The notes beneath the pieces are model-generated. The model made no database searches and was not told the DNA's origin. It worked only from the letters and a program-made list of their open reading frames with translations. Below, one piece after another: positions 1-64,000 of a DNA stretch of 64,000 bases. The stretch comes from Capsaspora owczarzaki ATCC 30864 (lineage: Eukaryota; Opisthokonta; Filasterea). A program made the position numbers and the translations under genes. Numbering within the stretch: position 1 is the stretch's first letter; every line of letters starts with the position of its first letter. The stretch covers positions 685,310 through 749,309 of the forward strand of contig NW_011887300.1 of NCBI RefSeq assembly GCF_000151315.2, given 5' to 3'.

Positions 1-1
1 C

Positions 2-205
2 CCATGCACACGGTGCCAGATGATTTGTGTGGATCAAGCGAAAGGCGTTGTCACATCTGAACCGCTCGAAACACTGGCTCGGTTTCGAAAACATCAAGGA
101 CGGATTCTGTTTGGTGTTCACCTCATGTGCGATCAACCTGATATTGCGCAGAGTTCGAGTCTGGTCGAGTTGTGCGTAGATGATCCCGTGCTGTTGACAG
201 TGTGA
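2..205 (+). CDS. MOCOS: Molybdenum cofactor sulfurase, C-terminal end of MOSC domain (partial)
   Basis: The frame is open from the left edge and ends at TGA 203-205. The product begins PCTRCQMICVDQAKGVVTSE and continues with a stretch containing RILFGVHLMCDQ. This resembles the conserved end of the MOSC domain of eukaryotic Mo-cofactor sulfurases, where a C-x-x-C-Q-M-I-C-I-D segment is followed by an F-G-x-Y/H-L-M segment near the C-terminus. The family's enzyme transfers sulfur from L-cysteine through an N-terminal NifS-like PLP domain to the Mo cofactor bound by the MOSC domain, activating xanthine and aldehyde oxidases in the cytosol. Only about 67 residues lie in the window, so the PLP domain cannot be checked and this may be just the last exon. 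MOSC membership is fairly secure; MOCOS rather than a MARC-type protein is inferred from the segment's similarity. Confidence 0.68.
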   Translation, partial: PCTRCQMICVDQAKGVVTSEPLETLARFRKHQGRILFGVHLMCDQPDIAQSSSLVELCVDDPVLLTV

Positions 206-1089
206 TAAATTGTCGAGTAACAGAAAAAAAAATCACCATTTTGTTTTAAAAACACTTTTCTTTTTTTTTTTTAAAAGTGCCGCATACGAGTTCATTGAGC
301 TGAAATCCAATGCAGGAGCTTGACTTTGGAGAAAGGGGCAATTTGCGAATGGAAAACGTGGGAAATGGGTGGCCTGGAGCGCTGTCATGGCGCAATGAAA
401 TGGTCTCTGAGAACACAATTGTTCTCTGGACACGTATACACTCGAGTCGAAGGTATATTTGAGATACGCACACAAACCCACCAAATTATAGCATAATTTA
501 CGACGGGCAATTGTTAAGAAAAGAACAATGCAAGCAAAACACCTTACATGACTCGATAGCAGCCATGTTTTTTTGGAGATTCGGAATTAATAATGTTGCG
601 ACCATGTGGCGAGGTATTCCGTCATACAAATCAACAAAGATGTTGGCAATAATATTTACACTGTGATTGCAAAGTACCGGCGCGCGGTGAGGGGTGTGTC
701 AGCGTTTGGTCAAGGCAGGAGTGGATGGTTTGGAGTTGGTATTTTGGGTTTTCCCTTGTTATATTTTAGTCAGTTCGTTCGTTTCCCCCCCCCCCGCTCT
801 CCTTTATGTTTCAAGTCGGCGTCCGTACTTGTCATCCTCGTCTATGCCATTGTTGTGCTGTTGTGTTTCTCAGTCTTCTTGATGTTAGTCTTTGTTCGTT
901 GTTGTTGTGGCGACGCTTTTGTTTGTTTTCTTTGTTTGCGTCGCTGCCGCACTTTTCGTGCGTTTGACACCGCCTGGAGTCTGCACTCTGCGTTTGAGTG
1001 ATGATTTGTGCAAGCACAACCAATAGACTGACTGAAAGAACCGCGTTGTTCCGATAGATCGAAAGTCAATGATGCTGTTGTACTAGAGT
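206..1089. other. Intergenic, no gene recognised
   Basis: A poly-T run sits at about 259-272 and a C run at about 786-795. Open frames here are short, T-rich and without recognisable domains. I see nothing that supports a gene between the MOCOS end and the LRR gene start. Confidence 0.5.
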
Positions 1090-3581
1090 ATGAGCGCGAG
1101 ACAGCGCCAGTTGTACGACAAAGTCAAGAAAGCGCGTGAATGGTTCGGGTAGGAAAAAGCCGAAAGAAAGTGTGACGACATGTGTACTGATGAAATGGAG
1201 GATAGACAGGAGTACAAGCATATTGACGATGCCGACGCACAAGCGATTGCTGAAGGACTCAAAGGCAACCCGAACGTGGAGAAACTCAAGTGAGTCATCT
1301 TGCTTCGAGTGTGGAACGTGAGTGGGTGGCTTCGGCAGAGGACAGCAAGAGTGGCTCACTATTGGAGGGGACGGACAGTCTGGGCTGGAATCAAATTGGT
1401 GATGCTGGAGCGCGGGCGATTGCTGAGACGCTCAAACTCAATATGACGGTAACTGAACTGCGGTAGGTCGTCTATCTCCCTATGGCTAGTGCATGTGAGT
1501 GGGTGATATCAACAGAGAACATTTAGAGTGCTCAGTGGTGAATGGGACGGACAAGTCTGACTAAGAATCAGATTGGTGATGCTGGAGCGCGGGCGATTGC
1601 TGAGACACTCAGAGTGAACACGACAGTGACCGACCTTGGGTAAGGCAATTCGCTTCGATTGATGCGTGTGAGTGGGTGATGTCAGCAGAGGACATTTAGA
1701 GTGCTCACTGATGTGACGGACAGCCTATGGAAGAATCAGATTGGCGATGCTGGTGCCCATGCACTTTCTGCGGCACTCAAAGTGAACAAGACGTTGATCA
1801 AGATCGAGTAAGGGGTGTCACTTTCACTCAACAGGAGGCATTTAGAGTGCTCATTGATGGAGGGGATGTACAGTCTGAATGGGAATCAGGTTGGCGATGC
1901 TGGAGCACAGGCGATTGCTGAAATGCTCAGAGTCAACACAACAGTCACTCGCCTCAGGTAAGTCATCTCACTTTGATGTGAGTCGATGATCCAGCAGAGG
2001 TGCCCAGAGTGCTTACTAACGACTGAGCAGTTTGTACAATAATAAGCTTGGCGATGCTGGAGCGACGACGATTGCTGAGATGCTCCAAGTAAACAAAATA
2101 CTGACTTCGCTCGGGTAAGGCATCTCACTTTAACTGATGTTTGTGAATGAGTGATGTCAGGAGATGGTCTTCAGAGTGCTTACTGATGGAAGGGAATGAA
2201 CAGCCTGGACTACAATCAGATTGGCGATGCTGGAGCGAACGCAGTTGCAGAAGCACTCAAAGTGAACACGTCCTTGCAAGCGCTCGAGTGAGTCACATCA
2301 CATTTGCTGGCGCTTGTCAGTGGGAATATTGTCAGCAAAAGGCTCATCGATGGAGCAATTTGACAGTTTGGGCAAGATTGGCAACGCCGCAGCGCAGACA
2401 ATGGCTGAAGTACTCCAAATGAACACGACGCTGACTCATCTCAGGTAAGGCATATCACAGTTTCTGATGCATGTGATTGGGTAGCAGAGGGCACTCAAAG
2501 TGCTCATGGAATGGAACGGACCGACAGTCTGGGTCTAATTGGCGACGCAGAAGCACAGGCCATTGCTGAGGCACTCAAAGTGAACACGACCTTGACTGGT
2601 CTCAGGTAATCCAATTCACTTTGACTGATGCATACGAGTGACTGATTCAGCAAATGGCATTCAAATGCTCACTGATGGAGAGGAATGGACAGTCTGTGTT
2701 GCAATCAGATTGGTGACGCTGGAGCGAAGACGATTGCTGACGCACTCAAGGTGAACACGACATTGTCACGTCTCTGGTATGTCATCTCTCCAACGATGCT
2801 TGTGTATGTGCGATCCAGCAAAACGAATTCAGGGTGCTCACGAATGGAGAGAATTCACAGGCTCAAGCAGAATCAGATCGGCAATGCTGGAGCGCAGGCA
2901 ATCGCTGAAGCACTCAAGGTCAACACGAGGCTGACACATCTTGGGTAAAGCATCTCACTTTACAGATGCTTGTGAGTGGATGATTCAGCAGGGGGCATTT
3001 CAATGCTTACTGATGGATGTACAGTCTGAGTGAGAATGAGATTGGCAATGCGGGAGCGCAGGCGATTGCTGAGGCACTCAAGGTGAACTCGACGCTGACT
3101 CGGCTCTTGTAAGGCAGCTATCCCTCATAGTTCCACTTGAGCTAACTGATGGATGGAACGCACAGTTTGGAAAACAATCAGATTGGCGATGCTGGAGCCC
3201 AGGCGGTTGCCGAAGCGTTCAAGATGAACCCGAAGCTGGTGGATATTTGGTATGGGTATCATGCGCTTTGACTTTGAGCCAGGGTGAGCATACATCCTGC
3301 TCACTCACTCGCATTGCTCAACAGTCTAGCCCGAAATTGCATTAGCAATGCTTGTTCTCAAGCAATCAGAAAATGCACAGACACCGGCAAAACGGGGCCT
3401 ACGTAAGCTAAGTTGTCCTTGCGAAACGAAGCCATTGAAGCTCACGCGAGCTGCTTCCAACCAATGAAGTGTGCCTTCCGATTGCTCATTTACGGTGCTT
3501 GTTCGTTGCACAGCATTTCCGAGCAGGTTAACCCTCTTGCACTCTCCTTACTTCCACGCTTCGCAACCGCTGACGACCTTC
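1090..3581 (+). CDS. LRR (ribonuclease-inhibitor type) protein 1, one repeat per exon, 3' end cut off by a chromovirus
   Basis: Exon 1 (1090-1148) encodes MSARQRQLYDKVKKAREWFG. Then come fourteen exons of 84 nt (three of 78), each one 28- or 26-residue LRR with core IGDAGAxAIAEALKVNTTLT: 1206-1289, 1379-1462, 1556-1639, 1724-1807, 1874-1957, 2031-2114, 2204-2287, 2367-2444, 2528-2605, 2693-2776, 2861-2944, 3025-3108, 3166-3249, 3325-3402. Every intron is phase 2 with GT-AG ends, so exons can be gained or lost without changing the frame. A last exon starts at 3514 (ISEQVNPLALSLLPRFATADDL) and runs straight into an LTR at 3582. The paralogue at 25.8-28.1 kb continues there into a further domain, so this gene has lost its C-terminus. 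The fold is known as a curved solenoid for protein binding. The partner is unknown and it lacks a visible NACHT or signal peptide. Confidence 0.75.
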
Positions 3582-3869
3582 TGTTAGGATCCCGGACTGG
3601 ACAGGGAAGGGTACTCAGGCGTTGGCGCAAGACAGGACAGGGAATTGGGGATTTGGGGGATTTAATAAAGACAAGACAAGAAAGGATCCAAATCGAATCA
3701 GGTTGATCAAACTTTGACGACTGACGGACAAACATATTTGTCATCATCAAATCAGAAAATCAGGCAAGACAAATCAGAGCAAGACAGAAGAAAATCAGGA
3801 AGAAAGACAAGAGTGAGAAAACATGCAAGAAATCATTCAAAGTGGCAGGTTGCATCCAGAAACCTGACA
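3582..3869 (-). repeat. 3' LTR of the chromovirus remnant
   Basis: On the minus strand it begins TGTCAGGTTTCTGG and ends GGGATCCTAACA, giving the usual imperfect TG...CA inverted ends. A purine-rich tract (GTGCGGGGATC) lies directly before it, as expected for a polypurine tract. No partner LTR was found at the truncated 5' side, so the target duplication cannot be tested. Confidence 0.7.
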
Positions 3870-6498
3870 GATCCCCGCACAAAGGATCGCGTCGTCCCTG
3901 ACGCGCTCAGGAATGGAGAAGCCGGGCAGCGGGCTTGGGCTTGCGAGGAAACTTGCGATGGAAATCGCGGACGAGGACCAGGAGGTTGGACGACTGGGAC
4001 AAGGGTTCCCAAGTTGTGTCGGAAGGGCTGAATCCTTCCCAGCGGCACAGATAAAAGAAATCTTCACCGCGACGCTCGACATCGAGAATGTCGGAAACTC
4101 TGTAAAGGATTTCGCCATCAACGATCTCAGAGTAGGGGAACGGCTGAGGGCGAGAGGAGCCAGAGCTGGAACGGAACTGTTTCAGAAGTGAAACGTGGAA
4201 GGTCGGATGGATCTTGAGGTCAGAGGGCAGAGACAGAGTGAAGGCAACATCGTTGACCTTGGAAGCAATGGGAAAGGGACCGATCCACTTGGGGTGGAGC
4301 TTGTTGAGAGAGCGGATGTTGGAAGTGCTGAGGAGAACTTGATCGCCAACTTGAAAATCCGGGGGAGGGATGCGATGCTTGTTCGCATGCTTGGTGTAAG
4401 CAGAAACAGCAGACTTGAGGTGGTCACGGACATTGGCTTGCACATCGGAAATGTGCGCGAGGAGACTGGTCGCATCAGGAGAAGGGGTCAAAGCGGGAGA
4501 AAAATCGAAACGCGGGTTGAAACCAAAGTTCGCATGGAAGGGCGAAACACCGGTAGAAGACTGGGCAGAAGAGTTGTAGGCAAACTCGGCGAGATGAAGG
4601 AGATCGGACCAGTTGTCCTGGCCAGCAGAGATGAAGCAGCGAAGGTACTGCTCAAGGATGCGGTTGATGGCCTCGGTCTGGCCGTCGGACTGGGGATGGT
4701 AGGCCGTGGACAGGTTGATCTTGGTGTTGAGGCTTGTGAAGAGATGATTCCAGAGGTGAGAAACAAAAACACTGCCACGATCACTCACAATATCGTCAGG
4801 GAGACCGTGGTAAAGGAAGACGCGGCGGATCAGGAGATCGGCGGTGCCAAGAGCGTTGATTCTCGTGGTACAGGGCATGAAGTGGGCCATCTTGGTCAGG
4901 CGGTCGACGACGACGCAGATTGCATCAAAGGAGTTGGAAGGAGGAAGCTGGGTGATGAAATCCATGGAGATGGATTTCCAGGGGTGCTCGGCAATGGGGA
5001 GAGGCTTGAGGAGACCATAAGGCTTGTGAGAGGAAGTTTTGCTGCGGATACAGGTCTCGCACGATTCGACATAGTGCTGGATCGTATCGTGCATCTTGGG
5101 CCAGTAGTAGTCACGCTGGACTAACTCGATGGTCTTGCGGATGCCAAAGTGACCGGCAGCATAGCTGTCGTGGCGGGACTCGAGGACAAGAGAACGGAGA
5201 TCGGCTGTACAAGGCCGACTTGAAGTAAAGGAGATCATCCTTTGTGGTGAACTTGGGGAAGCGGGAAGGGTCTTCAGCGATCTCGAGTGCGAGAATGTCG
5301 GTCGCTAAAGCTTGGCGGACGCGGGACAGGAAGTCGTCGGACATGACGGCAATGAGGAGTTTCTCGGGAAACATGGTGGTCGGAGTCTTGACCTTGGGGT
5401 CACCCACCCCCGTCGAAGAGGAACGAGAGAGAGCGTCAGGAAGAGTATGGAGGGTACCAGCGCGGTGGTAGACGAGGAAGAAGAAATCGGCGAGCACTTG
5501 GGCCCAACGGGTCTGGCGCGGGTTGAGGAGACGAGCGGTAGACCAGAACTCGATGTTTTTGTGATCGGTAATCACCTTGACAGGAACCTTGGCGCCGAGG
5601 AGGTAGTGCCGGAAGACCTTGAAGGACTCGACAATGGGACAGAGCTCTTTATCGTAGATGTTCCACGCAAGTTCAGAGCCAGTGAATTTGCGGGAATGGA
5701 AAGCAACGGGATGCGCAACGCCGGTGTCATCGAGCTGGGACAGAATGGCACCGAGAGCAAAATCGCTGGCATCGGTCTCGAGGATGAAAGGCTTGGAGGG
5801 GTCAGGATAGGCAAGGACGGGCGCGGAGGTGAAAGAATGCTTGAGGAAGGCAAAAGCAGAGTCGCATTCGGGTGTCCACTTGAAAGGGACATCCTTGCCG
5901 AGGAGCTTGGTGATAGGAGTAATCACACCGGAAAAGTTCTTGATGAAACGGCGGTAGTAGTTGGCAAAGCCGAGGAATTTCTGGACGGCGTGGACAGTTT
6001 CGGGCACCGGCCAGTTGAGGACTGCAGAAAGCTTGGCAGGATCCATCTTGACGCCATCCTTGGAAACGATGTAGCCAAGGAAGAGCACCGAGTCGGAGTG
6101 GAAGACAGATTTTTCCAGCTTGACGTAGTGCTGGTTGTCGCGCAGAATTGTAAAAACACGGCGGACGAGAGGGACGTGGTTCTCGAGAGTGTCGGAGTGG
6201 ATGAGGATGTCATCGAGGTAGAAAACAACACCGATAATACCTTGGAGAAGAGAAGCGATGAATCTCTGGAAGCAGGCACCAGAGTTAATGTGGCCGAAAG
6301 GTGCCACCAGGAATTCGAAGAGGCCAAGTTGACAGCGGAAGGCGGTCTTGTACTCATCACCCTCCTTGACACGGAGTAGATGATAAGCAGAGCGAAGGTC
6401 GACCTTGGTGAAGATCTTGGAGCAAGAGGGGCGAGAGCGACTTGGACCAAGTTGGTCGATGAGCTCGGAGATGAGAGGAAGCGGGTAGCTGTTCGGAA
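3582..6498 (-). mobile_element. Ty3/gypsy chromovirus remnant, 5'-truncated fossil
   Basis: Read on the minus strand it contains the later part of a reverse transcriptase (YLDDILIHSD), RNase H (LETDASDFALG), a zinc-binding integrase N-terminus (H-x-H, then C-x-x-C), the integrase core (TAYHPQSDGQTEAINR) and a C-terminal chromodomain (FFYLCRWEGFSPSDTTWEPL). A chromodomain-bearing integrase places it among chromoviruses. A 288-bp LTR follows at the 3' side (3582-3869). Gag, protease, the start of RT and the 5' LTR are absent, and the reading frame is broken about once more, so it is a dead copy. It lies between two damaged host genes. Protein motifs are still easy to read, which suggests a geologically young but not current insertion. 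Confidence 0.88.
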
Positions 6499-6630
6499 TG
6501 CCTACTTACTTGCATGCATTACCTTGTATTGTTTGTCATGTCTCCCATACTGGGAATGGTTCATTCGTCAATATACCTTTATTCATGAACATTGCCTGAC
6601 AATCGACGTACCTTTGCACTGACTCTGACA

Positions 6631-7227
6631 GCTGCCAGCCGACCAGGATTGAATGGCAACGGCGCGGGTAAACGGCGATCGCAAGACATTGATGAAGGGC
6701 AGGACGAGGCCGGGCTGGGTGATTTGGCAAATGCAGAGGAAAGTGACTCGGACGAATTCGATGGTGCTGTTGTTTCCCGTCAGGCGAAATCGAAAAGTCG
6801 CCGGCGCACCGGAGCTGGTGCCAGTTCTGAAGCTGCTGCTGTTGCTGCCGCTGCTACTACCACGACTACTACTTCTACAAAAGGACCTGTGCAATATGCT
6901 CGCCTCGATCCCACCAACAATTCAAAATCCGGGTTGCTTCTGGCGCTCCAAGCGCAAGCCGCCGCTGCTGCCGCCGCCACCGCACTCAAAGCCTCTGGCG
7001 TGTTGGGTGACGCACGACCTCCCGCAAACGCCGAAGTAGCGGCCCAATTGCTGCTCCAGGCTCAGGACACCGCCCAAGCAACGCGTCCGCAAGCACTAGA
7101 GCAAGCCGCGACACAGTTCACGGCCATGGTCGAGGAGTTCAACGCTCAGGTGGATGCGCTGCAGCAGGACAATGTCGTTACGACCACCTCCATCAAACGG
7201 CCTCGGTCGCAAAAGCCAGGCCCGCGC
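6631..7227 (+). pseudogene. Ala/Gln-rich host gene, 5' portion, split by a Ty3/gypsy insertion
   Basis: An open frame follows a plausible 3' splice site (ctctgacag, ending 6630). It encodes a hydrophilic, low-complexity protein: an acidic stretch (EESDSDEFDG), a basic stretch (KSKSRRRTG), alanine and threonine runs, then a possible helix (ALEQAATQFTAMVEEF). I do not recognise a family. No convincing start codon was found, and the chromovirus remnant abuts at about 6499, so upstream exons may have been lost. At 7227 the frame meets the Ty3/gypsy LTR; the matching 3' portion resumes at 15768. Joining the two flanks at the duplicated CGCGC does not keep one frame, so there is either a later indel, a missed intron, or the gene was already decaying. 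Confidence 0.5.
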
Positions 7228-7251
7228 TGTTACACCCGAGAGGGAGGAATA

Positions 7252-8926
7252 CTATCACCCAAAAAAGTTTTTTACATCGCGTTTTTTTTCCACTCCTCAC
7301 CCCGCCCTGCGACCGTTTTGACCACAAATCTCCCTTTTCCCTCTCTAATGCATGTATATATGTACCTTCTATGTGTTTAGAGTGAGAGGAGCGGAGGGGT
7401 GATGACTGGTACGACGGGGGAAGGAGAAAGGATGCAAAAAGGGACAAAACGCGATCGTCCAAAAAAGGGACTTTTTGGCGTTCTTTTTTCAACTTTCACA
7501 AACACAACACCATACGGACGCATGAGCCCCACCAAACCATTTCAATACTTGGTATAACCACCATGGGCATCCAAAACTGCTTTGATGCGGCGCGGCATGG
7601 ATGAAATGAGCGAGGTGCAGACCTCGACGGTGAGGACCTTGTGGTAGACCTCTTGGAAGCGCTCCCAGAGCATATCTTGGTTTGTGATCTCCTGCTGCTT
7701 GTACACAGCGTTCTTGACCATGTTCCACGCATGCTCGATGGGGTTGAGGTCGGGGGAGTTCGCAGGCCACTCCAAGAGGGTGAGGTTCTGGTTTTTGAAC
7801 CATTTCATCACGTCCTTCCGCTTGTGACAGGGCGCGTTGTCCTGCATGAAAATCAGGTTTGGGTCGTTTCCCCAAGCGGCCAGACTGTCTTTCAACTCCT
7901 CATTCAGAACGGAGAGGTAGACGTCGCCGTTCATGCGGTCGCCGAGCTCGGAGAAGAAGGAGATGCCGCAACGCGAAATCGCTCCCCACACATTGATGTG
8001 CCCTCCTCCGAACTTGACAGTGCCCTGGACCGACCTGTCGTCGAGCGGTGCACCCCACACACGCCACACACGGCCAGAGTTGTTGTTCCTGTACAGGTAG
8101 AGAGCGGTCTCGTCGGAAAAAACGACGTTCAACCAGTCCTCTACGGTCCAATTGGCGTGAGCGCGGGCGAAAGCCAGTCGGGCGTTTTTATGGCGCTGCA
8201 GCAGCCTCGCCTTTTTGACCTTCGCCGCACAAAAGAGACCCTCCCGCCGCAGCACGTTCCTGATCGTCTCTGCAGTGACATCACAGAGCCTTCATTTGCG
8301 CATGGTGGCGGCGACTTCGGTAGCTGTGTGCGAATCTCCGGTCTTAATCTGCTGCACGATGTTTACGGCGGCAGTCGAAGAAACCTTGGTCGGACGTCCA
8401 GATCGCGGCGAATCCTGCGTCCCGCCCCTCGCCGAGTAGCGTACATGGATTGCACGCACTGTGTGCCAAAGGAGACCGAGTTGGTCGGCGATCTGGCGGT
8501 AGGAGAGGCCGGCTTTGTGCAGCTCCAACACGTTCGACCGAATGACCTCCCTACTCGGCTTGATGACAGTGGGCTTCGGCGGCGATGGTGGGGATACATT
8601 GCCGCGTGTGACTCGCTTCACGGACGAAGACGGCGGGGACGAGGCACTAGTAGAACGAGCCATGGGGGCGTCGAACTGTAGAAATGAGAGAAAAAGGCGG
8701 GAAAAATTCAATCCAAAGCGCGCGCTTTTTTCGATGTTTTCCCGCATCCACGCGGTCCCCACACGCACACTTCTCTTCCCGTCCCCGCTCCTCATCATTT
8801 TCCGATGTAGGGTACACCGACGCACACCCCACATGTGAAATAGGGCGAACTAACCGTCGTCACACGGAGATGGAGACTGAATTAACCAAAACAAATCGCG
8901 ATGTAAAAAACTTTTTTGGGTGATAG
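7252..8926 (-). mobile_element. Tc1/mariner DNA transposon (copy 1), inserted in an LTR
   Basis: The ends are a perfect 30-bp inverted repeat beginning CTATCACCCAAAAAAG (7252-7281 and 8897-8926) and the target duplication is TA (7250-7251, 8927-8928). It encodes a DD34E transposase on the minus strand. Its insertion inside the LTR means it arrived after the retrotransposon. A second, distinct Tc1/mariner element lies at 19159-20799; the transposases are clearly related but the terminal repeats differ after CTATC. Confidence 0.92.
7542..8663 (-). pseudogene. Tc1/mariner transposase with one premature stop
   Basis: The frame from ATG 8663 (MARSTSASSPPSS) encodes a helix-turn-helix region (LELHKAGLSYRQIADQLGL, then GRPTK), followed by a catalytic domain with VVFSDETALYL, MQDNAPCHKRKD and SPDLNPIEHAWN. 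The spacing of the last two acidic residues is 34, so the class is DD34E. It ends DAHGGYTKY. A single in-frame TGA at 8292-8294 lies between the DNA-binding and catalytic domains; everything else is open, about 373 codons against 369 in the intact copy at 19.4 kb. The stop makes this copy probably non-autonomous, though a downstream catalytic fragment could be made if translation reinitiated. The terminal repeats are intact and could still be mobilised in trans. Confidence 0.85.
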
Positions 8927-9286
8927 TAGGTAGATACGAAGTATATTGAGCACTGAGCTAACAGATATGGGTTGGGGTGTGACACTCGCCCCCACAAGAA
9001 GAGACATACTCTTCTGAAAGAACAATACAAAACAAACCATATCAAACACGATTCCATGCACTGTGCACGAAAATACGAAAGCGACAATGGACTCGACAAA
9101 CGAAATCCAAAACGAACAACAGGAAATGGGAGCGACTCAGACAACCAAGTGCACTCAAACAGGAGAAAAAAAGGAATCGGTACCAGAGGAAGAGAAAAGT
9201 ACCAAAAACCAAAACGAAGGAAAGACCAGAAACGCAAACACGGAAGTAGCAAGAACAGGACCTTGCACCAAGAAAAGAAAAAAGTT

Positions 9287-12200
9287 TCAAGGCTTCTTGA
9301 CAGCACGAGACGGACCAACGCGCGGAGCGGCAGCAGCCGGAGCAGTGCGGGCGGCTGTGAATTCCGTGTCCGAGTCCTCGTCGAACTGCTGCTTGCGGCG
9401 ACCCTTGCCCTTATGCTGGGGCTTGTTGGCCTGCTTCTTCTTGAACTTGTTCAACAACCGTGTGCAGTTGGTCAGGTTACTGGCTGGCTGCCAGGACGGC
9501 TGAGGGTAATGCAAGTACTTGACCAGGTAGAGGTCGGCCTCACCGTTGTAGTCGAGAATGTCCTCGACCTCAACTTGCATTTCCACGTTGCCTTCGGCAT
9601 CCTTGACGGCAATCCGATTCGGGACGAACGGAGTCCGACCCTCAATCGAGCTAGGCACAGCCAGAGTCAGACGACTGACATGTACCGTGTCATGCATGCC
9701 GCTCAAAATGGGCGGAAGCTGCAGCTTGAAGTTAACCCCGTTGTCACGACACTCGAGAACTTCGAAGGGGCCGGCTTTGACAACGTCCAGCTTGTCGCTC
9801 GGGCGGTCTGACGGCAAGCCAACGCCCGTTGGGGTCTTCCTGCGAAGGTCGACCTGGTCACCGACCTTGATGACCGGGGGCTCACTGCGATGCTTGTCGG
9901 CCTCAATCTTCATGGCTTCGACGCGCTTGGCGTTGAACTCGGTGGCCTTGGCTTGCAGGTGCTGAATCCGCTTGATGTAGTCATCCACCGTGGTAACGCC
10001 CGCTGGCACTAAGTTGGCCGCGATGGCCTGAGTGCTTGCGTGGTAGCCATGGCTGAGGTAAAACGGGGAGACACCGAGACTGCTGTGCTCGCTGTTGTTG
10101 TAGGCAAGCTCGCAGAATGGCAAGAGCTCGACCCAGTTGTCTTGCTCATTGCTGAGGTAGTGTCGCAGGTACGTGATGATGTGCTGATTCACACGCTCGC
10201 ACACGCCATTCGTGGCGGGGTGGAAGGTGGTGGTGTGCTTCGCTTTGATGCCACACGCAGCCATCACTTGCTCAAACAGCTTGGAGGTGAACTGGGCACC
10301 CCGGTCGCTGGTGATGCTGGCAGGCACGCCGTGGAACCTCACGACACGATCGATAAAGAGGAACAACAGTGTTTCGACCTCTAGATCTTTGCATGCCAGG
10401 AAGTGCGCCAGGCGAGTGAAGCGATCAATGACCACGAGCACGTACTTCGCCTCCCCCGACTGCGGGAGAGGACCCAGGAAGTCCATGTGAATATCCATCC
10501 ACGGGCCCGAGGGGCGGCCGAGAGGCTTCAACAGGCCAGCTAGCTTGGTACGTGATGCCTTATTCTGCGCGCAGCGCTGGCAGGAATTGACGGCTTTCAC
10601 GACAAACTCGCGGAGCATGGGAAAGGTGAAGAAACGCCGAATGAGCGTTTCCGTGCGATCAGCGCCGCTGTGCCCGGCCATGAGGTGGTCGTGGAAAGCC
10701 TCAAAGACTTTGATCTGCTGTGACGCAGGCACCACGACCCTGTCCTGAGCGTCTCTCACGAGGCCGCTCACGAGGCGCTGACCTGGCGCGAGCTCCATGG
10801 GAGCCGCAGAGGTCGCCTCCTTGATGGCACGAAGCAGCTCAGGGAGATCGGCGCGCACGACCTGTAGCGCTTCTGCTTGCTCTTCCAGGTCGGCCCGCGC
10901 CAACTCGATGGATGACGCCACGAGCAGCGACGGGTCCAACAGACGCACCATGCGGTTGACCGGATCAAAAGAGGAGCGGGAGACGGCATCAGTCAAGACC
11001 TGCAGCGAGCCCGAGCGGTGCACGATCTCAATGTTGTACATGGCGAGCATGCCCGCGACGCGGATCAGACGAGGTGACAGATTCCGAGCCGTAGTGAAGT
11101 AGGATAAAGCCTTGTGGTCGCTCAGCACCGTGGTGCGGAAGCTGCTGGAAAGCACAAAGAAGTGGAAGCGCTTAAGCGAGGCGGTGACGGCCAGAAGCTC
11201 AAGGTCGTGTGCAGAGTAATTCTGCTCCGAGGCGGTGAGCTTGCGGCTGAAGTACTCGTCCGGCAACAGCTTGACCACGCCTTTCTCGTTCGTGTGCTCC
11301 TGCATCAATACGCCAGCCACAGCGCGGCTAGAAGCGTCACACTCGATGAAAAACTTCTTGTCCCAGTCCACGGGCTTGAGGAGCTCCGGCGCGGCGAATG
11401 CTTCGCGGAGAGCCTCGAAGGCGGCGATGCCCTCCTCGTGCCACACCAGCGGCCCTTTGCAGTCCTTGCGGACCATGTCAGACAGCGGGGCGGCCAAATG
11501 GGAGAAGCCCTTGATGTGGTCACTGTTGTACGCGGCGGCACCGAGGAAGCGCTGCATGGCCTTGACCGTGTCGGGACGCCTCCACTCCGCGATGGCGCGA
11601 GTCTTGGAGAACTGCGGAAAGATACCATCCTTGCCGACGACGTGGCCGAGGTACTCGACACTGGACACCATGAACTTGCACTTCTTGGCCGAGAGGGGCA
11701 GCCTGGCGTTCTTGAGGATGTCCAGAACGATGCGCAAATGGTCCATGTGCTCGTCGAAGCTGCCCGAGAAGATGAGCACATCATCCATATAAACTCGGAC
11801 AAACTTGACGCCGCGGAACAACTCGTCGATGTAGCGTTGCCACTCCATTGGCGCGTTGACCAGACCGAACGGCATGCGGCGAAAGGCGAAGGAGCCATCC
11901 TTGCAGATGAATGAGGTTAGCAGCTGGCAATCCTCCGCCACCTCGAGCCTGTGGAAGGCGGCGTCGATGTCGAGCGCCGTGTAGAACTCGTGGCCTGCGG
12001 CGTCCTGGAGGTGGTCCTGCACACGCGGCATCGGGTGCACAACACGAACAGTGATATTGTTGAGACCACGATAGTCAAAGACTGCTCTGTCCTTGCCACT
12101 CTGTGACGTGACGATCATTGCTGCAGCGGCTGTCCGCGGCTTCGAGCGGTCGATCACACCGGCGGCCAAAAGCTTGTCGATGTGCGCGTTCAGGTTGTCG

Positions 12201-14428
12201 TCCTCCACGGTAGAGCGGCGGCGCACTGCTGCAACGGGAGGCAACCGAGAGCCGGGCAGCAGGTCGATGCGCACCTTGACGCCTTTGACGGGTTGGTCGA
12301 ACAAGGGGTCGTCCGCGCAAAGCAGGACGACGTGATCGGGAAAGTGCTGCTGTAGAAAGTCACGCGCTGCTGCTGCAGCGTCCGAGGCCGAGGCCGTGGC
12401 GGTGGCGGTCGCGGTCGCGGTCGCTGTGGCGCTGGCGGCGTCCAGAACTGGCGTGGAGCGGCGCGACAGGAACCTCAGAGAGCCGTCGTGCAACCATTCG
12501 TAGCAGAGCGCGTGGCGACTCATGAAGTCTGCCCCAAGTACCAGGTCGTGATGCGAGCCATCAACGATGCGGGCGCGGATGTCATAGCGAACGCCTTGAA
12601 GGACGATCTCCATGACTGGCGTCTCATGGCTGATGGTTTTAGCCGACTTGTCGAAACCGACGAGCGTGGCGGGAGCACACGGCACGCGGCTCAGACCGCA
12701 GGAGGCTGCTAGGGCCTCGCTGATGAGAGTGACTTCAGCACCGGTGTCGTACAACGCCATGACCTCACGGGCGACGTGGTTGCCCCTCTGGTCAGCGCAA
12801 TGCAGCGTGGCTGGAACCTTGAAGCTGTGCTGTGCGCCACCGGAGGCGACCGCCAGCACTTGCAGGGTCTCGACGGACTGCTCGCCCTCCTGAACGCTGT
12901 TGGCGGCGAGGGTCGCAGCGTTGCTGCGCGCGTTGCCCGAGTTGCCGCCGGTGTTGCCACGAGCGACAGTTGAACTGCCGCTGGCCGCTGACGAGGAGGC
13001 AGCGGGCTGCAGGCGGGGCGACGGACAATCAGCGGAGATGTGACCAAGCCCTCGGCAATTGCGGCAAATGATACCCACAGCGCCTGAAGGGGCAGTCTTG
13101 GCAATGACGCCCACAGCGCCTGACGGAGCAGCCTTGGCAGCGACGCCGACAGCGCCTGAAGGGGCCGCCTTGGCTTTGCCCGAGCGCTTGGTCCCGCCCT
13201 GGGGATCGGCATCGAGGGGTGCGTCAGGCGCGACTGCCAACATTTCGCGCAAGCGCGTCGCGATGGCGGCCTGATCTTGTGCCGTGGTGATGCATTTGTC
13301 CAGCGCGCTGAGGACCGAGCCGGTCTCGAGATTCCTGAGGGCCGCCAAGATCTCCCGCAGCTTGACGGGAACACACCCCACTAAACAGGTGACAACAGTA
13401 TTCGAGACGACGCGGTCGTTCGCCTCGGACACCAGCTGGACGGCCCGAGCCAGCCGTTCCGGCAAGGTCTTCAGCAGCGCGATGTTGTGCGCTTGGGCTA
13501 AGAGGTGCAACAGCGGACTGCCCAGCTCCTCCGAGGCGAGCTTGATGAGCGCCTTTGGGTCGTCGAGCGGATCGGGATCGTCTGGCGCCTTGGCGGCTAC
13601 CTGCTCCATGATCTTCTTAGTGAAGCGTTCGCCGAACCTCAGCAGCAGCAGCTTGGAGAAACGGCGCTTGGTGGCCAGGTCTGGCTCATGCAGTTCCGCT
13701 TGGCGCCAGACCCCAAGGAGCGCGGAGCACGCGTCGTACAACGGGCCGATCGAGCTCATGTCGATTTTCCCGATGCTGTCGACCTGGCGCGAGAGATTAT
13801 CAAAGACATTTTGCATCCTAGTCGACTCGGCCTGCGCTTGCAACATCAGGCGGAAGGCCGCCATGACCTCGCCCGAAGAGGGAGCGGCCAGGGCGGCGGC
13901 GCTGAGGGCAGCTGCATCGGCTACCGGCGCAGGAGAGGCAGTCGCAACGGCTGGCGCTGCAACGGCTGGCGCTGCACCGGCTACCGGCGCAGGAGAGGCA
14001 GTCGCAACGGCTGGCGGCGCAGGGGGAGCAGCGGTTGAGGAACTCGAAGTGCCGCTCGCGGCGGACGAGGTACCCGCGCCAGTGGCATCCGTAGTTGCGT
14101 CGGCGGCCACAGCGGTGGCGCTGCGAGTGTTGGGCGCTGATCCTGCTGATGCTGTGCTGGGCACCGATGCCGGCATTGACGATACAAAACAGAAAGGAGA
14201 GTGGAGCTCATCCTTCCATTTCCGGAACCGATAACAAATAACAGAACAAAACGTGCTCTGCTTGCGCCTCATTGATTGGCGGAGGCTTATCGCGGAGCTG
14301 CGCCTGAGGTAAAGCCCGCGGCACACCTTCGACCACAAACACTCCAACCTCCAATCGGCGTCTTCGGGTTCCAGTGCAAGGAGTTCCGGACTCAGTACGC
14401 TTCCGCAAGCCGATGCTCCACCCACCAA
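9287..14428 (-). CDS. gag-pol polyprotein of the Ty3/gypsy element
   Basis: One open frame of up to 1713 codons; a methionine at 14176 (MPASVPSTASAG) is a likelier start than the upstream end of the frame. Order on the minus strand: an Ala/Thr-rich gag N-terminus; a helical capsid-like region; a zinc knuckle (CRNCRGLGHISADC, near 13060); a retropepsin motif (ALYDTGAEVTLI, near 12740); reverse transcriptase (FDYRGLNNITV and YMDDVLIFS); RNase H (FIECDASSRAVAGV); an integrase with H-H-C-C finger and catalytic core (DFLGPLP ... FHPATNGVCERVN); and a C-terminal chromo-like segment (VEDILDYNGEADLYLVKYLHY). This PR-RT-RH-IN order defines Ty3/gypsy. Gag and Pol share one frame, so no frameshift is needed here. 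It appears whole. Confidence 0.92.
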   Translation of the reverse strand: MVGGASACGSVLSPELLALEPEDADWRLECLWSKVCRGLYLRRSSAISLRQSMRRKQSTFCSVICYRFRKWKDELHSPFCFVSSMPASVPSTASAGSAPNTRSATAVAADATTDATGAGTSSAASGTSSSSTAAPPAPPAVATASPAPVAGAAPAVAAPAVATASPAPVADAAALSAAALAAPSSGEVMAAFRLMLQAQAESTRMQNVFDNLSRQVDSIGKIDMSSIGPLYDACSALLGVWRQAELHEPDLATKRRFSKLLLLRFGERFTKKIMEQVAAKAPDDPDPLDDPKALIKLASEELGSPLLHLLAQAHNIALLKTLPERLARAVQLVSEANDRVVSNTVVTCLVGCVPVKLREILAALRNLETGSVLSALDKCITTAQDQAAIATRLREMLAVAPDAPLDADPQGGTKRSGKAKAAPSGAVGVAAKAAPSGAVGVIAKTAPSGAVGIICRNCRGLGHISADCPSPRLQPAASSSAASGSSTVARGNTGGNSGNARSNAATLAANSVQEGEQSVETLQVLAVASGGAQHSFKVPATLHCADQRGNHVAREVMALYDTGAEVTLISEALAASCGLSRVPCAPATLVGFDKSAKTISHETPVMEIVLQGVRYDIRARIVDGSHHDLVLGADFMSRHALCYEWLHDGSLRFLSRRSTPVLDAASATATATATATATASASDAAAAARDFLQQHFPDHVVLLCADDPLFDQPVKGVKVRIDLLPGSRLPPVAAVRRRSTVEDDNLNAHIDKLLAAGVIDRSKPRTAAAAMIVTSQSGKDRAVFDYRGLNNITVRVVHPMPRVQDHLQDAAGHEFYTALDIDAAFHRLEVAEDCQLLTSFICKDGSFAFRRMPFGLVNAPMEWQRYIDELFRGVKFVRVYMDDVLIFSGSFDEHMDHLRIVLDILKNARLPLSAKKCKFMVSSVEYLGHVVGKDGIFPQFSKTRAIAEWRRPDTVKAMQRFLGAAAYNSDHIKGFSHLAAPLSDMVRKDCKGPLVWHEEGIAAFEALREAFAAPELLKPVDWDKKFFIECDASSRAVAGVLMQEHTNEKGVVKLLPDEYFSRKLTASEQNYSAHDLELLAVTASLKRFHFFVLSSSFRTTVLSDHKALSYFTTARNLSPRLIRVAGMLAMYNIEIVHRSGSLQVLTDAVSRSSFDPVNRMVRLLDPSLLVASSIELARADLEEQAEALQVVRADLPELLRAIKEATSAAPMELAPGQRLVSGLVRDAQDRVVVPASQQIKVFEAFHDHLMAGHSGADRTETLIRRFFTFPMLREFVVKAVNSCQRCAQNKASRTKLAGLLKPLGRPSGPWMDIHMDFLGPLPQSGEAKYVLVVIDRFTRLAHFLACKDLEVETLLFLFIDRVVRFHGVPASITSDRGAQFTSKLFEQVMAACGIKAKHTTTFHPATNGVCERVNQHIITYLRHYLSNEQDNWVELLPFCELAYNNSEHSSLGVSPFYLSHGYHASTQAIAANLVPAGVTTVDDYIKRIQHLQAKATEFNAKRVEAMKIEADKHRSEPPVIKVGDQVDLRRKTPTGVGLPSDRPSDKLDVVKAGPFEVLECRDNGVNFKLQLPPILSGMHDTVHVSRLTLAVPSSIEGRTPFVPNRIAVKDAEGNVEMQVEVEDILDYNGEADLYLVKYLHYPQPSWQPASNLTNCTRLLNKFKKKQANKPQHKGKGRRKQQFDEDSDTEFTAARTAPAAAAPRVGPSRAVKKP

Positions 14429-15687
14429 TCAGTATCTGGCAGGTTTCGCGGTACGGCAGCGGGAGCGGGGAAAATTCCGGAACGGCACGCCTCGATCGAC
14501 CAACGCTCCGCCCGCCAAATCCGGAGAAGGGCGAGCTTCGCGCTCCAAGCAGCCTGTCCAGTACAGGCCCTTGACTTGGTCACGCATCGAGGGTGGAGGC
14601 GACAGTAGGCCACTGCGAGCCGATCGCGGTCAATAGACTGCGACGGCTGGCTCAAAGGGTGAAACCGCATCCGCAGAGTTGGCTAAACCGCAGTGTCGTG
14701 CCTAATGCCGATAAGGCTGGATCGCGCGACAACCAATCAGCGCCAGGCGAGCTTGTGGCCCGCGTAGCGTCGAAGGCGTGGGCATCCGAGCCAGAGAAAT
14801 GCTGCACCCCCACCGACGGGCTGGACCGCGCAGCGACCGGTCAGCGCTTAGGCGAGCGTGAGCCCACCTGAAAAACGCCACTGGTGCCGGCAGTCGGGGC
14901 CACAGTGGGTGGAGGCAGAGCGAGTGGAGAGGAACTCACCCAAACGAGTGGAGAACAAACTAGCATCCCGCTGGCGGCCAGCATCCCGCTGACCAGCCGG
15001 CTCTCCGGCCAGCTCTTGTGCGTTACTAATAATACAGCGGAACGAAAATCCCAAGGGTTTTACAGTATTAAAGGCGAAGGGACTTGGTTGCAAAAGAGTG
15101 TCCACAACGCAGCAACCGCCTAGCACGTTCCAACGCAGCGTCATCCCCGCAGCCGCTCGTCCGATGACTCACACACGTTGCCTTCTGTCCGCCGCAACGT
15201 AACACCTCGCGACCCGTCGCGAGCGCCTGAGCTCACGAGCATCTCAATTGCACCACCAGTGCATGCCCGATTGCGCCAAACGAATGGCGCGAGAGCCCCT
15301 GCCAGCACTGGTCTTTTGTGCCTGGCCACCGTCACTGCACTTTGCGACGGTCTTACTGACCTTCACGTCTCCCATAGGCCGCACCCAGCAGCCAAGGGTG
15401 GCACGTCGATGCTTCTGGCCCTGTCGCACGACTCGTACAAGGGCCAGACAGAATCTCAAATGCACTTGCGCCATTCCCCCTAGCGCTCACACACGTTCCG
15501 GCTCGCCCACAACGGAGCGCCCCAGCATCCCGCCGGGGGGCCAGCATCCCGCTGGCCCGCCGACCGATCCCCCACCTGGTCGGAGTGAGAGTATCCGTAC
15601 TTTTCTCGCCGACTCATCTGGGCTATCCACAACCAAACAGAAAGCGCAGCCTCTTGTAACGACAAAAACAGTTGAGGCTCAATATAA
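14429..15687 (-). other. Untranslated leader of the Ty3/gypsy element
   Basis: The 1.26 kb between the 5' LTR and the gag-pol frame is GC-rich and has no convincing gene. A short motif, CAGCATCCCGCTG-like, recurs near 14965, 14982, 15530 and 15548. Just inside the 5' LTR (minus strand) the sequence TATATTGAGC is the exact complement of GCTCAATATA at LTR bases 34-43, which could allow self-priming as in Tf1-like elements; no tRNA-type TGG primer site is seen. This reading is an inference from a 10-nt match. Confidence 0.5.
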
Positions 15688-15767
15688 TGTTACACCCGAG
15701 AGGGAGGAATAGGTAGATACGAAGTATATTGAGCACTGAGCTAACAGATATGGGTTGGGGTGTGACA
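15688..15767 (-). repeat. 5' LTR of the Ty3/gypsy element (80 bp)
   Basis: The 80-bp sequence is identical to the left copy. It is bounded by TGTTACACCC and GGGTGTGACA and followed by the CGCGC duplication. LTRs this short are unusual; most in the family are several hundred bases. Confidence 0.92.
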
Positions 15768-15940
15768 CGCGCTAAATCTTCGAGCTCACGTAGCCGCGCT
15801 GGGCGACGGCGAGGGAGTAGCAGCCGACGACGCCACAACAGTAGCAGCGAGGATGAGGAAGACGACGACAACAACAACGCGTTTGACGAGTCAGATGACG
15901 ATGCCATCCCTTCCGACGATGAAGAGCCCGACAGCGCCGA

Positions 15941-15980
<40 letters not shown>

Positions 15981-16588
15981 CAACAACAACAACAACCTGC
16001 TACATCGCGAGCACTAACTTCCCAGCTCAATCCGCCATCGTCGATTCAAGCATCGGATTGCCCAACAACCGTTCCAGCACCACTGCTTCATCACAGCCTC
16101 CTGCTACAATCTCCATGGAGTCGCTGTATTTGCGAGCGTTTCACGTGCAGCAGCAACAACAACAGCAGCAACAACAGCAGCAACAACAACAACAACAACC
16201 GCCAGCAGAGGATGCAGCTGGCTCTGCGGCTTCTGCAATTTCTGCGATTCGTCTGAGGAATATGCGTCGGCTGCCACCGAATGCCGCGACGCTCTCCATG
16301 TACCATCGCCTGGTCACATCGATTGGTGATTCGCGTGGTGACGGCGATGCGCCAGCTCCTCCACCTCTCTCGCAGGCAACCATCGCTTCACCCGCCTTCC
16401 AGCAGCTTGCAAACCGATTTAACAGCGCCTTCGTGTGGCCGTCTTTACTAGCACAGTTAAGTCCTGCGGACGCGGACGCCAGCACTTCTGCGCACTCCGC
16501 CTTTTCTGCTCCCCAAATGCGCAATCCGGATGTGCCAGTCGTATCCATGCTTGTCGAGGCGGCGAGTGACTCTAGCGAGCAAAGCTGA
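15768..16588 (+). pseudogene. Poly-Q host gene, 3' portion, after the Ty3/gypsy insertion
   Basis: After the LTR the sequence encodes a Ser/Arg-rich, then very acidic stretch (SSSEDEEDDDNNNAFDESDD), a glutamine tract (about 15942-15995, mixed CAG/CAA), a second glutamine tract (about 16148-16199) and a final segment with NMRRLPPNAATLSMYHRLV, ending at TGA 16586-16588. The first part reads in one frame and the rest, from about 16040, in another, so an indel or an unseen intron lies near the first glutamine tract. Composition matches the Ala/Gln-rich portion at 6631-7227, supporting one split gene. No family is recognised; glutamine- and serine-rich nuclear regulators look like this. The neighbouring SANT gene ends 157 bp downstream on the opposite strand. 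Confidence 0.5.
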
Positions 16589-16745
16589 TGCAAACAACAA
16601 GATGGGCTTTTGTGGAACTATCGATTGCTTGTAAAATTCAAACTTAATAATAACGAAACACACAAACACGCACAGAAACAACACAAAACAACAAAACATG
16701 TGAAATCAACACCAAAACGGAACAACCCGGCTCCGTTCGCATTCA

Positions 16746-19097
16746 TTAAGGGAGAGCCTCGTTGTTGTTGGCTCCTTCCTCCGTAGTGGACGGAGGCAGC
16801 AGTGGCGCCTCCTCGGCCGACGCGACTTCAGATGCAACAGGGCTGCGAGACTCGGGCAACTCGGAGGAAGGCGGCTCAGCTGGTTGGGATTCCACCCCAA
16901 CTTCTGCAACAGTGTCGGCTGCCGCGTCAGTGGGAGCAACAACAACGTCCGCAGCAGGAGTGGCAGCGTCGACAGGAGCGACGACAGTGCCATCCTCGCC
17001 AGCGTCGGCGGGCACAGGTTGCTGGCTGAGCTCTGATGAAGAATGAAGAGTTTGATCCGGCTCACTCGGTTCCGCCACTAGCAGAAGCGGCGAGACTTCC
17101 GTGCTGGTAGTTGGAAGAGCAAACTCGGGGTGTTGATCGGCCACAACTGCATCCTCCTCTGTCGACATTGGAGCGACGACGTGACATCGGCTCGTCGGGG
17201 ACGTCACTTGCCACAGCCGTCTCGCCCGCTGGCGCGTCGACTTCCTTGTCGATTTCCGTCGTTGTAGGTTCGACATGAGGCTCGAAGCTCGGCGGAATGG
17301 TTGGCGTATCGTCCTCAGGTGGGTGGTGCTGGCTGAGGTCCGATGCAATGTCGAGAGGTGCCGAAGGTTCGGGCAGAGGAGTTGGCTGATTCGGGATCGA
17401 TGCTGGATCAACAAAGGATGGAGTTTGCTCTGGCGCCTCGATGTGCTCGTCCGTTTGCATCATGGACGTCGTCTCTGCTGTCGGAACAGTGGGAGCCTCC
17501 AATTGAGCAGGGTAGGTTTCAGAATCTTCCACTTGCATGGCATCGGTGTCGGCAGTGTGGCAGGCAGGAGACGCGGCGGCGGTGGGCTCCTTATGAGTGT
17601 CTTTGAAAGCAACTGGAGTTTCATGCAGCACCGCAGACGCTTCTTCGAGTACTGCAGGTGCTTCATAAGCAGCTGGCGCATCGTCCGAAACTGCGGGAAC
17701 TTCCAATGGTGGTTCCTCCACGGCCATTGGTGCTGCCTCAACAGCCACAGATGCTTCTTCCGCCACCACTGGTGGTGGTGGTGGTGGAGTTTCAGCACGC
17801 AAGGGCAGGCCCGAGTCCTCGTGAGACACGGCGGCTTCGTCGATCAAAGGCAGCGTTGGCTCGTTCAGAGAAGGGGATGTTGCTTCTACGAGGCTCGAAT
17901 CGATACGATCCAGGGCTGGGACGACGGCGGCACGTTGCTGGGACTCTTCGACGCCAGCCATAGGAGAGGCATGTTGCTGCTCTTCATCAGAATGCGCCAG
18001 CTCGTTGGAATCAGCAAAGCCTGCTGCAGGAGGAGCTGCATCAACATTGCTGCCCTCATCTACTTGGGTCACAGTTTCGATCACGGGCTCAGTTGCAGCT
18101 CCGACGGCGTGGTGAACGTCGAGAGAGTCGCCCACCTCCGCAGCATGATCACTCATGAAGCCCACATGTTGGCTGTCCGCCTCGTTGGCAACTGCAGTCG
18201 CGTTTGGCACACTACCAATTTCGTCCACTGACGACTGTGAAAACCGCCGCTCAGGAGTAGACGACAGCAGCTGGTCCAGATCCATTTGCTGACGGTAGGT
18301 GTGGAAAAAGTTTCTGACTTGGGTGGCCGTCTTGGTCTGCACTACCTGCGCAACGGCACTCCAATCGCCGCCATGCTGCTTGAGGCCTTCGATCAGCCGC
18401 TCGCGCTCGACACGAGTCCAGTATGTGACTAGTTGCTTTGTGCCATCGGGAAGGGCCGTGGTGACAGACGGGATGGAATGGGCGGGAATGACGCCGTCGA
18501 AGGGCAGCGCGCCTGCAGCAGCTTCGATAAAGTCGCCCTCGCCTTGAATGTCGACGTCGTCTTCAGGGGATGCGGTTGATGCTTGTCCCAGCCCAATCAT
18601 CGAATCAAGTTTGAGCTTTTTGCGGAAGGCGTTGTAAAAGTCGCGACACTGCCCGTCGCTTCGCGTGCCGACGTGTTGCGAGACCATGCGCCAGTTCTTG
18701 CCATGCAGCCGCATCGCGTCCAGAGCAATCTCCATCTCGCCATCCGTCCACGAGTAGGCGTCTCCCGGATTGTAGCCGCCGAGGGCCGGGACAACGTTGC
18801 CATTGGCGCTCGCAGCATCCAGGGCAACAGAAGAGCTGCTGCGACAGTGTGCTTCGAGCCGTCACCCATCTGAGAGGCGTTCAGGCTGAGCTCTTCGTTC
18901 AGCTTAGCGTAGGCGGGGTCGTTGACGTCGATCATCTCGAGACCGGACTTGGCCGGCAGCGCGGCGCCCGTCTTGGCGAGGGGGTTGCCGCCACGCCATG
19001 CTCCCATGCCTGAGGCGACCGTGGGGCCACCTTGGGGGTGGGCATGTGTGGGGGAATGCTCGTCTCGAGTGGACGAGGAGGCTTGTTGGTCGGACAT
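16746..19097 (-). CDS. Two-SANT-domain protein (NCoR/CoREST-like corepressor candidate)
   Basis: The start is ATG 19097 (MSDQQASSSTRDEHS). Two SANT/Myb-like domains follow: one with SWTDGEMEIALDAMRLHGK and SDGQCRDFYNAFRKK, the other with YWTRVERERLIEGLKQHG and TATQVRNFFHTYRQQ. The spacing of aromatic residues and the R/Q-x-F-Y/F-x-x-Y pattern are like the second SANT domain of NCoR and RCOR proteins, which contact histone tails and deacetylases in the nucleus. The rest is a long acidic, Pro/Ala/Glu-rich tail without domains. The frame changes twice, each by one base: once just before the first SANT domain (around 18840) and once in the tail (around 17185). No intron with normal splice ends explains either, so these are sequence errors or real lesions. 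A Tc1/mariner element begins 62 bp upstream of the start codon. Confidence 0.62.
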
Positions 19098-19410
19098 TGG
19101 ACTTCGACGATTCGAAAGGAAGGAGGAAAGCAAGGGAGAAAATGCAAAGAGGGAAATACTATCCCGATCATTAAATTTCGACCCCCCCTCTTTTTTTCAC
19201 TTTTTCGCCCTCCCTGGGACCTGTGTTGCTTTCCGTCTCGCCCGCGGAATGTTCATTCATGGTACGGTGTACCGAACGTCTGATGAACACCGGGAGCGGG
19301 GGTTGTGAGTCATATCAGAGCAGCAGCGAGCAAAATAAAAAATATAAGGAAACTCAAAAAATTCACTTTTCCCGCCCAAATTTTGGTTTGGGTTCAGTCT
19401 TTTTGTGCGC

Positions 19411-20520
19411 ATGACTCGCACACGCAGTCAGTCCACGTCCCGCGTGGCTCCCAGACAGCCCCCGGTATGGCTGCGTCCAACTTCACCAAAAAGACCGCTG
19501 CCCGTGCTGGACAAGATGCCCAGGGAGGTCATCCGCGGTCAAGTGCTCGCGTTGCGAAATGCTGGCCTCTCCTACAACAAGATCGCCACCCAGCTTCACC
19601 TCCCACGTTCTACAGTGATCAGCATCACCCAACGTTTCTCGGGAAGGGCGACGACGAGCGACAGCCCCCGCCCCGGTCGCCCCAGCAAGCTCAAGTCATT
19701 TCACCGCATCAACATTGTAGCACAGATCCTCCTCGATGAGTCCGACACCGCACCCGAAGTGGCCGCCACTATGCGCACATTGTCCAAAGTTCGTGTCTCT
19801 CCATGCACGATAAGAAGGGTGCTGCATGGTGCAGGACTTGTCAACGGAGCGAAGGTCAAAAAAGCCCTCTTGAAAGAGACACACAAAGAGCGACGCTTGG
19901 CCTTTGCACTCGCTCATCAGCATTGGACCGTCGATGACTGGCTGAGGGTCGTCTTCTCTGACGAGACTGCTCTCTATCTCTGCAAGAACAACAACTGTGG
20001 ACCGGTTGGCGAAACGTTGACCGATCGATGCGTGCAGGGCACGGTCAAGTTCGGCGGTGGCCATATCAATGTTTGGGGCGCCATCTCTCGTTTCGGAATT
20101 TCGCTTTTCTGCGAGGTCGGCGACGTCATGAACGGCGACACCTACCTCTCAGTTTTGGAGAGCGAGTTGCTAGCAAGCATTCGCGTGTGGAACAACAAAA
20201 ACGAGATGATTTTCATGCATGACAATACCCCTTGTCACAAAAGAAAAGATGTGGCCAAGTGGTTCGAAACCAATCAGATCACCGTCCTGGACTGGCCTGC
20301 GAACTCTCCCGACCTCAACCCCATCGAAAATGCGTGGAACATGGTCAAGAACAAGATCTACCAGGAGAGGGAGATCAAGAGCAAGGCCGCGTTGTGGGAA
20401 CGCTTCCAAGCGGTCTACGAAGAAGTGCTCACGCCAGAGGTCTGCCGCGATCTCATTTCATCGATGCCGCGCCGCATTCAAGCTGTGATAGATGCCAATG
20501 GTGGTTATACCAAGTACTGA
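19411..20520 (+). CDS. Tc1/mariner transposase, DD34E
   Basis: From ATG 19411 the product is 369 residues. An N-terminal paired-like DNA-binding part has two helix-turn-helix units (LRNAGLSYNKIATQLHLPRS and a second after RPSKL). The catalytic domain has VVFSDETALYLCK (first Asp), FMHDNTPCHKRKD (second Asp) and NSPDLNPIENAWN (Glu), with 34 residues between the last two acids. It ends DANGGYTKY. These residues coordinate the metal ions for cut-and-paste transposition at TA. Compared with the copy at 7.5-8.7 kb it is a few residues shorter just after the first catalytic Asp (CGPVGETLTDR against SGRVWRVWGAPLDDR), which might affect activity. No stop or frameshift is present. Confidence 0.93.
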   Translation: MTRTRSQSTSRVAPRQPPVWLRPTSPKRPLPVLDKMPREVIRGQVLALRNAGLSYNKIATQLHLPRSTVISITQRFSGRATTSDSPRPGRPSKLKSFHRINIVAQILLDESDTAPEVAATMRTLSKVRVSPCTIRRVLHGAGLVNGAKVKKALLKETHKERRLAFALAHQHWTVDDWLRVVFSDETALYLCKNNNCGPVGETLTDRCVQGTVKFGGGHINVWGAISRFGISLFCEVGDVMNGDTYLSVLESELLASIRVWNNKNEMIFMHDNTPCHKRKDVAKWFETNQITVLDWPANSPDLNPIENAWNMVKNKIYQEREIKSKAALWERFQAVYEEVLTPEVCRDLISSMPRRIQAVIDANGGYTKY

Positions 20521-20684
20521 AGTGGAGCGGAGGCGCTGCGACACGTTGTTTGTGTGCCATGTAATGCTTTGTGAAAATTGGGCAAAAAATCCGCTCTTTT
20601 TCTGTTTTGTTTAGTTTTCATTTTTGTCTGTTCTCGCTTCGAATCTTAACTCCCAGCCCGCTGCTTCACTTCTAAAATGTGTCT

Positions 20685-20799
20685 GGTACACCGTACCATG
20701 AATGAACATTCCGCGGGCGAGACGGAAAGCAACACAGGTCCCAGGGAGGGCGAAAAAGTGAAAAAAAGAGGGGGGGTCGAAATTTAATGATCGGGATAG
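20685..20799 (-). repeat. Right terminal inverted repeat of Tc1/mariner copy 2
   Basis: This 115-bp segment is the exact reverse complement of 19159-19273, including matching runs of seven C and seven T. It is much longer than the 30-bp repeat of the other mariner in the window. Confidence 0.93.
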
Positions 20800-20927
20800 T
20801 ATTAAAAAGAGGACTGCCGCAGCAAGTCCACTGGTCAAGTCGGCATCGGTGTTGCCGACGTCGCGTCCTGGGTCCACACCGGTGGGCCCTTCATACTCTT
20901 CTCCGCGGGAAGGACCGGGAGAGTAGA

Positions 20928-21060
20928 GTGTCAGGACCCGCAGGCTCTGCGGTCCCAGCTGGGTCGCTCTTTGCTAAGAAGACTCGGCGTTGATGTCTTT
21001 GTATTGTTTGCATGCATTTGGAATTGCAGTTCAGTCTGCAAAGTGAAATAAAACACACTT
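20928..21060 (+). repeat. Possible LTR fragment (end uncertain)
   Basis: A purine-rich run (GGACCGGGAGAGTAGAG) is directly followed by TGTCAGGACCCGCAGG, which looks like a polypurine tract and LTR start. The first 20 bases recur at 23326-23345, after which the two diverge. The far end was not found, so the limit given is arbitrary. If real it is a decayed LTR-element relic. Confidence 0.3.
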
Positions 21061-21778
21061 TTCTACAACAGCATTGCCTGGCTAACCCTACCAAGGTCTC
21101 ACTTGATGTTAAACATATCCGACATAAAGATACTCAAATACGTCATCGCTGGGAGGCTCGCTGGGTTGAACTTGAACCTCCCAGCCCTCGCGCATTTGTC
21201 GGATGACAGGATGACTCGCTGGCCAGATTGTCATAAGTCGAATGGTCGAATCGACGAAAGTCGGTTTCGCAGCACATTCCACAGCGGAAAAATTTTTTAC
21301 CGGAATCCGACCGGAATCCGCACCGGAAAAATTAGAATTCCGCGGAATCTCTCTTTTGCCCCGGATTTCGACCGGATTTCGACATGCTTGTCCGACATGG
21401 TTTGGCGACGTTTGATTGGTAATGACTTTTTCTTGTCTAAAATATTAATAAAAATATTTTTAATATTTTATTTTATTTTTTTGCGTTGCTACATTTGGAC
21501 GAAAATACAAAAATCTCAGATCGCCCCCGCCTGCACCTCCTGATGCTTTTACCCGGGTGGACGGCTTGCCTGACAACACGCTGGCCACGCGTTTGGCCAC
21601 GCGGTTGGGCACGCGGTTGGGCACGCTGTTGGACTCGAGCACTCGGTGGGCGGATCGGAACTTCGCTTCGCTCCTCCGTGCTGACTCGTGCCTGTTCAAC
21701 CAGGAATCACACATTAGTCACTGTTCTTTCTCGTGCACTACAGCTGACGGGCGGGAACTTACACGTTTTCTAGGACGG

Positions 21779-21980
21779 CTGCTGTTGTCGATGCTGGCGC
21801 TGTTGTCGATGCTGCTGTTGTCGATGCTGCTGTTGTCGATGCTGCTGTTGTCGATGCTGCTGTTGTCGATGCTGCTGTTGTCGATGCTGCTGTTGTCGAT
21901 GCTGGCGCTGTTGTCGATGCTGCTGTTGTCGATGCTGCTGGTTTCGATGCTGCTGTTTACTATGCTGCTGTCGTCGATCC
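21779..21980. repeat. 15-bp minisatellite, about 13 copies
   Basis: The unit CTGCTGTTGTCGATG repeats in tandem with a few variants and two 18-bp units (CTGGCGCTGTTGTCGATG). On the minus strand it would read as Ser-Ile-Asp-Asn-Ser repeats, but no gene context supports translation. Confidence 0.85.
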
Positions 21981-23559
21981 CGATATCATTGTAGTCTCCA
22001 CTTAGATCAGTGTGGCTATTGATGTCTAGGAGGGGCCGTGACACTTGTGGTCTGGCATTCAGTAGTACTGCAAAGCCAGCAGTTTTTTGTATCCCGCGCG
22101 CCGATTCATACACCTATCAAAAAAGCATCATCGCATAAGTACAAAAAAAATCGTCTTTTTGGCGCCAACTTTCGTCTTTTTGGCGCGAACTTTTCGAAAA
22201 AAAACATTTTCCCGCCATTTTACTCCCTCTCTGTTCCAAAGTTTGGTGTTTTCCCCGCTCTCTCGTGCTTCTGCAGTTCCTTCGCGACTCACCCTGCATC
22301 CAACTGGTGGATTCGACCGAGGCCGATGCTTTCCGCGCATCCGCACGGTCGCCATCGATCTGCAGGGAGCAGAACGACCAGAGATCTCTTCGTTCTTTTT
22401 TTTTTCTTTTTTCTTTTGTCTTTTTTTCTTTTTCTTTTTTTTCCCTCTTTCCCTCTGTCCTGCCCTCCTCCTGACATCTGCAGAGCTTGCTTGTAGTGGC
22501 GTTTGCACAAACAGAGAGTGGCAAAGCTCAAAAACAGGCAAGCATCGCAAGTCGCCCGGCGCTCTGCGGTGTTCGCCTTCTTCTACGTTTTTCTTTCCCC
22601 AGGAAACACTAATGAGCACATTGTTACCGTCGGCCATTGCGATCTACACTCGATGCCACAAAAAAAAATAAATAAAAATAAAAAGACTGAATGAGTCGAG
22701 CTTGGACGAAAAGATAAAAATAAAAATTAAAACAAAAATAAAAATAATCAAAAAATTAAAAAAAATACAAAAATTAAAAAAAAAAGGAAAGAAAACCACC
22801 CAGGTTCGAACCTGGTCCTGAAAACCAGCAAAAAGTGCCGAGACGACTTGCTAGCAAGCAGCTCGACGTCAATCATGGGCGAAATGGGTTTCGATCGTAG
22901 GCTTCAAACTTAGGATTACCATCTGGCTCCAATCGTACCTATTTTAACAATAATATGTTCATCTAAATGCCGCAATACTATAAGACGAGAAAAGGCGCAC
23001 GAAACGATGTGGCAAGACGCATAAATGGTGCCGACAAGCTCGACTGCTTCGTTTCATCGTTGTTTTTGCCGCTGCATTGTCCCCGCCCGCCCCGCCTCCT
23101 GGATAGAGTAATGTTGTTTTGAATGCTCGTTGTAACGGTGTATCGTGATGTCGTGGATCGGGCGTAGTTTCGGTGTTGGTCAAGGAAGAGTGGTTGCGAC
23201 AAACAAGCGTTCTTTCAACACACCATTTCAACTCCACTGTTCGGATTATCCCATCATCAAGCCGAGAGAACCCGGTTATTTCACTCATGCATTACACACG
23301 TTAGCACTACACCCCAAATATTATGTCAGGACCCGCAGGCTCTAGGCCTTCGAAAGCGAAATTCAAGTCGGCCCAAGAAGCAGCCAACAATGAAAGCTTG
23401 TTTATTGGCGCACACTGCTCGCTCGGTGTGACCTTTGACTTTGTTTCCATTGTAAAAATATATTTACAAGGGATCTGAACCAGGCAACGACTAACTACCG
23501 CGGATTTGCCAGTGATACGATCAAGGAAAGTGACCGATTTGCGCTCACTCATTTTTTTT

Positions 23560-25353
23560 ATGTCTCAAGCTTGGCGTTCCTTTGAGCGGTGCATCTGCAG
23601 CCAGTGCGGAGACGACTTTCACAAAGATCCATGTACTTCGGTACACGTATGGATGACAGATGAAGCGAGAAGTCGCCATCGCCAGAGCAATCAGCCGAAC
23701 ACGGGAGTCTGCCCATGTAATTACTGCACCGTGTCGGCCATCTAGCAGTTCGCTTTTGGCAACGGCCCTTTCAAGCAAGTTAACCGGTCAACTTTCTACA
23801 ACCACACCAAAACACGTCCATATGCAACCGTCGCTTCTGTCCTCGTGGAATTCCCCGCGATGCAACAGCGCTTCGAGGCGCACTTTGGAGTGGGGCAAAC
23901 TGTTCCCATGGAGGTAGATCCTGCTCTCTCGGGTCCGCGACCGCTCGTATCCGAGCCAGCTGCCATGGAAGTGGATGACTACGGTGATGACTCTGGCGAC
24001 ATTTCTCGAGACTCAATGGTAAGGGTTGCCGCGAAGCTCGCAACGAGCGGTGCGAGCACAAACAGTCATCACTCATCCTTCTGTTCTTCTGTTCTTAGGA
24101 TGTCGAACGCGACAATGACAATGATTACGAAACGGAAGACGAAGCTAACGAAGCTGACGTTACTGAGAACGATGCCACGAACAACGCCACGAGCGAGCCG
24201 ACTGCACCACCGGCAGCGCCCGAACCCGAACCACAACCGACAAGCCCTAACGATCGCCTGGCTGCTGCATACCGGCTTCTTATCCAGTCTCTGCATAGCA
24301 TCAAAGATAAAGTCACAAAAGTTGTCTTCATCAACATAAACGCCTGGAATCCATCAACTGGCCTTCCTTTGTTATGCGGAAGCCTCGACAGTGCACTGTC
24401 TACCACAAGTCGTACAATGCCGAGGAGATGCTCAACTTCGTCCTGGTTTGCGGCAAGCACATCTTTCTGGGATTGGTGACCAAGAGCGTGCAAAACATCT
24501 GGTGGCCATGTCCAAGGTGGTTCAGGTCGACAACGACTCGATTGCCTCGCTCGCGAAACTGTCAAACGAGACCATCAAGAGCGTTACTGCAATCTTTAGG
24601 ACTTGTAATGTGCCCATTACTACCCACCATCTGTCCCATCTGGCCTGGGCTTGCCAGCAACACGGCCCGCCTGCACATGTATCGACATTTCCGTTCGAGC
24701 GCGCAATCAACCGCTACGGCCGCCTCATCCGTCCTGGTCCACATGATGACATTGTTCCAAGACTGGTAGCCAGAATAGTCAAGCACGTCGACGATGTGGT
24801 TCCCTACGTTGCTGGTCGCGAGTTTGGCGTGCTGACTCGCTGTCCTGTTACTCCAGAGAAGGTCGATAACATCGTGACCAGTGTGCTCACACGCGAGAAT
24901 AGAGGTTCGTCTGTTACGGTCTTCACAGCGGCCCTGCGGAGGGCGCAACTCCAGGGACAAGTTCACGCGTTCAAAACGTTGAAGATGTCATTGTGGGGCT
25001 CGCGATCTGTTTCGCTCGCCAAGGTCGGCTGCGAGGCAGTTCTTCAGATTGGGCCCGTGTTTGCCAAGCCAGCCATGTTTTGGCGTGTCGAGCAAACGAT
25101 CTACGTTGAGATTGAAGTGTACTACCGGCCGACCGGTTTCGAGTATGGCAGAAATCCCGTTTACACGTCACGGGCCCCCCACACCCACGAAATCGCGCTT
25201 CTCGAACCATTTGGCTGCAGCGGCTACTGTCACGCATTAACACCCGACCAACTCGAGGGGCTGAGGCAGACATTCCCACTGGAAGACCGTCCGTCAAGCT
25301 TGAATGAAAACCTATTCATCTTCGTTCCATGGCATTTGAATATGCGTGACTAA
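23560..25353 (+). pseudogene. CACTA/Plavaka-type transposase relic lacking the catalytic core
   Basis: The N-terminal piece from ATG 23560 has a Cys-rich segment (CICSQCGDDFHKDPCTSVHV) and, after a probable short intron, NRSTFYNHTKT, similar to the VSRxTYYRH-like motif before CACTA/Plavaka transposases. An acidic linker is interrupted by a GT-AG intron (24019-24098). The C-terminal part has YHKSYNAEEMLNF, then HHLSHLAWACQQHGPP and FPFERAINRYGRL, the DUF4218-like region that follows the transposase in these families. The frame changes twice between about 24365 and 24510. The central DDE region found in autonomous elements is missing, so this looks like an internally deleted, decayed copy. A domesticated host gene is possible but the frameshifts argue against it. 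No clear CACTA terminal repeats were found. Confidence 0.55.
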
Positions 25354-25755
25354 TAGGTGTTCATTGTTGAGTGTATTTGTCTATATTCTAATAGAATGAG
25401 AGCTATATCCTGAGTGGAGATGCGGTGCAATTGGTGCAATTGGTGCAGTCATTTGGCTGGCGGGGCTCGACAGCGCTCCTGCGTCTATCCGACCGTCCCC
25501 GTCCGCCCTCGCCTCGAAAACAAGGTTTCCAGACCCGTGTCACATCATCCGACATGTAAAGGCGCGAGCTGAGCTTGCCTGGAGCGCAGGAGCATGGTTG
25601 TGCTGATCCCAATGGTCCGCCAGCCAATCCAGCCTCATCGTCGGTTTGCGGTCCAGCACGGTCCCTGCTGTCCGAATTCAACAACAGTGCACTACAATCG
25701 ACACATACATCACAGTGCAAGTGAAAAAAGCGAGCCAAACTGACGAATTCGAGTC

Positions 25756-28136
25756 TCAAGACGATGAGGGGAAAACGAGCGAAAAAACTGGACTGACCGG
25801 AATCCGGTAAAATTTTCCACTGTGTTCGTATCGAACAACACCTTGCTCATCTCGAATAGTCAAGTAAAACACGCAGTTCTGTTTCGACTTGCCTTCTGTG
25901 CTCTTGTCCCGAAGCACCTGAATTACTTTCACGCGGATCGAATTCCCATTGATGCTCTGAGGCACTGTCACTTTCAGAACACCATCGGCGGTCCCTTCAA
26001 TCAAATTCACTCGTTCCACGCCTTGCCAATAATATGCCTCGTCCATGATGAGATCAGCAATCTCAGCTGGTAGTGCAGGTAGAGATGCGGACTGATTCTC
26101 CAGCTCCAACCCGCTGGTCAGCATTCGGAACACGATCTGCAGGTCTTCAGCAGTTGCCAATCGTGGACGTAAGGCAAACGCAAGTGGGTTTATCTGGTAA
26201 TTGAGTCTATGCGACGAACAAGCAGCAGGATGCATCAGCAGTCAGCGAAGCCGCTCCACTGCTTGGAGAAGCATTGAATGAGCATCAAGGGCTCGAAACA
26301 CGTACTTCAGTTCAGTCAAAGGGCGTGCGTCCTGAATTGCCTGAGCCGCAACCTTGCCAATGCAATTAAAAGCTAGACTGTTTCTCGACAAGTAAGCAAC
26401 GAGACAAGAGGCAAGCTCTGATCGACTCTGACTTAAAGTTCAATACGAGCAACGAGCAGAGCAACATACTTGAGCTTCTTCACCGATGTGTTCACCTTGA
26501 GCGCTTCAGCAATCGCCTTCGCTCCTTCATCACCAATCTGATTTACGTTCAGGCTGTCCATTTTCATAGGTGAGCTCTTGAATGCCCTCTGTTAAATCAT
26601 CCAAGCATCTGTCAAAATAAGATGACTTACTTGTGCTCGGTCAATGACGTGTTCACTTTGAGTGCTTCAGCAATCGCCATCATGCCAAGATTGCCGATCT
26701 GATTCTTACCCAGGCTGTCCAAGTCCCATCTCTCATTGAGCACTCTGCTTACCCTCTGCTGGAATCAGTCAAAGTGAGATGCCTTACTCGAGCGCAGTCA
26801 ACGTCGTGTTCACTTTGAGTGCCTCAGCAATGGGCGTTGCTCCAGCATCGCTAATCCGATTGTCACCAAGACTGTCCATCTCCTCCATCAGTGAGCACTT
26901 CTACTGTCATGTGTCACCCACTCACATGCATCACGTTCAAGCGAGATGCCTTACTAGAGCTCAGACAGAGTCTTGTTGACTTTGAGTGTTTCCGCAATCG
27001 CCTGCGCTCCAGCTTCGCCAATCTGATTCTGGTCCAAGCTGTCCATCCTCTCCTTCAGTGAGCACTCTCAATGCCGGGCTGAAACCAGCCACTCACATCA
27101 AAGCGAGATGCTTTACTAGAGCCGAGTGACTGTCGTGTTCACTTTGAGTGCTTCAGCAATCGCCTGCGCTCCAGCATCGCCAATCTGATTTTTGCCTAGA
27201 CTGTTCATGCCTCCATCCGTGAGCACTCTGTATTGTCACTGGATGACTCACTCACATGCATCAGTTCAAGCGAGATGCCTTACTCAAGCGTGGTCACAGT
27301 CGTGTTCACCTTGAGTGCTTCAGCGATTGCCCGCGCGCCTGCGTCGCCAATCTGGTTGTCACCAAGACTGTCCTAGACATCAGCAAAGACTCTGTATAAC
27401 CACTGGATTGTCGCTCACATGCATCACGTTCAAGCGAGATGCCTTACTTGAGCCAAGTCAGCGTCGCGTTCACTTTGAGTGCCTCAGCAATCGCGTTTGC
27501 GCCAATCTGATTTTCGCTCAGACTGTCCTAGACATCAGCAAAGACTCTGTAGGACCTCTGGATTACTGACTCACATGCATCACCAAACGTGATTTTGCCT
27601 ACCCGAGCGAAGTCACCGACGTGTTCACCTTGAGTGTCTCAGCAATCGTTCGCGCGCCTGCGTCGCCAATCTGGTTCCCATATAAGCTGTCCTCTCTCCG
27701 TCAATAATACATCTCAATGCCAATTATTGGATCAGCCACTCACATGCATATTCAAGCGAGATGCTTTACAAGAGCTCAGTCAGCGTCGTGTTCACTTTGA
27801 GTGTCTCAGCAATCGTTCGCGCGCCTGCATCGTCAATCTGATTCTTCCCCAGACTGTCCTCGACATCAGCGAAGACTCTGTATTGTCACTGGATTCCTCG
27901 CTCGCATCCATCAGTTCGAGCGAGATGCCTTACTCAAGCCAAGTCACCATCGCGTTCACTCTGAGTGCCTCAGCAATCGCCTTCGCGCCAGCATCGCCAA
28001 TCTCTTCCTCTGGCAACCTTTCCTCCATGCAGTACAGTCAATACGCGCGCAGTCACACTGTTGCTTTAGCTTCGGCTACTAACCTCAGGTATCCTCTCGC
28101 ATTCCTGACTTTATCATACAACTCGCACGACAGCAT
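25756..28136 (-). CDS. LRR (ribonuclease-inhibitor type) protein 2, with intact C-terminal domain
   Basis: Exon 1 (28084-28136, MLSCELYDKVRNARGYLR) matches the N-terminus of LRR protein 1. Exon 2 (27934-28017) begins the repeats; eleven one-LRR exons follow down to about 26290, each with core IGDAGAxAIAEALKVN and phase-2 GT-AG introns. One repeat (near 27500) lacks the DAGA residues and the last (CIGKVAAQAIQDARPLTEL) is short. The final exon (about 26210 down to 25756) encodes RLNYQINPLAFALRPRLATA followed by LPALPAEIADLIMDEAYYWQ and a probable beta-rich region (VNLIEGTADGVLKVTVPQSI). The start of this region resembles F-box-like LPxEI-x-x-LI motifs, but I do not assign a family. A donor-like GTCAGT after ...KFYRIP (about 25802) may lead to further exons down to 25690, so the exact C-terminus is uncertain. 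Confidence 0.72.
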
Positions 28137-28140
28137 GTTG

Positions 28141-28174
<34 letters not shown>

Positions 28175-28615
28175 CAACGAAAGAAGACTGAAAAACTCAA
28201 CTGAGCTGGATGGAAAGCTGAAAGAGAAGGCAAAAAGACGAAGCGAACACGTTCGAATGTCGCTTTGAAACAGACAGCTGATAACGCACCGTTTTGAGTA
28301 GCACATTAACGAAGGGCAGCTGTCTATGAACGCGAGTCATCGTTCGCCAAGTGTCGTCGGAACATGCCATATCGATGGAAACAACTCCACTGCTGCGTTA
28401 ATATGCGTTGTAGAATGCGGAAACTAGTGGAAGCAAAAAGCTGTTTGCCCCTCCTCGGTGATTACGACAAGTGTGGATTACACCTGATTGACTGTACAAG
28501 TCTCTCGTTCTGGAAAAGCATTGCCTGCAAGCGCTCTCGTAATTGATTAAATACAACAACGGTGCAAATTCATTTCTCCTTTAGAGCCAAGCAACGAAAG
28601 TCGGTAGCAAGCGCG
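28137..28615. other. Intergenic with a poly-A run
   Basis: A 31-base A run lies at about 28142-28172. The remainder separates the LRR gene start from the GTPBP3 stop; small frames have no support. Confidence 0.5.
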
Positions 28616-31476
28616 TCACTTGCCGATACAGAAATCTCTGAAAATGACGTCCAATATCTCTTCAATATCGACTCGACCAGTGATCTGCCCGAGGGCTCGC
28701 ACCGCTTGACGTAAATGTTCCGCGGCGATGGCAACATCCGACAAGTCCTCTACAAAATACCCCAGAATTTCACAATGAAAGCCTGACGCACGAAGACGGC
28801 CCAAATGAACGTGACAAGCACTTACCGAGGAAATGATCAAGATGTGCCACGCAGGTCTGCAATTGTGTTCGGTGTCTCCATTGTGTAATGAGAGCCGTTT
28901 CACCCGTCTCTGACTCGCACCTGCAGCATTTTGATAGAATGATGAGTTTGTATCCCCAGACGTGATGTGAAGAACATTGGAGATGCGATGGTACCTTTGT
29001 TTCAGCTCCAATGTAAGCCGTTCCAGCAGTACTGAAACGCCCTCACCAGATTTGCAAGAGAGAAAGACGGGCTTGGCAGCTCTTTATGTAAGTGTGCGTG
29101 TGTGCGTCAGTCAGTGGGGTTGCAAGTACATGCTGTTGTCAGACAATGTCTCCGTCACTGTCAGCAACGAGTAGTCATGACCTACAAGATTTCTGGAGGG
29201 ATAACTAGCTGAGATGCCTCAACTGTGTCAATCTTGTTAATGATCGGAAGTGACATGCCTGGTTGGACGAGCTGCAAAATCGAAGGATCAACAGAATCCA
29301 ACTTTGACGCGTCAAACACGCACAAGCGTAAGTCGCATGCGTGCGCTCTGAGAGTGAGCCACAATTTGTTTGAAACCCCCCCCCCCAAACAAACAAACAA
29401 ACAACCAAACAAAAAAAAATCAACCACAAAAAACAAGATGAATAAAAAGAGTAAACGAACATAATGACGGACCACATGAGGGCGGGTGAGTGTTTGTGAG
29501 CAAGTAAATCCGTTCTGCAACCATCATTGGGAATACTTGCATACCTGGCACGAGCTCGTTTGATGCCTTCTTGTTCAATTTCTTCATCGGAGTCGCGCAT
29601 TCCTGCAGTATCGCACAGCAACAAGGGGTATCCACCAATGTCTAGTGGCACTTCCAAAATATCACGCGTCGTGCCTGCTGTGGCCGACACAATCGCAGTA
29701 GGTCGCTGGGCTGTGTTTCGAAAAGAAGAAAAAAAAAGCCAAACCCGCCCCCCCAAAACCAAATCGCCGCACATCAGAAAACAATCATCCACGCCCAATC
29801 TAAAAGTCATCGACATCAATATCCTTACACATGATATTGAGCAAGCTGCTCTTCCCAACATTAGGGGCACCAACAATTGCCACTGAGACACCCGAGCGCA
29901 GGCGCTCACCCCGCCGGCTGTCGTTGAGGGAGGCTGCAATCTCGTGCCGAAGCGTTTGCACAGCAGAAATTGCTGAGTGCGGATTCGTGACGGTGGGAAG
30001 GAGCATTTTCCGAGCAACCAAGCCAGAGTAAGAACGAATGAATGATCAATGACAACGAAAAGCAACAGGACAATTTTTGTGTACGCCACTGAACACATTT
30101 TATCGACTCACCCGATTGCATGACGTTCTCTTCAATGTCCTCGGTTTCAGCAAAATCAATGTTTCCTTCCACATGAGCCATGGATTTGAGAATCGTTCTT
30201 CGCCACTCCTCAAAGGTACGACTCATGGCACCCTGCTCCATCAAACCCGTTGTAGCGTCGAGAGTGAGTGTTAATGCCTTCGTACCAACTGCGCGGTTGG
30301 AATAGTCATACATTTAGCTGACGCAAAGCTTGCTGGCGTTGAGCACGAGTTTCAGCGTTGATCAAGTCAGCCAGTCCTTCCACTTCGGTCAAATCGATTT
30401 TGCCGTTGAAGAAAGCTCTGCAAAAGTCCCAGTCCATGAGCAAAAACTTCAAAACAAAAATCCCATTCACTTATATAGATTGGATCATATGGAAACCATC
30501 AACATACCGCTTGGTAAACTCGCCAGCATCAGCCATTCGCGTATCGGGTAGTTCGCTGAGCGCCTCGAACAGTGCCTCGATGATGGAGCGTCCGCCGTGA
30601 ATGTGAAACTCGGCCACATCTTCGCCGGTAAAGCTGCGAGGGCCTATTGCCGCGCAATCCACGTGAGACTCTTATACAGGAGCAAACAAGCAAACAAGCA
30701 ACAAGCAAACAAACCAACCCAAAAAACAAAAGAAAAAAAAAAGAAAAAAAAAAAGAAAAAAAAAAAGAAAAAAAAAGAAAAAAAAAAAAAAGAGACCCCA
30801 ATGCATACAAGCCATGGAAACATACCAGGGAACCACAAAACAATGGCATCGTCTATGTGCTCCTTTGTTGTTGGATGCACCAGTCGGCATAGATGAGCTT
30901 GGCGCGGAGTCTTAGACTTTTGGGCTGAGCCGGTCATTCGCTCAATCGCGATGCCAGCGGCGCGACCACTGAGGCGAACCACAGCAACTCCTGATGGTGC
31001 ACCCATCCACCAAGCACACACCAATGTTAAGAATTTTCGAGTGCATGTGCAGAGAGTGAGTCAGGCAAAAAGCCATTCATTCAAGTCATCACATCACAAC
31101 TGGGGCAAGACGGCATATTCGACCGCGCACCTGCTCGGCCTGGCGCTGTTGCAAGGGCATAGATGGAGTCACGTTGCTGTGCAGGCGCGGGCGACGGAGA
31201 GCTGCTGCTACTGCTGCTTGTCAAGTGAGGCTGCAGCGGCAATGTCTGAGATTGAGCACCACCGCCGACACTCGCAGCAGCAGCAGTCGTGCTCACGGGA
31301 GCGAGCGGACTGGGCATCCACGAGCACACTGCTCGAGTCTGCTGGTGGCGCTGGTGCACCGGAGCGCAGATCGCCCGACCGCGCAGTGAAACCATTCTGC
31401 CACAGCCACGCGAGATTGCCACGCTCGAGTGCGTCGCGCCACGCATCAGCAGCAGCAGCAGCAACTGCAGCGACAT
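28616..31476 (-). CDS. GTPBP3: tRNA modification GTPase GTPBP3/MSS1 (MnmE family), mitochondrial
   Basis: Eleven exons close in phase: 31131-31476, 30826-30990, 30508-30643, 30312-30417, 30112-30232, 29829-29972, 29545-29710, 29186-29347, 28995-29081, 28826-28920, 28616-28749, giving 553 residues from ATG 31476. With its MnmG-type partner this family makes the cm5/taurinomethyl group on wobble U34 of mitochondrial tRNAs. Seen in order: an Arg/Ser-rich, acid-poor N-terminus fitting a mitochondrial presequence; the folate-binding domain ([52 protein letters not shown]); the G domain with P-loop GAPNVGKSS, the TAGTTRD loop and DTAG; NKID for guanine specificity; and the invariant C-terminus FRDFCIGK, whose Cys is required in the family. 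It is slightly longer than the human protein (492), mainly at the N-terminus. It is head-to-head with VPS53, 392 bp apart. Confidence 0.95.
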
Positions 31477-31868
31477 GAAAATCCGCAATGAAAGTCAGAA
31501 CAACGTCGTTGCTTTGTTGGGGGTTTGTGTGTTCAAAGTAAACCCAAAACAAAGAAAGACCAAAATGAAACAAAAATGGACTGATCTGAGAATCTACAGA
31601 ACAAAACTGAGACAATCCAGTCAAACTGTGCACTCTACAACGAATGCTTCTTCCCATCTTCTTTCCTTGTCACTGTCTGACTGTGGCTGGATTGTCTCGC
31701 GTTCGTCTCGTCTGATATTGAGCGAACGAGTCCCTCCAAAATTTCTCCAGCACCATTTCGTTCTGAGTTTCGCTTGTTGTTGTCTTGTGATGTGTGCTTG
31801 TGCTGAACAAGAGTGAAAAGGATTTGAAGTCCAGTCTTCTTGTTCTATCTTGTTGTACTTGTTGCTGG
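31477..31868. promoter_or_regulatory. Shared upstream region of GTPBP3 and VPS53
   Basis: The two start codons point away from each other across 392 bp, so both promoters must lie here or within the 5' ends. I see no TATA box at a convincing distance and cannot place initiation sites. Confidence 0.4.
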
Positions 31869-34800
31869 ATGGACGTCGCGAGCAATCCACCCGCAGCAGC
31901 AGCAGCAGCAGGCAGCGATGACGAAGTGCTTGGCTCGCACTCGCGCGCAGTGGCCTACGCGCCCCAAGTCGAAGCAGCCATCAAACAGGCAAGCAGCAGC
32001 ACTCATGAACCAGCAGCAGCAGCAGGATCGGATCACTGAAGGGTTGCTGGTTACCACCACCACCATCTCTCATTTGTAGCTCAACAAAGAGGGGTTGGGC
32101 GGTGGCGTTCGGCTTTGATGGAAGAGGGAGACACGAATGAGGGGAGATAGACACGAAGGAGAGAGAGAGACGAATGAGGGAGAGAGAGAGAGGGAGAGAG
32201 AGAGAGACGAATTGAATTGAATTGAATGAAAAAAAAAAAAAAAAGCCGGTTTTTGTTGGACTTGGTTTTGTGCTTCATTCAAGCGCAGCGACCGAGGAGG
32301 AGGAGGACCGAGGAGGACCGAGGAGGAGGAGGGCAAAGAAGGGGAAAGACATTGCACGCGAGGATGGAAGGCGAGGATTCGCGATGGGGGGAGTGAGGAG
32401 ATGGCTGACTGAAAAGCAATGGTGAGTGAAAAAAAAAAAAAAAAAAAAAAGAAAAAAAGAAAAAAAAGACAAAGAGTCAAAAGCAATGCGAGTCCAATGA
32501 AAACGTCCATTCCATTGGAGATGCAGAAAAGGTCACTTGAAGTGGCAAGAAGAGAACGGAGGAAAGGGAAGGGGAGGGGAGGGGAGGGAAGGGGAAGGGA
32601 GGGAAAGGGGACGACACCGAGAGCCAAGAACACTCGTGAAGCTCAGTCTCGCGCTCCTCGCACACGCTGTCCATCAGTCCATCAGTCTAGCCATCAAACG
32701 ATCGAAGCAATCACTCAGTCAGCGAGTGATGCGCTGCGAGGCGACTCGAGACGGAAGGAGGAGGAGGAGGAGTACAATCAATGCAATGCAAATCCCATTG
32801 AAATCAGTTCCCAAGCGAAGGCCACTCATCCTCATTTGCTGCAGCACATTGTCACTAACTGTCTCGCAATCAACGCTTGTTTTGCTTTGACATTGTTTGT
32901 TGTTTTTTGGGGGGCGACAACAACAGGTCTTTCCAAGCGACGATCCGCTGGACAGCCCTGACTTTAACCCCGTCAATTACATCAACGCGCTCTTCCCGAC
33001 CGAGCAGTCGCTTGCAAACGTCGATGCCGTCATCAAGAAACTTCAAGGCGGTGTCCGGTAAGCAGACCCGGCAACCGGCAGCAGGCTGATCGCAAAGCCA
33101 AAAAAAAAAAAAAAAAAAGATCGAGCTGGCTCACTTTTCATTCCTCGTTTTTTTCCCCATGTAGCAAGCTGAATACGAACATTCATGACATTGTGCATTC
33201 ACAAACCAACGTCAAGGATGAAGGTCGCAAGGTATGCCACTCGGGAGCCTCATATTGTTTTGTTTGTTTGTTTGTTTGAATCTTTGAATCCATTTTTGCT
33301 GATTTGCTGTCGTCTTCTTCTTCTTCTTCCGCCAGGCTCTGGAAAACGCGCAAAAATCCATCAACGAGCTCTTCTCGCGCATCAACGACATCAAGGGTCG
33401 CGCAGGGCTGTCCGAGTCGATGGTGAAGGAAATCACCCGCGACATCAAGACGCTCGACTACGCCAAGAAAAACCTGACTGCTTCCATGACCACGCTCAAC
33501 CACCTAAACATGCTTGTTGGCTCTGTCGAGACACTCAAGTCCATGACCAAGCAAAAGCAGTACCACGATGCCGCCAATCTGCTCGTTGGTTGCGGATTTG
33601 TCATGGACCACTTTGCCGCGTACAAGTCCATTCGCCAGATTGCCGAGCTTTCCGATTCGCTGGACGCCATCAAGCTGTCTCTTCGCAAGCAAATCATGGC
33701 GGACTTTGAGGAAGCCATTTCCAACAAGGGTGCCCTGAGCTACGGCGGCCCGCATCTGCATGAGGGATGCATGGTGCTGGATGTTCTGCAAAAGGACGTC
33801 AAGGCGGACCTCATCAAGTGGTTTGTGCGACGACGGCTCTCCGAGTACGTGCTCATTTACGGCGAGGGCCTCGAGCCGGCACACCCGGAGAAGATTGACC
33901 GTCGCTACGCTTGGCTTGCGCGCAACCTGACCGACTTTGACCACGAGTTCAAGGACGTCTTCCCGACATCGTGGAACATGGCCGAGTACCTGTGCCGTGA
34001 GTTTTGCGAGGTGACCTATCGCGACCTGACGTCCATTCTCGCCTCGAAAAAGTACACTGTCGACATGAAGCTGCTTTTGAACATGATTCGCGTCACTCGA
34101 GGATTCGAGGCGTCGCTCGAAAAGCGATTCGGCACTCGACAGGCACAGCAGCACCAGCAACAGCGCGCCGAGCTTGAGCAACAGCTCCAGCAAATTCGCG
34201 GTGCGGACGAGGAGGAGGAAGAGGAGGAAGTCGACGCCGCACTGAGCGGTATTGATCCCAACGACCCGCAAGCCGAAGTCCGTCGCCGTTACCTCGAGTA
34301 CAAGAAGCAAAAAGCCCGCGAGCGCCAGCAACAGGGCAAGAGCAAGACCGTGTCTGCGCGAGAGCGCAAGAAGCAACTGCTTCTGCTCCAACAACAGCAG
34401 CAGGCGGAAGAAGCGGCTGCCAGCAAGTCGCGATTCGTCGGCGCCATCTCAGTGTGCTTTGAGCCATACATGCACATCTTTGTGGATGCGCAGGACAAGA
34501 GCATTGGCGACATGATTGAGCGCTTCGCTCGCGAGTTCCGTGCGTCCGACACCATTTCAACCCAGCCAGGCGTTGAGCCGTCGAGCGACCACGGCGGCTC
34601 TGCGGGCGCTGTCTTTACATCAGCGACTGACTTGTTCCAGGGCTACAAGGAGATTCTTCGTGTGCACGTCGACCAGCTGTCCGTGCGGGAACCCTTGCTC
34701 GAGCTTTCGCGTGTGTTTGGCAAGCACCTCAAAAACTATGGCAATCGCCTCCTGACCGGTCAGCTCCCCAAGCACTCGTCCACTGCTGCGGCTTCTGCCA

Positions 34801-36408
34801 TCGCGGCTGCTCTGCACACTGGCGACGTTCGCATGTCTCGTGAGGAGCTGGTCCTTGTCTGTGGCGTGCTCAACACTGCCAGCCACTGCAGTGCCACCAC
34901 GAAGAAAGTATGTGCACGCTTTGCGTGTTTGAGTGTGGCTAGGTCTTGTGAAAGAAGAAGAAGAAGAAGAAGAAGAAGAAGAAGAAGAAGAAGAAGGAGG
35001 AGGAGGAGGAGGAGGAGGAGGAGGAGGAAGAGGAGGAGAATGTTTGGTTGATTGTTATGCTTGTCAACTGCTTGGTTCTCACGTCTTGATTGCTTGGTTG
35101 ATTTCAGCTCGAGGAGAAAATCAAGCAAAAGATTGATCCCGAGTTTGCAGATCGTGTTGACATGAGTGAACATGAAGACTTTTTCCACGAGTAAGTTTTT
35201 TTTTTCTTTTTTGGATGTTGTTCTTGTGGTTGTTGTTGTTGTTTGCACAAAGATCGTTCGCCTTCGCTTTCCTTGTCATATCTCACGCCGTGCTTGACCC
35301 TTGTTTTCGCCGTTGCAGCATCATTGCAAACTGCTTGCAGATCTTGATTCAAGGACTCGAGGCGGCGTGCGAACCCTCGTTCCAAATCATGCTGAAGATG
35401 ACGTGGAACTCGGTTGAAAGCGTCGGCGATCAGTCTGATTATGTCACTTCCATCGCCAAGGTGGGTCCGTCTTTGTTAGGTTTCGTGGAATGGACGTGGT
35501 TGGTGTTTCGTATGCTCACGTTTGGTGGTTTTTTTTTGGCAACAACTCTTGCCCTCTCTTCGCTCTCTACCTGCAAATGAACACAGGTGTTTGCCAACTT
35601 TGTACCCACTGTTCGTGAAACAGTGGCCGACGCAAGGTACTTTTCGAACTTTTGCCTCAAGTTTGCCACTTCGTTCGTGCCGCGCGTCCAGAATGCTGTT
35701 TTCCGCGTCAAGCCCAACCAAACTGGTGTTGAACAGGTAATTTTACGGCACTGTTTTGTTTTGTTTGGCTTGTTGTTTTGGATGACGAGGCCAGTACCTG
35801 ACGTTGTGTTTTTGTGTTTCTCGTTTGCCCCAATTTGTAGCTCTTGCTCGATATGGCCTCCTTGAAAGCGATCGTGCTTGACATGCAACCGGTCAAGGCT
35901 CAGCTGTTGGACACGGGCTCCGGCTCTGGTGTTGCCAGCACGCCCTTCTCGCGTTTGGTGCAAAAGACCATGTCCAAGATTGACATGATTCTCAAGGTCG
36001 TCCTCCAGCCCCACGAGCAAGCCGAGGTGTTTGTGCAAAACTACCTCAACTATGTTGCAGAGCCCGACATTAACATTTTCCAAAAGATTCTCGACATGAA
36101 GGTGAGTCGCTCGTTGTCGTTTCTGCGTTTCGTTTTTAGTGCTTGCAACCCGAAAACTCACCCTGTTGCCCTTCTGCCTGCCATCATCCAAATCGTTTCC
36201 TTGACAGAATCTGCGAAAGCAAGAGCAAGTGCCACTTCTCGAGCAATTCCGCCAATTCTTGCCCGCACCGCCGTCGTCCGCGCCAGGAACTGGCGGAGCT
36301 TCCAACAGCGAGGAGACCTCTCGTATCGACATCAACCCCACGCGTCTGCTAAACAACCTCACCAATCTTTCCAAAGATCTGTCCAGCAAGATTGGCCGTC
36401 GAACCTAA
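31869..36408 (+). CDS. VPS53: VPS53, GARP/EARP tethering complex subunit
   Basis: Nine exons close in phase: 31869-31988, 32927-33057, 33165-33231, 33336-34907, 35108-35190, 35319-35460, 35587-35736, 35841-36101, 36208-36408, giving 908 residues. VPS53 with VPS51, 52 and 54 tethers endosome-derived vesicles at the trans-Golgi. Diagnostic sequence: [20 protein letters not shown] at the N-terminus, the long helical VPS53_N region ([40 protein letters not shown]) and the C-terminal helical bundle ([11 protein letters not shown]-like region in exon 8). A charged, Gln/Glu-rich insert of about 95 residues (encoded about 34140-34430) is extra compared with animal VPS53. Intron 1 has a GC donor (CAG|GCAAGC): no GT lies between the codon-40 boundary and the in-frame TGA at 32037. 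Introns carry simple repeats (poly-A near 32430, AAG/AGG at 34952-35040). Confidence 0.96.
34952..35040 (+). repeat. AAG/AGG microsatellite in VPS53 intron 4
   Basis: A pure GAA-type run changes into a GGA-type run. It would code as poly-Arg if read through, but it lies between the donor after 34907 and the acceptor before 35108. Confidence 0.9.
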
Positions 36409-36623
36409 CTCTGTGTTGGTTTCTTTGGTTGGTTTGGTTGGAGTATGACAATTACAGTATTCACTTGCAAAAATAGTGGCAAAGCTGGTACTTGTTTTTT
36501 TTTTTTTTTTTTTTTTTTTTTTGTTTTGGAATTTGTTTTCTTGTTGCAGTGGCCACTTCACTCTTCTTCTTTTTTTTTTTATACATATTATTATTCGCTT
36601 CTTCTTAGACATTATTATTTTGG

Positions 36624-37449
36624 ATGGAACCAGTAAGGACGAGCGAGTTGATGACGTGCGTCGGAGAGAGAGAACGAGCTCGACCAATCTCGGCTCACTC
36701 GGGGTTTACCGTGCTTCCTGTTTTCCATGCAGAACGAGCGAGGGCCCCCATCGTACTCTGAAGCCACACGCAGCGTGCCTGGTGGGTTTGCAGCGACGGC
36801 GGCGATGGACGCTGGCCCGGTCATCTTCCCGTCGCAGGAGGCCGTTGACGGGATTGCGAGCCGAACATACACGCCGCACACCACTGCGCAGCAGACAGCG
36901 TCCGTTCCCTCGGTATGCTCCATTGCATCTCCATTGCAATTGGTTTTAAGGACGAGTTTGCGGCGAGCTGTGTGGCGAGATGTGGTGACATGACGTGAGC
37001 CAACAAAAGATGGTTGGATTTGTGGCCCCAGCAGTCGACTGCTCTGTGGGTGGGTGTGCCGCAGTATTTCCAGATCTATCATTCACGAATCGGCGTTCAT
37101 TCGGATAGAAAAACAAACAAACAAACAAACAAACAAAAATCAAATGTGTCAGCTCCTATTGACAATCTGAGTGATGGTGAAAAGTTTTTGCTGCTGACTT
37201 TTGTCAACTAACTTTCTCCAACAGAACAACCGCCATTCGAGCACGAGCGTGTTTAGCACAGAGCGCCATGCAGCCACAACGTTCGTGGCCATGCACGAGC
37301 CGCGCGTTTTTACGACATCTGCTGCAGGAACTGATTTCACCGCTGGCTCGCGCAACATCGGGATTGGGTCGAGCTCCAAGTCGGTTCCGCCTGCGCTTCG
37401 GATTTTCAAGCAAACGTCTCTGGCTGAAGACCCACCATTACCGTCTTGA
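36624..37449 (+). CDS. Small PPxY-containing protein, 137 residues
   Basis: Proposed exons are 36624-36632 (only MEP), 36733-36912 and 37225-37449, with GT-AG introns that keep phase 0. The protein starts MEPNERGPPSYSEATRSVP; PPSY is a PPxY motif of the kind bound by WW domains of HECT (Nedd4-type) ubiquitin ligases. The rest is Ser/Thr/Ala-rich without transmembrane segments or domains and ends TSLAEDPPLPS. It begins 215 bp after VPS53, on the same strand. The nine-base first exon is unusual; a different upstream start cannot be excluded, while exons 2 and 3 are well supported by their splice ends. Function unknown; an adaptor for ubiquitin ligases is only a possibility. Confidence 0.55.
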
Positions 37450-38259
37450 CGTGCAGATGCGTTGTTTGTCGCATCTCAGCCAGCGGCTTTTTGTTGTTGA
37501 CCTGAGCTCAGCCGTATGAACGCTGTGTTTTTCCGTTTCCATCCACTTTTTTTGATGCTTTGTGCGTTTTTGCATTCATTCAAAACTCACTCTTTTTTTT
37601 TTTGCATTCATTTACTTGACAAATTCAGGTTTGTTACGACCTTTTTTTCCTTTTTTGTTGCTGTTGTTGTTTTGTTGGTTTCTCGTTGTTGTTTTTTCCT
37701 ATTCAATCTTGATCCGTCGCGACGTCATGTTCGCGCCAAAACACACAAAGACACATTATCTCATCCACCAGTCATGTCACGTCCGCTACACACACAATCG
37801 CACATACACGCATCATCTCATCCAACACGCCAAACATGGGAATGCACGGATGGCTTGTTGTCGCTGTGGTTGTCGGAGTCGCGTGGCTGTTGTCTTTGGG
37901 TGAGGATTGCTCCCGTTGAGCTCGGTCTGTGCCATCGCCCAGAGCCCTGGCACCAGCATTGCCATGCAATCGGCTTGACTCGGGTTGTGTTGACGTCGAC
38001 GATGGTCGTGGTGCGTGGGGTGGGTGGTGCGGAGTGATGGGATTGGGCTGGCATTCGTCGTAGTTCCAACACGAAAATAACCGCTTCGCGAGTGAGCCCG
38101 CTCTGTCGTCGAGTCTCATGACAAGGGCGATGAACGCGACGGAAAACACTACCCAAGCGGTGGACTGCACCTGTCGTGGGCTAAATTAAAGAAGGCCAGA
38201 AGGAGTGGAGCTCAGATTTGCCCCAATTGCGAGCTGTCTGATTATTTGATCTTTGTAGA
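37450..38259. other. T-rich intergenic or 3' UTR sequence
   Basis: Pyrimidine-rich DNA follows the PPxY gene stop. Open frames here (for example 37516-38037) are composed of Phe, Leu and Cys from T runs and show no domain. Probably 3' UTR plus spacer. Confidence 0.5.
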
Positions 38260-40845
38260 ATGGGTGGTGCAAATTCATCACGGCAGCGTGAGCTGTTTGA
38301 AACCGCCAAGTCATTCAGTTCGGTCGTGTAAGTATTGTTCAAGAATGAAGCGTGGTTGTTGCTTCGCGCTGACTTGATCTACTATAGACTCAGCAGCTCG
38401 GGAATTACTGACGAAGATGCCTTGGTGATTGCCGAGGGTCTCAAGCAGAACAACCATTTGCAGATGCTTGAGTAAGGCAGTGGCAAGGAAGTGAGTTGCT
38501 CAAGAAGATTCTAACATGAAATTTGTCGAATAGTTTGAGTGATAGCCAGATTGGCGACGCGGGAGCACAGGCGATCGGATTGGCACTTCGGAACAAGCCG
38601 ACCCTAGGTTTCCTGAAGTACGATCTGCCACTGTCACAGGGGGCTGTTGGTCGCACGAGTCTCACTTGATCAATGGATACAGCTTGAGCGAGAATAAGAT
38701 TGGTGATGCAGGTGCTCGTGCCATCGCTGAAGGCCTGCAGACCTCGACAACTGTGACTGAGCTCTGGTATTGTAGTAGTGGCACGCTTGACCCTTTGGTG
38801 GCATCTTCGTCTGTGCTAAAGAATGGTTTTGTACTCATGTTTGTCCGACATAGGATGCGCCGCAATCAAATTGGTGACGAGGGAGCACAGGCGATCGGAT
38901 CTGCGCTTCAAAAAAAGGCGAATCTCTCTATTCTGCAGTACGTGCTTGTGTCTTGACAGGAGTTATGATGGGATTGGTCGCAAAGGCTCTCACTTGACCG
39001 AGTTGATACAGCCTGAGCGAGAACAAGATTGGTGACATTGGAACTCGTGCCATCGCCGAAGGCCTGCAGACATCGACTGCTCTGACTCAGCTCTGGTATT
39101 GTTGTCGCACGCTTGAGCTTTTTGCCGCATCTCCGGCTTCGCTCAAATATGTCTTGGTTCTGATGTTTGACTGAGTTAGGATGTTTACCAATCAAATCGG
39201 CGACGCAGGAGCGCAGGCGATCGGATCTGCACTTCGGAACAAACCAAACCTGTCCATTCTCCAGTACGAACTTGTGTTGCCACAGGAGGAATGACAGGAT
39301 TGATCACAAGGCTCTCATTTGAACGATTTGCTGCAGCTTGAGCTGGAACAAGATTGGTGATGCCGGAGCTCGAGCCATAGCCGAAGGCCTGCAAACATCG
39401 ACTGTGTTGACTGAGCTCGGGTATTGTAGCTGCACGTTTGACCTGTGGTCGCATTGACAGCATCGCTTACAAATGAGTTGTTTCTGATGTCTGTCTGGTA
39501 TAGCTTGCATTCCAATCAAATCGGCGACGCCGGAGCACAGGCAATCGGATCTGCACTTCAGAACAAGGCAAACCTGTCTGAGCTCTAGTACGTTCTGGTG
39601 GTGTAACAGGGGCGACTGGTCACACGGCTTTGACTTGACCGATTTGATACAGCATGAACAATAACATGATTGGTGGCACTGGAGCTCGTGCCATCGCTGA
39701 AGGCTGTCAGACGTCTACTGCGCTGACTGACTTCAGGTATTTTATTGCGGCGCTTTGACCTTTTCGTCTTACATGCAGCTTTGCTCACGAATGGTTTGCT
39801 ACGTGATGCTTTTCTGACATAGGATGCAGGCCAATCTAATTGGCGATGCGGGAGCACAGGCGCTCGGACCTGCGCTTCAAAACAAGGCAAATCTGTCCAT
39901 TCTCTAGTACGTTTTGGTGTTACAGGGGCTATTCGTCGTCCGGCTCTCACTTGACTGATGTGACACAGCTTGAACAGCAACAATATTAGTGACACTGGAG
40001 CGCTCGCCATCGCGGAAGGCCTGCACGCGAAGACTGCGCTGACTGATTTCAGGTATTGTAGTCGCACGTTTGACCTTTCGTCTTGCGTGCAGTTTTGCTA
40101 AAAGTGCATTGCTACTGGTGATTGTTTGACTTAGGATGAGCATCAACCAAATCGGCGACGCGGGAGCACAGGCGATCGGATCTGCGCTTCGAAACATGGC
40201 CAACCTGTCTATTCTCTCGTACGTTCTTGTGCTGAAACAGGGGCTATTGGGCGCGCGACACTCACTTGGCCGAGTTGATGCAGCTTGGGCGAGAACAAGA
40301 TTGGTGACACTGGAGCTTGTGCCGTCGCTGAAGGCCTGCAGGCAACGGCTACGCTGACTCAGTTCGGGTATTGTAGTTGCATGATTGAGCTTCTGTCGCA
40401 CCTCCGTCTTTGCTCAAGAATGGCTTGGTTCTGATGTTTATCTGACATAGGATGTCAGCCAATCAAGTCGGTGACGCTGGAGCACGGGCTATCGGATCTG
40501 CACTTCGGAACCAAACAAACCTGTCGAAACTGCAGTAGGTCCAGTTGCGGCACAGGGGCGATGGTCGTGCGGCTCTACATGGAGGAATAAGATGCAGCAA
40601 CATGAGATATCGAATACTGAGCGTCGTTGACAATTTGTTTTTGCGTTCATGCTTGCCATAGTCTGTCAGACAACCAGATCTCCTCAAGTGCTGTTCAACT
40701 TTTATCCCAAAGCCTTCCCACAAATTGCGAGTTGGCGTGAGTTGGACTTGCCTCGTTCGGTGTTTGTGACTGTATTGCCTTTCTGACCTGATTCATTAAC
40801 AGGGCCGAGCGCCAGCGCATCCCCGCTCAAGATGCAAGAAATTGA
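38260..40845 (+). CDS. LRR (ribonuclease-inhibitor type) protein 3, alternating A/B repeats, possible N-myristoylation
   Basis: Exon 1 (38260-38327) encodes MGGANSSRQRELFETAKSFS; exon 2 (38388-38471) is the first LRR. Fifteen one-LRR exons of mostly 84 nt follow, all with phase-2 GT-AG introns, and the last exon (from 40803) encodes ERQRIPAQDARN and stops at 40843-40845. Repeats alternate strictly between type A (NQIGDAGAQAIGSALQNKAN) and type B (NKIGDAGARAIAEGLQTSTT), so the duplicating unit is a two-exon dimer of roughly 310 bp. Introns also alternate: GTACG-type donors after A exons, GTATTG-type after B exons. The N-terminal Met-Gly-Gly-Ala-Asn-Ser fits the N-myristoylation pattern, absent from LRR proteins 1 and 2, so membrane attachment is possible. 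No C-terminal domain like that of protein 2 is present. Ligand unknown. Confidence 0.75.
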
Positions 40846-41483
40846 TAGTCTTGGGGCGAGAGGCGGAATCAGAGGAGCGACTTACCCGAACAGATCAACA
40901 GCGTTATTCACTTGAGCTCGCTGGAGCAAAGGAGGAAAGGGAGGGGAAGGGAGAGCAGTGACATTTGTTTGACGTGCCTCGATGATGTGCTGAATTCTGC
41001 TGTACTCAATGCGATATTTCCGTTCCACACGATGCGAGATGCGTTTGCTTTTCATGTCTGGACCATCTTGTCTGGTGTGTGGTTTCAAATCGAGAGAGGA
41101 CGCCGAGCTTGGCCAATTGGCAACTTTTGTTCCTCAGCAATCCCGCAATTCAAGGCTGCGTTGTCAAGCTTAATGGCTTTAGCGTCAGCAAGCAAACAAC
41201 CAACGACCGACATTCGACATGCTCGCAACCCTGAAATCTACGAAACGACAGGACGCAACCCTTTCCGCTCCTTTCTGCAAATCTGGCTTCTAGCTCTGCT
41301 GTTTGTTTGTGCTTTTCAGTCCAAGTCGTTCAACGTCATTCAAAGCGAAAAACCTCCACAATCCTAAAACAGAAAACAAAAACCCATCCAAAAGTAAGAA
41401 ATGTGACAACAAAAATGATAAAACAAAAATTACAATAAAACAAAGAAGAATAAAAATAAAAACGGAAAATCTTGTTTTGGAGA

Positions 41484-41555
<72 letters not shown>

Positions 41556-42109
41556 GGGGGTTAAATTTTGGGGGTTTTTTTTTTTTTTTTTTTTTTGGGG
41601 TTTCTTTTTCCCCCTTTTTTTCCTGGCCCAAAAAAACCCCAGGCAAGGGGGGGCCCCCTTTTGGGGGGCTGGTGGCCACGGGGCCCCGTCCCCCGGTCTT
41701 TGCGGCGGCGTTGGGGTTGTGGCCCTGTGGCCCGCCCCCCGTTGGGGCCGCCACCCCGATGGGGGTCACCCTTCCCGCGTGTACGCCTTCCCTCCTTTTG
41801 TGGCAATGCCAATTTTCTTCCCATCCTTGGGGGCTCCCCCCCCCCCCGCGCCTCTCGACCAACCGCTGTGGCTTTGTTCGAGTTGAAAGCGAGATTTTTA
41901 TGGATTTTTTTTCTTTTTTTTTTTTGCTGCTTTTGCTATTTTGATCTATCGGCACTTTGTCTGCACTCGTCGCTCGTGGGGAGTCTGGCGGATGCATCAG
42001 CAACAATCGCATTCGCTTGCACATGGTACTGTGGCGGGCGCGAGTCGCGCACGTCCCTGAAGGAAGGTGGCAGCGTTGATGCGAGAACGAGACATAAAAA
42101 TCACAACCA

Positions 42110-42145
<36 letters not shown>

Positions 42146-42268
42146 CCAAAACTTCCAAAAAACCCAACAACAACAACTCTAAGTTTTACTTTCAATGGTG
42201 AATGCAAGTGAATGCTCAAATTCATGCTCAAATTCATGCTCAAACTGTGTTTGCTGTTTCTGTTCCAG
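40846..42268. other. Spacer with homopolymers and suspect sequence; may hide the first exon of the receptor gene
   Basis: It contains an unsupported frame (40912-41367), an approximately 65-base T run followed by abnormally run-rich sequence (41489-41870) and a poly-A run (42109-42144). A signal-peptide exon for the receptor-like gene would be expected here, but I could not fix one. Confidence 0.5.
41489..41870. other. Probable low-quality sequence after a long poly-T
   Basis: After about 65 T residues nearly every base is in a lengthened run (gggggg, ccccc, ttttttt, gggcccccttttgggggg) until about 41870, after which normal composition returns. This is what polymerase slippage gives in a Sanger read past a homopolymer, not what any known element looks like. 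Confidence 0.7.
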
Positions 42269-44960
42269 ATTGCACATTCAAACGCGATGGAAACGTGGTT
42301 ACCGAGCCACTCCTTGCCGATTACTATCTTCTGCCCGAGATTTTTCAATGCAAATCATGTCAGTTCTGGAACAACGCAGTTTGTTTTTGTGATTGTGTTG
42401 CGTGTGTGTGTGTGTGTTCGATTTAGCTTTGGCTCTTTAGCTCAATTTCGCACTCTGTTTGTTCGGTTTACTTCAGTGGACTACTTGCGCATCCAGTACC
42501 TTGGCGACTCATACAGCTTCCCAAACCTGGTTTCAGCAAACTGGCTTTATGTCACGAGTTCCGAACAGACTGTGACATTCCCAAACCTTGCTACCGTCGA
42601 TAAGCTCGACATTGGCGACCCCACCTCCAGTGATTCAATCTCCTTGATGTTCCCTGCACTGTCTACTGTCGCTTCTGCCTACTCTGTGTCGTTCTCGGCC
42701 GTTCGCGCACAATTCAGCCACGCTGGCCTCACAACTATCGGTACTTTGACAACCACAAACAAACTGACCTCTCTTGTGCTCCCTGACGTGGTCAGTGTGG
42801 CCTCGTTCAACGCGACAGCCTTGGCCACCTTGACTGCGGGTTCCCTGCAGTCCATTGGTAGCCTGACGTTCCCTGCGGGCGCTGTCATGGCGACCCTGAC
42901 TCTGCCAAGCCTGCAGACCATCACAACTCTAAGCCTTGGAAGCTCGGCCCTGACAACTGTCACCTTGCCCACCCTGGCATCAGTCGGCTCTTTCACAGTT
43001 CAGACGGGAGCCGGCCTGACTTCTTTGACGTTGCCCAAGCTCCAGACCATCACAACCCTCAGTCTCGGGAGCGCCGCTCTGACAAGTCTCACCATGGCCA
43101 CTCTCACCTCAGTTGGCTCGTTCACCGTTCAGACGGGCGCCGGCTTGAGTGCTTTGACGTTGCCCAAGCTCCAGACCATCACAACCCTCAGTCTTGGAAG
43201 CGCAGCTCTGACAACTCTCGCTTTGGATACTCTGACATCCGTGGGTTCTTTCGCAGTTCCGACGGGAGCCGGCTTGACGGCGTTAACGCTGCCAAAGCTG
43301 CAGACGGTGACAACCTTCAACCTTGGGAGCTCGGCGCTGACCTCTCTCACGATGGTCACCCTTGCATCAGCGGGCACTTTCACAGTTTCAGCTAGCGCCG
43401 GTCTGAAGTCTTTGATTTTGACAAACCTCCGAACGGTCTCCACATTGACTCTCGGCGCTCCAACGGTGCAGACTCTCGATCTGAGTGGGCTGCAGACGGC
43501 CGGTACTTTGACGTTCCAACAAACGGCAACCGACTTTATCACCATGCCCGACCTGGCTCAGGTTGCTAACTTGGCGATTGTGAACACCAAACTGACCCAT
43601 GTGCAATCCATCGGCTCGAACGGCTTGTCCATCACCAACAGTCTCCAGATCACCGACAACTTAAACCTATGTGGCTTGTCCTTTGTCTATGCCAAGTGGA
43701 CGTTGCCATCTGGCTCCGCCGCTGTGAACATTGCCGACAACCGAGGGAACCTGCTTGCTGGTGCGGCGCAGGACTGTCTGGCCGTCAACTTCCCGCTTCC
43801 GCCACTGACGCTGACAAAGATCCAAGCGACCAATGTTTCAGTGACGCTCAACACGGTGCAGATGCTCGACACTTCCGGTCCAGTGCGGCAGTACCAGCTT
43901 TCCTATCGTCGTTCGACCGATGCGGCCTTTATTTCCACCCAAACTGTGGCCTACAACGGTGACACTTCGCTCTTGTACAAGCCTGGAAACAGTCGCCAGA
44001 TTCGGTGGAACATTACTGCGCTCGAGCCAGAGACGGCCTATTATTTCGAGGTGAAGGCTACCATTGGTGCTCCTCCTTCATCTGGCCAGCGATTCCTAAC
44101 GACATCTCTCAACGTGACCACGCTGTCCAATTCAGGTAAAACAACCCCCCCCCCAAAATATACTGTTGCATCTGTGTTTGGAGGAGGTGGGGGGGGGAAT
44201 GTAGCTTGCTGCTGTTTTCTGCCATCCCCGATGATGAAAGCGCATCCTTTCTCATGTTTCCTCGTTTTTTCTTCTTCTTCCCCTTTTGATTGGCGCAGGC
44301 AATCCCAATACGTCAGCACAAAGCAGCGGTGCAGATATGGTGCCGATCGGCGCTGGCGTTGGTGGAGGCATCGCCTTTTTGCTGATTGTCATTATCGTTC
44401 TGGTTGTGTCACGCCGTCGCAATCGCTCTTCTGTCCAAACCCGCGATTCCACCATGGAGCTGGCCAGCAACCCGATCTCCAAGAATAGCGCCAACACGGC
44501 CATCTACTCGTCTGTGGCCAAGCCTGTCAAACCAACCAAACCGACTGCCTCCAAGGCGGCGGAGAGCCTCTATGCCCCAGTTGCTGCCGACAGCATGTAC
44601 GCGCCAGTTGCCGATGCGACGGACGTCTACCAATTGCCCAGTGATCAGCGCAACAACGGCGACGGAGACCTCTACTCTGCAGTCGAAGGCGGCTACGCCA
44701 GCCCACCCGGTGCCAACGATGACGAAAGCAACTATGCCGCTCCCTTCGATCCGAAGGCTCCTCAGAAGGCCACCCACACTGGTTTTGCCGTGTACGCCGC
44801 TCCTGTCGACTCGGCTCAAGCTGCAGGCAGCACGTACGCGGCACCTGTCGACGCCGACACGTCCGGTCCGGAGTCGTACGAGTCTCCGCAGGCTCCTTCC
44901 TCCGCGGCTACTCCCGGTGCCATGCCAGTGTACGCCAAGCCCAACAAGGGCCCTCGTTAA
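42269..44960 (+). CDS. Type I membrane receptor-like protein with repeat ectodomain, FN3 domain and YxxP/YxxV tail (first exon not placed)
   Basis: Exons 42269-42358, 42477-44135 and 44299-44960 are in phase and give about 803 residues; the signal-peptide exon upstream is not identified. The ectodomain has Leu/Thr-rich repeats of about 43 residues (LTLPKLQTITTLSLGSAALT ... TSVGSFTVQTGAGL) that are repeated at DNA level too, probably a beta-solenoid related to receptor L-domains. A fibronectin III-like domain follows (YQLSYRRSTDAAF ... ITALEPETAYYFEVKA). A transmembrane helix (GGIAFLLIVIIVLVV) is stopped by SRRRNR. The tail of about 190 residues has 11 tyrosines: YSSV, YAPV twice, YQLP, YSAV, YASP, YAAP three times, YESP, YAKP. 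All have Pro or Val at +3, like SH2 sites for Crk/Nck-type adaptors or SHP-type ITIMs. There is no kinase domain. It is likely a scaffold phosphorylated by other tyrosine kinases. Confidence 0.78.
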
Positions 44961-45355
44961 TCCCGGATTGTCCTCCCGTTCTTTGTTGTTGCTGATGTTT
45001 GTTTGCAGTCATGTTTGCCTGCCCTGCATTCTCTTACTCCCCCCCCCTCCTTTTCCAACCTTGCAATGTTTTTGAGCGTGCTTTGTTTGTTTTTGTTTTG
45101 CACGATGCTTGTGTGCCACCCGTGTTGTCTCCATCATCCTACTGTACTTAGTTCAATGTTTCGAGTTGTTGCACGACTTTTGTTTTTCTCTTTTTCTTTT
45201 TCGTTTTTACAATCAATGCGCACCAAAATTGTTGCTTTGTTCTCCTTTTGACATTGGCACTTTGCATGTCAATCTTACTTTCCCTGTGCTTCTTTTTTGT
45301 GTGCGTCTGAGCAGCACAGCAAGCCACACAAACACAAGCACAAACACAAACACAA

Positions 45356-48300
45356 ATGGAGCTGCGCCATGCCGCTGCGTCGCGCTTCCTCCCCCTCGAT
45401 TCGCAGAGCCAGCCACGCCGGCTCGGTGGCACGCGATCCGATGCCGCCCGTGTCGCGCAGGTGACTGCGGGACTGACTGCCCTGTACGAGCGGATTCAGG
45501 CCCAGAGCAGGACGTCCTCGACCCGCGCCGACACTGCTGCTGCTGCTGCTGCTGCTACAGCTTCTGCTGCCTCGTTGGGATTGCTGCAGTCGTCCGAACA
45601 GAGTGGGGTGCAGCGACCGCGCGGGTTTGAGACAGACCACGACGGCCACTTTGTCCTGTTGCCGTTGTTCGCAGCAACCGCGGCCGCGTCGTCAACCCAT
45701 CGCGCGCCGGCATCGTCCGCGCCAGAGTACGCGGAGGGTGGACACGAGTCGCGCGACCTGTTTGGTGCCGCTGCAGGCAAGCGCGGCGGCGAGTCAGCGT
45801 CTGCAGGCAAGCCAGGCGAGGATGGCGGCGCGTCGACATTTTGGCGCCAAAATCGAGCTCTCGCTCAGCATGCTCAGACCTCAACGTCCATGGATGGCAG
45901 CAGGAAGGCCGACGCGTCTCAGAGCGCGAATCGCAATGCATTGCAGATCAAGAAAGAGAAAGAGGAAGAGGAAGAGGAAGAGGAAGATGATGACAATGGC
46001 GAGCCCGACTGGCTGACCGCGTACCGTCAACAGCGTCCAACTGTCTCAGACGACGAGCCGGCTGTGCATGCTGCAAGAAGGTCGCCGCTGAGCTCGCCTC
46101 GGACGCCGGTCAAGCAGCAACGGAGAGACTCGAGGCATCCGACGCCGTCCCACGAACGCTCGTTGGCAGGACCTCCTTCGAAGCTACAGGCAACTCCGAA
46201 AATTGCTCGAGATTGCATCTGCTTGCTGAACAGTCGCTACGCTTGCATCAAACAGGTGGCAGAAGGGACATTTGCCGTCATGATTCAAGCTGTCGATACC
46301 TTCACCCACTCCAATGCAGCATTCCGCCTCCATCCTCAGAGTTCCTCGCAGCCGACCTCCGACATGGATTGCGATCGAAAAGCTGGCGTTTCCCCCCGCA
46401 ACCTCCTGCCATCGCCCTCTCATCGCCAGCACGAGGCCTCACGCTTTGCCATTCCACCGGGTTGCCGACGAGTGGCAATCAAAATCATGCACAAGCCATA
46501 CGCTGCAATTGGCGAGGAAGAAGCCAAGCACCTGCGTCGCTTAAACCTCGCCGACCGTTGCGGGTTTTCCCCTGTCGTTCGACTGTTAAACACTTTCACC
46601 GTGTGTGGGCATTTTTGTCTGGTCTTTGAATTGCTTGATCCCGTGCCACTCAGCCTCAATGACACGGTCTGGGTTTCTCGAGAACACGACCAGCTCCGCA
46701 CCCCTCGGGGCCGTCCCTCCTCCAGTTACAGCAACACCAGTAACAACAACCACAACAACAACCACAACAACCACAACAGCGCTTCTCCATTCGAGAAGGT
46801 GGAAACCCCGCTGCGAAAACTACACACCATCCCGCCTGCCTCCGCTGCACACCAGAGCTCGCGCACTCTGCTAGGTGAATGGGTTCAACAGCGTCCTGCC
46901 ACTGCTGTCGCCATGCAACGTCTGCGCAAGATTGCAGCTCAGCTTCTGTCCGCCATGATTTTCCTTGAGGATCAGGCCGTTATTCACGCCGATCTCAAAC
47001 CCGAGAATATTCTCCGCTGCCCGCGCTCGCTGATCGATGACAGTAGTCTTGGGCATGAGGTTGACCATCCTTCCTTCTCGATCAGACTGGTCGATTTTGG
47101 CAACGCCGTGTCGTGCAAACCCGAGTTTTTGAGTCTTTATCACGAGACGTTTGAACTGCAGACGCTCGTGTATCGTGCACCGGAGGTTCTCTTTGGGTGC
47201 GAGTTTGGGTTTCAGATTGACATGTGGTCGGTCGGGTGCATCCTGGCAGAACTCAGCCTGGGTCGTCCGATCTTTTCGGGAGATTCGCCCGCGAGTCTGG
47301 TCCAGTCGATTTTCGAGCTGCTGGGTCCATTTCCTCAAGCTCCCTTTGCGGCTGGCAAGTTTAATGCTCAATTTCAAGAGTTTCTCGATGCGGGTCCAGC
47401 CCAGCTCGACGATTCGCAAGATCGCGAAGGCGAGGAAGCCATGCGTATCGCCCTGTTGCAATCGCAGCGCTTGCTACGACTGTCATCAATGCTCGGTACA
47501 CATGATATCGCGTTTCTGAGGTAATGTTGGTGGCCGATAAGAGGGGGAGGATCAGTGTGTGCTGTTGTGTGCGAGGTTGGTTTTTGTTGTTGTTTAGTTG
47601 GGTTTGCGCTTTCATTCTCACGGTCAACCGTCGTGTGGTTTTTTTTGCAGTTTTATCGATGGCTTGCTCAAGTACAATCCAGCTGAGCGCTTGACACCAC
47701 AGGCAGCCTTGGGCCATCCGTTCTTGGGCCCACTGTTCCCTTTTCGTAGCTTTCTTAGCAAAAAACCCTACCCACTGTCAGGCTGCGAGAGTGACGTGGT
47801 GTTTGACCAGCCTCTCTTGCGGCAGCGTGCATTACTGGACACACGACCGGCGTGGCGTCAAACTGACTCGCACGTGTCGACAGGTCAAGCGACGTTGAAC
47901 GTGCCCGAAGCGGATGTGCCAGTGCCGATGAAGGAAGAGGTTGTCGCGTCTGAGCACTGCGACGCGCTCTCTCCCCATTCCCATGACCAAGTGGATACTG
48001 CTGATATTCCGGCACGTTTGGACACTGCAGTTGAAGACAACCTTGCGGCCGACGATGGTTTGCCTCCGATGGCAGAAGACGAGAGCTTTGCGGCATTTGT
48101 CCTGGACGGCCCCTCTCCAGATAAACATGATATTATGACTCGCTTGTCACTACTCACGTCAGCATCGTCTGTCGCATCCTTACCGGCAACTCTCGATGAT
48201 CTCCCCGCCATCCACGCCTCTCAAGCTCGCTTTTCGACAATTCCCCCTGTCCCAGCCATCCAGCTCATTCAGCCCATGCACGGAAGCGTTCACTCAAACG

Positions 48301-48648
48301 CTAATCGATCCTCTCCCGCTCAAGCCGTGCTGTCGAGCGACCCTCGACTGCACAGAGCGCTCATTAAAGGTGCTTCACCGGGATCTGGTGTTGAGCGAGG
48401 ACGGTCTACCCCTGTCCAACTCGCTCCCTTGAAGCGCGCTTGGGAAGATTCGCCTCAACCCGAGATTGCCAAAAAGATGCGGGCACTGGACGATAACGTA
48501 GCCGCTGCAACAGCTGCGCCGGAGCGAGCCCAGAACGATGACGATGTACGTTTGTCACAATGTTGGTCGTGGATTTGCTCTACGATTCACTGTTGCTTAC
48601 GAATTTAGCTCATCTGTACAGGAGGACACTGTGGTGCTATTGTCTTAA
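45356..48648 (+). CDS. HIPK/DYRK-like CMGC protein kinase
   Basis: Exons 45356-47520, 47651-48545 and 48622-48648 close in phase for 1028 residues from ATG 45356. The N-terminal third is low-complexity, with a Glu-rich run. The kinase domain has the VAIK lysine (RVAIKIMHK), a glutamate helix (EEEAKHLRRL), catalytic loop HADLKPENIL (HAD instead of HRD, as in HIPKs), DFG in LVDFGNAV, and YRAPEVLFG then IDMWSVGCILAELSLGRPIF. The last subdomain is in exon 2 (LLKYNPAERLTPQAALGHPF). The glycine loop is degenerate (QVAEGTFAVM, not GxGxxG), and Asn/His repeats are inserted between lobes. No second tyrosine is obvious in the activation loop (HETFELQTLVYRAPE), unlike the YxY of DYRKs. The tail ends NDDDEDTVVLLS, similar to a SUMO-interacting motif, provided the third exon is right. 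Likely a nuclear or cytoplasmic Ser/Thr kinase. Confidence 0.82.
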
Positions 48649-48781
48649 ACCAGAGCGCACTGGGGGGTGTGCTACAGCTGCCTTCAAGTTTTTTTTTTTT
48701 TTTTTTTTTTTGTGCGTTACTCGTGAAAACCCCTCTATTGATCATAATTAGATTGACACACGAATCCAACAAGTTCACAGT

Positions 48782-51094
48782 TTATGGGCGCGACGGGTTG
48801 AGCAAATGACGCACAGCATCGCGCACGATTGGATGGGAGTCGAGCATTGCGTTTGCAGCTTGCGCTGATAGGTTCTGGTTTCGCAGCGCGGCAATCGCCA
48901 GCACGATGGCGCGGGGAACCACTCGTTGAGACGTCGTGGCAACTCGAACATGCTCGGAGATGTCCAGGTTGGCCAATTCACTGAGAGCACTGCTGTCAGT
49001 GTGAATGGAACGGACGAGCGAGTCGCGAGCCATCGCCTCATCAACGTTCGCAAACCTCGAAATGATGCCGATGGCGCGATGGAAGAGCTTTGTATTGCTC
49101 ACCCGCAAATCAATCATGTGATTTCCGAGCACTTTCCCGCGCAGCACATGCGCGCCGGTGGTAATGGCGTTGCATACAAGCTTGGCAGCAAACTCGAGGT
49201 GAATGGGTGCCGACGCGGCCAAACCGCCGTCGGAAATTGGAGAAGTGCGTTGCAAGCGCACTCGCACGGCCGCGAGGGCGGAGGCAGGCAATTGCAGCGC
49301 AGCAGAGGCTGGTGATGCACCAGTGCAAGCAATGACAGCCGTTTTGCTGCCACGGCCGGATGCAGCCTCGAGCGTGCGGTAGACTGCGTCGCGGCCTGAA
49401 GGATTGTCGGACACAATGGCGATAACAAGATCGCGCGGCGAGAGCGTTGGTAGCATGTTGCGAGTGAATGAGCCAAGCCCGATGTCGAACGTGGCCGAAC
49501 CGACTGTCGCGCACGACGGGCCGGGCGAGGACGCCAGCTGCTGTTGTGCAGGCGCAGCCTTCTCGTGAAGATTGCCTTCCACGTTGCCAAGAGTGTCAAA
49601 GCAGCCATGCAAGAATCCGCGCACATCGTCATACGTTGCTCCATAGGTCGGGGCGCATTCGGACGCATCAATCAGACCCATGATTCCGAGCGAATCGCTC
49701 CCGAGGTAAAGAATGCGACCACCCGAGCGCAACGAGTCGCCGGCAAGCTGCACGACCTGTCCGATGGCACGGGCTTGCAGATAGGTTTCTTGCATGGCCA
49801 AGAGACATTCCTGCAGCAGCGCGGCGACACTCTGGTCGGCGCTCTCAACCCCGCCGCCAAGCAACTTTGCGAGCTGGAAGGCGCGTACAAACATCACGTC
49901 CAGAATAATCTTGGTGGCGGAGCCTCCTTTCATGCGCGTCGATCCAGTGATGGGCTCGGGGCCCACAATCGGCGTCAAGATGAAGCCCTGTGCCTTAGCT
50001 GCCTCAACCTGCGGAAAGGACACTTGCACCAACTGCTCACAAACTGACGCAAACGTGTGATGCCACTGCTCGACCTTGATGCGCCGTGCCAGATGCAGCG
50101 GGTTGAATCCCAGCAGAACGGGCGTGAACACGTCCAAATGCTGCATGCAATAATCGAGCTGAGCGGCAACGAACGGCGCAGCCAGTCCACATGTAATGCC
50201 AATGTATACGACTTTGGAGGCATTCTGGCTGGCCTCGACGAGCGTTTGGATGCCAGCACGCCAATTGTCTTCTGGTGCTTCCTGCGCAAAAGGCAAAAGG
50301 CAAAATCGCCCAAAGTTCAATGGCTCAATCCACCCGTTTTTACATGTTTTTTTTTCTCGTTGCTTGGTTTTTTTGCTTGCTCGTGCTTATTACCTGAGAC
50401 GTGAACAGGGCAGAATCGCCGCCTGCACAAATGTATGCAAACAGCTTTGGCAGGCCGAGCTTTTCCAGCACGCGGTTGAATGTCGATGCGCAGACGAAGG
50501 CCATGCGCCCCGATGTCCCTGCGCCCGAGATGACCACACGCGTCGTCGTCGTCGTCGTTGTGGCTGCCGCGTCAGCATCGCGGCCACCCGCAGCCGGTCG
50601 GTTGTGCAGAATGTTCCTGCTGATGCACGCGGCAATCTGCTCGAGCGTCGCGATCGTCGTCTCGTCCATCAGACCCTGAAAGCCACAATGATCAAATGCC
50701 CAAGATATACAGGTTGAGTACGATCGTCGGCGCAGTTCACGTCGCTGGCAGTAGTAATCTCGTCCCTGTGAATCACTCCACCCACCCCGAACGTCCTCGC
50801 TTCAGGGAGGTTCGTTTCATTCGGTAAACAAGCAAGAATAATAATAATAATAAATAAATGGAACAGACCTCGTAGTGTCGGTATCCCCCAAACAGCTGCG
50901 CGTCTGAGCATCGCAGCAGGCGAACAATCTCGTCCGCTCCAGCAGAATCGAGCTCTGCAAAACACAAGCAAGTCGGATTAGACCAAAAATGATGCAGAAA
51001 ATTCGCAGAATGCTTTGTGAGCGTGAGGGTGGTTTGTACCGGACGTGAGCTCGTTCGAGGTCTCAGTGATGGAGACGGTCGACTGCGGCAGCAT
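48782..51094 (-). CDS. GCKR: Glucokinase regulatory protein-like, double SIS-domain sugar-phosphate sensor
   Basis: Exons 51040-51094, 50869-50954, 50394-50675 and 48782-50281 close in phase for 640 residues, near the 625 of human GCKR. The start is ATG 51094 (MLPQSTVSITETSNELTS). It belongs to the MurQ/GCKR family: RVVISGAGTSGRMAFVCA is the phosphosugar-binding loop of SIS domain 1, and GPEPITGSTRMKGGSATKII is the family signature also found in bacterial MurNAc-6-phosphate etherases. SIS domain 2 (ILYLGSDSLGIMGLIDASEC) and a helical C-terminal cap follow, which supports GCKR over single-SIS MurQ. In animals GCKR binds fructose-6-P or fructose-1-P and holds glucokinase in the nucleus. Whether a hexokinase partner exists here is unknown, and etherase activity cannot be ruled out. 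The gene converges with the kinase gene 133 bp away. Confidence 0.9.
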
Positions 51095-51303
51095 TGTGTT
51101 TTTTTTTTTGTTGTCAAAGTGAATGAGGACTGAAGCTCCTTATCCTGCTGACTTTTGCATTGATATATCACTGACCATGCATGAAAGAAGAAAAAAATGG
51201 ATAAACCAGGCGAAGGGGGAATGGCAGGGTGCGAATGGAGAAAAGAGAAGCGAGGAAACATCTGCATTCAATCAAAATCACACACACACATCAACAAGAC
51301 ATG

Positions 51304-53324
51304 CTAAAAATCAACATTGTCAACAAAGGCAGGGCGCCACAGGAGCGCACTGCGGGTGGTGACGGCCGACGACGCGTCAGGACGCACGGCGCTGCTGCGG
51401 AGAGCTTTGATGGCGGCGCTGGAAACAAGCAGAGGCTCAAAAAGCAAGGCGGCAGAGGCACGCAAATGAAGATCAACCAGGGCAACCTGAGCCACCTGGC
51501 GCGTGGCTGGCTGGTACAGCGCGTACGTGACAATGTGGAGCATTTCGAGCAAGATGTAGTGGTCGAGATCGATACGAGCAATCACTGCTGGTGTTGCGCG
51601 TCCAGCCGATGCTTCCGCTAGCCGAGCGTTGAACGCGCTGCCAAGTTGCGACAACTGCACCATCTGTGGCAATTGGCTTTCTTGCCCGGCCCCGATCGAC
51701 GAAAGAAGCTCCTGCCGCTCCGACGCAGAAATTTGGTAGCCGTCAAAGCACGCACTGAGGGAGGGAAGGAATGTGAGCAGCAGTGGCGGCGGTGCAGCAA
51801 CCAACCACGCAAGTGTGCAGTCGCCAAGAAAAAGGAGCATACCGGCAAATCAGCTGGCACATTTCTAGGACAGAGCTGGCCGGGAGAATTCCAATGTGCG
51901 CGTGGTACCGACTCAATAGGAGAGACAAAACGGGCGTATATACTGCCTGCGTTATGCTGGAAACCGACTGCAGTGGCTTGCGCACCGTTTGTGGCTTGGT
52001 GGAGTGCTCGTGCTGGTAAAGCGCCGACTCGGTCAGCTTTTGCGTGGATCCAGGCGCCGGCTGTGTCGGAAAGCGGTCGTGGTTGAGCATGCATATTGCG
52101 GAGAGATTGGATTCAAGATTCAAGACAATCGTCAGAGTGTTGTTTCTTACGTCGTGGTACACGGAGGGCCGCGAGAGTGACGGAAGGGTGAAGGTTTGGG
52201 TGATGGGTTCGCCGTCGTAGTCGGCGATTTCAGTGTTATAGATGGCAACCAGGCATGCCTCGAATGCATGAATTGACTGGCCACAACCCAAAACAGAGCA
52301 CAAAACAGAGCACAAAACAGAACAGTTGGCCAAAACTTTGATTCCTTCAAAACCAAAAACAAAAACCGTCTCCAACCGTCTCCAAGACAGGTCACCAGAG
52401 CTCTCCATACCTTCGAATCACCGCTGGAGGACAAGGATAGGTACGCCCAAAGCAACGCAGGCAGGAATTGCAGAATCAAGCGCGTCGACTCGCGCTCGCG
52501 ACGCTTGTACAACTCGTAAATCAGCTTGCAGATGCTGATGTTGACCTGCAACGCAGCCAAAAACGCGACCAAAAAGCACAATGAGTTTACTCAGAGTTAA
52601 ACTCGGAAACTTTCCCCCCCCCCCACGAGCTTGGCGTTAAATCTGAGAAATCAAAGCACAAACCTCGTTCCGAGCGTCTGCGAGCAGAACGGACATTCGC
52701 GGCAGAACGAGCGCGTCCTTGCGAACCAGGGCGACGAGTTCCCGCAGTGACTCGATGGACGACGCCGTGATGCGCTCAATGAGCTGCGACGCGGCGCGCT
52801 CCACTGCGTCCGAGGCAGAGGTCGGGTGGACCATTGTGGCGAGCAGCTGGAGCCACTCGCGGGCGTCCGTCACTGCTGCAGCCGCCGCGGCCGCCGAGGA
52901 CGACGACGATGCTGTCGATGCAGCAGCAGCAGCGGCGGCAGTAGTAGCAGGAGCGGTAGCAGGAGCAGTTGAAGCAGTAGCAGGAGCAGTTGGAGCGGTT
53001 GGGACTTCTGGCACTACTACTGCTGCTACTACAGGAGCATCAGCACCAGCACCAGCAGCACCAGCAGTAGTAGTAGTTGTAGTCAGTGGTCGTCGCAGTG
53101 GCAGTGGCAGTGGCAGTCGTCGGGATTGCTGGCTCGCTGTGAGGATTGCGTTCGGCTTGCTCTTCCACTGACTGTGGCTGCTGCTGCTGCTGCTGCTGAT
53201 CCGTCGTCGCAGGCTGAGCAGCGTTGTCACGATCGTCATTGTCATTGTCATTGTCGTCGCGGGGGTCGAGATTGACCGCCTGCATCTCAATGGTGTGCGG
53301 CTCGGGATCCTTGTCCTTGCCCAT
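51304..53324 (-). CDS. HYCC1: Hyccin (FAM126) homologue, PI4KA complex component
   Basis: Supported exons on the minus strand: from ATG 53324 to 52664, then 52411-52545, 51843-52276 and 51304-51754, phases closing across all but the first. Hyccin binds TTC7 and helps recruit PI4-kinase IIIalpha to the plasma membrane to make PI4P. Matching segments: LILQFLPALLWAYLSLSSSG, then FEACLVAIYNTEIADYDGEP and FTLPSLSRPSVYHD, LTESALYQHE, and near the end LHLRASAALLFEPLLVSSAA. The N-terminus (MGKDKDPEPHTIEMQAVNLD, then Gln, Thr and Ala repeats) is an extension absent from animal hyccin. Between ATG 53324 and the first conserved residues (about 52865, DAREWLQLLATM) the frame is one base out, so either a short intron or an indel is hidden in the repeats. 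The C-terminal low-complexity tail of the human protein is missing. Confidence 0.85.
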
Positions 53325-53819
53325 GGAGAAGATTCAAGAAGACTGAGAACGAATGTGGAAGAATGGAAAAATCTGAGATGTGTTGCAAACGTAAAAACAA
53401 GTGTAGATTGTACTATGTTGAAATTGATAAAGAGAGCAGAGCAGAGCAGAGTGGAACAGAGCTTGCTCTCTCTCTTACTCTCTCTATCAGCTCCGAGCCC
53501 CCGTTTCAAGGTGCAACAGGAGCACATTGACAAGAAATGAGATGACAAGGCTGTAATGCATCTCTGTGTTGATCCACCATTGCCCAAACTTGGTCTTTCG
53601 TTGCGCTCTGAGCACGCCTTTTCTGGCTTCTTCATTTTCCCCCTCTCGCTCTCTCTCTATCTCTATGTTCCCTCTTCCCTGTTCCCTCTTCTTGCCCCAA
53701 AGACCATGTCGTTCATGTTTTCATTCTTTCATTTTACATTCGACCACATTTAGAAAGCCTTTCCCTCCATTCATTCATTCATTCTTTTTTTTTTTCTGAT
53801 TTTTTTTTCTTTCTTTACA
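53325..53819. promoter_or_regulatory. Upstream region between hyccin and the PTB-like gene
   Basis: A 495-bp divergent spacer. It includes short direct repeats (agagcagagcagag near 53430) and a pyrimidine-rich stretch up to the second start codon. No defined promoter motif is seen. Confidence 0.35.
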
Positions 53820-54099
53820 ATGTCAACGCTCAGCCAGGATGCGAACATCTCGTCAGTTTCCCCACACCCCCTCTTCTCTGTCTCTCTGTCTCTCCCTCCC
53901 TCTTCTGCTTCCCTCTCTCTCCCTCCCTCTCTCTCTCCCCCTTTTCCCCCTTCCCCTTTTCCCCCCTTCCATCATGTCCTCACTGATGAACTCAACCGTT
54001 GCTTTTAAAAGCCGATTCCTCGTGTCGATTTTTTTTTTATTTTATTGTATTTTTCTGATTTTATTTGCTTTGCTGTTTCTTACTATAGGCTTTTGTCGT

Positions 54100-54133
<34 letters not shown>

Positions 54134-55243
54134 TTGTCTAACATGCACCCAGATTGTCGAACGAAGTGCTCACGTTCACGGTCAAGGTAAACGAAAAGAA
54201 GCCCGAAAACCTCTTCGCTTTGCTAGGCAACCGTCGTCGTCCTCCATTCGCGGTCACGAGCCCCACGGTCGTCGTCGCGCTCTCCTGCTGCTCCCTCAGC
54301 GGCCGTCACTCTCGCTGCGGGGCGCGTGTCCAACATGACACACAGACGCTTGAAGCGGCGCAGTCGGAGGCATTTTCCCCCGTCGCTTCGTGAGGCAGAG
54401 CGGGGCGAGCACAGCCAAAACCGCCACACGAGCCAACCCCAGTGCTCCTTCCTCTGATCTCTGACTCAGAAACGTCTTATGAGATGTCTGGGGCGTGGAG
54501 AGTAGAGGGGGGAAGATTGGAATGACTTTGTTGTCCTATTGTTGCGAGCTCAATAATCACTCAACGAGATGCTGGGAAATGGCTGCAGTTGGTAGAAACG
54601 TCCGCCATTCACGACTGGAAGAATGCCGAGCACCTCAATGCCGCAATCCAGCGAGCATCTTCCAATGTAAGAAAGTCATAATAACAACAACAAATAATGT
54701 CGAGTGTTTGCAGTTGCGTTGCATGAGAATGGAAGCGCGGGAAGCAAAAACAGAAGGCATTTTTCTTACTTTTTGTCGCTATCTTTTTCCTGCAACAGAA
54801 AACCTACAACAAGGCCAAATGCACGCTCACAGTGTCAATGAATGCAGTCAGGCTCACAACTGCGGACGGCACCGTGCTTCTGGATACAAAACTCGCAAAC
54901 ATCATGGCGACCACCATCAACAAGATTGACATGAAGAGCAAGCTGATTTCCCTGACTGTATTGCACACCGAGCCCGGCAGCCAACCTTTCGTTGCTTGGA
55001 CACTGAAGCGCAGCGGAGCACCCGTAAGAGCCAGTCTGTCTTGCAGGGGTTTGATTGTTCTTGGTTTTCGTTTGCTTCTCAGAGTGCTTACTTTTTTTTT
55101 TTTTTTTTTTCGGCCTTCTCAACTCGAATGGTGATTGGTAGGCCTTCACCATGCACAAATCCATTGTCACCGTCTTCCATGCCGCGTTTGCTCGCATCCA
55201 AGACAACGCTTCCGGCAATCACGAAGTGGAGACGGGCGCATGA
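53820..55243 (+). CDS. Small PTB/PID-like domain protein, 156 residues
   Basis: Exons 53820-53851, 54153-54186, 54589-54666, 54799-55023 and 55142-55243 close in phase with a stop at 55241-55243. After MSTLSQDANISLSNEVLTFT the sequence runs AEHLNAAIQRASSNKTYNKA, CTLTVSMNAVRLTTADGTVL, INKIDMKSKLISLTVLHTEP and SIVTVFHAAFARIQDNASGN. The order of amphipathic helix, beta strands with V-x-L-x-V-S-x-x-x-V-x-L, and a final helix ending H-A-A-F-A fits a phosphotyrosine-binding (PTB/PID) domain, with almost nothing else in the protein. Such single-domain proteins (ICAP1-, PID1-like) bind NPxY tails of membrane receptors. The assignment rests on pattern similarity only; a PH-superfamily fold of another kind is the main alternative. 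Intron 1 holds CT-rich DNA and a (TTGC) repeat near 54101-54131. Confidence 0.6.
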
Positions 55244-55469
55244 TTGCAATTTGTGTTCGAGTTCTATTTTTCGTTGTTCGAGTTTTCGTTAGTGTGTCGT
55301 TCGAGTGCAACTCGATGCGTTTGTGACAGGGTGCACAACCATCGGCTTGTCTTTGCATCGCGTTTATCCCATAGTGTTTTTTTAATCGGCTAGTCATAAC
55401 ATTTTCCACTTGGCATTTACATCATTCAATTTTTATGACAGCGAGTGGCCGCAGCTGTGCATCATCAGC

Positions 55470-56849
55470 TCATGTCATGTGGTCCAAGCTTGTCTTGGCC
55501 TTTTCCATCTCGTGCAAGAAAGTGTAGAATTGCGGCAGTGTGAGTTCTGAGAAGGGGGAAAAAAAAAAAAGAAAAAAAAGTTGGGGAAAACAAATCAAAA
55601 ATAGTGGTTAGCAAAACCACAAGCACGAAATTCGTCAAAGCATCACCGTGCCACAAAAGCGACTCACCAATGAAAGTGTCTTCCGGGCCGTTGCCACGAT
55701 TCAACACAAGCTTGAGCTGCAAGAACGTCGAGCCGATCGATCGGATTTCGCTGCTTCCTGCAGTGACTGTGGCGCACGAGAGGAGCAAGCGTTTCAACAA
55801 AGGAGGTGGTGTAGAAGGTTAGACATTGCACAACAGTGAAGGACGTGGCCTTGTTCTTTCCGCGCAAAAAAAGACACTTACTGCCAAATCGCCATTCCAT
55901 GTCAATCAGTTGGTTGACCATCAGCGTTTGGCCGACCATCGTCTTTGTCACAGCCACCGAGTTGTTCTTCCATTGCGTGGCAACGAATCGTGCCTTGGGT
56001 TCCTCGAGACCTGCACATAAACGAAAACAAATCAAAAGTACAAGAGATGTCAGACAAAGTGCTGGTGAACGTTCGCCCCCCCCCCTCCTCCCACCTCCCC
56101 CATCCCAATCTCAACGCACCGAGCTGGTTTAGATCTTCCTTGACATGGATGGGAGTGAGCGACAGTCGCGTGGCAGCCTTGAGGAAGAGCAGCAGACTGC
56201 GCACAATGTCGCGCAGGACTTGGACGTCGGTGCCGTGCGTTGTGGCAAACTCTTGCAGCTGATCGAGCAGCAGTCCCGACTGTAACGAACAAAATGTCAT
56301 GTTTTGAGTTTGCATGAGTTTCGACCGTTTCAGTCAATCGTTGCTTGGATTGGGTTGAGATTTGGCAGCTCCCTCGAGTTCTGCTCGCATCACGAGCGCG
56401 CGTTTCAAACCGGGTTTTGCTCAGATTCAAGAGAGCTATTTCCAAGATCTCAGAGTGTCTGCTGGAGAGGGGATGAGGGATGAGGTATCTAAATGACCAT
56501 CCGTCCATCCATCAAAACCTAGTCCAAGTCGTCCAAGTCGCTGCGACGCCGCCTTCATCCTCCCATCTATCAATCCATCTCGCTCTCTCTCGCTCCTTCT
56601 AAAGCTATCTCGAATGGGGCGATGGCTCGGCGTCCGCGCGTTTCGTTCGTCTCATCCTCCGTCATGTGAGGACTTCTCAAGCATCATCATCACGATCCGA
56701 GTCCAGCGTCAACTTGCCTGCGGCTGGCTCAGGAAGCCAAACACAATCGTAACGAGCTGTGCAAAGGGCTCCTTCTCAAGCGCAGCGAGCGCAGTGAAAT
56801 GAGCGCGCAGCTGCGGATCCGGGGCGTCTTTCGTGTAATGCAACGCCAT
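55470..56849 (-). CDS. COMMD7: COMM domain-containing protein 7
   Basis: Five exons close in phase: 56718-56849, 56120-56279, 55882-56010, 55668-55766, 55470-55546, giving 198 residues, against 200 in human COMMD7. It aligns along its whole length: LQEFATTHGTDVQVLRDIVR in the helical N-domain, and VGQTLMVNQLIDMEWRFG, GSTFLQLKLVLNRGNG and LTLPQFYTFLHEMEKAKTSL in the COMM domain. COMMD proteins form the Commander complex with CCDC22/CCDC93 and act in endosomal recycling; COMMD7 has also been tied to NF-kB control in animals. Intron 1 has a GC donor (CAG|GCAAGT): the alternative GT four bases on would break the frame. The gene is head-to-head with UTP13 (271 bp between start codons). Confidence 0.94.
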
Positions 56850-57120
56850 TGAAAAAGCAGAAGCAGAGAAGAAAAGGCAGAGAAAAGACTGAGCAGCAGT
56901 ATCGGGATTTGTTTCGCTTGGAATGAAACTGAAAACCAGATACGAAGACTAACTAAACATCGCTCAACCGAGTACCCCCCTCTTTTGCCCCCTTTCTTCC
57001 CCTCTGCACCCCCTTCATTTGCATCACCAACTCTTCCATCTCACCACTCATTCAAAAAATGACCTTCGATGTCCTCCCATCATCCACAAAACCGGTCGTT
57101 CAGTCTTCATTCATTCTTCC
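56850..57120. promoter_or_regulatory. Divergent promoter region COMMD7/UTP13
   Basis: The 271 bp between the two start codons is rich in C and T on the UTP13 side. Both genes' core promoters must fit here. No TATA element was recognised. Confidence 0.4.
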
Positions 57121-58022
57121 ATGAGCAAGTCGATCAAGCTGCCGTCTGGCGAGCATGTTGCGCTCAAGACGAGGTACCAGGCCCATTTCAACAAAAAACA
57201 CGCCTATATTGCTTATTGCTTATTGATGATTGATGGTTGATGGTTGAGATTGAGTGGAGTGCAGTGAATGGAGAAGTGAGCAATCCGCTCTGCAATCCCA
57301 CTTCTCCCCTCATCAGCACTTCGTCCGTTGACCTCCCCTCCCCCTCCCGTCGCTTTTTTCCTTCTACTTTGTGTGCTGTCGTTCTCTGTCTTCACGTCAC
57401 TATTGTTGATGGCTTTTCCCCCCTTCACAATGCTGACCTTGAGCGAGACTGGAAGCGCATGGTAGCCTCTCCACATGGTCCCGTTCCCCCCTTCCCTCCC
57501 TTTGCTTCAGTACATCCAATCTCCAACCCCCCCCCCATCACCACCAAAACCCCAAATCCCACTCCCACTCACTCACGCCACCACAAAACTCAGCTCAAGG
57601 CCTCAGAGCAGGAACCACCCACGCGCCAGAGTCACACAGGGATCCAACTCACTGATCCACCATTGATCCACCATTGATTCCCGTCCCCCATTGAGCCCCT
57701 GTTTGACTGAAGCATGTCAATAACACTAATCCCCCTTTTCTTGTTTTGTTTTGCTTGGACGCCAGCTTCAAGGAGGCCGGAAAGCTCGAGGCGCTCTTCA
57801 CTGGCGGCAAAGTGATTGTCTCCAACGTCGCGACCGTCTCGCCCAGGGACGCACAGGCTGCGGAAAGTGTCACATCGGATTCGGATATGGACACCTCAGA
57901 CGTTGAGAACGGCGATGCCACAGCGCCATCCGTGCACATGTTTACGACCTGCGTCGACATGGTCAAAGTCACTTCGCTCGCCACCGGCCGCACTGTTGCC
58001 ACTCTCGAAGGCGTAAGGGACA

Positions 58023-58090
<68 letters not shown>

Positions 58091-61000
58091 GTGTGAATGC
58101 CGTCCGAAATGATGACAATGATGATGGTGGATAAGGCTTTGGGCGTTTGTCAAAAAAGTACCGCAACTCTCAAAACTCACGCTGCTCAACACAACACACA
58201 GGACACGGAACCCATCACATGCATGGCGCTGTCACCAGATGGCGTGTACCTCGTCACAGCCAGTCGGAGCCAGCAGGTTCGCCAATGGGACTGGGCGGCA
58301 ACCACAGTGAAGCGCACCTGGAAGGCCACCGACGGCCCCGTGCTCGGCATGGCGTTCGATCCGACCTCGACGTTGCTGGCCATGGGCTCGAGCGACGGCA
58401 TCGTCAAGGTGTTTGACATTGAGCAAGGCTATCTCACACACAGCTTCCGTGGCGCGCAAGGAATCGTGTCTGCCCTCGCATTCCATCCCGATGCAAAGCG
58501 CATGCAGCTGTTCTGCTCGGGCTCGGACACCAAGATTCGCGTTTGGGACCTGAACACGCGCAAGGGATTTGTTCTCGAAGGCCACAACAGCCACGTCAGC
58601 GCACTCGTCGTCTCTCCCGACGGCGATCGCCTGCTTTCCGCCGGTCGCGACAAGATTGTCGCCATGTGGGACTTGAAATCGCGAACGCTCGCCCGTACCA
58701 TCACCACGTTCGAGTCCCTTGAGGCAATCATGCTTGTGCAACGGCGAGCGATTGCCGAGCCCGAGAGTCAACGATCGCGGTCGCGTCCTCAGCAACAGCA
58801 GCCTTCGACAACCGCCGGGCCCGTTTTTGTGACTGCCGGCGCAGATGGTGTCGTGCGAATGTGGGACTTGAGCACCGGCAAGCCTGTTCACTCGCGCAAG
58901 CTCGATGGACCCAAGCGCGAGATTGTCGACGCGTTCGCAAGCCCCGCCACCTCGTCCATCTTTGTCGTCACCGACGACCAAAACATCTTCCAACTTGACG
59001 ACACCACTCTTGAAGTCAAAAAGCAGATTGTGGGACAGAACGACGAGATTATCGATCTGCGTTTTATCGGTGATGACGACTCGCACGTCGTCATGGCCAC
59101 AAACAGCGAACAGCTCCGCACGTTTGACTTGGCGACTTTTGGTGCTCGCTTGCTCTACGGCCACACGGACATCGTCTTGTGCTTGGATGTTAGCAATGAC
59201 GGTTTGCTGCTTGTCAGCGCCGGCAAGGACAATACTGTTCGCGCTTGGCAATCTGAAGATCGACTAAAGTATGTTCAGGGAGTCTAACTTTCGATTGACT
59301 CGCTCATTTACTGGGAGGAGGGGGTTTGCCATTGTTACTCACGTTCGCTTTCCTGGGGTTTCGTTTCGTAGCTTTGACTGTATCGGCGTTGGTATTGGCC
59401 ATACGGAAGCTATTGGAAGCGTGGCGTTGTCAAGAAAGACGCGCAATTTTGCAGTTACTGGCAGCCAAGATCGCACCATCAAGTTGTGGGATTTGCTTGG
59501 TGCCATCCACAACGGCTCTGAAACCTCGCGCATGCAAGCGCGAATGACACAAAAGGCTCACGACAAGGACATTAACACGATTGCCATTTCCCCCAACGAT
59601 AAGCTGATTGCGACGGGCTCGCAAGATAAGACTGCCAAGGTAAAGAAAGCTCGTTGACGATTGTCTCTTTTGTGTTTTCCGAGCGTGCACAAACAAGGCA
59701 TTGACTTTTTTTTTGAATGTGTTGGCTGTGCCGTTGTTTCCTCGTTTCTCCGCACAGCTATGGAGCTCGGAGGATTTGTCGTTGGTAGGCGTGCTGCGTG
59801 GTCACCGTCGTGGCATTTGGAGTGTTCAGTTCTCGCCAGTGGATCAGTGCATTGCTACGTCTTCTGGCGATAAGACCATCAAGCTTTGGGCCCTGTCTGA
59901 CCTGTCCTGTCTCAAGGTAGGAGATTTGGAAGCGCCTTTCTGTTTTTTTCTTCTTCTTCTTTTGTTTGTATTGCATTTGGGACTCGACGCTGACCTTGCA
60001 ATCGCCTTCGACAGACCTTTGAGGGACACAGCAACTCGGTGCTCAAGATTGCCTTTATTACTCGCGGGTTGCAGCTTGTCTCCTGCGGTTCTGACGGCCT
60101 TGTCAAGCTGTGGACCATCCGCACAAACGAGTGCGTGGCCACGATGGATGGCCACGAAGAAAAAGTGTGGGCCTTGGCTGTGAGCAGCGACGAGGAGCGC
60201 ATCGTCTCTGGCGGTGCAGATGGTGTGATGAATGTCTGGCAAGACCACACCCAGCTCGAGTCTGAAGAGCAACACAAAGTGCAAGAGCTTCGCCTTGAGC
60301 AGTACGTTTTATGTGTAGAGCGTGTTGGGTGTTGTCCGCGCGTGTGATGTGCTGTACCCATTGACTCATCGATCTCTTGGCTGTCGATTCGGCTAGAGAA
60401 CAAGAACTCTCCAACTTGTTGCGACAACGCCATTACGCACATGCCGTCAACTTGGCGCTTACGTTGGAGCAGCCCTTCCGATTACTGGGCATCATGCAGT
60501 CTTTGATTGATGAGACGGAGGGTGGCCTGGGCGAGATTGCCACCGTCTTGTCCAACTTGACCGACGACAAGCGCCAGCAGCTGCTCCTCTACATTCGAGA
60601 GTGGAACACCAACTCGCGACACGCTCGCGTCGGCCAGGTTGTTCTCTCGGTTGTTTTCCGGACAATCTCGCCGCAAGAGCTTCGACGACTGCCCAAGATC
60701 AAGGACATTATCGAATCGCTGCTTCCATACACGGAGCGCCACTTCCAGCGCATGAACCGCCTGGTGCAGCAGTCTCATTTCGTGGACTACACTTGGAACA
60801 CGATGCGCATGGCCTCGGCCAGTGCCATGCAAGGCGGTGACGGAGCCGCCATGAATGGCCGCGCGTCGTTGCCACCCATGCTCTCGTTCGACGATCTTGT
60901 CAACCACACACAGCACGCGCCTATGGCGATGGACGATGGTGGCGATGACGGCGACAATGATGAGGATGACGAGCTGACTGCTGATCCCGCAACTCTGCGC

Positions 61001-61426
61001 GGCGGACTGGACAGCGATGACGACGAAGCCGAAGACGACGACGGCGACGACAACCAGGACGACGACGACGACGACAAAGAGGATGGAGATCACGCTGGTG
61101 TTGATGAGAATCTCGTCGCTTCAGAGCAGAAGAACAGCACCGCGACCGCGACCAGTCAAGCCAAGCCCAAGAAACCAGCAGACGATGAAGACGCCGAGGA
61201 CGACGATGAAGATGAAGACGAGGACGAGGACGAGGACGAGGGGAAAACCACAGGCCGAACTTCCCGTCGTGGCAAGGGTCAGTTCAAACGCGGTGAGCGC
61301 CCGGAGGCAGTGAAGGCACAATCGCGCCAAGCCACAAAGCAGACCAAATCAAAGGCCAAGCCTGCTACGCCTGCGCGAGGCAGTGGCACACCAAGTGCCA
61401 AGACTACGCGGGCTCGTCGCGCATAA
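57121..61426 (+). CDS. TBL3: U3 snoRNP protein UTP13/TBL3, WD40 repeats plus acidic tail
   Basis: Seven exons close in phase: 57121-57173, 57766-58012, 58202-59268, 59372-59639, 59758-59916, 60015-60301, 60397-61426, giving 1036 residues. UTP13 is part of the UTP-B module of the nucleolar small-subunit processome that processes 18S pre-rRNA. WD40 repeats fill two propellers with typical ends (KIRVWDLNTRKG, DKIVAMWDLKSRT, DRTIKLWDLLG, DKTIKLWALSDL, DGLVKLWTIRTNE). The C-terminal Utp13 helical domain follows (LSNLLRQRHYAHAVNLALTL, PQELRRLPKIKDIIESLLPY, QRMNRLVQQSHFVDYTWNTM). A tail of about 190 residues, first strongly Asp/Glu-rich and then Lys/Arg-rich (TSRRGKGQFKRGERPEAVKA), is longer than in animals (human 808) and resembles nucleolar retention tails. 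Intron 2 contains a 61-bp AG repeat. Confidence 0.95.
58029..58089 (+). repeat. (AG)n microsatellite in UTP13 intron 2
   Basis: An uninterrupted AG dinucleotide run of 61 bases begins 16 bases after the donor site. Confidence 0.95.
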
Positions 61427-61646
61427 TGTCGTTTTCTGTTGACCTGTGTTGGTTCATGTGCTGTACTAATATTACACTTTTTTCTTCTCTATTTTGTTTC
61501 CAACTTGCCATCTGCTTCCCTTCCTTGTTGCATGCCGGAAAACACACGCAGACCAATATCAATCAATTTTAATGTACCAAAATCTTTTGTTTTTCAAGCA
61601 ATAAAAAAGCGCAAAGAATGAGCAAATGCGCATGTTAGAAGCAAAC

Positions 61647-64000
61647 CTATTCTAGCTCGCCGCGGTAAATCATGAGCATGCACGCGAGAATAATGTCCGC
61701 ATCGTTGTCGGCTCCAATCCAAGCAGTGTGGCGGAAGCCGTCTTTGCCCAGGATTTTGCGACTGCCTCCCATCAGCAGCGCGGCGGACAGAAAGCCAGAG
61801 CCGCAGCGACGGAACTCGTAGTTGTTGGACGTCGAGTTTCGGGCAATGCTGATCAGCGCTTCATCGCCCAGCTCGCGCCGCTCCTCGACGAGCTTGATGT
61901 GAGCTCGGATGCGCTTGTCGACGGCAAAATTAGCAGTGCGGGCGGAAGACCCGTTCGCTGATGAGCTGGAGCTGCTGCTGCCGGCAGGACCAGTGCCGCT
62001 CGTCGCCGCGCCCGTGTTTGGGCTGGAAAGCCGAAGAATGTCGTTGCCGTCGACCACGTCGCTATCGTGGCTTCCGGCGGACAGGTTTGCCGAGTGGATG
62101 GCAAACGGCGACGTCGCCGCAGGATCCGCCTGAAGCGCCTTGCCAAACCCTAGCAGCTCAAGAAACGACGGCATCGCTCGCCGCTTCTTGATGGTGGCCA
62201 CAAGGCGTCCTTCGCGGTAAATCGAGATGCACGCCTTGCGAAACCAGCGGCCACGCCCTCCCTTGCGCTGGCTGCGAATGGTGAGAAGCAGATCGCCTGC
62301 AGTATCGACAATCGTGAACTGCATGCATCGATACTCGGACGGAATGACCAGAACGCCGGATGACATTGCGTAGTCGCTGCCAAGGGAGCCGGTCGGTGAG
62401 GTAGACTGAGGCTTTGGTCGCTGGTTGACCGACGGGATGTTGGCGAATGTGGCATCGGCGGCACTCACAGGGGTCGTCGACGCTGGCGGCGCGATGCCTG
62501 ATTCATCCGCCGAATGCCTGGCAGAAGGTGGGCCATGGCTCTCAGGCGACGAGACGACCGGCGTGTTGGGCGAGACAAAGCCCTGCGTCTGGCAGGTAAA
62601 CAGCTTTTGCATGTTGCGGTCGAGCACGAAAATGTCGCCTCGCGCGTTCGCTCGATCTGTGATGATGAGTTCGCTGAGGCCGACGATGACGGTCGTAGCT
62701 GGAGAGCATGGTTGTGGTGGTGGTGATGGTTGTTGCTGTTGTTGCTGTTGTTGCTGTTGGTGTGCTTGTGCGTGTTGTGGTGATTGCGGTTGTTGCTGTT
62801 GCTGATGGAGGTGCGGAGGTTGTTGATGCGGTTGTAGCTGTGGAAGCGGCGAGTTGACCATAAAGTGCGGAGGAACGAGCGGTGAAACTGGAGTTGTTGG
62901 GCTCTGGGGTCGCACAACAGCATTGTTGCCACCACCACCGCCGCCGCCACCACCAGCAGCGGCAGCACCACTATTACTATGACTTGGAACGACGACGACA
63001 GTGCCAGCAGCACGGGACGAGGACGACGACGACGACGACTGCGGCAAGACCAAACTTGGGTTGCCGCCGTTGCTTCCGCGTGGAGCTGGATGTGTCGAAG
63101 CAGGAAACACGGCAGTGGCACTATTGGAGTCGTGTGGCTGCCGAATCAGATGTAGACTACTTGCGGGAGCAGACGCGTTGGACGAGCTTGAATCAGTGGA
63201 TGTGGCTGAAACGACCGATCCGGTCGACTGCGACCTTGCACGACCCAGTCTCGCTGCGCCATGATGCTGCTCGTGACCTGCACTAGTGATACTACTTGAC
63301 GCGGCAGCTGCAGCAGCACTGCGCAGCATTTCAGCTTGGTCACCGATTCCACCCAGACCTTGCGCCTGCGCCTGCGGGTGAAGGAGGGTCCCTGGGGCGC
63401 CCTGGCTTGCGCCATACGCTTGTCCTTGACCTTGGCTCTGACTTGCGCCTTGGGTGTTTTGGGCGGTTTGGGATTGGCTGGACGGCTGCACTGACCCAGC
63501 GGTGCTATTTTGGTCGCGCGCTCGGGGGTCGGATCCTATGAGCAATCCCGCTTGAAGCTCGTTTGCGCTGATACTCGGGCTCACTGATTTTTCAGGATTC
63601 GGCTGGATTTGCTTGCCTCCGCTCGTTTGTTGTTGTGGCTTCCCGCCGCCGCCGCGTGTTTGGCCGCCCGCCGCCGCCGCCGCCGCCGCCGCCGCGCTCG
63701 TCGGTCCCAGCAGTGGGCTCGCAGCAGCAGCATTGCTGGCATTGAGCATGATGGCGGACGGGAAGAGCGGCGACGACGACGGGAGGTCTCCGAGCTGGTG
63801 TGACGTCGCCCACTGCTGCAGATGCAGGTTTGCCAGCGGCTGCTGCTGCTGCTGCTGGGACTGGGACTGGGACTGCATCATGAGCAGCGATGGCGGCAGC
63901 GATGAGCGAGACAGCGGCCGGCCGTCATCCTGCTCTGCTCCTGCTGCTCCTACTGCTATTGCTGCACCATCATCATCACCATGATCATGGTCAAAGTAAA
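61647..64000 (-). CDS. LURP-one/tubby-like C-terminal domain protein with Q/S-rich N-terminus (5' end outside the window)
   Basis: The stop is at 61647-61649. The frame passes a possible start at 63881 (MMQSQSQSQQQQ) but stays open to the window edge with plausible coding sequence (HDHGDDDGAA), so the gene probably extends to the right. The first 400 or so residues are Gln, Ser, Ala, Gly and His repeats. The C-terminal part has ELIITDRANARGDIFVLDRN, FTIVDTAGDLLLTIRSQRK, RWFRKACISIYREGRLVATI, and a final YEFRRCGSGFLSA and ADIILACMLMIYRGELE. Strand-strand-hydrophobic-helix order with D-x-x-G-x-x-L-x-x-I-R and a last long hydrophobic helix resembles the LURP-one/scramblase/tubby-like fold, split here by a Ser/Gly-rich insert. 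Family placement is tentative; lipid binding or membrane-proximal signalling would be the family expectation. It converges with UTP13 220 bp away. Confidence 0.5.
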   Translation of the reverse strand, partial: YFDHDHGDDDGAAIAVGAAGAEQDDGRPLSRSSLPPSLLMMQSQSQSQQQQQQPLANLHLQQWATSHQLGDLPSSSPLFPSAIMLNASNAAAASPLLGPTSAAAAAAAAAGGQTRGGGGKPQQQTSGGKQIQPNPEKSVSPSISANELQAGLLIGSDPRARDQNSTAGSVQPSSQSQTAQNTQGASQSQGQGQAYGASQGAPGTLLHPQAQAQGLGGIGDQAEMLRSAAAAAASSSITSAGHEQHHGAARLGRARSQSTGSVVSATSTDSSSSNASAPASSLHLIRQPHDSNSATAVFPASTHPAPRGSNGGNPSLVLPQSSSSSSSSRAAGTVVVVPSHSNSGAAAAGGGGGGGGGNNAVVRPQSPTTPVSPLVPPHFMVNSPLPQLQPHQQPPHLHQQQQQPQSPQHAQAHQQQQQQQQQQPSPPPQPCSPATTVIVGLSELIITDRANARGDIFVLDRNMQKLFTCQTQGFVSPNTPVVSSPESHGPPSARHSADESGIAPPASTTPVSAADATFANIPSVNQRPKPQSTSPTGSLGSDYAMSSGVLVIPSEYRCMQFTIVDTAGDLLLTIRSQRKGGRGRWFRKACISIYREGRLVATIKKRRAMPSFLELLGFGKALQADPAATSPFAIHSANLSAGSHDSDVVDGNDILRLSSPNTGAATSGTGPAGSSSSSSSANGSSARTANFAVDKRIRAHIKLVEERRELGDEALISIARNSTSNNYEFRRCGSGFLSAALLMGGSRKILGKDGFRHTAWIGADNDADIILACMLMIYRGELE

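Follow-up and report, generated by a model that had tools for sequence, protein, structure and literature searches.

The gene examined here lies on the forward strand of a window of 64,000 nucleotides (bases 685310-749309 of contig 9) from Capsaspora owczarzaki ATCC 30864. When its cytoplasmic tail was used as a query against protein databases, it retrieved CAOG_05608, a hypothetical protein of this species. Exon 2 (42269..42358), delimited by its splice boundaries, encodes the start of the ectodomain (CTFKRDG...FQCKS), and the reading frame is kept across a GT-AG intron (42359-42476) into the ectodomain exon, exon 3 (42477..44135). A further GT-AG intron (44136..44298, phase 1) leads to exon 4 (44299..44960), which encodes the transmembrane helix and the entire cytoplasmic tail up to the stop codon at 44958-44960. 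Joined in frame, exons 2, 3 and 4 give 802 residues. The NCBI model (716 aa) falls within exons 3-4, starting inside exon 3, and has the identical exon 3-4 junction. The splice signals and the NCBI model together indicate that the ectodomain is spliced in frame to the helix/tail exon. The earlier note on this DNA had placed the tail behind a transmembrane helix and had considered that transcripts might separate the two; since exon 4 encodes both, this concern does not apply. In the stretch upstream of exon 2, no convincing candidate was found for exon 1 or a signal peptide. Just upstream of the gene (41480-42150), the window contains runs of 68 T and 34 A and many short homopolymers. This segment may be low-quality assembly and could hide exon 1.

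Other parts of the window carry mobile elements and repeats. Two retroelement stretches on the minus strand (3907-6505 and 9287-14428) have matches to reverse transcriptase, RNase H, integrase and chromodomain; they are of Ty3/gypsy type by domain order, the second chromodomain being below Pfam's cut-off. A transposase ORF at 19348-20520 matches DDE_3 and a Tc3-type HTH. Rows of short exon-like leucine-rich-repeat units, mostly recognized by eye, occupy 1080-3400 and 38200-40800, with a match to LRR_6 in one frame (38546-38956).

The AlphaFold model of the CAOG_05608 ectodomain (pLDDT ≥81 in 34 of its 37 leading blocks of ten residues) suggests a leucine-rich-repeat-like beta-solenoid encoded at 42485..43684. 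Foldseek matches to this model were weak, with 2 at E ≤0.001 and query TM-scores of 0.08 to 0.28 among the 50 matches listed; the structural matches given a second look were LRR proteins. The solenoid is followed by a fibronectin type III domain (FN3; 43805..44080), detected by Pfam PF00041 with 28 bits against a cut-off of 25. The FN3 domain is shared with LRR/FN3 surface receptors of FLRT-like layout, whose LRR solenoid may have a counterpart in the LRR-like part. At the sequence level, a genome search with the ectodomain (27.46 Mb assembly, 29 contigs; E 0.001) recovered nothing beyond the three exons of its own gene, and a single PDB sequence matched at E 0.54. Among 7992 proteins scored, 18 others reached E ≤1, many of them with LRR or receptor-L Pfam domains, and we do not claim orthology for them. 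A Pfam scan of the 802 residues from exon 2 onwards detected no kinase domain, and the tail reaches its stop codon without one. Thus, the kinase-less FN3/repeat architecture initially proposed for the protein was confirmed. The same scan gave no SH3 domain, the N-terminal part (exon 1 not located) being occupied by the LRR-like/FN3 ectodomain. There was also no Pfam match to an immunoglobulin domain, in place of which the protein has FN3 and the solenoid, or to a C-terminal FAT-like domain; the protein ends 8 residues past the last tyrosine.

The transmembrane helix, read from the sequence as IGAGVGGGIAFLLIVIIVLVV and followed by SRRRNR, is encoded at 44346..44408. From this basic run, the remainder of exon 4 (44409..44957) is predicted to be a cytoplasmic tail, and it contains 11 tyrosines. 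In order, these form YSSV (44505..44516), YAPV within SLYAPV (44571..44582), YAPV within SMYAPV (44598..44609), YQLP (44628..44639), YSAV (44673..44684), YASP (44694..44705), three YAAP sites (44733..44744, 44793..44804 and 44835..44846), YESP (44877..44888) and YAKP (44931..44942). The first YAAP reads YAAPF, as in an Abl test peptide (PMC4474922); the two others read YAAPV, in the contexts VYAAPV and TYAAPV. The last site, YAKPNK, resembles the YAKVNK of the paralogues described below. SLYAPV and SMYAPV are ITIM-like and fit the strict pattern [SIVL]xYxx[IVL] (2 of 11 sites, expected 0.2).

As the earlier note had stated, every tail tyrosine has Pro (seven) or Val (four) at +3, with 0 exceptions. 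When the non-tyrosine residues of the tail were permuted with composition kept, 2.05 such sites were expected, and 11 were reached in 0 of 20,000 shuffles (hypergeometric 2e-9). For comparison, Pro or Val occupied +3 at 4 of 54 tyrosines in eight other stop-to-stop ORFs of the window and at 2 of 12 in the ectodomain exon. The +3 offset and the Pro/Val pair were picked post hoc and some motifs are local duplicates; the value corrected for 9 independent sites and 13 offsets x 190 residue pairs is 2.5e-4. A 19-nt unit accounts for the duplication: it is present three times, the diverged copies being 74 to 100% alike, and covers 3 of the 11 motifs. A simple tandem-repeat artefact was rejected, as only these three diverged copies are present.

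At E 0.001, the tail query had no other match in the genome. The idea that the tail is unique was nevertheless rejected, because weaker matches led to three similar kinase-less receptors. The search at E 10 yielded a 541-aa frame on contig C5 (E 0.001), corresponding to CAOG_003858 (L035). This protein has Cys-rich repeats, a single helix and what looks like a signal peptide; at 15 of its 16 tail tyrosines, the +3 residue is P, V or L. Its tail in turn retrieved a third receptor, L041 (C8:937172-938152; E 2e-9). The pattern YA[KQ]VNK, for which the reversed control gave 0 sites, occurs 8 times in the genome, distributed over the C5 and C8 genes and one further gene on C4. This third gene is the fourth array receptor, L071 (C4:1053318-1053959), whose helix, different in sequence, lies in another frame and would be spliced to the tail. 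With the L071 tail as query, no further array was found. Pro or Val stands at +3 of 11/16 tyrosines in L035, 13/16 in L041 and 13/17 in L071. All three proteins resemble CAOG_05608 in that their kinase-less tails bear YAxP arrays, and L035 and L041 also share its GAGVGGG...RRRR type of helix. They differ from it in their ectodomains, which by eye are Cys-rich in L035 and L041 and Ser/Ala-rich in L071, in a C-terminal YA[KQ]VNK block and, for L035 and L041, in a YEELP motif. In protein searches, the CAOG_05608 tail matched only CAOG_05608 itself among 3318 candidates, with no orthologue outside Capsaspora. The C-terminal block of the C8 paralogue matched only CAOG_003858 among 1847 candidates, in a search with gaps that missed its own protein.

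A query made of the C8 receptor's helix and YxxP segment gave 70 genomic matches at E 10, of which 21 reached E 0.001; CAOG_05608 was among them at E 3.5e-7. Thirty of the 70 were read by eye: 10 continue into an in-frame kinase, 3 into an SH3-like tail and 17 into neither. Most of these 17 have YxxL/I, YxxP or YxxV motifs, and two have no tyrosine. CAOG_05608 thus belongs to a varied group of Capsaspora receptors that have a transmembrane type in common. The three short SH3-like tails belong to L052 (C9:788338-788607), L055 (C2:1965949-1966221) and L067 (C9:973855-974085). Two of the receptor tyrosine kinases (RTKs) have juxtamembrane arrays of their own, with four YDNP sites in L050 (C15:723942-724352) and a mixture of YxxP and YAAY in L043 (C15:18877-19368).

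We then compared the residues around the tyrosines with those expected from shuffling. From the 30 matches read, 14 kinase-less tails (including CAOG_05608) were retained, to which L071 was added. L048 and L062 (no tyrosine), L053 (a short frame that may continue in another exon) and the three SH3-like tails were left out, and nine of the ten RTK juxtamembranes were used, L069 being nearly equal to L066. In the CAOG_05608 tail, an aliphatic residue (ILVM) stands at -1 of 7 of 11 tyrosines (expected 1.3; 1 of 4000 shuffles as high) and Ala at +1 of 7 (expected 2.2; 4 of 4000), while +3 is Pro at 7 (expected 1.4; 0 of 4000) and Val at 4 (expected 0.7; 9 of 4000). In the four array tails together (60 tyrosines), the counts were 32 for ILVM at -1 (expected 6.7), 32 for Ala at +1 (10.2), 32 for Pro at +3 (7.1) and 16 for Val at +3 (3.0), and no shuffle out of 4000 equalled any of these counts. 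Without CAOG_05608, the three paralogues (49 tyrosines) had the same preferences, again with 0 of 4000 shuffles for each. The complete triple ILVM-Y-A-x-P occurs at 8 of the 60 tyrosines (expected 0.1; 0 of 4000 shuffles), of which 2 of 11 sites are in CAOG_05608 itself. As the array tails were found via one another, and one by the YA[KQ]VNK pattern, these preferences are neither independent nor unselected, and the signature is a family trait rather than four independent events.

The single features are also enriched elsewhere. The 11 other kinase-less tails (93 tyrosines) have Ala at +1 of 31 (expected 11.7) and Pro at +3 of 23 (expected 8.7), and the nine RTK juxtamembranes (58 tyrosines) have ILVM at -1 of 25 (expected 9.5), Ala at +1 of 19 (8.9) and Pro at +3 of 15 (4.5). 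Each feature alone is therefore general among Capsaspora receptors. The triple, by contrast, was found at 0 of 93 and 0 of 58 of these tyrosines (8/60 versus 0/151, Fisher 3e-5). ABL kinases prefer an aliphatic residue at -1, Ala at +1 and Pro at +3, and strong selection of Pro at +3 is described for only four human kinases, both ABLs included (PMC11136658). The ABL1 motif is largely set by this proline (PMC10243146). Moreover, Abl2 of Monosiga brevicollis had its highest activity on EAIYAAPFAKKKG among five peptides, so that an IYAAPF peptide is the preference of this choanoflagellate Abl (PMC4474922). Taken with +3, the aliphatic -1 and Ala +1 thus suggest that an Abl-type kinase writes these sites; the earlier note had not proposed one.

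Candidate enzymes and readers were sought among at least 34 SH2 matches in the Capsaspora genome, 30 of 34 being translated and three compared with the PDB. L007 is an ABL-like SH3-SH2-kinase gene whose nearest PDB entry is ABL1 (E 1.5e-80). The SH2 domain of L011 is nearest to CRK-II (5jn0; E 6e-27), with an SH3-like segment downstream by eye, and the SH2 pair of L008 is nearest to SHP2 (E 6e-89), with a PTP signature following it, again by eye. On these matches, Capsaspora encodes homologues of ABL, CRK and SHP2. Two Src-like genes were also recognized by eye among the SH2 loci, and the presence of crka in Capsaspora has been reported (PMC5043372). Given at least 34 SH2 matches, readers other than CRK and SHP2 may also act on the tails. 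At another SH2 locus, L024 (C13, from 54190), the open frame upstream of the SH2 exon (bases 1-1413) contains repeated SDYDDPWD (YDDP). This frame may belong to the SH2 gene and is possibly a cytosolic YxxP adaptor.

YxxP-repeat transmembrane proteins of choanoflagellates were described in 2016, with a mention of some in Capsaspora (Supplementary Table S6), and such pre-metazoan proteins were proposed as CRK partners (PMC5043372). The published examples are PTSG_05573, 12435 and 12436 of Salpingoeca rosetta and A9VAL3 and A9V449 of M. brevicollis. CAOG_05608 resembles them in being a transmembrane protein with several cytosolic YxxP and no Cas SH3/FAT domains. It differs in its ectodomain (LRR-like and FN3, rather than TSP1, Cys-rich or DUF5011) and in lacking the C-terminal SH2-like domains present in 3 of the 5. 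The SH2 domain of M. brevicollis crka1 binds phospho-YxxP, and it bound two phosphopeptides taken from one such choanoflagellate protein (PMC5043372). These bound peptides are YDVP, whereas CAOG_05608 has mostly Ala at +1, with YAxP/YSxP motifs predominating and YxxV mixed in.

Like p130Cas/BCAR1, CAOG_05608 carries a row of YxxP (7 of its 11 tyrosines). The p130Cas substrate domain docks Crk SH2 and undergoes multisite phosphorylation by Src, in which FAK and ABL participate (PMC5043372). Cas, however, is an adaptor located in the cytosol and possesses SH3 and FAT-like domains, neither of which was found by the Pfam scan of CAOG_05608, and PMC5043372 reports no bcar1 orthologue in Capsaspora or choanoflagellates. 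Our genome-wide CAS_C search gave 0 matches, its control being equally silent. ITIM/ITSM inhibitory receptors are of the PD-1 and CD22 type, the vertebrate examples having immunoglobulin ectodomains. CAOG_05608 shares with them the kinase-less tail with tyrosines, two of which are in strict ITIMs, but most of its sites are YxxP and no immunoglobulin domain was detected by Pfam. From receptor tyrosine kinases it differs by having no cytoplasmic kinase domain. The Cas-like docking array suggested at the outset is thus well supported as anatomy, with CRK and SHP2 homologues in the genome, but the array neither stands alone nor represents a new kind: three more Capsaspora receptors have similar tails, and the kind was already present in PMC5043372.

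Our preferred reading, to which we give roughly even credence, is that CAOG_05608 is a kinase-less single-pass receptor whose array is written by Abl or Src, with CRK binding at YxxP and a second reader at YxxV. It builds on what the sequence shows, namely how the gene and its domains are laid out, the array of motifs, the paralogues and the ABL, CRK and SHP2 homologues. From these we infer phosphorylation of the tail, the identities of kinase and readers, a ligand and an output. The LRR-like/FN3 ectodomain would sense a surface or soluble ligand, and clustering of the receptor would expose the tail to an Abl- or Src-type cytoplasmic kinase. The Y-A-x-P/V repeats would be the substrates of this kinase, which would probably modify several sites on each molecule. 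Once phosphorylated, YxxP would recruit CRK, and thereby CRK's SH3 partners, to the membrane, while phospho-YxxV would recruit a second SH2 reader, with SHP2 as leading candidate, acting as a brake or terminator. The tail would thus act as an equivalent of the p130Cas substrate domain, built directly into a receptor.

The YxxV sites could instead be the main ones, in an ITIM-like inhibitory receptor where paired YxxV recruit the SHP2 tandem SH2 and the Pro sites are secondary. SLYAPV and SMYAPV are indeed only 9 residues apart among four YxxV, an SHP2 homologue is encoded, and ITIMs are enriched both in the array tails (6 of 60 tyrosines against 1.6 expected) and in the 11 other tails (12 of 93 against 3.4). 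The ITIM consensus, however, does not allow Pro at +3, which is found at 7 of 11 sites here and 32 of 60 in the array tails, so that the Pro sites are excluded as ITIMs and the ITIM label used in the earlier note fits 2 of the 11 sites. This makes an inhibitory receptor unlikely. It is also unlikely that the tail is phosphorylated by, and works beside, Capsaspora RTKs as a co-receptor or substrate, rather than by Abl. The helix/juxtamembrane type is common to RTKs (10 of the 30 matches), and the enrichment of -1 ILVM, +1 Ala and +3 Pro in their juxtamembranes means that the motif may also serve RTKs or proteins partnering them. Against this role stand the full triple, found at none of the 58 tyrosines of the nine juxtamembranes but at 8 of the 60 in the array tails, and the small number of human kinases, both ABLs included, that strongly select +3 Pro (PMC11136658).

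Two further explanations were considered. An unphosphorylated low-complexity tail that arose by local duplication, with a +3 pattern of no signalling role, would suit the richness in Ala, Pro and Ser and the three diverged 19-nt copies. We consider it very unlikely, as shuffles keeping this composition give 2.05 sites instead of 11, the duplicates account for only 3 of 11 motifs, and the pattern is kept in three other receptors. Least probable are tyrosine-based sorting signals (YxxPhi) for endocytosis: the four YxxV might act as weak signals of this type, but YxxPhi does not accept Pro at +3, the residue found at seven sites.

Beyond CAOG_05608 itself, we tentatively propose, with clearly less confidence than the Abl/Src-written receptor with CRK and a second reader, that Capsaspora has dedicated Abl-written, CRK-read tails on receptors with differing ectodomains, that the YxxV/YA[KQ]VNK block serves a further SH2 reader, for example SHP2, and that Cas-type docking is older than Cas. 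The name CAOG_05608 was not found in the literature searched, where Capsaspora and YxxP occurred together only in PMC5043372, and such tails are not mentioned in the available part of PMC5876402. As far as our searches extend, CAOG_05608 with its ectodomain, the four-tail family, the three-position Abl signature and the Pro/Val mix are new, although the receptor may be listed in Supplementary Table S6 of PMC5043372; the receptor YxxP-array kind is already known from that paper.

CRK, ABL and SRC are older than animals and Cas orthologues are described in animals only, and the pre-metazoan substrates of Src/Abl kinases are stated to be unknown in PMC5043372. The present tails, in which the substrate motif of Abl coincides with the one recognized by the Crk SH2 domain, bear on the origin of the Src/Abl-Cas-Crk adhesion pathway. 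Transfection of Capsaspora has been reported (PMC6001378), so that direct tests with tails of this kind are feasible. If the proposal is correct, multisite docking would have begun in receptors and would later have been moved by animals to a cytosolic adaptor, and a single tail would combine drive and brake in a two-part code of Pro and Val sites.
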